Shown here: in pieces, positions 1-64,000 of the stretch | How positions within the stretch are numbered: the stretch's first letter is position 1 | Layout: the number at the start of each line of letters is the position of its first letter | From: Cloeon dipterum | Taxonomy: Eukaryota > Arthropoda > Insecta > Ephemeroptera > Baetidae | Assembly (NCBI RefSeq): GCF_949628265.1 | Contig: NC_088790.1 | Span: 23,130,545 to 23,194,544 of the forward strand | Direction of reading: 5' to 3' | DNA: 64,000 nt | The notes under the pieces: generated by a model | The model's input: the letters and a program-made list of their open reading frames with translations, nothing else | What the model was told of the DNA's origin: nothing | The model's database searches: none | Program-made: the position numbers and the translations under genes

Positions 1-42
1 ATCTTAAACATTGACCAAGGCAACAAAGAATGGTTAAAATTA

Positions 43-2281
43 TCAGTAAAAAACACTTACTGTTCTCATTTCCCGTAAGCTTGTTTTCATACGGAGATTA
101 CTGTCACTGTAGAATGGGGTTCTTCTACGGCCCCTGCGAGATGAAGGGGTATGAGGCGTTGACACGGTATCTCCTGTACTTTCGCCATTATTCTTCTTCT
201 TCTTCCTCCTCCTCCCGGGCCGTTTTTTTGTGGGAGATGTAGCCACGTCAGGGGGCTGACCAGGAAGGTTAGAAGATGGAACGCACGGGTTGGATAACGG
301 ATCGGCCACAGAAGCAGGTTGGTCAAATTGCGCATCATGTGGCATGTCTTGATGAGCTGGGCAACTGTGCTCAGGATCTGGGACAAGAGTCCCAGTGTGA
401 CGTCGTTGGACAACAGTAGAATCTACAGCAACCTTCAAAAATCGCGTGTACAAAATGAGTTATAATTATTACTGAAAAAGTCAGGTTAGGAGACAATATC
501 CTTGACTCACCAGAGTTTTGTTTGTTGGGCTGTTATCAACCTCAACAGATTGGTGGTCCCTGTAAGAAATTTGGTTATATCAATTTCAGATGTTTGATAT
601 AGATTTTAAATGATAAAAAAAATGAAAGAGAAGCACCTAATATAATATGCAGTGCGAACTTAACAAGTCTGTCAACAAGCTTGGGCAAAATTTAAGTTTG
701 AACAATTGCCAATCATTTTTAGAGCTGTACTTTTATTTAACTGGATCAGGTCGAAATCAATCTTTGCATTCCTAAAAGCTGCAAAATCTTTCATATTCCT
801 CAAATTTTATTTCCGAGTATTATTTTAATATGTGAGTGTTTTATGGAGCCACACACCAATCAAGACAATTTTGAGCAATATATTAAATTCCAACAAAACA
901 TGCTATAATAGCAATACTTTTAGCCAGATAAGCACTAGAGAAAAAAAATTACATATAAATTCTGTCAGTTATTCTATTACAATTAATTTAGTTGAAAACT
1001 TGACAAGCTATTAATAATGCGTTATTTTTTTTCCTTATAAATTTATGGCAAGGATTTATTTACCAAGGAGCCCCAGAACAAGCTCTGAATAGTTCGCTTG
1101 AAAATACACTCAATTCTGTAATTTCTCCTTGCACTTGCGCTTTTTGATCATTTTCTACCTGTTACCCTGCAACTCACCGGCCATTGTTTGATGACAGATC
1201 ATTAGTGACAATTTGACTCGGGGCTCTCGTCTCCAATGGAAGAGTGCCTGTTTGTGTAGGTGTCTGTGGCTCATCGACAGGTTGCTGTGGCTCATCAACA
1301 CTTTGCTGTGGCTCATCGTCACTGTGCTGTGGCTCATCGACAGGTTGCTGCAACAACATTTTGTTTAAATCACAGTTTTCAAGAAACGTTTTAACCTACA
1401 GCAAGAAATCTCTGGTAATCATTAGCTGTCATTTCGCTCATAGGAATGTTTGAGGCCAGATCTGCAAAAAAGTCTTGAAAATTAACAGTCATGGTGAACT
1501 ATATTAAAATTACCTTCAATTTCAAATGCCTTACTACCTTTCTTCGGTTTGTCGGTCCTGCTTGGAAAATAATTTCGTGAATACAAACAAATAAAAAATC
1601 ATTAGAAAACTTACTTTCTAGCCTTGTCATCATTGTGCTTTTTGACGATGTCCTCAAGTTGTTTGCGATATTCTTTGAAAGGAAAAATTCAAATTCGAAG
1701 CAATAATTAGACTATTAAATTGGCTTGAGACTTAGTCCCAAAACCTACATATGTGCGAAATACTATACTCACTTTGTTTGGCTTCAATCTGAAGATTTTG
1801 CAAACGAGTGATGCCATACATGTACCCTTTGAAAATTTGCTCGTCGAAGAATTCTAAAGTTGCGACCTGTTCATTCATGCAGGCTTCTGAATAGAGACCT
1901 AAGGCCTTTCCTCCTAACAGGTCTTCCAGCAACTCGCTGCAAATTACAAGAAGAAGTGTAACATTTTAAAACACATAATTCTCAGAATGTATAGTCTCTT
2001 ACAGGAGAGGTTTTGTGTCAATTTTCTGGTAGTTCTGTTTCATGTGCTCGTTCAATTCTCCATGTAGTCCTAAATACCAAATTCCCTGCAGATCAAGCCA
2101 CATGCTATCTGGGAATGTGATGAATTCGAGCGGATGCAGTTTGTGTCCAACCCGCGCAACAGCTCGCGACGGTAATTTCCGCTTCCTCCCTTGAAAAAAG
2201 TAATTTGTCGTTTAACGCATTAATTGGACGAACATTTACAAACAAAATTTGACACATACTTCCGCTTCTTCGTCCCGACAT
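43..2281 (-). CDS. Unrecognised basic, probably nuclear protein (9 exons, about 381 aa)
   Basis: I do not recognise this protein. A phase-consistent model uses exons 2281-2260, 2189-2003, 1936-1773, 1672-1615, 1557-1514, 1461-1400, 1347-1178, 559-511 and 432-43, all GT-AG. The start is the ATG at 2281; the second residue block gives a basic run (GRRKRKLPSR) that looks like a nuclear localisation signal. The middle, exons 2-4, is non-repetitive and looks folded, ending in a charged helical stretch. Exon 7 holds four imperfect copies of a DEPQ-containing repeat. The last exon has a KKRPGRRRKKKK patch, resembling an AT-hook or second NLS, encoded by a purine-rich tract at about 187-215. Nuclear location is inference from the basic patches. 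A possible extra exon at 1115-1064 breaks the phase and was left out. Exons 1-7 are fairly secure; the two 3' exons less so. Confidence 0.6.
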
Positions 2282-2601
2282 TCTCGCTTTTGATCTTTCT
2301 GCGGTCTGAAAAATAACATGATTAATTGAACGTTTAAGCATAATACTGTATAATTATGTACGATAAATTCAATATTAAGTTAATGCTCTTCTTTTCCTTA
2401 TGTATGAAAGGTATACATAATAGTTACACTACTTATTAAAATATAATTATGTATGTAACTTCGTGCATTTACGCACATGTATGCATACATGTACATTAAT
2501 TGTAACAAATTAAAATATGACATATGTAACACACACATAAGTGCATATATATACATAGATATAATACAATTAATAAATATATTATTTATACATATACATA
2601 T

Positions 2602-2730
2602 ATTTATGGGGGACTCACGCTTTCCGATCACTCACACTTCTCGCTCTGATGGGAAGATTCAATGTTAATCCCTATCCTCTATCCTAGCGAGAAGTGTGAG
2701 TTGGGCGAAAATGGTGAGTCTGCCATAAAT
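2602..2730. mobile_element. Short MITE-like inverted repeat (129 bp)
   Basis: The ends 2602-2618 and 2714-2730 are imperfect inverted repeats (one starts ATTTATGG, the other ends CCATAAAT). A second perfect 15-bp inverted pair lies inside (2631-2645 and 2686-2700, CTCACACTTCTCGCT and its complement). The layout fits a non-autonomous foldback DNA element. No target-site duplication can be defined in the surrounding AT-rich DNA. Confidence 0.5.
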
Positions 2731-2740
2731 AATATAAATA

Positions 2741-2780
2741 TATGCAACCTGTATAGCAGTTCAGTTCGACAGGTTGCATA
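2741..2780. repeat. Stem-loop with 12-bp perfect stem
   Basis: TATGCAACCTGT at 2741-2752 is the exact complement of 2769-2780, with a 16-nt loop. It may be a further remnant of the neighbouring inverted-repeat element. No function is evident. Confidence 0.4.
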
Positions 2781-3687
2781 ATAATATTAATATACATTAT
2801 CATGAATTAATTCACCTTTTTCCAGCCAAATAGTAGCAAAAAGAGCAGCAACCGAGAAGGAATGAGCTACACGCTCACTTAATTTGGATATACATAAAAC
2901 ATTTTGTTTATAGAGATCAAATTGAAATCCAGCGGTCCGACCAACCCTAATTTGTTTTATCATAAAACGTGTACATACACGCGATGTTAAACATTAACAA
3001 TTAAACGCACCATTCACTTTTTTCTCTATAGCATTATTGCATTCTACGGTTTGTTGGAACTGAACAAAATGTTCCGGGAAGACTTATAATCTCATTTTTG
3101 TTTAATCAGTTGTTTTTTGGAACACAGATTTCCCCTTGACGACACAAATCGATTGGTGTGGGTCGTTTTCGACTTTCAGATAAACCACTAAACTTATAAT
3201 TTTTACATAAAGGACTGAGGTCACTTTGGGCCATTAAATCATTGCAAACATGATTAATTAAATTATAAATTAAACTAAAAAGACATAAAAATAGTTACAG
3301 AGAAAACTGTTAAAATGCGTGATTAATATTATTTCATATCTAATTTTTCAAAATTGTATTTATGCAGTAAATAATAAATGAAATATAAATTTCATAAAAA
3401 ATACATATAGCGATCCATTTTAGTCATGTCAAAATTTCACTATGATTGGACAAAAATTGCCCATTTAATAAAATAACCAAAATAACATGGAAATCCCCAC
3501 AAAACTCCATTCATATACGGTTTCGTGCAGAGCTAAATCTTTGTCATTTTCGTCTAATTTCATGAGTTTACATTTTGTCTCATCCCTAAAAATACTCCTA
3601 TATAACTTCGGTCGGTAGCCAGGGTTTTCTTATCAGATTGGCAGAATAAAACGTGGATAAAGATAAATGTGATAATTTTAAAAATAC

Positions 3688-3693
3688 TTTATT
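3688..3693 (-). terminator. Likely poly(A) signal of the ABCC4-like gene
   Basis: AATAAA on the minus strand about 250 nt after the ABCC4-like stop codon. It is the clearest hexamer in the 3' flank, but AATAAA is common by chance in DNA this AT-rich. Confidence 0.4.
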
Positions 3694-3943
3694 TCAAACG
3701 GCACCAAAATACAGTTCGATTCACACTTGGGCATCCCAAGCAAGTGCATTTACAATCACAGACAAATTACACACGACCAGCGGCATAGCTCCGATCTGTC
3801 GACAAAAATAAGCAAAATAAAACCAGAATATTTGTTCAGCAACTCTTCGATTTTCTACAGCACTAAACCGCTAAAAATAAATATTTAGAAAGCTCTACAA
3901 CGTTTTGTACACTTTTCAAAGTGTTGATATTTGATCAGGCAAT

Positions 3944-6900
3944 TTAAAAGTCGGTTGATTCTGACGCGTTATGATCGATGTAAGTGTCTTTCTGCAGGTA
4001 GTTGGACAGGTTCAAGCCCACTTGCTGGGCCATTCCCGCGAAAATCGACTTGGAGTTTGCGAGCAGCTCAGCGGGTGCGGCCAGTTCGGCCGCACGACCC
4101 AAGTCCATCACAAGCACTCGGTCAGAGTCCATGATCGTGTGCAGTCGATGCGCGATGGTGAACACGGTGCAGTTGGCGAATTTCTTCCTGATGGTCGTTT
4201 GAATGAACGCGTCGGTTTTTGGGTCAACGTTGGCCGTCGCTTCGTCTAGAACTAGAATTTTGTTGTTGCGCACGATGGCCCTTGCCAAGCAAACCTAAAA
4301 ATGGGAGACTCATGTAGTTTACACTTACAAAGAAACTATTATGGTTTGAATTTTTAATTTTAGGCGAAAATATTTGATTCGTGAAGTCTTTCCTGGTGTA
4401 AATTACAGAAATTGGTGCACAAATTTAAATTTGATGATTTTGTAGATTTTAAAAAGACAGAACAATATTTGAAATTTGATAAAATAAAATAGGTTGTGTT
4501 CAGTGTAGCTGATATTTTCGCTTTTAGACACTATTTAATGAGACACATGAATTGGTGGGTCGTTATTTAAGACGTTTTGACACTGTCTCATCTATCCAAG
4601 AGGAGCAATTTCAGATTTTTTCCATTCTTTGGAATCCAATATATATAGGTGAGGCAAATCAGTTTCTGTATATTTTTGTGCTTTCCAATCATTTTTATCG
4701 ACTGAAATTTGAAAACTCGTTTGAAAAAGGTCTGAAGCCAATGTGTGTGACTTTTACTGAGAGGTGCCCGCATTTATTAAAGAGAAATTTCATTTTGAAA
4801 CTGAAAAACATCAATATTTTTAATTTTGCAAACATTGTGGCCTTAAAATATTAGCTTCCAAGGGACAAAAATGTATACACTGCACACTGTTTGATTATTT
4901 TCATTGATCTCCCCATCAATTTTATGTCATTTCTTTTAAATTTGCATTGAAAATCCAAATGGCAAAAATTGTTCTTGATCTACATTAAATCACCTGTTCA
5001 CGTCTTCAAGAGCAAACAGGTTTCGCAGTTAACGTTTATCCATGATTTCCAAATTGGGTTCCACGAATCCAAATTTATCAAAAATCTGTCTTTAAATTGT
5101 CGGGTTATTTTCTTCAAAATTCAAAAAAAATCTTTCTAAAATCGTTCATTTGAATATTTCTCCTAGTGAACCAAATTTACAGCATGAAAGCCAACAAAAA
5201 CTCAAACAGTAGACGAAAAAGTCTAATCCTAAAGAGTTCTGATCCGTGCTTAATTGTTGTACAAAACTCTGTATAATTAATTTATTTTTCTCGAAATTCA
5301 CCACTTTTCTTACCAATTGGCGTTGACCAACGCTAAAGTTGCTTCCGCCCTGCGACATCTTGGCGGCCAGGCCTCCGGGCAGGTCAGCGACGGCCTCCTT
5401 CAATTCAACCTCTTCCAACGCGGACCACAGCAGTTCGTCGGGGAATTCGTCAAAGGGGTCGAGGTTCTTCCTCATCGTGCCGGAAAAGAGCACCGGCTCC
5501 TGCGGGATGATGGAAATGTTGGCTCGCAGCTGGTGAAGGCCGAGCGTGGCGGTGTCGATGTCGTCGATCAGGATGCGTCCTCCGCAGGTGTCGGCGAGGC
5601 GGAAAAGGGCCGAAATGAGGGACGACTTCCCGGCGCCGGTGCGGCCCACCACGCCGATCTTCTCGCCCGAGTTGATGCTGAAGGAGATGCCCTTGAGCAC
5701 TGGCGGGTCGTTCTTGCTGTAGCGCATGGTCAGCTCGTCGAAGACGACGCGGCCCTGACGCGGCCAGTCCTTGCCCGGGTCCTTGCTCGGCTCGGTTTCG
5801 AGCGGCGGCTCGGCGTCCAGGTTGGTGAACTCAATCACCCTCTCGACCGAGGTCATCTGGTTCTCCATCTCGGCCGACTGGCGCATGCCCCACTGGAACA
5901 TGCCGGTCAGGCCGAGCGCCTGCGTGATGGCCAGGCCGACGTTGCCGCCCTCGTAGTCCGAGTCGACGAAGAGGAAGCTGAGCGTCACCACCGCGATGTA
6001 CAAGAAGCAGATGAGGTCGAGCGTGTAGCCGAACGAACGGCTCGTCGTGATGAACAGGTACCAGGCGGACGAGTGCACGTCCTGGTGGTTGTCAAACTGC
6101 TCAAATAGAATGTCCTGCGACTTGAACGCTCTGATCGTCGTCAGCCCATGGATCGAGGCGTTCAAGTGTGAGAACACGGGCGACCTGGTCACGCCTTCCA
6201 GCCGCTTCACGCTCCGCGACGTCTTCAGGTAGATCACGCGGATGAAGTAGAAGATGACCGAGATCACCGCCGTTGGGATCAGCAGCCACACGTTTACCAC
6301 CGCGATCACAGTAACGATGCCAATCAGTGCCAGGGCTATCTGTGAAAAAATTCCATTGATTATTCACTCATTTAAATATGAAATATAAACATGCAAAAAC
6401 GCAGGGGTTTTCCCTGATTCACTTACGGTGGGTTAAGTATTATGTATTTATTTTGCTATAACTCAGCAAAAACGTCTCTAACCCAAGCGTTTGTCTGAGA
6501 CCTTTTGGCAGAAGACACTGCCCATCTTCATTTTTCAAATTTCCCGACTTTAAAAAAAAAAATAGACAAACCTGCAAACAATCAATCATGGCCATTGGCA
6601 GTAATTCGTCCACGGCACCCATGTCCTTTGAGAAGCGATTCAAGATTCGACCTAAGATCCAAAAATTGTATTTTACTCCACCCTTTAGATGATTTATCTG
6701 TAAATAAAAACCTGAAGGATTGGTGTTGAAAAATTCCATTGTTGCTCTGGTTATAGAGTCAAACATCTTGTCGTGCAGATTAACTGAAGATCTCATGCAG
6801 ACTCCATAGAACAAGTATATTCTCCAGACGGAAAAGATGATCACACAAAGCATTAAAGCCGAGAAGACGTAAATTCCCACCTCAGTGCTCATCCACGTTA

Positions 6901-9900
6901 TCGCAGAGAAATCAGTGGCAAAATTGGAGAGGTAGCTTCGTGTCCAATTGGTTTGCATCACTTCGGGAATTCGTGCTTCCTCCCAATTTGTCCTGCAGAA
7001 AGAGATATTGTAAAAATCGGTCAGAAACATGCAGACCACTCTCACCAAAACGATGTCCAGTAGTCAGTCAAACTTCCTGCAACCTGGGCGAGTAAGAAGA
7101 AGAATACCATGAAAAACAGTTGAAAGCCGGTGGCTCCTGCTCTCAAATACTGGCCATAAACCTCGCCAGACACCGTTCCCTCGGTCCTAACTTCGGCGAC
7201 CTCTTCTGGAGACCTGTCTTTGTTTAACAAATCTTGGGATGAGGTCTCACTCTGAAATTATAGCTCAGTGTAGTACTCATTTAAAAAGGAAATGTTTGTA
7301 TTAACCATTTTAGACGTTTGTCTGGACAGCTTGGAAGATTTGCTGATGCTGCTAACGCCAGAACTAATACTTTCGTTATCTCCGTCGCTCTCTTTCTTTT
7401 CTGTGCCTGGCTCCTCATTTTCCGCCAAGAGTTTGGCAAAGTCCAGCCCACTCTCTTGCAACTGTTGAAACGTTCCTTGTGCCTGGACTTTGCCCTTCAA
7501 AACAATAATTATTACCAATGAAATATGAGACCCATTAGTCGTTCCTAATTTTAAATACATTTTTTAATATAATGATGTGGTCCGCTTGATTTAAATACTG
7601 CAGCTGGTGGGTGACCAGCATCACAGCCTTCTTCCTCAAGAATCCAGCCAAGCAGTCGTCAAAGAGGTGGCGGCCCACGTGAGTGTCAACAGCTGACAAT
7701 GGGTCATCTAGCAGGTAGATGTCGGCTTTCTTGTAGACAGCTCTAAACCGAGAAGAGTATTTTTACTAGCAATAAATCAAATCAGAATATATAAAATAAA
7801 TCCCACCTGGCAAGTGCAACTCTCGCCCTCTGCCCTCCGCTAAGTGAAATTCCTCGCTCACCAACGATCGTTCTGTCGCCATAGGGGAACTGGGCAAAGT
7901 CCGTTTCAAGGGCGCACACCTTGACGACGTCTTTGTACCTGTTTGCATCAAAATGCTGTCCGAAGAGGATGTTCTGCCTCACTGATCCAGCGAACAGCCA
8001 GGGCTCTTGAGCGGCATAAGAAATTTTACCATTTATTTCCAAAGAGCCAGACTTGAGGGGCAGCTCGCTCAAGATGGCGTGGAATAAAGAGGTCTGCAGC
8101 ATATTCAGTTAATTATAAAAGCATTTAACCGCTTGAATGGGACTTTTTACCTTTCCAGAGCCAACCTGGCCAATGACAGCCACAAGTTTGCCAGGGGTTA
8201 GGTTGATAGAAACGTCGTTCAACGTAGGTTCATTCAGCTCTTCCTCCCACTTGGCGACTGCGTTTTTCAAGAATACTCCAATGGGACCGGTTGGCTTGTT
8301 TTTCCCCTCAGAATCTGAATTGTCTTCTTTAGCGGGCTCCACTGCGGAAGTCTTCAGCTCATCAAGCATAAAGAATGTCTGGTGAAACATCTCCAATAAG
8401 AGAAAAAAGGTTATTTTGCTTTTAAGAACAAACCTGCAGGCGACCGATTGAGACACTGCACTCGGCGAGCTGCGAGACGCCTTGCGGGAAACCCATGGTC
8501 ATTGTCTGGCGGATGATGTTGTAATAGGCAGTTATCACAAACACCTGGACAGCAGTGATCATCATTAGTTGTTGGGAAAATCGCCAACCATCATGTCCAA
8601 CAGGGTAAAAACCAACTGTTTTTGAGATGTGTATAAAAGTAGCATTACCGCTATCTAACAATTAATTGGCAATTTTTATTTAAATTTCCTTCAACAAAAA
8701 TCTATTTCCTATTTAAATTTAGCATCATGTGTCCAAAAATTTAATGAATAAGTGGAAGTATTACAAAAACGCACTGGATATATTTGGAAGGGGTTAAATT
8801 TCATTTTTAAATTTAACCATAATTGATTTGTCAAAGCCATATATGGAGTTGTTCTTATACTAAAATTGTTTTAAAATCAACATTGCGTGATCAACTTGAA
8901 AATTTTTCTCCCTTTTTTAATCTATTGACCTGCAATTTTTTGGTCGCATGTATGATATGGACTTGAAAATACATAAAACGTCTTTTGATCATCTGGAAAA
9001 AAGCCAGATGGACAATACTGCGAACCCTGATGATCAAACTTACTTTTTCCGCTGTGATGTAGTCTCCAATCAGGACGGTGATGACAAGAGTGACAAAGAC
9101 AGTGAGTCGTGTTATAATCATGATGAGAGACAAAAATATTCCTCTGATGTACGAATTGTGTTGGATGTGTCTGATTTCAATTCTGCAATGTAAAAGGATT
9201 AACACCTATTCTATGGGAAAACTTATAATCAACACCTTCGAGCGAGGGCGACGAGTTTGGCAAATGGAATTTCCCATGTGTACATTTTGATCACTTGAAT
9301 TCCAGCAATGATCTCGTTCATGAGACGCACTCTTTCGTCGGTGCGCCGTGCAGTCTTGCCGCGCAAGTCGGAAGTCTTTTTACCGAGAAGCCCTGAAATG
9401 TTTGCTCAAGAAAGTTCAGCGAGAAGGACAAACTGATTTTTCACCTTGTAAAGGAATGGTAAGAAGCAGGATGCCGATGCCGACGAATACAGGCCAGTCC
9501 ATTTGAACGTACATGAGGTATGCGCAAAGGGCGGTTTGCAAAGGGCCTATCCACAGCATGTGCAGGAACATGGGAGCAATGTCGAAGCGGTTCACGTCGT
9601 TTGAGAGCAAATTGACAATTTGGCCGGCAGTGGTATGCCCCATGGCCTCGTGGCTGAGACGAAGGGCCTGAAATATATTTAGTTATAGGATATTTTCATG
9701 AGAGTTTGCCAGAAAAGGTTTGATGCACTTTCCAGAAAATAGGGGTGAAATCTAGAGAACTATTAAGCGTTCTCGAGTTCCAATGATACTTAGACATCAA
9801 CTTTGAGCTAAAAAGTATGCCCTTTACTTTTAAGTTTAAACCACATTTTTCGGAATATTTCAAATTTGATTATTCTATTTCATTTGTGAATATCTCAAGA

Positions 9901-11106
9901 ACGGTTTTTTCCAAGGGTAAAACAATTTTGCCTTAAAAGTGTACATGTAACGTACCTAGAAATTTTCAGGGTGGTGCACCAGTTAGTTTGTGAGATATAC
10001 AGGGTCAAAGTTACAAAAAGGATATTTATTAGTTTAGATTAATTTTGAGAACATAAAAATTGCACAATCAGTCGATTTTTGCAAATGAAATATGCTTTGG
10101 GTCACCTTTGATTGTGAGGTCATAAAGTACCATCATTTAACAGGTAAGAAATCGAGCCCTGGCGTCAGGGTAGGTCTCAAGCGATCAATGCCATTTAATT
10201 CCCAATTAATTACAGTTTAACGACGCATGTCAGGCCCTGTATTAGTTCGATTTCAAAGATTTGTACACCGTTAGAACGGCCAGGTCAAGAGCTTTCAGAA
10301 AATGTGCAACTCAAACCTTTGAAAGTCATCAGGGTGCTCAGAAAGCGCCCTGGTTAGCCCAAAATATCGTTCCTGAGCACACTTAAAGCCGCTATCAGAA
10401 AAATCGATTACCTTCCTGTAAATGAGTGAGCAAGTGGCCACCCTGAGCTGCATGCCAATGTGGATGACAGCCATCATGTACGGATGCACAATCATGACGA
10501 TCAATCCCGAGGTAGCAATTAGGCCAACAGCATATAGATACGCCTCGTCTTCGCTTATATCCGTGCTTGAAGCGAAATATCGAATAAGGCGTCCAAGGAA
10601 GATGGGTTGAGAGATTCTAACATATTCAAATTAACAACTTGGCTCATTGATGGCTGCTTCATTAAAATTACCTGACGACCATTTCAAGAAAAAATAGCAC
10701 CAAGCCGTAAGCGCAGTATTTGTATCCAAACGTCCTAAATGCTGCTTTGAAGAAGCTCGGCGTTTTATTTTTCCTCTGAGCATTTTTTATCTCTTCATCC
10801 CAGTTCCTACAAATTTTCAAAAATCAAGCTGCAATATATTGGGTTTTTTATTTCAAAAAAATACTTCTCCAATTTGTTGCCCACTCTGGCAGACCTGTGA
10901 TCTGGAAGGGTGCTGTAAAGATCGTCGATTTTCATTTCAGTTTTGTAGCCCTTCGCAAATATCCCATAAGTCCACCTGATAGATGAAATAATGTGTGATT
11001 GCTAATAACAAATATTGAGCAATGAAACTCACCAAAAAGTGACAGCAGAAAGAAAATTTGCTTTCGCCCTTGGGTGAGGGTTTTTCAATGATGTGCCTGG
11101 ATCCAT
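3944..11106 (-). CDS. ABCC4-like: ABCC4/MRP4-like multidrug-resistance ABC transporter, complete
   Basis: ATP-driven exporter of organic anions at the plasma membrane, by family. The model has 17 exons: 11106-11033, 10975-10865, 10806-10672, 10616-10412, 9667-9445, 9392-9236, 9182-9044, 8544-8434, 8378-8151, 8093-7807, 7742-7559, 7494-7306, 7251-7046, 6992-6712, 6651-6572, 6339-5314 and 4294-3944. All phases agree and give 1328 aa, close to human ABCC4 (1325). The protein starts [18 protein letters not shown], then membrane domain 1. NBD1 has Walker A GQVGSGK (about 455-461), signature LSGGQ and Walker B LLDDP. Membrane domain 2 follows, then NBD2 with Walker A GRTGAGK (about 1102-1108), signature SVGQRQ and Walker [11 protein letters not shown]. 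It lacks the extra N-terminal membrane domain of long MRPs, as ABCC4 does. Most introns are short, and exon 16 (1026 nt) is unusually long. No frame break was seen. Confidence 0.95.
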
Positions 11107-14100
11107 TGTTTCGAATTCGAGAGATAACTATCCTGTCCAATCTGGAACACAAGGTCAGCAATGCATATACATGTACTATTAAATCAAGAAGAGGCACGCG
11201 GCGCGCAGGAGGTAATAATTGGTGATGGTTTGAAATATTTAAGCCGTGAATGTTAATTTCTAGAAAAGTTTACAAGATTTTGAGTGCCAGAAAAGTTTAG
11301 CTAAAAGTCGGTCATTTGAGATGGAGTACTGCATAAATTATCTTCGATTAAACGCACATGACATTAAATAATTTCATTGGTCAATCTTCCATAGTATTTC
11401 CCAATTGTGAAACTTGAATCTGAGAATTGGCGGTCAGCAAGTGAGAATTTTAGATTGATCCTAATGGACTTGCTGTCCTGCTAAAACATCTGATAAGATT
11501 AAACCAGAAAATTGCAGATGAGAACCGATATGTATTATTTCCACACAAGGTCAGATAGTTAAGTGCAGAGAGCCACTATAAATTCCTTAAGATAAATGCA
11601 AATTAGTTCACTATATAATATCGACATTTTATTGGAAATATTGAAACCGAACAAGTGAAGCATTTTTTTCTCTCACTCGCATTTTAACAATATTCAGTTT
11701 TCACACATCCCTTTCTCACATGGCAGAAAATTCTAAAAAATTTCTTAATTCTTCATCTATTTAAGAATTTTTATGAAATATGAAACGATGGTATTTTTTA
11801 GTATCAAGAGCTTGTACATACTTTTTCGAAATTTACTCTCCACTCTTGTATGGTGAAATTAAAAGAATTCGACGATGAAATTGAAGCTGGCCGTAAAGCG
11901 TGATGTAACATATTATATCCCTTTCGTGTAACATTTAACTCTGGAAAATTCTATCGGCTTAACTCGTTTGCACAATACTTGCAACAAACCAATCACGAAT
12001 TTCACCGCAGCATAATGTTATTCTACTAAGCAGAATTATATTTAAGTATACGGGAGTAAAAATGAATTAGTTTATAACAAATAATTTTTCAGATGAAATT
12101 AATTGCAGCTTCCTCGGTTCCTATCAAGCCGTTTATCTGCCCGTATTTCCACAAAATGCCCTGCTAAACCAGCAGCCAACGCTGATAGGAACATTTCTGA
12201 AAAAAAGCTCGCTCCACACTGAGGAAGCTGCATTTAATTTTTAACTGAAAAATTATTGCCACCTCGTGCTATACTTTCATGGGCAAATACACAGTTAAAA
12301 ATAAAATTTTACGGTCCACTCACTCCAAATAAACGAAGAGCTGGAGCAGCGACGCAGCTAGGTCGACTTCATTTTCGTGAGACACACAATTAAGTCAGTG
12401 AGTGCAATTTAATCGAGACGATACGGACAAAGTGTTTTTGATAAGCTGACGTTGGCCACTTTGTCCCAGAGTCCAATAAGAATCAGTGGCACAAATCAAA
12501 ATCAAGGTGATTTCGAGCGAACGCTTTTATCTTGGACATTAATGCAGTGCACCGTCCGACCAAATCGTATTAGTCTATATCGCTTGATAACCACAAGGCG
12601 CGCAAAGATCAGATTATTTTTGTTAATAAATAGATAACATAGAGCTGGCACCGTTTTGAATTGCTAGACTATTTTGTTCTTTTAAATATCCTCTGATTGT
12701 TAGCTGATTATAATGTTTCCTTTCCCAGACGACCGTGGGTTTAAAAAATAAGGTATTTTGTCTTTTAAATTGCAAATTATAGTAATATATACGAAATTAA
12801 AATTACAAGTGAGATATTATAGTGGTAAAAAACAAATGAAAAAAATTCGGTATTTTTCATTATTGTCTTTGATTATCTCTCCCAAATAAAAATCTTTGCG
12901 CACAGAGAACTGGATATGCACAAGTCAAGCTTCATATTATAAGGCTTTTCAACGGAGCGCAAAAAGTGCAGAATCACCTAAATACCGTTAGGCGCACACA
13001 GCCACGCTTGCATAATGTTCACGTTAAATCAGATGCAAAGCATGAATGAATTAAAATAAGTTTGTCTTACACGCGCACGCACTTTCGATTCCAATAGAAT
13101 ATACATAACCGAATAATATATATACTATTGCGGTCTCTTGGCGCGCGTTGCTTTCGTCTGCTCTATATAAAATAGTTTCGTCATGACAGTTCTTTATATT
13201 TTGGCACAGTTTGTTTTCAAATTGCATGCAAACAACGTTTTGTAAATCTGCAGACAAGTTATTATAGTAAAAGTTAAAAAGCCACATCCGTCTGTAGCTT
13301 CCTATATTGTCTCTCATTTTCTACCAGTAAAAAATAAATAACTAATCCTGTAATTTTTAGCAACTCAATAATAAAAAATACAGGATTCGTTGATACAAAA
13401 TTAAAGCCCTACCTTTCAAAGCAAATTCCAACGGAGAAAAAACAATTTGGAAAACAAGACGATTCGCGAGAGATTTTGCGACAGTAGCTACCCCATGGTC
13501 CCGCAATTGCAGTCCTGCGATAAACTCTTTAGGTGCGAGAGTGAAACGCCGGACGGGGGATGGGCTGTGTGTTGTGCCACTAGCATGCGGTCAAGCTTTT
13601 AAACACTTTGCGCGCGATCAAGTTATGAAGTTATGCAACTATCTTCACCTTGGCGTCGCGCGTGTAGACTATCCCAGAATTGGTAGGAGTTTTGTGTTTG
13701 GATCATGCGACATTATTTGTTATGAAACCTCTGCTCAATAACACCACCAAGCTGAAAACTCGGAGCCCAAGGGCTGCCGATGAGCATGGGCCCAATTTGG
13801 CCATATTTTCGCCTCCCCGTACCAAAGTCATTTATATAAAACCGCTGGAAAGGTGCGATAACCAGCAAGTGGCGAGTCGGCGCTGGCTATTTGAGCATTT
13901 TAAGTCACATTTCGAGCCACCTTTTGCCATCTCTGAAACAAGGCAGCCAGTAATAGGTTCCCGAAATGATTAAATACCTTCCATTGCCTTTTGAAATTTC
14001 TTGGAATGCCTTTACAATGCGAGCCAATGAGCTGGTGAATTATTATTAGAAAAATGTTGAAACCTAGCCTCTATGCGATTTTAATTCAACTTTGTCAGAA

Positions 14101-14322
14101 ATTTCGAATCGGCTTGAATATATTTTTTTAAATTAGATATCAAGTAAATGTTTGGTAAAATTCAAAATAGAAGGAAGTGCTAAAAATATTCCATTTTATT
14201 TTAGTTGCAATGAAAGAAAAACTAGCCATGCAGAATAGAAAGAATTACCTTAGATTTTAAATATAATCTTCAATTCTTCTTTACACATTGCCATATATAT
14301 TCCATAATTATTATTATTATTA
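11107..14322. other. Intergenic region upstream of the ABCC4-like gene
   Basis: About 3.2 kb without a supported gene. It should contain the ABCC4-like promoter and any 5' UTR exon, which I cannot place. A MITE lies at 12080-12257 and a short (ATT)n run near 14308-14325. The open frames at 13541-13973 show no codon pattern, splice support or similarity I recognise. Confidence 0.55.
12080..12257. mobile_element. MITE of a family also seen in the receptor array
   Basis: The 13-bp ends AATAATTTTTCAG (12080-12092) and its complement (12245-12257) are perfect. The inverted match continues for about 33 bp per side through GCAGCTTCCTC / GAGGAAGCTGC, and an inner pair TCCTATCA / TGATAGGA also occurs. 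The right-end signature (AGCTCGCT, then GAGGAAGCTGC, then AACTGAAAA) recurs near 26540, 31430, 34460, 40135, 45020 and 53735, so this is a dispersed non-autonomous DNA element. Confidence 0.65.
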
Positions 14323-16063
14323 TTAAGGAGAGTCAAGGGCAAGATGCACGCTGCACGCGACCCACTTGAACTTATACGAATTTTTTACAGATCCATAGTT
14401 GGTAGCTGTGCACATGATCCTCAATGGATCTCCTGTTAAAATATTCCATTCAAAATAAGCGCTAAAAATTAGGTAGGAGAATAATTACCATCTTGGAGGA
14501 AATCCCCAAGTTTCTGAGAAACCATACAGGTGCCGTAGGCGTAAACCCAGGCACGGTGGAACAAGACAGTCTCAAAAATATTAAGTCCAATATGCAGCAG
14601 GGCCAGGCCAAACTCATCGTTGATGATTTTAAACACCTGACCCTGTCCTTTGACAAAAAGGGCCCTACTGTTCAGGCCAATGTTTTTGATCGGTGAGATC
14701 AGGCTGCTGATGTCCTCTGCCTTTGAATCTGACACGTGAGCCAATTACACACAAGCTTATGTGAGTAGGGTATCGGCTTACGATCATTTTCAGTCTGTGA
14801 TTGGTGTTTAGGGCCACGCCAAACGTTTGTGGCCGTCCAAATGATGTCATCTTCGTCTTCCAGGGACAGCTGGGGTATGGCATCGAAGTAGTACTGGTCA
14901 TCAATCGCCATCTGCAGCTTCAAGCTATGCTTTGCAGGAAGACGATTTCCAAAACTCCAAACTTTGCTGGCCTAGTGACAGTTTTTAATGAATTTGAGCA
15001 TACTACTGAGGCGTTTTTTTCTTTTTGAGGCTTAGACATTAAAAAAACTGCTAAATAACGTGCCCTCACCGGTATAGTTAGATTTTAAACAATTTTAAGG
15101 AGATTTGTTAAAAACTTAACTGTTAATTTATCAAGCACCTTCTCAAAATATTCATCATTAAACAATTAATTTAGCTTGAGCTCACAAAATAGGTCTGAGA
15201 TAATGGATCCAAATTTTCAGGACTGATTAACAGGAAACCTGACACCTTTTCTACAAATAATTTTGAATACCACGAACAATAAAGATTCTTCTAATTTCAT
15301 AATATTTAATTAAAGTAAGATTATTGCTCCTTGATGTGCTTTATAAAATTTACTGAGCACAGTTCGAAATTTTTAAATAAACATAATACAAATTTATTGA
15401 TTGATTGAAATAATTTAAAATTGTGAAAATATTAAATGGAACAAACACTGCATTTTTAAATCAATTATTAAATTGGCCATTTCTTCAATACTCTTTAAAT
15501 CGCTGAAATGTCAATTCAAAATATTTTGAGACCTGGGCATGTTTCACATCACGACAGGCTTCACGAAGCCAATGTGATGGACAGTGAAAACTTTTGAGTC
15601 TTGCATGCAAATGAGTGTATTTTTAATTACCAGAAAATTAATGTCGATGCTCTTCCCCTCAGCACTTATGTGATTCAGCACCCCCTTCCTCTTTCCCGTT
15701 GTATCAATTTCACTGACAACACAGTCCCTATTGGCCAAGCCAGGAATGTACTTGATGGCCAGTTCGGCTTCCTCCTGCACATCCCAGCCAAAGAGGATGA
15801 ACCACTGCGCGTCCCCTTCGCCGTCCTTTGAGTCCAGCGGGTGCGCGACAAACCTGATCTTTGTGTCTTTGGCCACAAACAGGGAGAGGTTGGCTTGCTC
15901 GTCGCCTGCCTGCCAAATGATGGCGCCTCTGTGGACAAACCTGTCCGTCTTCAGCAGGGCCATCTCCTCCTCGCCATTTGAGTGTGCGAATTTGACTAGC
16001 GCTTTGTGCTTGGTTACCATCGAGTCGACTTTTCCGACGTTTGAGATGAATAAAACGCTTGAC
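14323..16063 (-). CDS. Unrecognised multi-exon gene, 5' end unresolved
   Basis: I do not recognise the product. Exons in order: 16063-15565 (or running on to a TGA at 15544), 14971-14782, 14728-14489 and 14432-14323, ending in TAA. Phases agree for the spliced model: the first exon is entered in phase 2 and leaves in phase 0 at a GTGAAG donor. The first exon gives about 165 residues rich in alternating hydrophobic and charged residues, suggesting beta structure. The last exons include a WSFGNRLP stretch and end in a cysteine-containing tail. The acceptor at 16064 implies a further 5' exon, perhaps at 16400-16710 where a hydrophobic N-terminus is possible, but I cannot place it. The two parts could instead be separate genes. 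Confidence 0.45.
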
Positions 16064-16831
16064 CTGGAATAAGGGACGCATATTTTAAATTTGTGTCAAT
16101 CATTAATCTATGACCTAAAATAACATTTATAATTAGAATCATATTTTAAATTTTAAAAATACGTTATCTCATATAAAGCAAAATTATTTCACTGCAAGCT
16201 GTCAAGAATGTCAGCTAAAATAATATGTATGATTAGGCGCATGCTTACAGAATGATACAAAATAACAAAACTCTCTTGACATTCCAAACAACACAGACAC
16301 ACATCATACATATCATACATACTTGTTGCTTATATAGTCCATTCTGCATTAAATTTTAATAAAATAATTTTGTCGTCAAAAGTAGCACAGGACTATATCA
16401 CGTCTTGGATCTGACGTTTTTTGCGGTTCTTGTGCCTGAAATTTGGGAATACATAAAGATGAAGTCAATTATACCTGAATTTTTTAAAAATTGATCTACT
16501 AGTAAAAATTGACAGCTATAAATTACCCTGATTTGACAAGATGCGACGCGCAGATACACTGACACTGACGATATGAACGTAAATAATGCGCTTGGCAAAC
16601 CCCTGCAAGTGATTGTGACTGTGACTGCAAGCTGCAAGTATGTAAAAGGGAGGTAGAACAAGGAGCGTAAGAAACTCAAAGTTTGTACCACATTCTTTGG
16701 TACTACCCTTCAACCAAAACAGTTAATAAACGATAAATAACGCAAATTTTCCTCATTTTATTGGATTTTTGTGCGACAATTGAGTTTGAATTTAATTCCT
16801 GTTTTAGTTTCTCCCATTCCTTGTTCTAGCT

Positions 16832-17133
16832 CAGCCCCTGCTCACTCATATGGCGCGAAAATGCGCCAGCTAAGAAGTTCTGCAGCCACACACAGGTGGC
16901 AGGTCGATAGCTTTTTAAGCCAATCAGAGGCCGTCTCGGAATTTGTTGCCGGTTACGCCCACGGGCAGAGGGAGGCGAAGAGGGGCGTAATTGCAGAGTT
17001 TTTCGTGGGCGTAACAGGCAACAAACTCCGAGACGGCCTCTGATTGGCTTAAAAAGCTATCGACCTGCCACCTGTGTGTGGCTGCAGAACTTCTTAGCTG
17101 GCGCATTTTCGCGCCATATGAGTGAGCAGGAGC
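16832..17133. mobile_element. Foldback / Mutator-like MITE with 127-bp arms
   Basis: Arms 16837-16963 and 17004-17130 are inverted copies with only a few mismatches around a 40-bp loop. A 10-bp direct repeat TGTTCTAGCT flanks the element at 16822-16831 and 17134-17143, which fits a 9-10 bp target-site duplication. Long terminal inverted repeats with a duplication of that length are typical of Mutator-like or foldback elements. Each arm carries a CCAAT box (CCAATCAG) and an E-box (CAGGTG). The element sits about 80 bp upstream of the PFDN5 start codon. Confidence 0.8.
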
Positions 17134-17212
17134 TGTTCTAGCTTCCTTACCTTCACAACAACAGTGTTAGCGATTTAACTTTTATTAAGTTGGTGAGACT
17201 GTAAGGAGAAAA

Positions 17213-18185
17213 ATGGCCTCAAAAAATGTGTCCGCCGCCGTGCAGGAGATCGAAATCGGGCCCCATTTGGGCCTTCCTCAGTTGAACAACATCAAAAATG
17301 GATTAGAACAGGTAAAATAAAGTCTAAGATACGAAATAAAACTTAGAACAGCCGCACTCCGTGTCTAATGTGCTGTGAAAGCGGAGCCGAAAATGAGCCG
17401 CACCCCCACAACGCACAACCACGCTCGTTCCCTAATTTGGCTTGTTTTTACTTTGTGTCGTGTTTTGACAGGAACTGTCCCTGATGCAAGAGTCGCTGAA
17501 CACCTTGAAGATGGCACAGCAGAAGTTCCAGCAATCTGCAGATTGCATGGAGAGGATCAAGCCTGGCTCCGACGGAAAAGACATTTTGGTGCCCCTCACG
17601 GGATCTGTATCCTTTTTCAAAAGAAACAACAAAAACATGATTGTCAAACAGGTTGATGAAATTTTTAGGTGTTGAATTTTTTCTAAATCATTTTTATGGA
17701 GGACTTCTTGGCATCTAAACTACTTAACTATTGAAAACTTAGTTTAATAACGTGTGCAACAAACGGCCTGAACTTGTGAAATCGTATTTTCCTTAGTAAA
17801 ATTCTTCAGATGTATGTTGCTGGTAAACTCAAGGACACGGACAGCATTCTTATAAACATCGGCACCGGATACTATGTTGAAAAAGTTAGTGCCTAAAATA
17901 TATATTATGAAACATGAAGCATTAAAATAACTTCAATTTGTAGGATGCTGCGGGTGCTACGGATTATTTTAACCGGAAAGTCAAATTCGTCACGGAGCAG
18001 ATGGAAAAGATTCAAGCAATAGGAATTGAAAAGAACAAAATTAGAGAAAGTAAGGCCCACCATTCTCAGTAATATTCAGATAATTAATTTGTGTTCCTTC
18101 AGCTATTGCTGAGATGATGCAAGGAATGGTCGCACAAATGGCCAAGCAGGTGGGCACTGCGTCAAGCCAGACGCAAACTTCATAA
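17213..18185 (+). CDS. PFDN5: Prefoldin subunit 5
   Basis: Alpha-type subunit of the hexameric prefoldin co-chaperone, which hands nascent actin and tubulin to the cytosolic chaperonin. Five exons: 17213-17311, 17472-17606, 17810-17884, 17944-18049 and 18103-18185, giving 165 aa against 154 in human. The N-terminal coiled-coil helix (LPQLNNIKNGLEQ, then LSLMQESLNTLKMAQ) is followed by the two-hairpin core with DILVPLT, MYVAGKL and the family hallmark IGTGYYVEK, then the C-terminal helix. The exon 2 donor (GTATCC) is weak, but the join restores the conserved order. A poly(A) signal AATAAA lies at 18331-18336. A foldback element lies directly upstream, so the promoter may include mobile DNA. 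I am sure of the family. Confidence 0.95.
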
Positions 18186-18604
18186 CGCTGCTGTATCAAA
18201 ATGCACCTGAGGATTGATCTTCTTTAAATTCTGTTCTCGTAAACGTACTTGAACGCTGCAATCCTAACTATTCTAATTTATATGATTTTCCTCCACTGTT
18301 TCATAGTGGATTGTTATCAAAGCTGTAATTAATAAACGAAATAATTCATAATTTTTTTGAGAACAGTGAATGTTTAACTTTAAAATATGACCTGAATTAA
18401 TTTTTAAAATAAAAACTTATTTTTAATGAGACTTTGGTGCATTGAAATTAAAGATTCAAACCTGTTTTTATTAAATCGTATTCAATGAAGCTACAGTTTT
18501 ATGTAGGTATTAATTTCTTTACTTTAATACAGATAGTAATTTTTATATTGATTTAAACATTACAATCAAAACCTAAACCACAAGTGAAGAGTAAGTGTCG
18601 CGTT

Positions 18605-20246
18605 TTAAATTTGTGAGCAGTAAGTGTTGTACATCCAGCAGACTCCTTTCTCCGCGTTAAAGTAAGGCAACCAGTTAGGACAAGTCATCCTCGTCGGCGA
18701 CAGTTGGTTGCCGAAAATCAGCATCCACCCCTTGGAGCAAACAAAGAAGTGACGGCAGCTCGCAGGGTCGGCAAACACGCCTGGATTTCTGCACTTGAAG
18801 ATGTCCTCCTTTTGCGCAGTGGGTGGCTGCGTGATTTCCAATTGCGGCTTGGTGACGACTGGAGGCGGTGTGATTTCCCTTTGAATAGAGCAGCCAGCCT
18901 CCGCGGGATACACACACTTTCCGGTAGTAAGACTAAACTCAAATCCTGGCTCGCAAGAGCCCACAAATTGCTTCAGGGAGTCGCCCGTCACGATACACAT
19001 GTAGTACAAATTGCAGTAGCCTAAAATTTGTTATTTTGTTTAGATGTATGATATTTTTTCATTTAATCAACCGTGAAATTTAAAATTTTTAAAATACGCA
19101 AACCTATTTTAATTTTATTACCAAGATCTTTCAGGAGTTTACAAATATTTGGTCAATTTGAAGATGTTTTACATGAAAATTAAATCTCTAAAAAGGAGTA
19201 TTAATTGTTAAATTTTGTCCAGCATTGTAAAAAATCTTAAATTTAAGAATATAATTATTTGCAACTAAATTTGGAGCGAACGGGGTCTGGAAGTTCACAC
19301 TGGTGAAATTGTAATTAAAGTTCACCGGTACTATATTTCTCCCATCCCCCTGAAACGACCTACGGTGGCCATTTATGAAAGATATTTTTTATATTGCCTT
19401 ATTATTTATAAGGCCGCGCGTCCGAATTTTCGGTTTTGTTTTTCTGTGGCATTGCACGAAATATATTTTGCGGTGATTCAAAATGTAAAACGGCATTTTA
19501 GGTAAATTGGAAAAGGGATTATCAATATTGAAAATTTTGTTCGCTTTCCGAATTTGCAGAGATTTTTCCGGTCTTTTTTCCATGCGAATTCCTTCACGGA
19601 TTCAAATCGTTTAAATATTTTGCTGCCGTGTGGACAACCAAATTATTTGTTTGCCTGGTCATGGAATTGATTTTTAAATATATAAACTAAAATTAATACA
19701 TTTACAAATATTTCAAAATGGAGAACCCAAATATTGGGTGAATTTAATTAAGATTAAAATTGATAAATATTTTCTAAACAACCAAAAAATCATAAATTTG
19801 TAAGTATTTCAAAATTAAACATCTCTTACAATAAATTTAAGTATTTTAGGAAGAAAAATAATTGTTTTATCTCACCAGGCATCATAAAGGCTCCTTCCTC
19901 TTCACAGGGGGGTGGTTTTGGGATGCAAACCTCAAGACCAGTGTCGTCGCAAATCCTTCCCTTTCGGCAGAACAGCACATTCTTTCCAAATCCCTTTCCG
20001 CACTGCGAGTAAATTATGTTTCCCAGGCACCTGAAGCCGCTCGGACTGCACTTTTCCTGAGCCACTGGTGCAGCTGCAGAAGGGACCGCCTGTGGGTCTG
20101 AGTCTGGGTCGGTGTCGTTCGTAGCCAACTCGGTCGCGCTTTCCTCGCAGCCCACCATGATGATGGCCATGAACTTGAAATTTTAATTATTTTTGGTTGG
20201 AAATAACTTTTATGCAACAAATTACCAAAATCAAAAAGAATTTCAT
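18605..20246 (-). CDS. Secreted peritrophin-like protein with CBM14-type domains (244 aa)
   Basis: Probably an extracellular chitin-binding protein of cuticle, gut lining or another extracellular matrix. Exons 20246-20226, 20173-19876 and 19020-18605 join in phase. The start MKFFLILFMAIIMVG gives a clear signal peptide split between exons 1 and 2. An acidic Thr/Ser/Pro stretch follows, then three cysteine-rich segments: one in exon 2 (CSPSGFRC...), one starting YCNLYYMC in exon 3, and a last one with the FxCSKGW pattern ending in a six-cysteine set. A proline-rich linker separates the last two. The cysteine spacing and the aromatic residue before Cys resemble CBM14 (peritrophin-A), though the domains are divergent. 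The substrate is inferred from the family. Confidence 0.8.
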
Positions 20247-21557
20247 TTTTGAGGATGTGATTGTGGTTACAGCCGTCTACGTACGTTGCTAATCAGACAC
20301 CTGGAAAGGTATTTAAAAGAATTAATCTTCCTTTAGAGAATTTTTATGAGTAAACACGTAATAAATACAAGTGATTATCATGAGTTCGAATTGATATTAT
20401 ACTTGTTCAATAATTGATTTAAAATAAACACTTTTGAAAATTGCAAGAAGTTTTTTAAAAAAATTTGCAGAGGAGTCAAACAAGCAAGAAATGAAATAAA
20501 ATTTTGTTTAGATTAATATAGAAGCCTGCATTCGCACTCTAAATTTCAATTTAGAGAGACATGGGGCCTCAAATAAAATTAAACTGTGCCTTACCTCAGG
20601 GATGATTTTTAAGAAGCTGTCGAACTTTGCTGCTCTCACTCTGACTGCCTTTCCCTTTTTAATTGCGTTTTAGTCTCAGGTATGTTTAGTTGACGAGCTT
20701 TTACAACACCGCAGCAGACCCTTACGATATTTTTCTATAAGGTGCGCGATAAGGTTTTTATTCTACGTGTTTCTTTTGAAATTCTTTTCCCTTGACTAAA
20801 GATCTATATTTTTGTTTTAGTAAACCAAAAGAAACAATTTATTTTATCCGCAACACACATTCATTATGTTTTATATACACAAAAATTATATATTATATAA
20901 TGCGAAAATTTCCTTTGCTTGATGATTTGGAGGAATGCCATCATTGCACCCTCGAGGTGTTGCAATCTTCGCGGTGGTTGCAGATGTGGCCGGATGGCCA
21001 GCAAAACTCCAACCGCCAAGTCTGTGTTTCCGCAGGACTTACACCATATATTCGCGAGGGATAAATTTATGAATTTTTACTGTCCTCTGAAAAATACAGC
21101 ACTGAGAAGCACCACAATAAATTTTGGGCCAGGATAAAATGATAAATATTCTAATGTTTAATTGAAAACAGCCTAGATGAAGATAAGGATAAGTGATAAC
21201 ATTTATGCTCCCTTCCTGTTATTCTATTCGAATTCGCTGACAAAATGAACTGGGTTTTCCTGAATATTTTTATTGTTATATCAGATAAATTGCAATTTTC
21301 TTTTTGTGATCATATAAAAAAACTTCAATAGCAAAATTTACGAGCAAAAAATTATTTTCTAACGGTCCGTCCATTCTATTTTTCTGAATATGGAATCATT
21401 GATAAAAAAAACATAACATACAAACAAGAATAAGAAAACGTCATTTTGCGGTTGGGAACATCAGACTGTTTGCCGGCAGTAAATCCCAACAACCGCAATT
21501 TTTAATATTTCGCTTCAGACAAAAGTGATTTTTCTATTTCTCGTTTGAAACTGCAGG
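20247..21557. other. Divergent intergenic region, likely two promoters
   Basis: Lies between the starts of the CBM14 gene (-) and the receptor gene (+), so it should hold both promoters. No gene was seen. About 200 bp at 21130-21340 is clearly similar to intron 5 of the receptor gene (about 24065-24270); see findings. Confidence 0.6.
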
Positions 21558-24500
21558 ATGGAAGTCTTACAAATCGTGTTCCTTACAACTTTGATTGTTG
21601 CCAAAGCCAACAGCTCAGGACGCCTATTTGTGCGTAAGTGTTGCCCAGCGCAGTTCACATTCAACTTTGAAAAGGCAAATTGCGACCCGGTGGCCAAGGA
21701 CGTGGTCGTCGACTGGATCCCAGACCAAGTGAAAAATCAGCAACCGCTCCTTAACAAGTGACAACCAAAATACCCGTTTTTTACTGTCCGCTTAATTTAG
21801 CGAAATTATTTCAGAACATATATAACTTCGGTGCCCACGTTGGAGGAATTTGACATCCGATTCGACCCTTGCCCGCTATTTTTATACAATGTTGATAAGC
21901 CGTTATTTAATATAACACCTAGCACGCCAGTCATTCTCAAACCACAAGGGGGAATGTCTCCTTACGCCAATGACACAAATCACTGGTGTTTCGACGTGCC
22001 AAGCGGTTTGAAAAAGTCTGAGCGCCGTTGGGTGCTTTTGTCCTGTTCTTGCCTCAATGAAATTTGCGTGGCAAGATGCTGCCACAGGGGAAACCGACTG
22101 CACGTTAATAGGTACTATGATTCAAAAATTCCAAGCTACTTTACCAGCATTTGGTTCTTAGTTGGCCACAAGGGCTCCTTTTAGAAAGCATAAGATGTTT
22201 AAGAACCTAGATCTCCAACTGTGCATCTCATAAAAATGGGTCAGATAATAATTTTTTCACTCAGCGAAAAAAAATTCAAAAATTTGAAACTGACATATTT
22301 TATAGGTCTAATTTAGTTGATCCAAACATAGAAAAAATTAAATAAACGAGATTTGAATATTTAGTTTTGGTTAGGATATATACAATAAGAAAAAAAGATA
22401 TATTGGTGCTATACAATTCTTCTCTTTATAGCAATAAAGATAATTTATTTTGGGTTTATTGCAAGTGAATATCATCATAGCAATTTCTGACATCCAAGTG
22501 AATCATGGTTGGAAACACTAAACATCTAAATTGAAAATTTAAACTCGCACAGTCAAAGTACTGTTCTTATATTAACTTATCTGTATATTTAGAGCATCAG
22601 CAAGATCTTTTACTGCGATGTGCAGCAACGAAACAAATACAGCATGGGATCCATACGAAGCGAAAGACTTGGAACTCTCAAAGAACAGCGTCAAACCTTA
22701 TGTCTTCCGTTATTTCACTATTTTCGAATTCATATCCAGCTGCTTTCACTCAGTGCACAAAAATTACGGAAAGACAAGGAGGCCAAAGCAAATTGAGACG
22801 TTCAAAATCGACTCGAGGGGCATATTGACGTCGTCTAAGTATGAGACTATTTTATTATAATTAAATCCCGTTGGCATTAAAGCGATTTAATTTAAGGTAC
22901 AAAGCCAGTCGCTGGAGTTATTGTATTGGCGAGGCAGACGTGAAGGGCAAGCCGAAAACAGTGGCCATGTATTGCGATGCAGGTGAATTTGTCGTCTCCT
23001 TTGACGAAGCTTTCACACAGAGCGTGCTGGCTGGAATCGGAGCAGCCTTTACTTTTTTGACCCTTGCTATTCACGTCGCGGTCAAGGACCTTCGACAGGG
23101 TATCAAGGGGCTGAGCCTGATCGCCCACTGCGCCTGCATGCTCGGCGCCTATCTCACAATGGCCTTCCGCCCCTTGGCCTGGGCTGACGATGGAAATGCC
23201 TGCACCGTCTTAGGTATTTAAATACATTGTGCGATGCCGAAAACTGCGACAAAATAGCAATTCAAACGCGGCTAGCACTGACAAACATTATTATGAGGGG
23301 GCTCACTTTGCAGCACTGATTTTTTTATATGTGAAACCAGAGACAACCTCCAATTTATAAATTTCTTGTAGACTAGAGAGGCTCAATTGCTGCAAAAGAG
23401 GGGGCATTTATAACTACTCCCAAACTCGTTATTAAGTAGTCAGAAAGCACATATTTTTCATTTCATTTCACCAGGCTAGAATAGTTTTATGAAAATTTCT
23501 GACAAAAAGAAAATCTAAAAATTGCTTTGCTCTGCCTGGGAATCCACATGGGCAGCTTTTGAAGAATAAATTAATTTTTAAACTAAAGAAAGACAAGTGA
23601 ATGTTATTTGATAACTTTTAATTCAACGAATGAGTTTACCCTGCGCGGAAATTAATTCAGAATTCAAATTATTAGAGGAAAAATATTAGATTTTGGCATC
23701 TGGTCTGATACTTGTCGTGTCCTCTAATTAATACAGAAACAAACTGTGGACCTTTGAGCTTTCGTTCTATTTAATAACTTTAGAAAATTAATGTCCCACA
23801 GGTTTCATTCTGTACCTCCAGTTGTTTTGACCCTTAAGTGTTTCTATTATACATTTTATTTGCTGATTTTTATACAAATTAAATGAAAGCTATGCGAATT
23901 CATCAAAAATATTTGTCTTTTCAGGAGTTTTCACGCATTTCTTCCTGCTCTCTGCTTTTTATTGGCTCAACGTGAGGGCGATTATAATTTACGCAACATT
24001 CAGGTAATACTTCTAAAAAGCACAGCACTGAAATTTGAAGTCACGATGAAATGATGATAATATTATTATTATTCTGTTTAATGGAAAACAGCTTAGGTGG
24101 GAATAAGGATACTGATAACATTTCTGCTCCCTTCCTGTTATTCGAGTTTTATATTTACTGAAATACCGAATTCGCAGATAAAAAAGCACTGTTTTTCCTG
24201 ATTATTTTAATTGCTATCTGAAAATTTACAATTTTCTCTTTGTGATCAATAAAAAAAAACTTGAAGAGAGTAAAAGCTGAAACACAAAATTTCACTGCCA
24301 TTGATTTTCCGATCTTCTTGCTCGTCACCAAAGGAAAAAATTATTCATTTTTTATTACGTTAATTTACTAGGGAATTCTTTTTTTAATTATGATCATGAC
24401 AAAAATTTGGAAATATTTGTGTTCAGCAGAGATCAATTCAAAAACCTGAAAACTATTCCTTACAAATTACAAATTTTTCAGATCATGGAACTCAATGCTG

Positions 24501-25745
24501 AGTGGCTTGTCCCTCGCAACGCGCAGTTTTCCGTTTTACGCATTATACGCTCTGGGGGTGCCGGCACTGGTTTCAGGGTTCATGGCTTGGGTACAGTTCG
24601 CGTCTGAAGACGACCTTCCCTACTGGATCGCATGGCCAGATTTGGACGAGGCTGCCTGCTGGTTTAGATGTGCGTACATCAGCCAGAAAAAACATCGTAA
24701 AAATTAATAAAGTTTTATTTTTTGCAGCGCCTGTTGGTCGTGCAGTCTATTTTTCGCTGCCCATGGGAATTGTCCTGACTATTAACATTGTTCTCTTCGT
24801 AATAACTCTGGCTAAAATAATTTCATTTAGAAAAGAAAATGCGAGTATTCTCAAGACGCAAGACAGTACGAACACAGTTAAAGAATCTTTGAAATTTGAT
24901 ATAGAAAGGTAAATAGATTTGAGTCATCAGTGTGTTCTTTTAAATATTTTTTATTTAATTACCACAGCTCCACTCAACACATAACATTAATGATCTAATT
25001 TACATTTTATGGACTAAAAGACAGATTTAAATATTTAAAATTTTACGTTAATATTAAAAAAGAGTAAGCATGAAAATGCCTTAGTTGAAAAGAAATGGAT
25101 AGAAATTTAAATTTTATAGACATAATATGAGGTGGTTGTTAATTCCTTTGCATTTTTTAACTGTCATTCGCATATTTTTACCGGCCAGTTTCGTCTCCTA
25201 ATCTATATTTTTCATTGAGCCTTTTTCCTCAAGCACATATACCCTTTAGTATGAGAGATCTCTACAATTAAAACATATTATTCCACTATTATAATGCTAC
25301 CTCATTTCACAAAATTAGTTTTCAACTTTTTCAGGCTGAAGCTTTTTGCGAAACTCTCCCTTTTGATGGGTCTCACATACGTGTCGGAATTCGCTTCTTG
25401 GGCGAATTATTTATTTGCGTACTACTGGTACGCATCTAATGTGGCTATCGCTTTGAGGGCCGTGCTCGTTTTCATCGTTTTCTGCTGCAAGAGAAAGGTA
25501 AGCCTAAAATTAATGTAGATTTGGTTTTAAATTACAGGAGAAAAAATCAGGTGTGGATCTCCATGAAACTGCAGTACCCCGTTGTTAAAACTATTCACAG
25601 CAGATTCACTGCGATGAAGTTGCTGTGTTGCAAAAGACGACAATTTGAGCTCTCAAAACTGAAAGAAAATGAAAGTGCAACGCGGTCAACTGGAACCAGT
25701 GGAGCGAAACCTTCAGATGAAAATTTAGAAATGAATGTTATCTAG
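21558..25745 (+). CDS. mthl: Methuselah-like secretin-family GPCR, complete (621 aa)
   Basis: Seven-transmembrane receptor of the plasma membrane; ligand unknown. Nine exons: 21558-21757, 21815-22111, 22593-22838, 22897-23213, 23925-24003, 24482-24669, 24728-24908, 25335-25497 and 25551-25745, all phases consistent. The start MEVLQIVFLTTLIVAKANSS is a signal peptide. The cysteine-rich ectodomain (exons 1-4) includes CSCLNEICVARCC, close to the Methuselah pattern, and ends in WSYCIGE plus VAMYC just before TM1. TM1-TM3 are in exons 4-5, TM4 in exon 6, TM5 in exon 7, TM6-TM7 in exon 8. Exon 9 gives the basic cytoplasmic tail. Its acceptor is the second AG at 25549-25550; using the first would end the protein 16 residues later. 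Exons 6-9 are repeated downstream several times. Confidence 0.88.
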
Positions 25746-26656
25746 ACAATTTTTTGCTTAATATATTTAATTAAAAATTCAATTCTTTTTTAATTGTTGG
25801 GTGCGGATTTCAATTGTAAAATTGGTCCCGAGCGTCAACTCGCAGGTTGCTGCCAAGTAAAATTATTGATTTTCGCTATCTCTATTTCTAGGACTCTAAA
25901 TGAAACCGGTCTTGAATGTATTAATTTCTCAACAGTATGTAAATGAATAACAAAACTTCATCCTCGTTCATTCCAGAGTTGTTAATTTCATTGGATTTTT
26001 GTACAACTTGCTTTCTACGCCACGCCAACACAAACTAAAAAATTAAACAAATATCGAGATACTGATTAGAAGATCTGCACTTTATTCGTGGCCGTCGTAT
26101 CCCGCCGCCGCATCAGCAAAATCTCCTCTCTCTGGCGGCGCAGCTCGCCTGCATCGCGAGTAGTAGTGAAAATGAGAAACGATATGCAACCCGCGCTCAA
26201 AGACTGTTCGGCTGTGCAGTTTCCTTCCCATTGTAAGGCGTATGCGATGGCAAGATTTTAACGTGTATTGTGATGTCATTTTAATTCATATTATTTTCTA
26301 GTCTTGGCTCAGTTCGGCTGTGTTATCCTGACAGAAGTGTTTAACAGAAGTTTCGCCCGTTCTAACATTAATATTAAAAAAAATATTCAGGGTGTTTGCT
26401 AAAATTAGTGAGATTTTGTAGTTCGGCTTCGCCTGCTGGATAATTCTCTGCCCTCACACGGGGAAAATAAAGTTGATGAGCAGCAGATGCAACAAGTTTT
26501 TCAGGAATAAAGATCTGTAGATGTTTGTTAAAATGAACAGCTCGCTACTCCACCAATTCACCAAGGAAGCCGCTTTTAATTTAAACTGAAAATTTTTTCA
26601 ATTTTGAATGGTTTTCGGGGGTCGCTCACTCCCTCAACCCCTGTTTGGCCACGGGT
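25746..26656. repeat. Receptor 3' flank with repeat block S (first copy)
   Basis: Block S starts near 25870 (GATTTTCGCTATCTCTATTT) and runs to about 26590. It contains a GC-rich core around 26080-26230 and ends in the MITE right end described at 12080-12257. Similar copies start near 29709, 30758, 33779, 38410, 39464, 43303 and 44357. Those at 29709, 38410 and 43303 are cut short where block X begins. No coding role is supported. Confidence 0.7.
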
Positions 26657-26876
26657 GCCATATTTTGCAGCCAGCCAGTTTCAAAGATACATTGTTTGAT
26701 ACTGGGCGATAAATCGATTCTTTCCTATCCTCATGCACGGCACGATATCAATATGTCGCCCAGTATCGCCCATTTAAAGAAAAAAACTAGCGTGCCTTTG
26801 CCTGGAATTGTATTATATGTTGTTTTGGGGGAGAAGGGCTATTATTGAATTAATTTTTGTGGCCTGTGGAAGGCCA

Positions 26877-26892
26877 GGCCCTGAAAAGAGCC
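26877..26892 (-). promoter_or_regulatory. Histone-type mRNA 3' stem-loop, macrodomain copy 1
   Basis: Minus-strand GGCTCTTTTCAGGGCC begins 40 nt after the TAA of the macrodomain gene. It forms a 6-bp stem (one G-U pair) around a UUUC loop and fits the replication-dependent histone consensus GGYYCTTTTHARRRCC at every position. In that class of mRNA it is bound by SLBP and replaces the poly(A) tail. Use here is inference. Confidence 0.6.
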
Positions 26893-26932
26893 GATTGAGG
26901 GAAGGGAGGAACCTTCTAACGGACCGTGAAGG

Positions 26933-27517
26933 TTAAGCTCGGGGTCGCGGTCGACCCGGAGCGTAGTCAAGCACATGGATCGTAATCCGTTGGCTAGCAA
27001 ACGCATAGTGCAGTTCCTCCAGAACGTAGTTCTGGTCCACGCCATCAAGGCCGGAACAGATCCGCGGCAAAAACAACTCGCGAAGGCTGTTCCGCCGCGC
27101 ATAACGCGCCAGCCCAGCGATCATGAGATGCATGCCGCGAATATGACCGTCCGGGTCGTGGTGGAATTTCTGCGTTGAACGCGGCTTGGAAACGCAGAGC
27201 AGCATCTTGGAATCGTCCGCCATTTTTTCAACCGCCACGTAGCCAAGGTCTGCACGCGGATGTTTGGACCGCAACACGTCCGGCCGCCAGCCTGTCAGCT
27301 GCCTTGTGAGCAGCGCCAGACCAGCGCCCATGGCGAAGTCGGCGCCAACAGCCTGGGCCTTGACCCCCGGGCACTTGAATAAATCGCCACGCGACACCCT
27401 GATGCGGCATCTACTTTTCGAAGGACGCTTAATTCCGTGACGCCGGATGCGATCGACGTCCTTCAAATACTTTTGGTACTCGCCGGACGGGCCGAAACGC
27501 GATTCCTGGCGCGACAT
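26933..27517 (-). CDS. TARG1/OARD1-like macrodomain ADP-ribosyl hydrolase, copy 1 (194 aa)
   Basis: Predicted to remove ADP-ribose from proteins, as human OARD1/TARG1 cleaves the acylester bond to glutamate. The intronless frame starts MSRQESRFGPSGEY; an upstream in-frame ATG at 27766 is rejected because sequence before 27517 varies between copies. After a basic N-terminus of about 42 residues comes the macro fold: GDLFKCP (44-50), MGAG (63-66), VSKPRST with Lys111 matching TARG1 Lys84, LPRICSGLDG with Asp158 matching TARG1 Asp125, and ITIHVL at the end. Both catalytic residues are present. The gene is GC-rich beside AT-rich host introns, and has an upstream TATA box and a histone-type 3' stem-loop. 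It could be a retrogene, a transferred gene or cargo of a mobile unit. Confidence 0.85.
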   Translation of the reverse strand: MSRQESRFGPSGEYQKYLKDVDRIRRHGIKRPSKSRCRIRVSRGDLFKCPGVKAQAVGADFAMGAGLALLTRQLTGWRPDVLRSKHPRADLGYVAVEKMADDSKMLLCVSKPRSTQKFHHDPDGHIRGMHLMIAGLARYARRNSLRELFLPRICSGLDGVDQNYVLEELHYAFASQRITIHVLDYAPGRPRPRA

Positions 27518-27639
27518 GGAATAAGCGGAAAATCGGATGTGAAAAACTAAAAAAATGAGCGAGAAAAAGCGCGAGTAAGGAGCAGTGAGCGGGATGATGT
27601 CGATAAACGACGATGGACGCATTCCAATCAGCCAGGGCA

Positions 27640-27645
27640 TATATA
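27640..27645 (-). promoter_or_regulatory. TATA box of macrodomain copy 1
   Basis: Minus-strand GGTATATATGCC lies 123 nt upstream of the chosen ATG, with an ATTGG (inverted CCAAT) just downstream. The same arrangement is kept in copies 2 and 3 (near 36330 and 41235). Histone genes commonly use TATA promoters, so this fits the 3' stem-loop. Confidence 0.45.
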
Positions 27646-28019
27646 CCTGCGATCGACGCTCCCTCTGTGTGAAGAAATTCACAACTATACCGGAAGGTAC
27701 CACTGCGGTACCCAATAATATATATATGTGTGTGTGTATAAAACATTCGGGTTTTTTCCAATGCACTTTTTAATTTTTGACCAAAGCTTTCTCACCGGCG
27801 GTTAGCGTGGCTGGCGCAGATCAGTTAGATTTATTGCGGCTAGCGGCGGCTGCCCACTTGACCTAAAATTTCCCGCGGCTGGCGCGTCGCATCGCAGCTG
27901 TGGCGGTAATTTTAAAGTGGACAAAAGTGATCGAAATTTATTTGAAATCTCGGATACACTAACTTGTAAGCAGTTGATCAGGAAACAATTTGTTCTACAA
28001 TTTGAAATAATGAAAAAGC

Positions 28020-29587
28020 ACAATTTTTCCTGAATATTTTAATTGCTATCTGAAAATTTACAGTTTTCTCTTTTTGATCAATAAAAAAACTTGAAGAGAG
28101 TGAAAGCTGAAACACTAAATTTCACTGCCATTGATATTCCGATCTTCTTGCTCGTCACCAAAGGAAAAAATTATTCATTTTTTATTACGTTAATTTACTA
28201 GGGAATTCTTTTTTTTAATTATGATTATGATAACAATTTGGAAATATTTGTGCCCCAGCAGAGATCAATTCAAAAACCTGAAAACTATTTCATACTAATT
28301 TTTCAGTTCATGGAAGTTCAATGCTGATAAGTGGCCTATCCCTCGCAACGCGCAGTTTTCCTTTCTATGCATTATATGTACGCTCTGGGGGTGCCTGCAC
28401 TGGTTTCAGGGTTTATGGCGTGGGTACAGTTCGCGTCCGAGGACAACCTTCCCTACTGGATCGCATGGCCAGATTTGGACGAGGCTGCCTGCTGGTTTAG
28501 ATGTGCGTACATCAGCCAGAAAAAACATCGTAAAAATTAATAAAGTTTTATTTTTTGCAGCGCCTGTTGGTCGTGCAGTCTACTTTTCGCTGCCCATGGG
28601 AATTTTCCTGACTATTAACATTGTTCTCTTCGTAATAACTCTGGCTAAAATAATTTCATTTAGAAAAGAAAATGCGTGTATTCTCAAGACGCAAGACAGT
28701 ACGAACACAGTTAAAGAATCTTTGAAATTTGATATAGAAAGGTAAATAGATTTGAGTCATCAGTGTGTTCTTTTAAATATTTTTTATTTAATTACCTCAG
28801 CTCCACTCAACACATAACATTAATGATCTAATTTACATTTTATGGACTAAAAGACAGATTTAAATATTTAAAATTTTACGTTAATATTAAAAAAGAGTAA
28901 GCATGAAAATGCCTTAGTTGAAAAGAAATGGATAGAAATTTAAATTTTATAGACATAATATGAGGTGGTTGTTAATTCCTTTGCATTTTTTAACTGTCAT
29001 TCGCATATTTTTACCGGCCAGTTTCGTCTCCTAATCTATATTTTTCATTGAGCCTTTTTCCTCAAGCACATATACCCTTTAGTATGAGAGATCTCTACAA
29101 TTAAAACATATTATTCAACTATTATAATGCTACCTCATTTCACAAAATTAGTTTTCAACTTTTTCAGGCTGAAGCTTTTTGCGAAACTCTCCCTTTTGAT
29201 GGGTCTCACATACGTGTCGGAATTCGCTTCTTGGGCGAATTATTTATTTGCGTACTACTGGTACGCATCTAATGTGGCTATCGCTTTGAGGGCCGTGCTC
29301 GTTTTCATCGTTTTCTGCTGCAAGAGAAAGGTAAGCCTAAAATTAATGAAGATTTGTTTTTAAATTACAGGAGAAAAACTCAGGTGTGGATCTCCATGAA
29401 ACTTCAGTACCCCGTTGTTAAAACTATTCACAGCAGATTCACTGCGATGAAGTTGCTGTGTTGCAAAAGACGACAATTTGAGCTCTCAAAACTGAAAGAA
29501 AATGAAAGTGCAACGCGGTCAACTGGAACCAGTGGAGCGAAACCGTCAGGTCCGTCAGATGAAAATTTAGAAATGAATGTTATCTAA
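28020..29587 (+). pseudogene. Receptor 3'-half copy B (exons 6-9 only)
   Basis: Duplicate of the receptor gene that starts inside intron 5, so signal peptide, ectodomain and TM1-TM3 are absent. Exon 7 (28561-28741), exon 8 (29168-29330) and exon 9 (29384-29587) keep frame and splice sites; exon 9 is three codons longer than in the full gene. Exon 6 (from about 28307) has two small insertions of +1/+3 and +4 relative to the full gene, shifting the frame in its first third. An internal in-frame ATG at 28367 could still start a TM4-TM7 fragment. I call it a pseudogene; a translated short form cannot be excluded, because exons 7-9 show few changes. Confidence 0.75.
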
Positions 29588-30194
29588 ATAATTTTTGCTT
29601 AATATATTTAATTAAAAATTCAATTCTTTTTTAATTGTTGGGTGCGGATTTCAATTGTAAAATTGGTCGCGAGCGTCAACTCGCAGGTTGTTGCCAAGTA
29701 AAATTATTGATTTTCGCTATCTCTATTTCTAGGACTCAAAATGAAACCGGTCTTGAATGTATTAATTTCTCAAAAGTAAATGAATAACAAAACTTCATCC
29801 TCGTTCATTCCAGAGTTGTTAATTTCATTGGATTTTTGTACAACTTGCTTTCTACGCCACGCCAACACAAACTAAAAAATTTAACAAATATCGAGATACT
29901 GATTAGAAAATCTGCACTTAATTCGTGGCCGTCGTATCCCGCTGCCGCATCAGCAAAATCTCCTCTCTCTGGCGGCGCAGCTCGCCTGCATCGCGAGTAG
30001 TAGTGAAAATGAGAAACGATATGCAACCCGCGCTCAAAGACTGTTCGGTGGTGCAGATTCCTTCCCTTTTTGTAAGGCGTATGTGATGGCAAGATTTTAA
30101 CGTGTATTTTGATGTCATTTTAATTCATATTATTTTCTAGTCTTGGCTCACTTCGGCTGTGTTATCCTGACAGAAGTGTTTAATAGAAGTTTCG

Positions 30195-30757
30195 CCCATT
30201 CTCACATAAATAATTGGACAGTTTTTAAGAAATTGTCCAATTAAGTCTGGTAAAGATCGTAATATTTTATACTACATTATAGGAAAGGATATTAGAAGCA
30301 GAAAGGAATTGCATCAGAGAGATGAAATACCGGAGGAGTAGAAAAGGTTGAAATTAAAATATATAATATTATTAATCATTCGAGGCAAAAGAGCCGGGTG
30401 GCATATTTCTGACCGGGCACATCGAGTTCAAGCGGCTCTCGGAGGGTGCAACTTGAAATGCGGAGGTGCACTCTGATGCTTTGCTCGGACTAAATTTCTC
30501 GGAGCAGTTTTAGTCAGCAAAGTTTTTTTTATTTAGATTAAAAACTATTTTGTGTTCTCTGGCGGAGCAACTTTTATTCATTTATATACTCCATTAATCA
30601 ACACGCACATTTTTTAGTATGGTTTTTTAGTTTAGTTTTTCCGAGTCAACTAATCGGCAAAAAAATTAATTTATTAATTTGCTTGTCTAATTTTATGAGG
30701 ATTTTATTAATAAAAAAATCATACTGTTCCATTATTTTAATTTTGGTTTTTCATTGA
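30195..30757. repeat. Repeat block X, unit 1
   Basis: Block of about 560 bp between a truncated and a full copy of block S. Its core (GCCGGGTGGCATATTTCTG, near 30392) is shared with the tandem repeat at 55-60 kb and with blocks at 38890-39460 and 43785-44350. No coding capacity was seen. It may be a non-autonomous mobile element that inserted in S before the array spread. Confidence 0.6.
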
Positions 30758-31495
30758 GTTTCGCTATCTCTATTTCTAGGACTCAAAATGAGACCGGTTT
30801 GAATGTATTACTTTCTCAACAGTAAAAATGAATAACAAAACTTCATCCTCGTTGATTCTAGAGTTCTTATTTTCATTGGATTTTTGTACAACTTTCTTTC
30901 TACACCACGCCAACACAAACTAAAAAATTTAACAAATATCGAGATACTGTTTAGAAAATCTGCACTTTATTCGTGGCCATCGTGTCTCGCCGCCGCATCA
31001 GCAAAATCTCCTCTCTCTGGCGGCGCAGCTCGCCTGCAACGCGAGTATTAGTGAAAATGAGGAACGATATGCAACCCGCGCTCAAAGATTGTTCGGCTGT
31101 GCAGATTCCTTCCCTTTTTGTAAGGCGTATGTGATGGCAAGATTTTAACAATGTGTATTTTGATGTCATTTTAATTCATATTATATTCTAGTCTTGGCTC
31201 AGTTCGGCTGTGTTATCCTGACAGAAGTGTTTAACAGAAGTTTCGCCCGTTCTAACATTAATATTAAAAAAAATATTCAGTATTTTTGCTAAAATTAGCG
31301 AGATTTTGTAGTTCGGCTTCGCCTGCTGGATAATTCTCTGCCCTCACACGGGGAAAATAAAGTTGATGAGCAGCAGATGCAACAAGTTTTGCAGGAAAGA
31401 TCTGTGTAGATGTTTGTTAAAATGAACAGCTCGCTACTCCACTAATTCACCAAGGTAGCCGCTTTTAATTTAAACTGAAAAATTTGACAACGTCA

Positions 31496-32639
31496 AAATG
31501 CGCATTTCCGTTCGGTAGTATTTATCAACAATCCTACCTTTAACTATTTTCCTTTTAATTTATATTCGTTTTCGATTGATAATATTTAATAGTGTTAATG
31601 CCTGTTCCCAGCAACTTTCCACAAGAGAAACAGAAATATAATTTGAGTGCGTTGCAAACATTGCTCAATAATTGATGCAAATATCAAAATTCCAACCCTT
31701 TTTGTCAAACGATACTGGGAAAAGGCGTTGCCACCGTCTTGGTGCCGTAAATATTGCGCACAGCTCATCAAATCACATAAATTTTAATTGTAGATAATGA
31801 GAAGATGTATCATTCACTTTTGCATACGGCACGCATTGACGACTTTACTCTATTTGTAGTGCGTTTACTTTAAGGTTCAAAACATAGACTTTATGCGTGT
31901 ATTGAAAAAGACGAAAAAGATAAATTCATCCTACCACAATGAGAATTATTTACAAAATTTTACTCGGCATGTTAAAAAAAATAATACGATAAATGCACAT
32001 TATAAACTGTGGATTTATTGTCAAAAATTAAATAAGTTAAATTTTCTAACTGACCGCATCCTTAAAACATACATGAATCCCTGAAAGAGACAGCAGGACT
32101 AATACTTTCTTCTTGTTCTTGTTAATAATATCATACAGTTGCCATAACTTCAACCAGTCAAATGAGTAAGTGAAGTACTGACATTATTATTTTCTTAACG
32201 CTTAGCGATTGTCTGAGCGAAACCAAAAGATCTCTGATTCATTTATCCTCATTATAGGGACTTAAATGTTATAAATTTAACTAGAATGAAATAGTGTAGA
32301 TTTCAGATATTTTTACTTTTATTATTCTATTAAAAAAATGAATAGTTCATTCTCTAGAGCGCGGCGGTGGTTGAGTGTTCACGGCTTGATTTTTCATGCG
32401 CCCCCAGGATCACGCCATTTGTACGTTTTTGTCGAAGCACACAAGAGCGTTCTGCTGCGAAGGGAAAGTCTGCCACGTGCTACTTATTTAATTGTGAAGC
32501 ATCGCGCACCACCTTTTGCTGCCCAGCTTAAATATGTAAAGTGGACAAAAGAGATCGAAACTTATTTGAAATCTCGGATACACTAACTTGTAAGAAGTTG
32601 ATCAGTAAACAATTTGTTCTACAATTTGAAATAATGAAA
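31496..32639. repeat. Block U, duplicated at 45085-46135
   Basis: About 1.05 kb, nearly identical to 45085-46135. It holds two open frames, 31893-32084 (lysine/asparagine-rich) and 32338-32586 (starting MNSSFSRARRWL). Both are kept in the second copy with an in-frame 3-nt insertion and one residue change respectively. With only two very similar copies, this says little about coding, and I do not claim genes. Confidence 0.5.
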
Positions 32640-33283
32640 AAGCACAATTTTTCGTGAATATTTTAATTGCTATCTGAAAATTTACAGTTTTCTCTTTTTG
32701 ATCAATAAAAAAACTTGAAGAGAGTGAAAGCTGAAACACTAAATTTCACTGCCATTGATATTCCGATCTTCTTGCTCGTCACCAAAGGATAAAATTATTC
32801 ATTTTTTATTACATTAATTTACTTCTTTTTTTATTATGATTATGATAACAATTTGGAAATATTTGTGCCCCAGCAGAGATCAATTCAAAAACCTGATAAC
32901 TATTCCTTACTAATTACAAATTTTTCAGATCATGGAACTCAATGCTGAGTGGCTTGTCCCTCGCAACGCGCAGTTTTCCGTTCTACGCATTATACGCTCT
33001 GGGGGTTCCTGCACTGGTTTCAGGGTTTATGGCGTGGGTAAAGTTCGCGTCCGAGGACGACCTTCCCTACTGGATCGTATGGCCAGATTTGGACGAGGCT
33101 GCCTGCTGGTTTAGATGTGCGTACATCAGCTAGAAAAAAAACATCGTAAAAATTAATAAAGTTTTATTTTTTGCAGCGCCTGTTGGTCGTGCAGTCTATT
33201 TTTCGCTGCCCATGGGAATTGTCAACTGGAACCAATGGAGCGAAACCTTGAGATGAAAATTTAGAAATGAATGTTACCTAGAT
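32640..33283 (+). pseudogene. Receptor 3'-half copy C, heavily deleted
   Basis: Starts in intron 5 like the other copies. Exon 6 (about 32932-33119) reads in frame like the full gene and lacks the insertions seen in copies B, D and E. Exon 7 begins at 33177 but is joined directly to the last third of exon 9 by a deletion, so TM5-TM7 are lost. It is not preceded by a macrodomain gene. It is clearly non-functional as a receptor and appears to descend from an earlier stage of the amplification. Confidence 0.8.
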
Positions 33284-35347
33284 AATTTTTTGCTTAGAGA
33301 GGAATGATACTGCAAAAGCCTGGAAAATGCTTGTTGCCAATGCATAACCGCCTCGCCCCTAAGGATACAGTTAGGGCCTTAATTGACTTAAGCGCTGCAA
33401 TTTTTTTTAAAAAGTTGGTTGGAAAGTTACCGTGCTTTCCAAATGGTAACGGCTGTCTCCTTACTTGAAATCCGATTTTATTTCAAAACGAAGAGTTTTC
33501 CTAATAAGTGGCATACACCGTTGAACAGATCTCGACGAGTGGAATCTAAATATGCCAAGAAAATATGTTCAAGCACTGTACATCTTGGAGAAAATTGGCA
33601 AAATTTGAATTTGTAGTGTAGAAAGGTCCTTTTTTATTATTACAAATTGTTGAACAAATTGTTTATCGATCAATTGTTTATTACATCCAACAATTCAAAT
33701 AACTTTCAATTGTTGCCCAGTATCATTCCACTTTAACAATAAAAAAGTAAGATGGGTGGAAGATTGAAAGGTTCTTCATTGAGTTTCGCTATCTCTATTT
33801 CTAGGACTCAAAATGAAACCGGTTTGAATGTATTACTTTCTCAACAGTAAAAATGAATAACAAAACTTCATCCTCGTTGATTCTAGAGTTCTTATTTTCA
33901 TTGGATTTTTGTACAACTTTCTTTCTACACCACGCCAACACAAACTAAAAATTTAACAAATATCGAGATACTGTTTAGAAAATCTGCACTTTATTCGTGG
34001 CCATCGTGTCTCGCCGCCGCATCAGCAAAATCTCCTCTCTCTGGCGGCGCAGCTCGCCTGCAACGCGAGTATTAGTGAAAATGAGGAACGATATGCAACC
34101 CGCGCTCAAAGACTGTTCGGCTGTGCAGATTCCTTCCCTTTTTGTAAGGCGTATGTGATGGCAAGATTTTAACAATGTGTATTTTGATGTCATTTTAATT
34201 CATATTATTTTCTAGTCCTGGCTCAGTTCGGCTGTGTTATCCTGACAGAAGTGTTTAACAGAAGTTTCGCCCGTTCTAACATTAATATTAAAAAAAATAT
34301 TCAGGATTTTTGCTAAAATTAGTGAGATTTTGTAGTTCGGCTTCGCCTGCTGGATAATTCTCTGCCCTCACACGGGGAAAATAAAGTTGATGAGCAGCAG
34401 ATGCAACAAGTTTTGCAGGAATAAAGATCTGTAGATGTTTGTTAAAATGAACAGCTCGCTACTCCACCAATTCACCAAGGAAGCCGCTTTTAATTTAAGC
34501 TGAAAATTTTGGCAATTTCAAAGTGCACATTTTCCTTCGGTAGTATTTATCAACAATCATACCTTTCACTATTTTCCATTTTATTTAAATTCATGTTCAA
34601 TTTATATTATTATTATTGGCTACATCTTTTCCAAACTTCCCTCAAAGAAACATAAAATAATATCATTTGAGTGCGTAGCAAAATTCCTAAGTCACATCTG
34701 TGGCAAGCGTGTGAGAGCTTGCAACGTAGCACCCTCCGAGGGTACGTTTCTTGCCTGTTCACTTACTTAGTAAAAGGCTTGGAAGCAATAATAAAGGTGG
34801 CTAGCACTTTTACATGTAAATTCCTCTGTTTGATTGAATGCGAACTTGTCAGAAATGCAAAACTACTGAACACCGTTTGACTTTAGCTCGACCTCCCCTA
34901 TAGTGAGCTGAATGGTTTTCTGGGGTCGCTCACCCCCCAATCCCTCAACCCCTCTTTGGCTAAAATTTCATTTCCTGAGTTGAAAAGTGAATTTTAGATG
35001 GGAGGTCTCAGCCACGAGGTGCACTCGATCGGGACTGGCTTACAATTAGCCAAATATTTTGACGGCTGTGGCGAGTGGCCATTTTACCGATGAATGGTGC
35101 GGCTGACAATGTTTTAAACGAGTAGTAGTTTGATTCTGCTTAACGGCCTGAAGGGCAGAAAGTCATTTTTTTCTCCGGCTTTTTTCAATTTTCGACCCAT
35201 TCTCACTGGCGGCTGGCGCAGCTTGTTAGACAGATTCGTGGCTGCTGGCGCAGGCCACGGGACACAAAATTTGCCGGCTATGGCGTAGCGCAGAAAAAAA
35301 ACTGAATTTTAGAAACAACGAATTACTTAAAATATGTGTGTGCGGCT
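33284..35347. repeat. Spacer with block S and a fragment repeated inverted at 46 kb
   Basis: Contains an unmatched stretch (33297-33770), a full block S (33779-34510), and about 65 bp near 34680-34745 whose inverse occurs at 46148-46215 (core CCCTCGGAGGGT). The rest, to 35347, has no supported gene. Confidence 0.5.
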
Positions 35348-35565
35348 GCCATATTTTGCAGCCAGCCAGTTTCAAAGATACATCGTTTGATACTGGGCGA
35401 TAAATCGATTCTTTCCTATCCTCATGCACGGCACGATATCAATATGTCGCCCAGTATCGCCCATTTAAAGAAAAAAACTAGCGTGCCTTTGCCTGGAATT
35501 GTATTATGTTGTTTTGGGGGAGAAGGGCTATTATTGAATTAATTTTTGTGGCCTGTGCAAGGCCA

Positions 35566-35581
35566 GGCCCTGAAAAGAGCC
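35566..35581 (-). promoter_or_regulatory. Histone-type mRNA 3' stem-loop, macrodomain copy 2
   Basis: The same 16 bases as in copy 1, 40 nt after the stop codon. Conserved although nearby bases differ (for example the base at 35558). Confidence 0.6.
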
Positions 35582-35621
35582 GATTGAGGGAAGGGAGGAA
35601 CCTTCTAACGGACCGTGAAGG

Positions 35622-36206
35622 TTAAGCTCGGGGTCGCGGTCGACCCGGAGCGTAGTCAAGCACATGGATCGTAATCCGTTGGCTAGCAAACGCATAGTGC
35701 AGTTCCTCCAGAACGTAGTTCTGGTCCACGCCATCAAGGCCGGAACAGATCCGCGGCAAAAACAACTCGCGAAGGCTGTTCCGCCGCGCATAACGCGCCA
35801 GCCCAGCGATCATGAGATGCATGCCGCGAATATGACCGTCCGGGTCGTGGTGGAATTTCTGCGTTGAACGCGGCTTGGAAACGCAGAGCAGCATCTTGGA
35901 ATCGTCCGCCATTTTTTCAACCGCCACGTAGCCAAGGTCTGCACGCGGATGTTTGGACCGCAACACGTCCGGCCGCCAGCCTGTCAGCTGCCTTGTGAGC
36001 AGCGCCAGACCAGCGCCCATGGCGAAGTCGGCGCCAACAGCCTGGGCCTTGACACCGGGGCACTTGAATAAATCGCCACGCGACACCCTGATGCGGCATC
36101 TACTTTTCGAAGGTCGCTTTATTCCGTGGCGCCGGATGCGATCGACGTCCTTCAAATACTTTTGGTACTCGCCGGACGGGCCGAAACGCGATTCCTGGCG
36201 CGACAT
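35622..36206 (-). CDS. TARG1/OARD1-like macrodomain ADP-ribosyl hydrolase, copy 2
   Basis: Encodes the same 194-residue protein as copy 1, with Lys111, Asp158 and the MGAG and LPRICSGLDG motifs. I found five base differences from copy 1 in the coding region (around 36054-36059 and 36117-36130); all fall in third positions or are otherwise silent. The 5' flank before the ATG, by contrast, differs at several positions that would change residues if translated, which supports this start. The gene lies between repeat DNA (left) and receptor copy D (right, opposite strand). Confidence 0.85.
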   Translation of the reverse strand: MSRQESRFGPSGEYQKYLKDVDRIRRHGIKRPSKSRCRIRVSRGDLFKCPGVKAQAVGADFAMGAGLALLTRQLTGWRPDVLRSKHPRADLGYVAVEKMADDSKMLLCVSKPRSTQKFHHDPDGHIRGMHLMIAGLARYARRNSLRELFLPRICSGLDGVDQNYVLEELHYAFASQRITIHVLDYAPGRPRPRA

Positions 36207-36719
36207 GGAATGAGCGGAAAAGCGGATGTGAAAAACTAAAAAAAAGAGCGAGAAAAAGCGCGAGTAGGGAGCAGAGAGCGGGATGATGTCGATAAACGAC
36301 GATGAGCGCATTCCACTCAGCCAGGGCATATATACCTGCGATCGACGCTCCCTCTGTGTGAAGAAATTCACAACTATACCGGAAGGTACCACTGCGGTAC
36401 CCAATAATAAATATATATATATATATATGTGTGTGTGTATAAAACATTCGGGTTTTTTCCAATGCACTTTTTAACTTTTGACCAAAGCTTTCTCACCGGC
36501 GGCTAGCGTGGCTGGCGCAGATCAGTTAGATTTATTGCGGCTAGCGGCGGCTGCCCACTTGACCTAAAATTTCCCGCGGCTGGCGCGTCGCATCGCAGCT
36601 GTGGCGGTAATTTTAAAGTGGACAAAAGTGATCGAAATTTATTTGAAATCTCGGATACACTAACTTGTAAGCAGTTGATCAGGAAACAATTTGTTCTACA
36701 ATTTGAAATAATGAAAAAG

Positions 36720-38288
36720 CACAATTTTTCCTGAATATTTTAATTGCTATCTGAAAATTTACAGTTTTCTCTTTTTGATCAATAAAAAAACTTGAAGAGA
36801 GTGAAAGCTGAAACACTAAATTTCACTGCCATTGATATTCCGATCTTCTTGCTCGTCACCAAAGGAAAAAATTATTCATTTTTTAATACGTTAATTTACT
36901 AGGGAATTCTTTTTTTTAATTATGATTATGATAACAATTTGGAAATATTTGTGCCCCAGCAGAGATCAATTCAAAAACCTGAAAACTATTTCATACTAAT
37001 TTTTCAGTTCATGGAAGTTCAATGCTGATAAGTGGCCTATCCCTCGCAACGCGCAGTTTTCCTTTTTACGCATTATATGTACGCTCTGGGGGTGCCTGCA
37101 CTGGTTTCAGGGTTTATGGCGTGGGTACAGTTCGCGTCCGAGGACGACCTTCCCTACTGGATCGCATGGCCAGATTTGGACGAGGCTGCCTGCTGGTTTA
37201 GATGTGCGTACATCAGCCAGAAAAAACATCGTAAAAATTAATAAAGTTTTATTTTTTGCAGCGCCTGTTGGTCGTGAAGTCTTTTTTTCGCTACCCATGG
37301 GAATTGTCCTGACTATTAACATTGTTCTCTTCGTAATAACTCTGGCTAAAATAATTTCATTTAGAAAAGAAAATGCGTGTATTCTCAAGACGCAAGACAG
37401 TACGAACACAGTTAAAGAATCTTTGAAATTTGATATAGAAAGGTAAATAGATTTGAGTCATCAGTGTGTTCTTTTAAATATTTTTTATTTAATTACCTCA
37501 GCTCCACTCAACACATAACATTAATGATCTAATTTACATTTTATGGACTAAAAGACAGATTTAAATATTTAAAATTTTACGTTAATATTAAAAAAGAGTA
37601 AGCATGAAAATGCCTTAGTTGAAAAGAAATGGATAGAAATTTAAATTTTATAGACATAATATGAGGTGGTTGTTAATTCCTTTGCATTTTTTAACTGTCA
37701 TTCGCATATTTTTACCGGCCAGTTTCGTCTCCTAATCTATATTTTTCATTGAGCCTTTTTCCTCAAGCACATATACCCTTTAGTATGATAGCTCTCAACA
37801 ATCAGAACATATTATTCCACTATTATAATGCTACCTCATTTCACTAAATTAGTTTTCAACTTTTTTAGGCTGAAGCTTTTTGCGAAACTCTCCCTTTTGA
37901 TGGGTCTCACATACGTGTCGGAATTCGCTTCTTGGGCGAATTATTTATTTGCGTACTACTGGTACGCATCTAATGTGGCTATCGCTTTGAGGGCCGTGCT
38001 CGTTTTCATCGTTTTCTGCTGCAAGAGAAAGGTAAGCCTAAAATTAATGAAGATTTGTTTTTAAATTACAGGAGAAAAACTCAGGTGTGGATCTCCATGA
38101 AACTTCAGTACCCCGTTGTTAAAACTATTCACAGCAGATTCACTGCGATGAAGTTGCTGTGTTGCAAAAGACGACAATTTGAGCTCTCAAAACTGAAAGA
38201 AAATGAAAGTGCATCGCGGTCAACTGGAACCAGTGGAGCGAAACCGTCAGGTCCGTCAGATGAAAATTTAGAAATGAATGTTATCTAA
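36720..38288 (+). pseudogene. Receptor 3'-half copy D (exons 6-9 only)
   Basis: Starts in intron 5. Exon 6 carries the same insertions as copy B. Exons 7 (37262-37442), 8 (37869-38031) and 9 (38085-38288) keep frame and splice sites. Exon 7 has two residue changes (GREVFF in place of GRAVYF), shared only with copy E. No exon for signal peptide or ectodomain is nearby. Confidence 0.75.
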
Positions 38289-38889
38289 ATAATTTTTGCT
38301 TAATATATTTAATTAAAAATTCAATTCTTTTTTAATTGTTGGGTGCGGATTTCAATTGTAAAATTGGTCGCGAGCGTCAACTCGCAGGTTGTTGCCAAGT
38401 AAAATTATTGATTTTCGCTATCTCTATTTCTAGGACTCAAAATGAAACCGGTCTTGAATGTATTAATTTCTCAAAAGTAAATGAATAACAAAACTTCATC
38501 CTCGTTCATTCCAGAGTTGTTATTTTCATTGGATTTTTGTACAACTTGCTTTCTACGCCACGCCAACACAAACTAAAAAATTTAACAAATATCGAGATAC
38601 TGATTAGAAAATCTGCACTTAATTCGTGGCCGTCGTATCCCGCTGCCGCATCAGCAAAATCTCCTCTCTCTGGCGGCGCAGCTCGCCTGCATCGCGAGTA
38701 GTAGTGAAAATGAGAAACGATATGCAACCCGCGCTCAAAGACTGTTCGGTGGTGCAGATTCCTTCCCTTTTTGTAAGGCGTATGTGATGGCAAGATTTTA
38801 ACAATGTGTATTTTGATGTCATTTTAATTCATATTATTTTCTAGTCTTGGCTCAGTTCGGCTGTGTTATCCTGACAGAAGTGTTTAATA

Positions 38890-39463
38890 GAAGTTTCGCC
38901 CATTCTCACATAAATAATTGGACAGTTTTTAAGAAATTGTCCAATTAAGTCTGGTAAAGATCGTAATATTTTATACTACATTATAGGAAAGGATATTAGA
39001 AGCAGAAAGGAATTGCATCAGAGAGATGAAATACCGGAGGAGTAGAAAAGGTTGAAATTAAAATATATAATATTATTAATCATTCGAGGCAAAAGAGCCG
39101 GGTGGCATATTTCTGACCGGGCACATCGAGTTCAAGCGGCTCTCGGAGGGTGCAACTTGAAATGCGGAGGTGCACTCTGATGCTTTGCTCGGACTAAATT
39201 TCTCGGAGCAGTTTTAGTCAGCAAAGTTTTTTTTATTTAGATTAAAAACTATTTTGTGTTCTCTGGCGGAGCAACTTTTATTCATTTATATACTCCATTA
39301 ATCAACACGCACATTTTTTAGTATGGTTTTTTAGTTTAGTTTTTCCGAGTCAACTAATCGGCAAAAAAATTAATTTATTAATTTGCTTGTCTAATTTTAT
39401 GAGGATTTTATTAATAAAAAAATCATACTGTTCCATTATTTTAATTTTGGTTTTTCATTGAGT
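38890..39463. repeat. Repeat block X, unit 2
   Basis: Copy of the block at 30195-30757, in the same position and orientation within the unit. Confidence 0.6.
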
Positions 39464-40470
39464 TTCGCTATCTCTATTTCTAGGACTCAAAATGAGACCG
39501 GTTTGAATGTATTACTTTCTCAACAGTAAAAATGAATAACAAAACTTCATCCTCGTTGATTCTAGAGTTCTTATTTTCATTGGATTTTTGTACAACTTTC
39601 TTTCTACACCACGCCAACACAAACTTAAAAATTTAACAAATATCGAGATACTGTTTAGAAAATCTGCACTTTATTCGTGGCCATCGTGTCTCGCCGCCGC
39701 ATCAGCAAAATCTCCTCTCTCTGGCGGCGCAGCTCGCCTGCAACGCGAGTATTAGTGAAAATGAGGAACGATATGCAACCCGCGCTCAAAGATTGTTTGG
39801 CTGTGCAGATTCCTTCCCTTTTTGTAAGGCGTATGTGATGGCAAGATTTTAACAATGTGTATTTTGATGTCATTTTAATTCATATTATTTTCTAGTCTTG
39901 GCTCAGTTCGGCTGTGTTATCCTGACAGAAGTGTTTAACAGAAGTTTCGCCCGTTCTAACATTAATATTAAAAAAAATATTCAGGGTGTTTGCTAAAATT
40001 AGTGAGATTTTGTAGTTCGGCTTCGCCTGCTGGATAATTCTCTGCCCTCACACAGGGAAAATAAAGTTGATGAGCAGCAGATGCAACAAGTTTTTCAGGA
40101 ATAAAGATCTGTAGATGTTTGTTAAAATGAACAGCTCGCTACTCCACCAATTCACCAAGGAAGCCGCTTTTAATTTAAACTGAAAATTTTTTCAATTTTG
40201 AATGGTTTTCGGGGGTCGCTCACTCCCTCAACCCCTGTTTGGCCACGGGTGCCATATTTTGCAGCCAGCCAGTTTCAAAGATACATCGTTTGATACTGGG
40301 CGATAAATCGATTCTTTCCTATCCTCATGCACGGCACGATATCAATATGTCGCCCAGTATCGCCCATTTAAAGAAAAAAACTAGCGTGCCTTTGCCTGGA
40401 ATTGTATTATATGTTGTTTTGGGGGAGAAGGGCTATTATTGAATTAATTTTTGTGGCCTGTGGAAGGCCA

Positions 40471-40486
40471 GGCCCTGAAAAGAGCC
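40471..40486 (-). promoter_or_regulatory. Histone-type mRNA 3' stem-loop, macrodomain copy 3
   Basis: Identical 16-base element, 40 nt after the stop codon of copy 3. Confidence 0.6.
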
Positions 40487-40526
40487 GATTGAGGGAAGGG
40501 AGGAACCTTCTAACGGACCGTGAAGG

Positions 40527-41111
40527 TTAAGCTCGGGGTCGCGGTCGACCCGGAGCGTAGTCAAGCACATGGATCGTAATCCGTTGGCTAGCAAACGCAT
40601 AGTGCAGTTCCTCCAGAACGTAGTTCTGGTCCACGCCATCAAGGCCGGAACAGATCCGCGGCAAAAACAACTCGCGAAGGCTGTTCCGCCGCGCATAACG
40701 CGCCAGCCCAGCGATCATGAGATGCATGCCGCGAATATGACCGTCCGGGTCGTGGTGGAATTTCTGCGTTGAACGCGGCTTGGAAACGCAGAGCAGCATC
40801 TTGGAATCGTCCGCCATTTTTTCAACCGCCACGTAGCCAAGGTCTGCACGCGGATGTTTGGACCGCAACACGTCCGGCCGCCAGCCTGTCAGCTGCCTTG
40901 TGAGCAGCGCCAGACCAGCGCCCATGGCGAAGTCGGCGCCAACAGCCTGCGCCTTGACCCCCGGGCACTTGAATAAATCGCCACGCGACACCCTGATGCG
41001 GCATCTACTTTTCGAAGGACGCTTAATTCCGTGACGCCGGATGCGATCGACGTCCTTCAAATACTTTTGGTACTCGCCGGACGGGCCGAAACGCGATTCC
41101 TGGCGCGACAT
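40527..41111 (-). CDS. TARG1/OARD1-like macrodomain ADP-ribosyl hydrolase, copy 3
   Basis: Encodes the same 194-residue protein as copies 1 and 2. I found one base difference from copy 1 (near 40950, silent in an alanine codon). TATA box (near 41235), flanks and stem-loop match copy 1. Receptor copy E follows on the opposite strand. Confidence 0.85.
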   Translation of the reverse strand: MSRQESRFGPSGEYQKYLKDVDRIRRHGIKRPSKSRCRIRVSRGDLFKCPGVKAQAVGADFAMGAGLALLTRQLTGWRPDVLRSKHPRADLGYVAVEKMADDSKMLLCVSKPRSTQKFHHDPDGHIRGMHLMIAGLARYARRNSLRELFLPRICSGLDGVDQNYVLEELHYAFASQRITIHVLDYAPGRPRPRA

Positions 41112-41612
41112 GGAATAAGCGGAAAATCGGATGTGAAAAACTAAAAAAATGAGCGAGAAAAAGCGCGAGTAAGGAGCAGTGAGCGGGATGATGTCGATAA
41201 ACGACGATGGACGCATTCCAATCAGCCAGGGCATATATACCTGCGATCGACGCTCCCTCTGTGTGAAGAAATTCACAACTATACCGGAAGGTACCACTGC
41301 GGTACCCAATAATATATATATGTGTGTGTGTATAAAACATTCGGGTTTTTTCCAATGCACTTTTTAATTTTTGACCAAAGCTTTCTCGCCGGCGGCTAGC
41401 GTGGCTGGCGCAGATCAGTTAGATTTATTGCGGCTAGCGGCGGCTGCCCACTTGACCTAAAATTTCCCGCGGCTGGCGCGTCGCATCGCAGCTGTGGCGG
41501 TAATTTTAAAGTGGACAAAAGTGATCGAAATTTATTTGAAATCTCGGATACACTAACTTGTAAGCAGTTGATCAGGAAACAATTTGTTCTACAATTTGAA
41601 ATAATGAAAAAG

Positions 41613-43181
41613 CACAATTTTTCCTGAATATTTTAATTGCTATCTGAAAATTTACAGTTTTCTCTTTTTGATCAATAAAAAAACTTGAAGAGAGTGAAAG
41701 CTGAAACACTAAATTTCACTGCCATTGATATTCCGATCTTCTTGCTCGTCACCAAAGGAAAAAATTATTCATTTTTTAATACGTTAATTTACTAGGGAAT
41801 TCTTTTTTTTAATTATGATTATGATAACAATTTGGAAATATTTGTGCCCCAGCAGAGATCAATTCAAAAACCTGAAAACTATTTCATACTAATTTTTCAG
41901 TTCATGGAAGTTCAATGCTGATAAGTGGCCTATCCCTCGCAACGCGCAGTTTTCCTTTTTACGCATTATATGTACGCTCTGGGGGTGCCTGCACTGGTTT
42001 CAGGGTTTATGGCGTGGGTACAGTTCGCGTCCGAGGACGACCTTCCCTACTGGATCGCATGGCCAGATTTGGACGAGGCTGCCTGCTGGTTTAGATGTGC
42101 GTACATCAGCCAGAAAAAACATCGTAAAAATTAATAAAGTTTTATTTTTTGCAGCGCCTGTTGGTCGTGAAGTCTTTTTTTCGCTACCCATGGGAATTGT
42201 CCTGACTATTAACATTGTTCTCTTCGTAATAACTCTGGCTAAAATAATTTCATTTAGAAAAGAAAATGCGTGTATTCTCAAGACGCAAGACAGTACGAAC
42301 ACAGTTAAAGAATCTTTGAAATTTGATATAGAAAGGTAAATAGATTTGAGTCATCAGTGTGTTCTTTTAAATATTTTTTATTTAATTACCTCAGCTCCAC
42401 TCAACACATAACATTAATGATCTAATTTACATTTTATGGACTAAAAGACAGATTTAAATATTTAAAATTTTACGTTAATATTAAAAAAGAGTAAGCATGA
42501 AAATGCCTTAGTTGAAAAGAAATGGATAGAAATTTAAATTTTATAGACATAATATGAGGTGGTTGTTAATTCCTTTGCATTTTTTAACTGTCATTCGCAT
42601 ATTTTTACCGGCCAGTTTCGTCTCCTAATCTATATTTTTCATTGAGCCTTTTTCCTCAAGCACATATACCCTTTAGTATGATAGCTCTCAACAATCAGAA
42701 CATATTATTCCACTATTATAATGCTACCTCATTTCACTAAATTAGTTTTCAACTTTTTTAGGCTGAAGCTTTTTGCGAAACTCTCCCTTTTGATGGGTCT
42801 CACATACGTGTCGGAATTCGCTTCTTGGGCGAATTATTTATTTGCGTACTACTGGTACGCATCTAATGTGGCTATCGCTTTGAGGGCCGTGCTCGTTTTC
42901 ATCGTTTTCTGCTGCAAGAGAAAGGTAAGCCTAAAATTAATGAAGATTTGTTTTTAAATTACAGGAGAAAAACTCAGGTGTGGATCTCCATGAAACTTCA
43001 GTACCCCGTTGTTAAAACTATTCACAGCAGATTCACTGCGATGAAGTTGCTGTGTTGCAAAAGACGACAATTTGAGCTCTCAAAACTGAAAGAAAATGAA
43101 AGTGCATCGCGGTCAACTGGAACCAGTGGAGCGAAACCGTCAGGTCCGTCAGATGAAAATTTAGAAATGAATGTTATCTAA
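41613..43181 (+). pseudogene. Receptor 3'-half copy E (exons 6-9 only)
   Basis: Starts in intron 5 and is almost identical to copy D, including the shared exon 7 changes. Exons 7 (42155-42335), 8 (42762-42924) and 9 (42978-43181) keep frame and splice sites; exon 6 has the same insertions as B and D. Without exons 1-5 it cannot make a normal receptor. Confidence 0.75.
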
Positions 43182-43784
43182 ATAATTTTTGCTTAATATA
43201 TTTAATTAAAAATTCAATTCTTTTTTAATTGTTGGGTGCGGATTTCAATTGTAAAATTGGTCGCGAGCGTCAACTCGCAGGTTGTTGCCAAGTAAAATTA
43301 TTGATTTTCGCTATCTCTATTTCTAGGACTCAAAATGAAACCGGTCTTGAATGTATTAATTTCTCAAAAGTAAATGAATAACAAAACTTCATCCTCGTTC
43401 ATTCCAGAGTTGTTAATTTCATTGGATTTTTGTACAACTTGCTTTCTACGCCACGCCAACACAAACTAAAAAATTTAACAAATATCGAGATACTGATTAG
43501 AAAATCTGCACTTAATTCGTGGCCGTCGTATCCCGCTGCCGCATCAGCAAAATCTCCTCTCTCTGGCGGCGCAGCTCGCCTGCATCGCGAGTAGTAGTGA
43601 AAATGAGAAACGATATGCAACCCGCGCTCAAAGACTGTTCGGTGGTGCAGATTCCTTCCCTTTTTGTAAGGCGTATGTGATGGCAAGATTTTAACAATGT
43701 GTATTTTGATGTCATTTTAATTCATATTATTTTCTAGTCTTGGCTCAGTTCGGCTGTGTTATCCTGACAGAAGTGTTTAATAGA

Positions 43785-44356
43785 AGTTTCGCCCATTCTC
43801 ACATAAATAATTGGACAGTTTTTAAGAAATTGTCCAATTAAGTCTGGTAAAGATCGTAATATTTTATACTACATTATAGGAAAGGATATTAGAAGCAGAA
43901 AGGAATTGCATCAGAGAGATGAAATACCGGAGGAGTAGAAAAGGTTGAAATTAAAATATATAATATTATTAATCATTCGAGGCAAAAGAGCCGGGTGGCA
44001 TATTTCTGACCGGGCACATCGAGTTCAAGCGGCTCTCGGAGGGTGCAACTTGAAATGCGGAGGTGCACTCTGATGCTTTGCTCGGACTAAATTTCTCGGA
44101 GCAGTTTTAGTCAGCAAAGTTTTTTTTATTTAGATTAAAAACTATTTTGTGTTCTCTGGCGGAGCAACTTTTATTCATTTATATACTCCATTAATCAACA
44201 CGCACATTTTTTAGTATGGTTTTTTAGTTTAGTTTTTCCGAGTCAACTAATCGGCAAAAAAATTAATTTATTAATTTGCTTGTCTAATTTTATGAGGATT
44301 TTATTAATAAAAAAATCATACTGTTCCATTATTTTAATTTTGGTTTTTCATTGAGT
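43785..44356. repeat. Repeat block X, unit 3
   Basis: Third array copy of block X, between a truncated and a full block S. Confidence 0.6.
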
Positions 44357-45084
44357 TTCGCTATCTCTATTTCTAGGACTCAAAATGAGACCGGTTTGAA
44401 TGTATTACTTTCTCAACAGTAAAAATGAATAACAAAACTTCATCCTCGTTGATTCTAGAGTTCTTATTTTCATTGGATTTTTGTACAACTTTCTTTCTAC
44501 ACCACGCCAACACAAACTTAAAAATTTAACAAATATCGAGATACTGTTTAGAAAATCTGCACTTTATTCGTGGCCATCGTGTCTCGCCGCCGCATCAGCA
44601 AAATCTCCTCTCTCTGGCGGCGCAGCTCGCCTGCAACGCGAGTATTAGTGAAAATGAGGAACGATATGCAACCCGCGCTCAAAGATTGTTTGGCTGTGCA
44701 GATTCCTTCCCTTTTTGTAAGGCGTATGTGATGGCAAGATTTTAACAATGTGTATTTTGATGTCATTTTAATTCATATTATTTTCTAGTCCTGGCTCAGT
44801 TCGGCTGTGTTATCCTGACAGAAGTGTTTAACAGAAGTTTCGCCCGTTCTAACATTAATATTAAAAAAAATATTCAGTATTTTTGCTAAAATTAGCGAGA
44901 TTTTGTAGTTCGGCTTCGCCTGCTGGATAATTCTCTGCCCTCACACGGGGAAAATAAAGTTGATGAGCAGCAGATGCAACAAGTTTTGCAGGAAAGATCT
45001 GTGTAGATGTTTGTTAAAATGAACAGCTCGCTACTCCACTAATTCACCAAGGTAGCCGCTTTTAATTTAAACTGAAAAATTTGA

Positions 45085-46135
45085 CAACGTCAAAATGCGC
45101 ATTTCCGTTCGGTAGTATTTATCAACAATCCTACCTTTAACTATTTTCCTTTTAATTTATATTCGTTTTCGATTGATAATATTTAATAGTGTTAATGCCT
45201 GTTCCCAGCAACTTTCCACAAGAGAAACAGAAATATAATTTGAGTGCGTTGCAAACATTGCTCAATAATTGATGCAAATATCAAAATTCCAACCCTTTTT
45301 GTCAAACGATACTGGGAAAAGGCGTTGCCACCGTCTTGGTGCCGTAAATATTGCGCACAGCTCATCAAATCACATAAATTTTAATTGTAGATAATGAGAA
45401 GATGTATCATTCACTTTTGCATACGGCACGCATTGACGACTTTACTCTATTTTTTGTAGTGCGTTTACTTTAAGGTTCAAAACATAGACTTTATGCGTGT
45501 ATTGAAAAAGACGAAAAAGATAAATTCATCCTACCACAATGAGAATTATTTACAAAATTTTACTCGGCATGTTAAAAAAAATAATACGATAAAAAATGCA
45601 CATTATAAACTGTGGATTTATTGTCAAAAATTAAATAAGTTAAATTTTCTAACTGACCGCATCCTTAAAACATACATGAATCCCTGAAAGAGACAGCAGG
45701 ACTAATACTTTCTTCTTGTTCTTGTTAATAATATCATACAGTTGCCATAACTTCAACCAGTCAAATGAGTAAGTGAAGTACTGACATTATTATTTTCTTA
45801 ACGCTTAGCGATTGTCTGAGCGAAACCAAAAGATCTCTGATTCATTTATCCTCATTATAGGGACTTAAATGTTACAAATTTAACTAGAATGAAATAGTGT
45901 AGATTTCAGATATTTTTACTTTTTTATTATTCTATTAAAAAATGAATAGTTCATTCTCTAGAGCGCGGCGGTGGTTGAGTGTTCACGGCTTGATTTTTCA
46001 TGCGCCCCCAGGATCACGCCAGTTGTACGTTTTTGTCGAAGCACACAAGAGCGTTCTGCTGCGAAGGGAAAGTCTGCCACGTGCTACTTATTTAATTGTG
46101 AAGCATCGCGCGCCACCTTTTGCTGCCCAGCTTAA
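45085..46135. repeat. Block U, second copy
   Basis: Near-identical to 31496-32535, and the end of the large duplication. At 46136 similarity stops (AAATATGTGCACGG here, AAATATGTAAAGTGG there), so this is the right edge of the amplified region. Confidence 0.6.
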
Positions 46136-46780
46136 ATATGTGCACGGGCTAAACACCCTCGGAGGGTGCTGCGTTGCAAGCTCGTCTCTCTGATCTTACA
46201 CGCTTGCAACGCATCAACCTTCAAGTTAGTCCCATCCACTGTTCCTTTATAATAGTGCCAACTGATACAAAAAATGTTAACTCCCCAAATATAGCGCGCG
46301 GGAATGGGGGAGGAGTCAGGCATCAGGGTTTCGTTTTAAGTAAGGGAGGGCTTTCAAGGGGAGTGGATATCTTTTCTTCTGACTACTACTATTTCTAGAA
46401 AGGTTAACACCCTTAAAATTGGGGAGATAGGAGGAGTAAAGCAGCAGAGTTACGTTCCAAAAGGGAGGGTCTATTAAAAGGGTAGGTGTGTATTTGGAGG
46501 ATCTATAGTCGGGTTTTGTATTTTATTGCTTTCATATATGAACCCTAATTTGCAACATGCAAGTAGCCAATAAATATCAAGATGACCAAGATATCATTCA
46601 ATATCTTTGACAATATATAAATTTCATGAGTTGGCAACCAGATGAGCTTGCAAAATAAAATTCAAGATAAATGAAAAATGTCTATTTTGGTAATCTTTCA
46701 CTGCTCTGAACTATTTAATAAACACTTAGAAAATTATCGATGTAAATTGTAAGAAATTTACAAATTTACAATAGACCCGC
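46136..46780. other. Gene-free stretch right of the array
   Basis: Contains the inverse of the fragment at 34680-34745 (46148-46215) and otherwise AT-rich sequence with no supported gene. Confidence 0.4.
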
Positions 46781-46782
46781 CA

Positions 46783-47960
46783 GCTATCAATTGACCAGTT
46801 GTATAAACCTTTAGTGATTTTGAAGCCGCCAACAGATGGCGCAACCGTATCCCCAGTGGCCATCCACGTTGCCACCACGAAACCTCGTCCGTGGATTTTA
46901 CGTGGATGAGTTCCACGAACCTATTTTGCCATTTTTTCTAGTGCACTCATTTGGAAATACTTTCCCATTCGATATTTGACCATTTTTTAGCAGATTTAGT
47001 TTGAATTTTTGGGTTTTTAGGGTAAAATTAACGTCCGTGGAACTCACGTGGATGATCCCCAATTTCCCAAATTGAGTTTTTGAAGCTCTTTTTGTGCCTA
47101 AATTATCGGTAAATGAATTAAGTGCTCCTCTAAAGCTATTTAATTTAATTTTTTCTTAATTTTTTTGTAAATATTACTTCGTGGAAGGGTCTCCGTGGAT
47201 GCTCCGTGGATGTTCCGCGGACGATCCCCGGAACTCCGTGGATGCTCCGTGGAACTTACGTGGATGATCCCCAATTTCCCCAGTCATGTTTTTCATTACT
47301 CTTTTGTGTCTAAATTATCAGTAAATGAATTTTAAGTGCTCATCCAAAACTAGTTTAGTTGATTTTTTTAAATTTTGTAAAATTCCCCATCGTGGAAAAT
47401 TTTTCGTGGATGCTCCGTGGAACTCACGTGGATGATCCCCAATTTCCCTAAATCGTGTCATTAAAACATTTTTTGTGTCTAAAAATTATCGGTAAATGAA
47501 TTAAGTGCTCCTCCAAAGCTAGTTTATTTAATTTTTTATTATTTTTTAAAATTTTACTCCGTGGAAAAGTCTTCGTGGATGCTCCGTGGAACTCACGTGG
47601 ATGATCCCCAATTTCCCAAAAGCATGTGTTTATAATCAATATATGTGTCTGAATAATAATCGGTAAATGAATTAAGTGCTTCTCCAAAACTATTTGATTT
47701 GATTTTTCTTTAAAATTTTGTGTAATTTCACTTCGTGGAAAGGTCTCCGTGGATGCTCCGTGGATGATCCGCGAATGATCCACGGAACTCTCTTAACGCA
47801 AAAATGAAAAATAGCATGTATTTGAAGCAAATTGTTCAGTTCATGAGCTGCCCCTTTTCGCTTTTTTAAATTCATTGGTCATGTCATTCTTGTTTAAATT
47901 TCTAAATTTTGGAAATTGGTTAAGTGTCCGTGGAGTTTTCGTGGATGAATCCCCGGACAC
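46783..47960. repeat. Repeat-bearing element with CCGTGGA / CACGTGGATGATCC minisatellite
   Basis: Starts with a stretch at 46783-46860 whose inverse is at 50570-50637 plus 50225-50250. After it come four imperfect units of about 165-215 bp, each with CACGTGGATGATCCCCAATT (near 47046, 47261, 47426 and 47597) and clusters of CCGTGGATG. The unit edge and the inverted partner suggest a non-autonomous mobile element with internal tandem repeats. Confidence 0.6.
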
Positions 47961-48389
47961 TTAAAACATTTTTGGTTCGTTGGTATTTCCTATAGGTACG
48001 TTAAATTGTTAGTATTATTTAATAAACCATCATCAAAGTTAATTGCTAGCTCAGAAAACTCAATATTTCCAAATATATTCTGAAATCTACACTCGCCACC
48101 TCGCCAGAATAGCCGCAGCCGTGTTTCAAACTTTTGAAAAGCGCGCGCACTCTTACTGGCCGCAGCAAGCCAATGAGCGCTGCCGCTTGCCTGTTGCTGT
48201 TTGTTGACAGACGACCGCGAGCGCGCGGACGCGCGAGCCGAGCGCAACGAAAAAGCCGTTGGACGACGCCGCCGCGTAATTAGTGTCAGTTTTCGGCCAC
48301 AATTTCGCCACTAAGTCGACCAGCAATGTTCTTAAGTCAGTGATTGCAGTGAAATCCGAATCCTGTCCTGTTCAACCCTCCCAGCAAAG

Positions 48390-48979
48390 ATGCCGCAAAT
48401 CAAAGGTAAGGACTTGGAATTATTTATTTGTTACGTCATGTTCTCGCCGCTGTTTAAAAGTTCAGCTACATAAATGTAGTTAGTTCAGTTGGTTTTAAGC
48501 CAATTCGTTCCGTTGTAATTAATTATTTGGCCGTGTTTTTTGCAGACCTGTGCCAGCGGCTGACTTTTTGTGTGACAACAATGCAACTTGAGCAAGCTGT
48601 GTCCTGAAACTCTGCGATGTGTATGTAATTATTGAAAGGATGTCTGGTTTGCAGCTTGGGTGCAAGATCAAAACAAGCTAACAGGTACACCTACACCAAA
48701 ATTATCATTTTACATATATTTATAATCATCCTCTCTATGTCTGTGTCTGTAGGCTTGTATACTTATACTATGGCTGAGGCAGATCAGGCCGAGGATGTCA
48801 GACACAGTCATGGATGGGAAAAGCTTCCAGCACGATTGATTCCAGCCTGCACTCAACTTATGCCGCATTTTCCAGGTAAGCAGTTAAATTTTTGGCGCAA
48901 TAATGAACAAATATTAACAATTTTAATTTATTTTTCAGTCTGGAGTCTGCTGGTGCTAATTATTACTTGGATGGAATAG
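48390..48979 (+). CDS. Weak candidate: short spliced gene (59 aa)
   Basis: A GC-rich, CpG-rich stretch (48110-48270) with a CCAAT box precedes an Inr-like TCAGTT, so a promoter is plausible. ATG CCG CAA ATC AAA at 48390 is followed by a strong donor (GTAAGG). Joining 48390-48405, 48753-48875 and 48939-48979 is in phase and gives a 59-residue product starting MPQIKGLYTYTMAEADQ. I do not recognise it. A second frame through the last two exons stays open further (to about 49021, ending KTKSYIIV), so the frame is not secure. An exon at 48546-48618 would introduce a stop. The transcript is more likely real than this protein. Confidence 0.3.
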
Positions 48980-49195
48980 AAGCGACTCCGGAGCTCAAGA
49001 CGAAAAGCTACATAATTGTGTGACAGGATTTGGAATTGCTGGACCACACCTTTGAGGAAGATTGAGTGATTCATGTGTATTTTTGTTTTTGAGTGAGGCT
49101 ATTTTTGAACGACCGCCACCGGAGCCGCCTCAGCCAAAAGCTAAATTGTTGTATTTTATATAGATTATTCATTTTAAGGCTAATATCTTTGGCAT

Positions 49196-49280
49196 ACACA
49201 TACTTGTATTCACTGTAATAATGTTGGTATTAAACTTCAATTAAATACCAAACATTAATTTAGTGAATACAGGTATGTGT
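49196..49280 (+). ncRNA. Candidate miRNA-like hairpin (85 nt)
   Basis: The two arms of about 36 nt pair almost completely (5' arm ACACATACTTGTATTCACTG..., 3' arm ending GAATACAGGTATGTGT) with few mismatches and a 12-nt loop. It sits in the possible 3' UTR of the preceding candidate gene, just before an AATAAA. Size and mismatch pattern suit a pre-miRNA; a small foldback element is the main alternative. Confidence 0.35.
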
Positions 49281-49525
49281 ACAATAAATTTATGTTTGAG
49301 CTGACATTCATTCATTGAATTTTCTTGCCAGAAACGTTTTGACAGCTGAAAATTTTATATCAAATATTTGTTATAGCCATTATAGGTTTTAAATTGGCTA
49401 TTTGTGTAAGCCTTTCGAAGTCGGCGTAGCCGTATACTTCCATTTTAAATTCCCATCGACTGACGTCAAGTATATAATCATGCTGATATATTTCATGGGT
49501 TTGAAATGATTTATTTTGATTCTGA

Positions 49526-49628
49526 GAACCAAAATCAGTTTAGCCAATCTCCGTAGAAACATGGAAATAATATTTTTTTTTCAAATCTGACGTTTCGAAG
49601 GTGATTGGCTAGACTGACTTTTGCTTTT
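49526..49628. mobile_element. Foldback fragment related to the MITE at 50254-50571
   Basis: Left arm about 49528-49560 (CCAAAATCAGTTTAGCCAAT) is the imperfect inverse of about 49592-49625. The same inner motif occurs in both arms of the MITE at 50254-50571, so they are relatives. Confidence 0.5.
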
Positions 49629-49974
49629 AGTACATCAAATCAAATCAATTAAAGGGTTTTGAATGCAGAGCGGTAAGATCATGTGTCTTTATTTTCTCAG
49701 TGGAAGTGCATTAAAATAAAAAAGTAACAGCTGGCACCATTTTTCGGGAGCAATATTACACTTAGGGGTTTTCGAAGCTTGTGAATGTTAAAATTTTTAG
49801 ATTTCTTAATTCATTGTCTTCTCTTTTTTCTCATAACCTTATGGACACTTTACTGTAAATTGATAAAATTCTCTGTATTGATCTATTGTTACTGTGCATG
49901 TGTCATCTTTTTGTAATCGAAATTGTATAAGTAATAAATACAAATTTTAAAATTCTAATGAATGAATTCCATTT

Positions 49975-50250
49975 GCGATATTATTACCCAGAAAAATGAA
50001 ACACGATCCACGAAAAATCCCCAGCGATTCCACGTAGCCGTTCCACGGGGAATCTCCATAGATCATCCCCGTGGAATCTTCATAGACTATCCCCGTGGAA
50101 TCTTCATAGATCATCCACGTGGATACCACGTATTTCGGGCGGACAATTTCTACGGGGAATCCACGTGGACCATCCACGTGGTTTCCACGTGGGATCCGTG
50201 GATCATCCACGTAGGATCCCCGTGGAGTCCACGTGGAATGGCCACTGGGG
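49975..50250. repeat. Inverted partner of the 46783-47960 element
   Basis: Dense copies of TCCACGTGG and ATCATCCACGTGGA, inverse of the repeats at 46.9-47.9 kb, ending in ATGGCCACTGGGGATA, the inverse of 46845-46860. It continues at 50572-50637 after a nested MITE. Confidence 0.65.
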
Positions 50251-50253
50251 ATA

Positions 50254-50571
50254 TACTTTCTTAAAAATTTAATTTTAATGCATTTCCGCTGCGATTTTTA
50301 GACTTAATCCTGCCACTGTGCTTTCATCACTTAATATGCTCTCTTTTGACGTTCTCAAAACCAAAATCGGTTCAGCCAATCGCCGTAGAGTGATAAAAAA
50401 AACTATTTTTTGAAATAAAACATATTTTTGACGGTTCTACGGCGATTAGTTGAACCGATTTTGGTTTTCAGCTCGTCATAAGAAAGAAAATCAAATGAAG
50501 TATAGTTATAGATTGAGTCTAACAATCGCAGCGGAAATGCCTTAAAATTAAATTTTAAGAAAAAAGTATAT
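50254..50571. mobile_element. MITE nested in the repeat-bearing element (about 318 bp)
   Basis: Terminal inverted repeats of about 60 bp (TATACTTTCTTAAAA... and its inverse) plus a second inner inverted pair (CCAAAATCGGTTCAGCCAAT and complement). The copy at 46845-46860 shows the empty site, so this is a secondary insertion, with a TA or TATA duplication. Confidence 0.75.
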
Positions 50572-50737
50572 ATGGTTGCGCCATCTGTTGGCGGCTTCAA
50601 TCACTAAGGGTTTATACAACTGGTTAATTGCTAAGTTATTTCGGAATAAGTAAATTAAAATCTTTGTTCTTTAGTCAAGAAATATGGGAAGCATATTATG
50701 TGAAATGTTCATCAAGATATATATTGCGACGTAGATA

Positions 50738-50918
50738 CACTGCAAGTCAGGGGTGAGAAAATGACACTGCGCTGCAGTGAGAAAAAATCACCCCACCGCA
50801 TCTCACTGCTGCGCGGTGCGAAAAACTCACCTTTAACACCCCAGGTATAGTGACTTACGGCGGGGTGAGATTTTCTCACTGCCACGCAGTGACATTTTCT
50901 CACCCCTGACTTGCAGTG
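50738..50918. mobile_element. MITE with 62-bp terminal inverted repeats, TA target site
   Basis: Starts CACTGCAAGTCAGGGGTGAG and ends with the exact inverse; the arms match for about 62 bp with few changes. It is flanked on both sides by TA (50736-50737 and 50919-50920), as for Tc1/mariner-type elements. Confidence 0.85.
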
Positions 50919-50920
50919 TA

Positions 50921-51887
50921 TAGGATGGTGTGCACCTGCCTGATTTATATTATCATGAAATAGCTATGCAGATAATACATAGGTATATATAAGCTTATGT
51001 AGCTGACAGAGGGCAACAAACTGATGAGATATTGATGTGCAGCCAAACTGCATTTCAGCATGCACGTACCATAAAAGTGTCAGTTGGCATTATTCTTATT
51101 GTTAGAAGTAATAAGAATTGATGGCATTTTTGTTGCACAAATACATAGTTCACCTTGGACTTCGTTTTAAAGCCGAGTCTATATATAAAACCTTTATAAC
51201 GCGCAGCCGCATACTTTCTTGCACAATGTTACTTCCCCTCTCGTCCATCTGCGGGGGGAGAAGGGAATGAAATAAACAGACCCTTCCTAAAATTTTAACT
51301 GACATTTTATATTTTCAATAAACAGTCAACAATGCAGCAACAGGATGCGTGTGGTATAGACGCCCCCAGCCCCCAACCATCGGGGTTCTGAAAATCCACA
51401 CATTGAGAGCGGAGTCACAAAAGAAAATTGAAACCCAAGGCGGCCTTTAATAATACTTAAGGTTGCAAGAAGTCAAAGTTTACAATGACGATTTACGAGA
51501 AAGATTTATGAGATATATACGCACTCTTAATAATACTGATGATTCCCCGTCGAGCTATAGAATCTAGTTTCTCAGGAATTCATTACTTATTGTTATAAAC
51601 GCCATGGTATGTGTGGTAGCTCGTCATTGTCAGCTGTATATAATTTTAAAACCGAATGCGACGTTTGCTCTGCACTCGCGGACAGGCCCGGACTGGCACC
51701 AAATTTTTTACCGGGGACTGTTGATTTTGGAGGCCCACCGAGCCACCGCAGCCCATTACCCCCCCCCCCCCGAAATTGAATAATTTTCGATTGAAATTAA
51801 AGGCAGCTGCTTTTAAATTCGGTGAATAGAGAGCAGGGTTGCAAAAGACCCACATTTAAAAAAACGCAGCGCGCAGTTATTCGCGAA
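50921..51887. other. Gene-free stretch
   Basis: No supported gene. It holds a poly-C run (about 51761-51772) and a CAGGCCCGGACTGGC motif near 51683. Confidence 0.5.
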
Positions 51888-53325
51888 ATTGGAGGTCAAT
51901 TGGACGCGATCTTTCAGCGTAGAAATTTTTAGGTGGCAGTTATATTTGCTTAAAGTACTTGTTAATAGATGGTGAAATTCCAAATTTGAAGCTCGGGAAT
52001 GGGGGCGTTCCCTATTTTTTCGGTATCTAAAAAATACCCAAAAAACGAATTGTGTGAATGAATTCTAAACTGCAACTCTTGACTGCATTGAGGTATCACC
52101 TTGAAATTTTCACTGCCCAACCTAGTTTTTGATCCTGAACAACTTTTGCATTTACAAAAAAATCGCAGGTCGAAGGTCAAGGACACCTTTTGCGACCTTT
52201 TTTTGAAAATTCAAAATTAAGGGATGATAGCCCCCTACGATTTTTTTGGGGTTCAGGGCTGAAATGTAGCCCGTGAAATTCTGCACAAACACACCAAGTT
52301 TCATAGGTGCAATCGCGATAGTTTTGCTGCAATTCGAATTTGAAGTTTGAAAAACTGCTCGAGGCCGCTTGACCGCGCATGCACTTTGAGCGGCGAGTTC
52401 GCCTCTCGTTCTTCAAGTTGATTTTTTTCGCATTTCATTTGCTTAGAAACACCAACGGGGCCTAGGGTAGACCAAGTAAGGTCAAAATCGACCTTCCATA
52501 AATTAAAAATTTAAAAATTTTGACCATTTCACACATCACGTCTGGATTAATGGCTACCACAATTACTTCAAGAACCGGTTTCAGGATTGTAATTCGGCAG
52601 TTTTGGCTGTATATTTGAGCTCTACGGTGGTGAAAACCTATTAAAGAACACCAAGTTCGATGAAATTGGAAATTTTCGATATTTCGGATCTCAGGGTCAC
52701 GTCAGGGACAGACCCTGAAGGTCGATTTCGACCTTCCTTGGTCTACCCTAGGCCCCATTGGTGTTTCTAAGCAAGTGAAATGCGAAAAAAATCAACTTGA
52801 AGAACGAGAGGCGAACTCGCTGCTCTGAGTGCACGCGCGGTCAACCGGCCTCGAGCAGGTTTTCAAACTTCAAATTCGAATTGCAGCAAAAGTATCGCGA
52901 TTGCACCTATGAAACTTGGTGTACTTGTGTAGAATTTTACGGGCTACATTTCAGCCCTGAACCCCAAAAAAATCGTAGGGGGCTATCATCCCTTAATTTT
53001 GAATTTTCAAAAAAAGGTCGCAAAAGGTGTCCTTGACCTTCGACCTGCGATTTTTTTGTAAATGCAAAAGTTGTTCAGGATCAAAAACTAGGTTGGGCAG
53101 TGAAAATTTCAAGGTGATACCTCAATGCAGTCAAGAGTTGCAGTTTAGAATTCATTCACACAATTCGTTTTTTGGGTATTTTTTAGATACCGAAAAAATA
53201 GGGAACGCCCCCATTCCCGAGCTTCAAATTTGGAATTTCACCATCTATTAACAAGTACTTTAAGCAAATATAACTGCCACCTAAAAATTTCTACGCTGAA
53301 AAATCGCGTCCAATTGACCTCCAAT
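51888..53325. mobile_element. Large palindromic foldback element, 610-bp arms
   Basis: Arm 51888-52497 is the inverse of 52716-53325 with few mismatches, around a 218-bp spacer. Both arms hold the same open frames (for example 51962-52186 on minus and 53027-53251 on plus give identical 74-residue peptides), which follows from the palindrome and does not show coding. No target-site duplication was evident. Likely a foldback-type DNA element or a recent inverted duplication. Confidence 0.8.
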
Positions 53326-55060
53326 CTCTGCTCTTTTAGATAACTTTTTGGAGAATTTGAAGCTGCAAATAGAATTTTAAATAAAAAAAATCATACAGTA
53401 GAGGAAATTTTACCTTTTCCGACCGAAAATCTTAGATTTTCACAAGGGGAAAATGGAATAAATTCATTTCTTGAATTTCTTGCGCATGAAATTGGTAAAA
53501 ATTGAGTGGTAGAAACCGTTAAAAACCAGTGGTGAAAAAAAATCGGGTGGTATTATTAAAGCAAATACATCCCTGATAGTTGAGCTGTTTATTTTTCCGT
53601 TTTTATACAGAAATATTATCCTGCTCAGGATGTGACAGGAACAGGAAGCTCATGAATTAGGGCTACATACAACCAGTATCCAAAACTAGTTGAGCAGGAT
53701 ATTTCTGTAGAAATACGGAAAAATATAAAGCTCGCTATTCACCGAGGAAGCTGCCATTCATATCAACTGATTTTTAACTGTACGGATTATTTAGTTGTGC
53801 AGTATAAATATATATCATCTGAAATGGATGAAGTGACGTTAAATAAATCAATAATCGACCTGCTCTGGCCTAATTATTTTGGAAAACTGGGAAAACTCGA
53901 CAGTTGAATAAGGTTGCGTTATTGCTAAGATCTGTGTGTTGCTCAAAATTCACTCTTGTCAGAGGTTCAGAGCCTCAGAGCAATAAAAATATTTTTGTCC
54001 GATTATAACCTTTTTACCTTTTGTTCAAATCAATTTTTTTCTTCAAATTTTATTAAATATTCGACTTCCAATTAAAAATAGAAACGTATTCTAGAGCACT
54101 CACATCAGCCAGCCTGGCAAAATTTTGGTTAGCCAATTTGGTTTTAGTTCGCCAGGCACGCAAGCCGCAGGTCAAAATTTCGAAAATGGTAAGAAAGAAG
54201 TTTCAGCTCCTTGGGCCGTTTGTTGGCATATTTCTCTAATCCAAATGTAACAAAAACGCAGCCCAAAGCACAGTTTCCACGCTAGTTTAAAACACGCAAA
54301 GCGAATTATTCACTCTCGAAGTGGGTGCCGCCGAGTCCTATAGTGCCTGATCAAGCTCTCGGTTTAATTTTTATTCCTGTGTGCACAGACAGAAAAATCA
54401 AGGATATGGTAGTTTTTCCCGTTTGTTTATTCCCCAAGATATGATAAAATGAATTAAATGAGGAGCGGGCCGAACGGCTAAAGCGGTGGCCCGGTGGGCA
54501 TGCAACCTACGTGACGAAAATGAAAATTTATTTTTCAATTTTTTTATGTATTTAAAATTTTTCCTTTGATTTTGAAATTATTTTAGCCAAAACAAAGAAT
54601 TGAATAATATGAAATTGTGTTGCCTCCAGTCCCAACACGGGAAAGCCACTAAAAAAATATGGGCCGCGAAAGCCCCGAACGCGGGCAGCTTGACAGTCAG
54701 GTCTTGAACAGGTAATATTGGGAGGTCCGGGCGGCCCACTTGGGCCGCGGCCCACCGGGGTTTGGCCCGGGCCTGGGCATCATGCATCGGTGGAAAAGTA
54801 AGGCCTATAAAATGGGCTTTAACATAATATGTATATTTTAAAATTAAAATGTTGTGTGTTCCACAGAAATTTGGCAATGGCGTGCAGAAATATTGAAGTC
54901 AGTGAGTGAATTTCCGGGTGAAGCGGATGAAATTTGAGCATAAAATCATATTTTCCAGGCGTCACAGGTTGAATCCAGACAAAATAATGCCATATTTTGA
55001 AACATTGTGTGTATTTATATTATATAACAAGGAAATGGGATGAAAAAACCGGTCAAAGTC
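53326..55060. other. Gene-free stretch with a small foldback element
   Basis: Contains the foldback at 53583-53732, the MITE right-end signature near 53735, and GC-rich GGCCC-containing sequence at 54700-54780. No supported gene. Confidence 0.5.
53583..53732. mobile_element. Small foldback element
   Basis: Arm 53583-53627 (through ATTTTTCCGT and TATCCTGCTCA) is the imperfect inverse of 53691-53732. It is followed directly by the MITE right-end signature of the 12080-12257 family. Confidence 0.6.
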
Positions 55061-56340
55061 ATGAGAGCCTATACAACAAAATTTTAAAGAAATTGTCCAA
55101 ATAAAGTCTGGTAAAGATAATAATATTTAATACTAATAGTAAATGGAATTAGAAGCAGAAAGGAAGTACCGGAGGGTCAGAAAAGTTTTATATAATATTA
55201 TTAAGCTTTTGAGGCCAAATCCGTGTGGCATATTTCTGAACGGGCAAATCGAGTTAATGCGGTTCCCGGAGAGAAGCCACTCCGGTCACGGAGGTGCGTT
55301 CTCATGTTTTGCTCGGAGTAGTTGAATTCAGCTAAAGTTTATTTATTTAGATTAAAAAATATTTTATGTTCTTTAGCGGAGGAAATTTTATTTATTTATA
55401 CTCCATTATTCAACATGCACATTTTTTTAGTTTTTTTTAGTTTAGTAGTTCCGAGCCTACGTAAATCGCCTAAAAAATTAATTTATCAATTTACTTGTCA
55501 AATTTTTAAGTATTTTTTAATAATAATAGATCAAACTATTCCGTTATTTTAAATTTTTAAGACACGGGAACAGAAAGGTTTGAAAAATTTCCTATAGGGT
55601 ATGGCGGAAAAGAAAAAAACTAGAAATTATTTTTCTTATTCTTTTGTGCGTTTTGTAAATTTATTTGTTGCTTGATACTTTTAGGTCGCAGTTGTAAAAT
55701 TTTGACGGTTAACTAGTTGTAAATTTCAGATCATTGCGAAGATGCAAGCCTTTTCCAAAGAGAGCAACAATCTTCTAAATCAGCTCAAATATAGTTTTGA
55801 AAAAAGCAGGAAATATATGGGGTTTTTGTGAACGAATATTGAATATATTTATCTTTGGAACTTAAATCTAAAGCTTTGTACATTTTTTTCAAATTTAATG
55901 CAATATGCTTGCATATAATTAGTTTTTTGACTTATTTCGGGACTAGAAATCGGTTAATATTATTAATAAGCTTTTGAGGCTAAAGCCGGGTGGCATATTT
56001 CTGAAAGGGCACATCGGGTTAACGCGGCTCTCGGAGGAATGCTCTCCCGTCCCGGAGGTGCGTACCGATCCTTTGCTCGGACTCGAGTGCACAGAGCAGT
56101 GTTAGTCAGCGAAAATGGTATTTATTTAGATTAAAAACTCTTTATGTTCTTATGTGTACCAACTTTTATTTATTTATACTCCATTATACAACATGCACAT
56201 TTTTTAATTTAGTTGTTCTGAGCCAACTATTTATCACCTAAGAAAATAATGTATCAATTTGCTTGTCAAATTTGTTAAGGAATTTTTTAATAATAGATCA
56301 TGCTGTTCCGTTATTTTAAATATTTAAAACACGGGAAGAG
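55060..56340. repeat. Tandem repeat, about 770-bp unit (first cluster)
   Basis: One full and one partial unit; the core GGTGGCATATTTCTGA appears near 55220 and 55986. Units start around AAAGTCTGGTAAAGAT and run through AAATTATTTTTCTTATTCTT. The first part of the unit equals block X of the receptor array. Confidence 0.7.
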
Positions 56341-58070
56341 ATAGATTTGAAAATTCTCAAATAGTGTAAATGTTTTTAAAATAATAGCTGCTCCTTGGCA
56401 ATATTTCTTCTTGCATTAAAAAAAACTCTTCAAATCATTATAACTGATAAAATGTAACGCTTTTTCAATGTTTTAAACATATTTAAAGAGACCCTTTCTA
56501 AATATGTTAAAAATATTTTATGAATCTTTTGGCAATATTTCGAACAAATTTTCAACAGAAATCGAATCACTTTGAAGATCACTTGGAAATCGTTTGAGAA
56601 TCTTTTCACAATATTTTGAAATTATTTTCTTTTTGTTTACTTTTAGGATTCTCTAAAATGGCGGACACAGCGCTTGTTCTTGCAGCTCTCACGGACGTGC
56701 ATGTCCAGTCAACATTATGCCACCGAGGATTTGTTCAAATCATCATTTGTACCAATCCGGATGGCATTCATGTTGAGCCAGACATGCTAAGTCCATTGAA
56801 CAAGCAATGTGCCGGAACCATCAAATTATTTTAAGTCAAAAAAGGAAACAAAAGTTTAAGAGTAATTAACATTCATGAATTTTTATTAAATATTTGCAAA
56901 TGAATTTCACACAGAAAAAGGGCTAAATACAACGTTGGGAGCCAAGTACCGATGATGCCAACCAAGCATAAACAGTAGGCAGGGATGCCGACGAAAATTC
57001 TTTGCCCCCAAATAAGCGCTTCTCATTGGCAATCACGGGTCGGGGGATATTTTCGCAGATCTTGAGTCCTGATGGTACCTCTGAGAATTCCCTTTGTTCC
57101 CGCTGACAGGAAAATTCTACGGCATCTAACGATCATAACATACGTAAATGCAGATATTTCAGTTAAATATTCATATATTTAGGGTTAGGAGGTGAAAATG
57201 AAACCCTGCGGAATCTTCAACAATTCTTCTCTTATTGAAACAGCTAGTCTCTTGGCGACTTAGTATAACAGTTCACAAGGACCTTTAAACAAAATTGATA
57301 AACGACTTAGAATTGACAATTTTAAGAGATTTGGCTTGAAGAACAATTTAAAATTAGAAAAGAATTACCCGATTGAGCCGGGTCCTTCACAATTAAACGC
57401 TCGGAACTCTTAAGATGCGACTTGTTGGCTCGTGTGTCCGGCGAAAACTAATTTAAATTAAAAATCTCTCTCTCTGTTGAATTAACGAATTTCTAACAAT
57501 CATGAATAACAATACCCTAGGCTAAAAATGAAAAAGGAGTGGGAGCTCGGCTCCGCAACCACTACATATATACAAATTGATAATTCTTACCTGGATTAAC
57601 TTTAATGCTGAATGATGGCTTCAATTCACGCGCGTCGGTGCAAATTCTCCGAGTTCGCGATCACACCTTGCGTTCCGTTCACGCAAGCATCATGCGGCGG
57701 CGTCACATCCGAATATGAACTTGAAAAAATTATTTCTGCCGTTCTTTTAGCCGTTAACGGCAGACGGAAACTTGGGCAGGAATACCCCCACTTTACCCCC
57801 ACTGCAAAAAGTAAATCATTCCAAAAAATAAGTTCAAAATATTTGCGGAAACCATTTTTAAAACATTTTTCATCTCGAGTGTAATAAATTAAGTTCCTTA
57901 CAAAATATCTTTAAAATAACTTGAACGATTATTTCTGTAAAATAATTCGAAAATATTGCCAAAGTATTTTTTCCCTATACCATCAACAATATTGCCCTGT
58001 AAGGATGTCTGAAAACATTTTTAAAATAATTTGAAAACTCCCCCAATCTTTATCAAAGATCTTTTGCTAC
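56341..58070. other. Gene-free stretch between repeat clusters
   Basis: Holds short open frames (56616-56834, 57612-57884) without splice or family support. It may be an insertion splitting the repeat array. Confidence 0.45.
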
Positions 58071-59030
58071 CTGGGTTTGAGGCAAAAGAGCCGGGTGGCA
58101 TATTTCTGACCGGGCACATCGAGTTCATGCGGCTCTCGGGGGTTGCAACTTGGAATGCGGAGGTGCACTCTGATGCTTTGCTCAGACTAAATTTCTCGGA
58201 GCAGGTTTAGTCAGCAAAAGTTTATTTATTTAGAGATTAAAAACTATTTTGTGTTCTCTTGCGTAGCAACTTTCATTTATTTAAATCAACACGCACATTT
58301 TTTAGTTGTTTTTTTAGTTTAGTTTTTCCGAGCCGACTAATCGGCAAAAAAATTTATTTATTAATTTGCTTGTCCAATTTTTCAAGGATTGTTTTTAATA
58401 ATAAAAAGATCATACTTTTCCGTTATTTTAAATAAAGATACGGGAAGAGAGAGATTTGAAAACTTTCCAATAGTGCATGGCGGAAAAGAAACACAGAAAT
58501 TATTTTTCTTATTCTTTTGTGAGTTTGGTAAATTTATTTGTTTCTTGATAATTTTAGGTCACAGTTAAATTTTGACGATCAACTAATTGTAAATTTCTGA
58601 ACAATGCGAAGATGCAATGCTTTTCCAAAAGCAACAATCTTCGAAATCAGCTCAAATATAGTTTTTAAAAATGAAGGAAATAAATATTATATAGGGTTTT
58701 GTGCACGAATATATTTATATTTTGAACTCACAATTAAATCTAAAGCTCTATATACATATTTTTCAAATTTGATGCAATTTTTATCCCTGCACATAATTAG
58801 TTTCTTTGACTTATTTCGGGAGTAGAAATCGATTGATATTAATAAGTAAGGCAAAAGATAGCCGGGTGGCATATTTCTGACCGGGCACATCGAGTTCAAG
58901 CGGCTCTCGGGGGGTGCAACTTGGAATGCGGAGATGCACTCTTATGCTTTGCTCGGACTAAATCTCTCGGAGCAGTTTTAGTCAGCTAAAGTTTATTTAT
59001 TTAAATTAAAAACTATTTATGTTAATTTGC
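58071..59030. repeat. Tandem repeat, about 770-bp unit (second cluster)
   Basis: Core GCCGGGTGGCATATTTCTGA near 58090 and 58860, 770-780 bp apart. These copies are closer to block X of the array than the first cluster is. Confidence 0.7.
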
Positions 59031-59806
59031 GGACAATTTTGCACAAATAAAAAACGCATTTAGCGGAAGAAATGAAAAGCTGTTTCGGCTCCCAAAGCCT
59101 CATCAGCAGTACTTTATGACTTCCTGAATGAAACATCTTCCCTTCTAGGGAAGAGCGATTCTGATTCAGGAGGTCAAGCAAACAGATTTAATTCATTTTC
59201 TAAGATATTATCAGTTTTTAAAATATAACGTAAAAACTGTTGATATGCCAGAGTTCTCAAAATTGAGAAATAAATATTATTTCAATAGAATTACTAATCT
59301 GAAATTTTTGAGTTGGTTTCAGAAAGTAAAATTAGCAAAGTGAAAAAAGTGGAATTTGCTCGGTTTGCGTACTGGACAGCTATTTTTACTAAATATAATT
59401 AAATAGATATATATAAATATTACCTTAATTCTGCTTCTTTTCGTAGGGCTAAAAGATATGGGCGAAATTAAAAGGAAATAATTTTCCATCCCTCACAATC
59501 AGTACAACCTCATTCGATTTCATTGCCTGCAATGATTCCGACAGCCATTGTTTCTCTTTTTTATAATGTTTCGGCATTGTTGATCACTTGGTAAGTTCCC
59601 TGCGTCACCTCTCTTAAACTAATTTACTATATTGCATGCCGTAAAAGCGGCAGAGACGCATACAGTGCAATTATCACCAAGTGCTATTAGGGCAGCCAGA
59701 GATAAAGCATTGCACCACTTAATTGCGCTTAACTGCCTTCATCATGTCCTCCTTCATTTAATTGTTCCTCAAAGCTGTGGCAGACGCGGTTGAGCAAGTG
59801 GACAAA

Positions 59807-62263
59807 ATGATCCTCGTGGCCGTTCTTGTGGCATTGCAGGTCCGTTAACTATTTGTTCACGTATTTTTCTGAAAGAATTTTTTTTTATCAATTTGCTTGT
59901 CAATCTTTTTAAGGAATTTTTGTAGTACTAATTGTAAGATCATGCTGATTCGTTGTTTTAATTTTTAAGACACGGGGCAGAGATAGATTTGAAAATTTTC
60001 AGATTCTATGGCAGAAAAGAAAAACTAGAAATTATTTTTCTTGTTTTCTGTTTTGTTTAAAGAATCGATTTTGTCAATTTATTTGTTGCTTAGTACTTTG
60101 GTCGCAGTTAAATTTTGACGATCAACTAAATGTAAACTTCTGATCATTGTGAAGATACAAGCCTTTTCCAAAGAGCAACAATCTTGAAATCGCGGTTAAG
60201 AAAATCTGCCAGATTTTCAGGGTTGGAAAAGCAACGGATTTTCTTGTAATTCATGTGCTATATCTGGCTTTTGATAAAATTTTAATGTTTTACAACTTCA
60301 AATATTAATTGTGAATTATTATTGGGGCCTGTAAAAACAATAAAAACTAAGAAAACGTCCAAATTTTTATAGATTTTCCCTTAGAAAACAATAATAATAA
60401 TATTTACTTTATCTCCATGAACAATTTTGTGAAAATATTTACAATAAAAAGTACACCGACTATTTACGACTTTTAACTTTGATACAGTCTACAATTTCAA
60501 CTTTTTGGCCACATTTATAGCCGAACAGTCTCTAGAGCTTCATAAAACTGTAGAGTTAGGTTTAAGAGAGACCATTATTAACGCCTATCAATTTTCCACT
60601 GAAGTAAATGCATTTTGAAATTTAATTTTAGTAAAAAAACACCATTTAAATCAGAAATTAAAGTTTTAAGATAATTTATTATAAATAGATATTGGGAAAC
60701 CTACTCAAACTGAAATTAAACTAGTAATTACATACTAGCCAATTTTAATAAAAATGTTGCAAAAAAGGGATATCATGTCCCAATTAAAAAAATGAATACG
60801 TGTCATAGCGCGATATTTTTATAAGATAAAAAGAACGCAATACGCGTAATACGTTACTATTTGTGTTGCAAATTGAAAATAGATAAACCATCCAAATTCA
60901 ATAATAATTTTTCCTCCAAGAAAAGTTAAAAATATAGATTTTTAAGAAAAACCAGAAAAATCCAAAACTCCGTCTAGCTTTTACAGCTTTTTAAATACTA
61001 TTCGCTCTAAAAATAATGTCCGCATGCGTAAAAATTTGCAAACTGAATTAGGTGACTTGCTCGACGAGTCAGCAGCTCGAGTGCGCGCCGGGCCAAGAAA
61101 TCGTGTGTCCGACCAACGAGACGTTCGCCTGGTGCGTGTATACGCAGCACCAAGACCGCTGCCCTGCAGAGCTCTACTGCGATCCGTCCCTGTCGTACAT
61201 CTGCTCCGAGGACCCGCCACCACAATCACCACCACCGGCCGCCACGCCTCCGACCGACATCCCCTCGGACGATTCTCCTCCCCCGGAGTTTGAATGTGAC
61301 GAGGGCGTTGTTTGGAACGACCAAGCAACACCGCCATCCATCTGTACCAGGCCCGGACGCTTCCAAGACGCCAGCGACTGCTCCAAATTCCACGTGTGCT
61401 TGGACGGCGGGCTCAACCTGACGCACCTGCAGGTCGAATGTCCTCAGGGCAGCCACTTCAGCGCCAGGTTGTCCAAGTGCGTCGAACCCGAGCGGGCCAG
61501 GTGTTCGCCGCGCTTCCAGGGCTTCGAGTGCCCCGACATTGGGCCCGTGCAAGACCCTGAAGATTGCACCGCTTTCAGGATCTGCCACCCTGACGGCACC
61601 TGGAGGCAGTACCAGTGCCCCAAAGGCTCCAACTTCGATCCGAACAGGTCCAGGTGCTCGACAGACGCGAGTTTGGTTAATTGCGAGTATAAAAAACCAG
61701 AAAAATTCCATTGCCCTGCGAGAGGTCTTTACCCTGACGGAGTTAACTGCAGGAAGTTCTACTACTGCATTCCTCTGGAGGATGGCTCTTTTGCTCAGGG
61801 CGAGGCCAAGTGTCCGCGTGACTCGGTTTTCAACCCTGAAACCAAAAAGTGCACCGTAGACCTGACCGTGTGTCGCGACGTTGAGAAATTCTGCAGGTCT
61901 CGCCGCCCTGGAAGGTACCCAGCCATGGAGGGGTGCTCCAGCTTCTTCTGGTGCGGCCCTGACGGTGCCTCGCAAGAGTACACCTGTCCTTACGGCAGCA
62001 ATTTTGATGCAACCAGCGGCATGTGCAAGTACGAGAGCAGATCGCAGCAATGCGAGACGCAACACTCACTTTGCAAACACGAGGGCAGGTTTCCGGACAT
62101 TGACAACGATTGCGTTGGTTTCTTCGTGTGCGTCTCGTCCCATCAGAGGTGGAAGGTGCAACGGTACCAGTGCCCGGACGACACAAAATTTGACTATGCG
62201 AAAGGGAGGTGCCGGCCTAAGGAGAAAACGCTTGGGTGTCACCAGGCCGCCGTTTTTTTGTAG
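59807..62263 (+). CDS. Secreted protein with five CBM14 chitin-binding domains (414 aa)
   Basis: Extracellular chitin-binding protein of peritrophin/obstructor type, by domain. Exon 1, 59807-59839, encodes MILVAVLVALQ; exon 2, 61052-62263, follows in phase 0 with VTCSTSQQLEC, so signal peptide and cysteine-rich start fit. After a proline-rich linker (about 65-89) come five six-cysteine CBM14 domains at about 109-162, 171-222, 232-285, 292-345 and 352-407, most with the CxxFxxC or CRKFYYC pattern. The stop TAG is followed by AATAAA at 62300-62305. The donor of exon 1 (GTCCGT) is weak. The 1.2-kb intron contains a decayed fragment of the 770-bp repeat. Exon 1 can also join another terminal exon downstream. 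Confidence 0.85.
59870..60200. repeat. Decayed 3' part of the 770-bp repeat, inside an intron
   Basis: Shares TTATCAATTTGCTTGTCAA, then GAAATTATTTTTCTTGTT and AGCCTTTTCCAAAGAGCAAC with the units upstream; the core is missing. Confidence 0.55.
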
Positions 62264-62534
62264 TCTATTAAAACAGCAGAATCGATAAATTAAATCCTTA
62301 ATAAAATTGACTGAATTCTACATTTCCTATTTTCTTATTATTTCATCAAAATATTAAGTGGACTGTGAATTTATGACGGATAAGTGTTTTTTAAACTTTA
62401 ATTGTTCAGAGGAAAAATCTACTAAGTTCCCAAAAAGTAGATTAAAAATTGGCAGAAGACCCCAATTTAAAATTCAAAGTCCTAGTCATGTAATATTAAA
62501 GTTTTTTATCTGATAATTTCTCTCCTATATCCAG

Positions 62535-62918
62535 TTCTGGGCTGCGGTGCGTGGCGACCAGGAGGTGTGCAACGAGTTTGGCTTCGTCTGCAACAACTGC
62601 ACCACCTTTCGCCTCTGTCCGGACGTTGGCCTGCCTCCCTCTTCAGAAATTATGAAATGCATTGCCGGCTTCAGCTGCAACATGCAGTCGGAACTGATCT
62701 GCTCAACAACTTGCTCCGTTCCCGAATTTGTCTGCCATGGGCAAGGCCTCTTTCCTGATCCTTATGACTGCAAAGCGTACTATGGATGTTTCGTTATACG
62801 TAAAAGTGACAAGTTACTTAAACATCGCTACATCTGCCCCAACAACTCACGATTTGAACCTGGAAAAAAAAGCGGAGAGGGAGCTTGTACTTTTAATTTT
62901 GTGCCAGACTGCCCATGA
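62535..62918 (+). CDS. Alternative terminal exon or second CBM14-like gene (128 codons)
   Basis: Opens after the acceptor CTATATCCAG in phase 0 with FWAAVRGDQEVCNEFG and encodes two cysteine-rich segments; the second (VCHGQGLFPDPYDCKAYYGC) is a good CBM14 start. It ends in TGA with AATAAA overlapping at 62920. There is no start codon plus signal peptide between 62264 and 62534. Joined to exon 1 at 59839 it gives MILVAVLVALQFWAAVRG, a better signal peptide than exon 1 alone, and a 138-residue protein. It therefore looks like a mutually exclusive 3' exon of the upstream gene, or the end of a gene whose first exon I missed. Confidence 0.65.
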   Translation, partial: FWAAVRGDQEVCNEFGFVCNNCTTFRLCPDVGLPPSSEIMKCIAGFSCNMQSELICSTTCSVPEFVCHGQGLFPDPYDCKAYYGCFVIRKSDKLLKHRYICPNNSRFEPGKKSGEGACTFNFVPDCP

Positions 62919-63094
62919 TAATAAATCAAGATGCCCGTAAAGGGTATGACTTCTTCTATAAAATGAGGAAATGCATGTTAATTGACCACAAATACAATCG
63001 TTTGGATATAAAAATTGTTATTTAATTTTAATTTCAACAAAATTTCTTTTCTGGTCATGAACCTGAAAAGAAATTGAGGAAGAGAAATAAATAA

Positions 63095-63305
63095 ATGCCC
63101 GAGTGGACAGATGAAGATCTAATGGTTAGGTTTGAATTAAATGAAACTCTCTCATCATGATCCTGCATGCTAAGATAGTCCCATTTAATTCAATTAATCT
63201 TATTTTCACAGCTGGATTTTGACACTGACTCTGTTGACAAGAAAATCCGAAGTCTAGCAACTGGCTATCACCAGTTGCAGTTTCACAAATTCACAGCCGT
63301 CACAG
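63095..63305 (+). CDS. Weak candidate: start of a small spliced gene
   Basis: Exon 63095-63124 (MPEWTDEDLM) joins 63212-63305 in phase (LDFDTDSVDKKIRSLATGY...), ending at a GTTTGT donor in phase 1. The next exon is not visible before 64000. I do not recognise it. The acidic then basic composition and clean splice sites are the only support. Confidence 0.3.
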
Positions 63306-63644
63306 GTTTGTTCATTCCTGTCTCGCCGAGGGTGTGGAAATTTATGTTTCCACGCCACTCACGCATTACATCTGAGCACAAAGGTTTGTCGATGGGTGTA
63401 ATCCGCCTAGTGAAATGGCAGACCTGCAGTCTTTCGTAACAACCACTGAAGCCAAAGGCAAGCAGATTTTCTTTCCACATTCAAGTGTTTCAGACTTGAT
63501 TGTTCCGCCATGATCCATTGAAATTAAAAGTCTCTTGATTTCTTCAAATTAATATTGTGTAGTGCTGCAAGCGGGTTTTAAGTTCTGGAAGGGTTTTCGT
63601 TTTACCACCAGTCATTCGGATGCTTCTGAGGCGGTTCCTCTTGT

Positions 63645-63989
63645 CACCTCGGCCGCTTGTGTCCAAGAACGTATGAGATCTGTTTGTGGAACTTGATCAC
63701 GTCCTGCACTTGCACCAAAGGAATGACGTCGTTGATCGAGCTGGCTTTGCCCGCTTCCACAAGCGCTCGCATCTGCAACCTGCGTCAAAAGAAAAGCATT
63801 GGCAAACGTACTCGATACATTATTTTGAGCAACTCACGAGTTCCCTTTGAATAGTTCAATGCGTAGGACTTCTTGAAGCAATTTTCTGCAGTTGTGCAGT
63901 TGAGTATTTGGAAAGAAGATGGCGACCAGGTCAGACATTGTCATCATCAGCTCAGAATTGTTGAATGGTTTCGCATTGATGCACGGAGT
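63645..63989 (-). CDS. 3' end of an unrecognised gene running off the window
   Basis: Two exons, 63989-63838 and 63779-63645, join in phase and end in TGA. The visible C-terminus, about 95 residues, is helical and mostly hydrophilic, ending ISYVLGHKRPR. The acceptor at 63990 shows that more exons lie beyond the window edge. I do not recognise the family. The splice sites (TTTTTTAG, CGTGAGTT, GACGCAG) are good, so I take the gene as real. Confidence 0.6.
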
Positions 63990-64000
63990 CTAAAAAAGGA

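Follow-up and report, generated by a model that had tools for sequence, protein, structure and literature searches.

In the mayfly Cloeon dipterum, a small family of intronless TARG1-like macrodomain genes, with nine intact copies in at least three lineages, ends in a 16-nt hairpin of the type known from replication-dependent histone mRNAs, and this hairpin is real and looks selected. Three of the copies lie within the stretch of 64 kb that was analysed (the window), and all genome-wide figures refer to the 190-Mb assembly with its 10 contigs. What an earlier, sequence-only reading had observed at these genes is confirmed, and what it had made of the observation is partly supported. The chances appear about even that a histone-type 3′ end was captured by genes of a TARG1-like hydrolase and subsequently modified, giving an mRNA that would be bound by SLBP and coupled to S phase.

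The window copies are minus-strand intronless ORFs (copy 1, 26933..27517; copy 2, 35622..36206; copy 3, 40527..41111) encoding an identical product of 194 aa, and the genome-wide search, in which 60 of 60 first-look candidates were scored, revealed three more intact copies on C3 and three on C5, together with broken pieces at L015/L031 and L035; the remaining matches are distant. The three copies in the window arose by recent duplication (dS of 0.007-0.043 among themselves) and therefore count as one observation, so that independent support comes from the six further copies. The lineages of the family are separated by a dS of 0.26-0.94 with a dN/dS of 0.12-0.20, indicating purifying selection on the coding sequence. 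The assignment to a TARG1-like macrodomain, already made in the sequence-only reading, is borne out by sequence, on which TARG1 membership rests: TARG1 is the sole match to the PDB at E values up to 1, represented by five distinct sequences (E 7.7e-8 to 1.2e-7) that are named C6orf130 or O-acetyl-ADP-ribose deacetylase 1, the best of which (2eee, E 7.7e-8) covers residues 35-180 of the product. D158 of the product, present in 14 of the 15 rows of the alignment, aligns with D125 of TARG1, which we take to be catalytic. K111, present in all 15 rows, aligns with K84 of TARG1, described as a catalytic residue in the accessible part of PMC8501950. The family product is thus probably a TARG1-like ADP-ribosyl hydrolase and a putative remover of ADP-ribose. 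It is homologous to TARG1/OARD1 (C6orf130) over the domain and keeps the positions of the catalytic Lys and Asp, but the mayfly family differs in having N- and C-terminal extensions past the domain, in being multi-copy and intronless, and in that no Pfam family matches the 194-aa product at E values up to 1. A protein search returned five proteins including the window's own, of which two are from Cloeon dipterum (87% and 82% identical to the window product, 92% and 88% to the best paralogues) and two are metagenomic (96% and 53% identical to the nearest paralogue). Given the best identities of 92% and 88%, the assembly may represent a different lineage of the Cloeon dipterum species complex.

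TARG1-like macrodomains are also present in ORFs of about 400-600 aa at L016, L019, L025, L027, L029 and L033 and in further distant matches. In our reading an APE-type endonuclease-like frame lies downstream at five of these six loci, with a short piece only at L029, and a macrodomain appears to be part of ORF1 in several families of non-LTR retrotransposons, for which a limited literature search found no report. These macrodomains are homologous to that of the family (23-32% identical in six alignment rows), but they reside in longer ORFs, and the loci scanned have no histone-like hairpin up to 250 nt from the end of the ORF.

The consensus of the histone hairpin is a six-pair stem with a four-nt U-rich loop, of the GGYYCTTTTNARRRCC type. 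In the window the stem-loop GGCTCTTTTCAGGGCC is located on the minus strand at 26877..26892, with ATC before it, at 35566..35581 and at 40471..40486, exactly 40 nt after the stop codon in all three copies, as had been claimed; the distance is 22-23 nt in the other six. A search of the window for GGCTCTTTTCAGGGCC with up to three mismatches gave three matches compared to 0.34 expected, and none of 100 shuffles reached three. The 16-nt hairpin is carried by all nine intact copies: five have GGCTCTTTTCAGGGCC, two have GGCCCTTTTAGGGGCC, and GGCCCTTTTCAGGGCC and GGCCCTTTTAAGGGCC are found once each. The exact 16-mer GGCTCTTTTCAGGGCC occurs five times in the 190 Mb, in each case within the family. 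The earlier statement that the element matches the histone stem-loop holds in that the 16-nt stem-loop is of the histone type, but in the version of the window copies the fourth pair is a U.G wobble, and the GGCT of this version is found in none of the 57 pattern hairpins outside the family; the hairpin of L009 is the histone version letter for letter. A six-pair stem is formed in every copy, with U-G instead of U-A as the top pair in L012 and L013. Counted by hand over the nine copies, all 54 pair cells are standard in spite of variation at two of the six pairs, and substitutions between lineages up to a dS of 0.94 apart have kept the pairing every time. A simple neutral simulation, for which we set the branch lengths from dS, kept all pairs in all three lineages in 4e-4 of the runs (4 of 10,000) and the histone pattern in 0 of 200,000. 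These figures, like the identities given below, leave gene conversion out of account, which would reduce the independence of the copies.

The Rfam model of the histone 3′ stem-loop, which the sequence-only reading had named as a check, speaks against a canonical element. RF00032 gave no match at cut-off in the whole window, and its best score on the window hairpin was 10.5 bits compared to a gathering cut-off of 34 (E 7.2, with the alignment misregistered). Up to an E value of 1 it matched none of five macrodomain loci within a mixed set of 13, and in a genome search that scored 75 of 42,447 first-look candidates, 17 of the 53 matches listed pass the cut-off and no macrodomain gene is among the 53. 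At E values up to 1, the window matches of a model built from 17 histone hairpins of the same assembly were confined to the three macrodomain hairpins (13.9 bits, E 0.35 each); the other six copies scored 15.4-22.4 bits and the histone-type ends supplied 24.5-50.4 bits. Taken together, the scores (10.5 bits with Rfam, 13.9-22.4 with the own-genome model) indicate that the hairpin is histone-like and that the flanks, except for the ATC, are not, the match to the genome's histones being limited to the 16-mer and the preceding ATC. A match of only 16 nt and ATC is what a GC-rich hairpin resembling the histone element by chance would offer, but such a convergence is very improbable, given that the five exact copies in 190 Mb all belong to the macrodomain family and that the pattern GGCYCTTTTHRGRGCC has 66 hits in the whole genome versus one for the reversed pattern.

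The histone ends of this genome typically read AAATC-hairpin-ACCCA, followed 23-29 nt on by the HDE AAAGCAAT, which is exact at 25 of 36 histone-type ends examined and has one mismatch at nine and two mismatches at two. The macrodomain ends read ATC-hairpin-YGGCC. The ATC is found in all nine copies and in 15 of the 17 members of a set of this genome's histones, and contacts of SLBP with the 5′ flank bases A3-A5 and with G7 have been described in the available text of PMC12775136, so that the contacted flank positions (ATC) appear to be kept in the macrodomain ends. The claim of a complete histone 3′ signal did not hold up: ACCCA 3′ of the stem is absent from all nine copies, which have TGGCC or CGGCC there, the exact HDE is likewise absent from all nine, and a second hairpin stands in their place. 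It follows directly 3′ of the first, as GGCCTT-4 nt-AAGGCC in six copies; in the window copies its stem is shorter and its loop has 5 nt, and it lies on the minus strand at 26860..26876 (TGGCCT-5 nt-AGGCCA, in the position that ACCCA has in histones), 35549..35565 and 40454..40470. Six copies have T-A as its outer pair and three have C-G, which amounts to one two-sided change by hand count and probably to one event. A covariation count on the model-fitted alignment neither gave a two-sided change nor exceeded shuffles, but this alignment places the window copies out of register at their second, shorter hairpin, and the hand count was used instead. After the second hairpin, AATTCAATAAT is found in register with the HDE, with two mismatches in eight copies and three in L009; in copy 1, CAATAAT (26841..26847, minus strand) is in register with the CAAT of AAAGCAAT and holds the candidate poly(A) signal AATAAT.

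The identity of four representatives is 81-84% across the 3′ block, 61-63% just after it and 70-82% over an inverted repeat further downstream, before dropping to 28-49% at about column 240 and beyond; the value for the repeat indicates that constraint is not confined to the hairpins. This repeat (GATACTGGGCGAyA / complement) is CGATA-rich and begins some 110-180 nt past the hairpin on the downstream side, and each of the nine paralogues retains one arm or both; in the window it spans 26698..26767 downstream of copy 1, 35389-35458 at copy 2 and 40292-40361 at copy 3. The whole conserved 3′ element of copy 1 (26820..26910, minus strand) scores 108.6 bits with model R1, which was built from these copies. 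Matches of this model on 30 other loci (37 up to an E value of 1, the best being histone-type ends at E 4e-4) were dropped as evidence, because they are driven by the shared hairpin; three weak antisense matches lie in L012-L014. No U7 RNA was located in the assembly. The U7 RNA model RF00066 gave no match, nor did it in the control. A loose pattern for U7 RNA gave 166 hits versus 39 reversed, and a tighter pattern gave one hit versus two reversed, a candidate that was rejected, as it reads to us like an intron end and folds no better than shuffles.

AATAAT is a rare poly(A) signal. It occurs at +30/31 in all nine copies, followed after about 50 nt by a T-rich stretch, and could act as a weak poly(A) signal, in which case the genes may produce ordinary polyadenylated mRNAs with the tandem hairpins, bound by SLBP or not, serving as 3′ UTR structure for stability, localisation or translation. 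We regard this reading as possible but rather doubtful: the loss of both ACCCA and the exact HDE and the way in which the second hairpin abuts the first are consistent with it, but AATAAA or ATTAAA is absent within 290 nt from all nine copies, the rarity of AATAAT counts against it, and the histone loop, stem and ATC flank would need another reason for being kept. In the histone set, 17 of 30 loci have AATAAA or ATTAAA within 300 nt.

The genome-wide census, which covers hairpins fitting GGCYCTTTTHRGRGCC, assigns nine of the hits to the macrodomain family. Among the 57 hits outside it, 54 are on histone genes, remnants, histone-fused or H3-tail-like genes, with four of the 54 placed by neighbourhood alone: 33 are in histone genes (32 read, including H1 and one odd H2A, and C5:2546798 placed by its histone neighbours), three at H2A remnants, five at RING-WWE genes fused to an H2B end, and 13 in a cluster at C5:24.58-24.67 Mb (10 read, the other three placed by position). 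Two hits are isolated, with neither a recognised gene nor an HDE. The view that the element is nearly exclusive to histones is therefore upheld by 54 of the 57 others, but the nine macrodomain copies carry the hairpin as well, and in this sorting of the 66 hits no clearly non-histone family other than the macrodomain genes has its own hairpin. At L075 (C4:32858379), an isolated histone-type stem-loop with an exact HDE has no recognised gene ahead of it. In the cluster at C5:24.58-24.67 Mb, the ten read hairpins (L037, L040, L042, L046-L048, L050 and L072-L074) are accompanied by an HDE that is exact in eight and has one mismatch in two, and seven of the ten stand behind small ORFs with TARMSTGG, corresponding to TARKSTGG of the H3 tail. 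These ORFs possibly encode H3-tail-derived proteins that are expressed like histones; for two proteins of the cluster no Pfam family was matched.

The RING-WWE gene is RNF146-like (PDB match at E 1.2e-12), has an apparent intron and is present in six protein-identical copies, L066-L071, at C5:2.55-2.61 Mb. Five of the six share one junction with an H2B end, whose stem-loop and HDE they thereby carry; the sixth is unfused and departs from the shared sequence at that junction. Two relatives with 68% identity have no such hairpin in the following 200 bases. Like the macrodomain family, the fusion joins a non-histone gene of the ADP-ribose pathway to a histone hairpin, but it differs in its apparent intron, in a hairpin and HDE derived from an H2B remnant, and in near-identical copies in or beside a histone cluster. 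The capture of a histone end is seen here in the same genome, and we propose capture for the macrodomain family, too: its 3′ end would have been taken from a histone gene and then modified, apparently earlier than the RING-WWE gene captured the H2B end, with the hairpin kept for SLBP and the remainder rebuilt. The five fused RING-WWE copies, together with the flank parts of the histone signal that are already lost from the macrodomain ends, could be read as signs of a relic, i.e. of a histone 3′ end that was captured by recombination and is now merely carried along. This is unlikely, however, as the substitutions in the hairpin all keep the pairing although lineage dS reaches 0.94, and the block retains 81-84% identity in the four representatives compared to 28-49% from about column 240.

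The intronless structure and the TATA box, which had been noted as features resembling histone genes, were both found as described. In copy 1, the promoter block TTGTGAATTTCTTCACACAGAGGG is at 27661..27684 and the TATA box (TATATA) at 27640..27645; the block is at 36350..36373 in copy 2 and 41255..41278 in copy 3 (all minus strand). Genome-wide and with up to two mismatches, the block TTGTRAATTYCTTYACACAGAGGG is confined to the nine family genes and a single divergent remnant that neighbours one of them, and the TATA sequence follows it at the same place in all nine copies. L012 has a second block in opposite orientation (2658-2670), separated from the first by ~400 bp, and the next 900 bp contain no intact macrodomain gene. 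The element GGGAGCGC was found in five of eight H2B promoters examined, in four of four H2A promoters (on the other strand) and in four of nine macrodomain promoters, but it was discarded as an element common to H2A/H2B and macrodomain genes, since the reversed control found the same 8-mer.

In summary of the comparison with replication-dependent histone genes and their mRNA 3′ end (RF00032; SLBP/U7), the macrodomain genes share a 16-nt hairpin with six pairs, a UUU[C/A] loop and an ATC flank, placed 22-40 nt after the stop codon of an intronless TATA gene, but they are non-histone, lack ACCCA and AAAGCAAT, have a second hairpin and score under the Rfam cut-off. In the capture model, SLBP would bind the hairpin and couple the mRNA to S phase; the enzyme would then be present while single-stranded DNA is exposed, and the 3′ end would be formed at or just past the second hairpin, using either a weak or altered U7 site or the AATAAT signal. 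S-phase-limited, non-polyadenylated expression of the macrodomain genes is plausible from their sequence; the link of the mRNA to S phase is one that we infer. More specifically, and more tentatively, with chances somewhat below even, this would be a non-histone family under SLBP control, whose hydrolase is made only in S phase from a non-polyadenylated mRNA ending in a histone stem-loop and a diverged second hairpin, such that the removal of ADP-ribose from DNA or chromatin would be timed like the supply of histones.

In the accessible parts of earlier work, the histone stem-loop is called unique to histone mRNAs, with no evidence for Slbp binding to non-histone RNAs (PMC2781718, 2009), and the hairpin is described as typical of replication-dependent histone genes only (PMC2642717); in a human SLBP data set, as given in the sections available, 35 of 49 peaks are in histone genes (PMC5892938). 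The titles and abstract openings surveyed, with most subscription journals outside the survey, describe no histone stem-loop on a macrodomain or TARG1 gene. According to the available part of one report, TARG1 protects single-stranded DNA that is exposed during replication (PMC8501950), and for this reason an S-phase-timed TARG1-like enzyme would make sense. The absence of ACCCA and of the HDE raises the question of which minimum of the histone signal is sufficient. The existence of a non-histone family with a retained hairpin would demonstrate that a histone end may be borrowed as a cell-cycle switch and, if true, would tie the removal of ADP-ribose in this mayfly to replication, where TARG1, as far as the accessible text goes, matters (PMC8501950).
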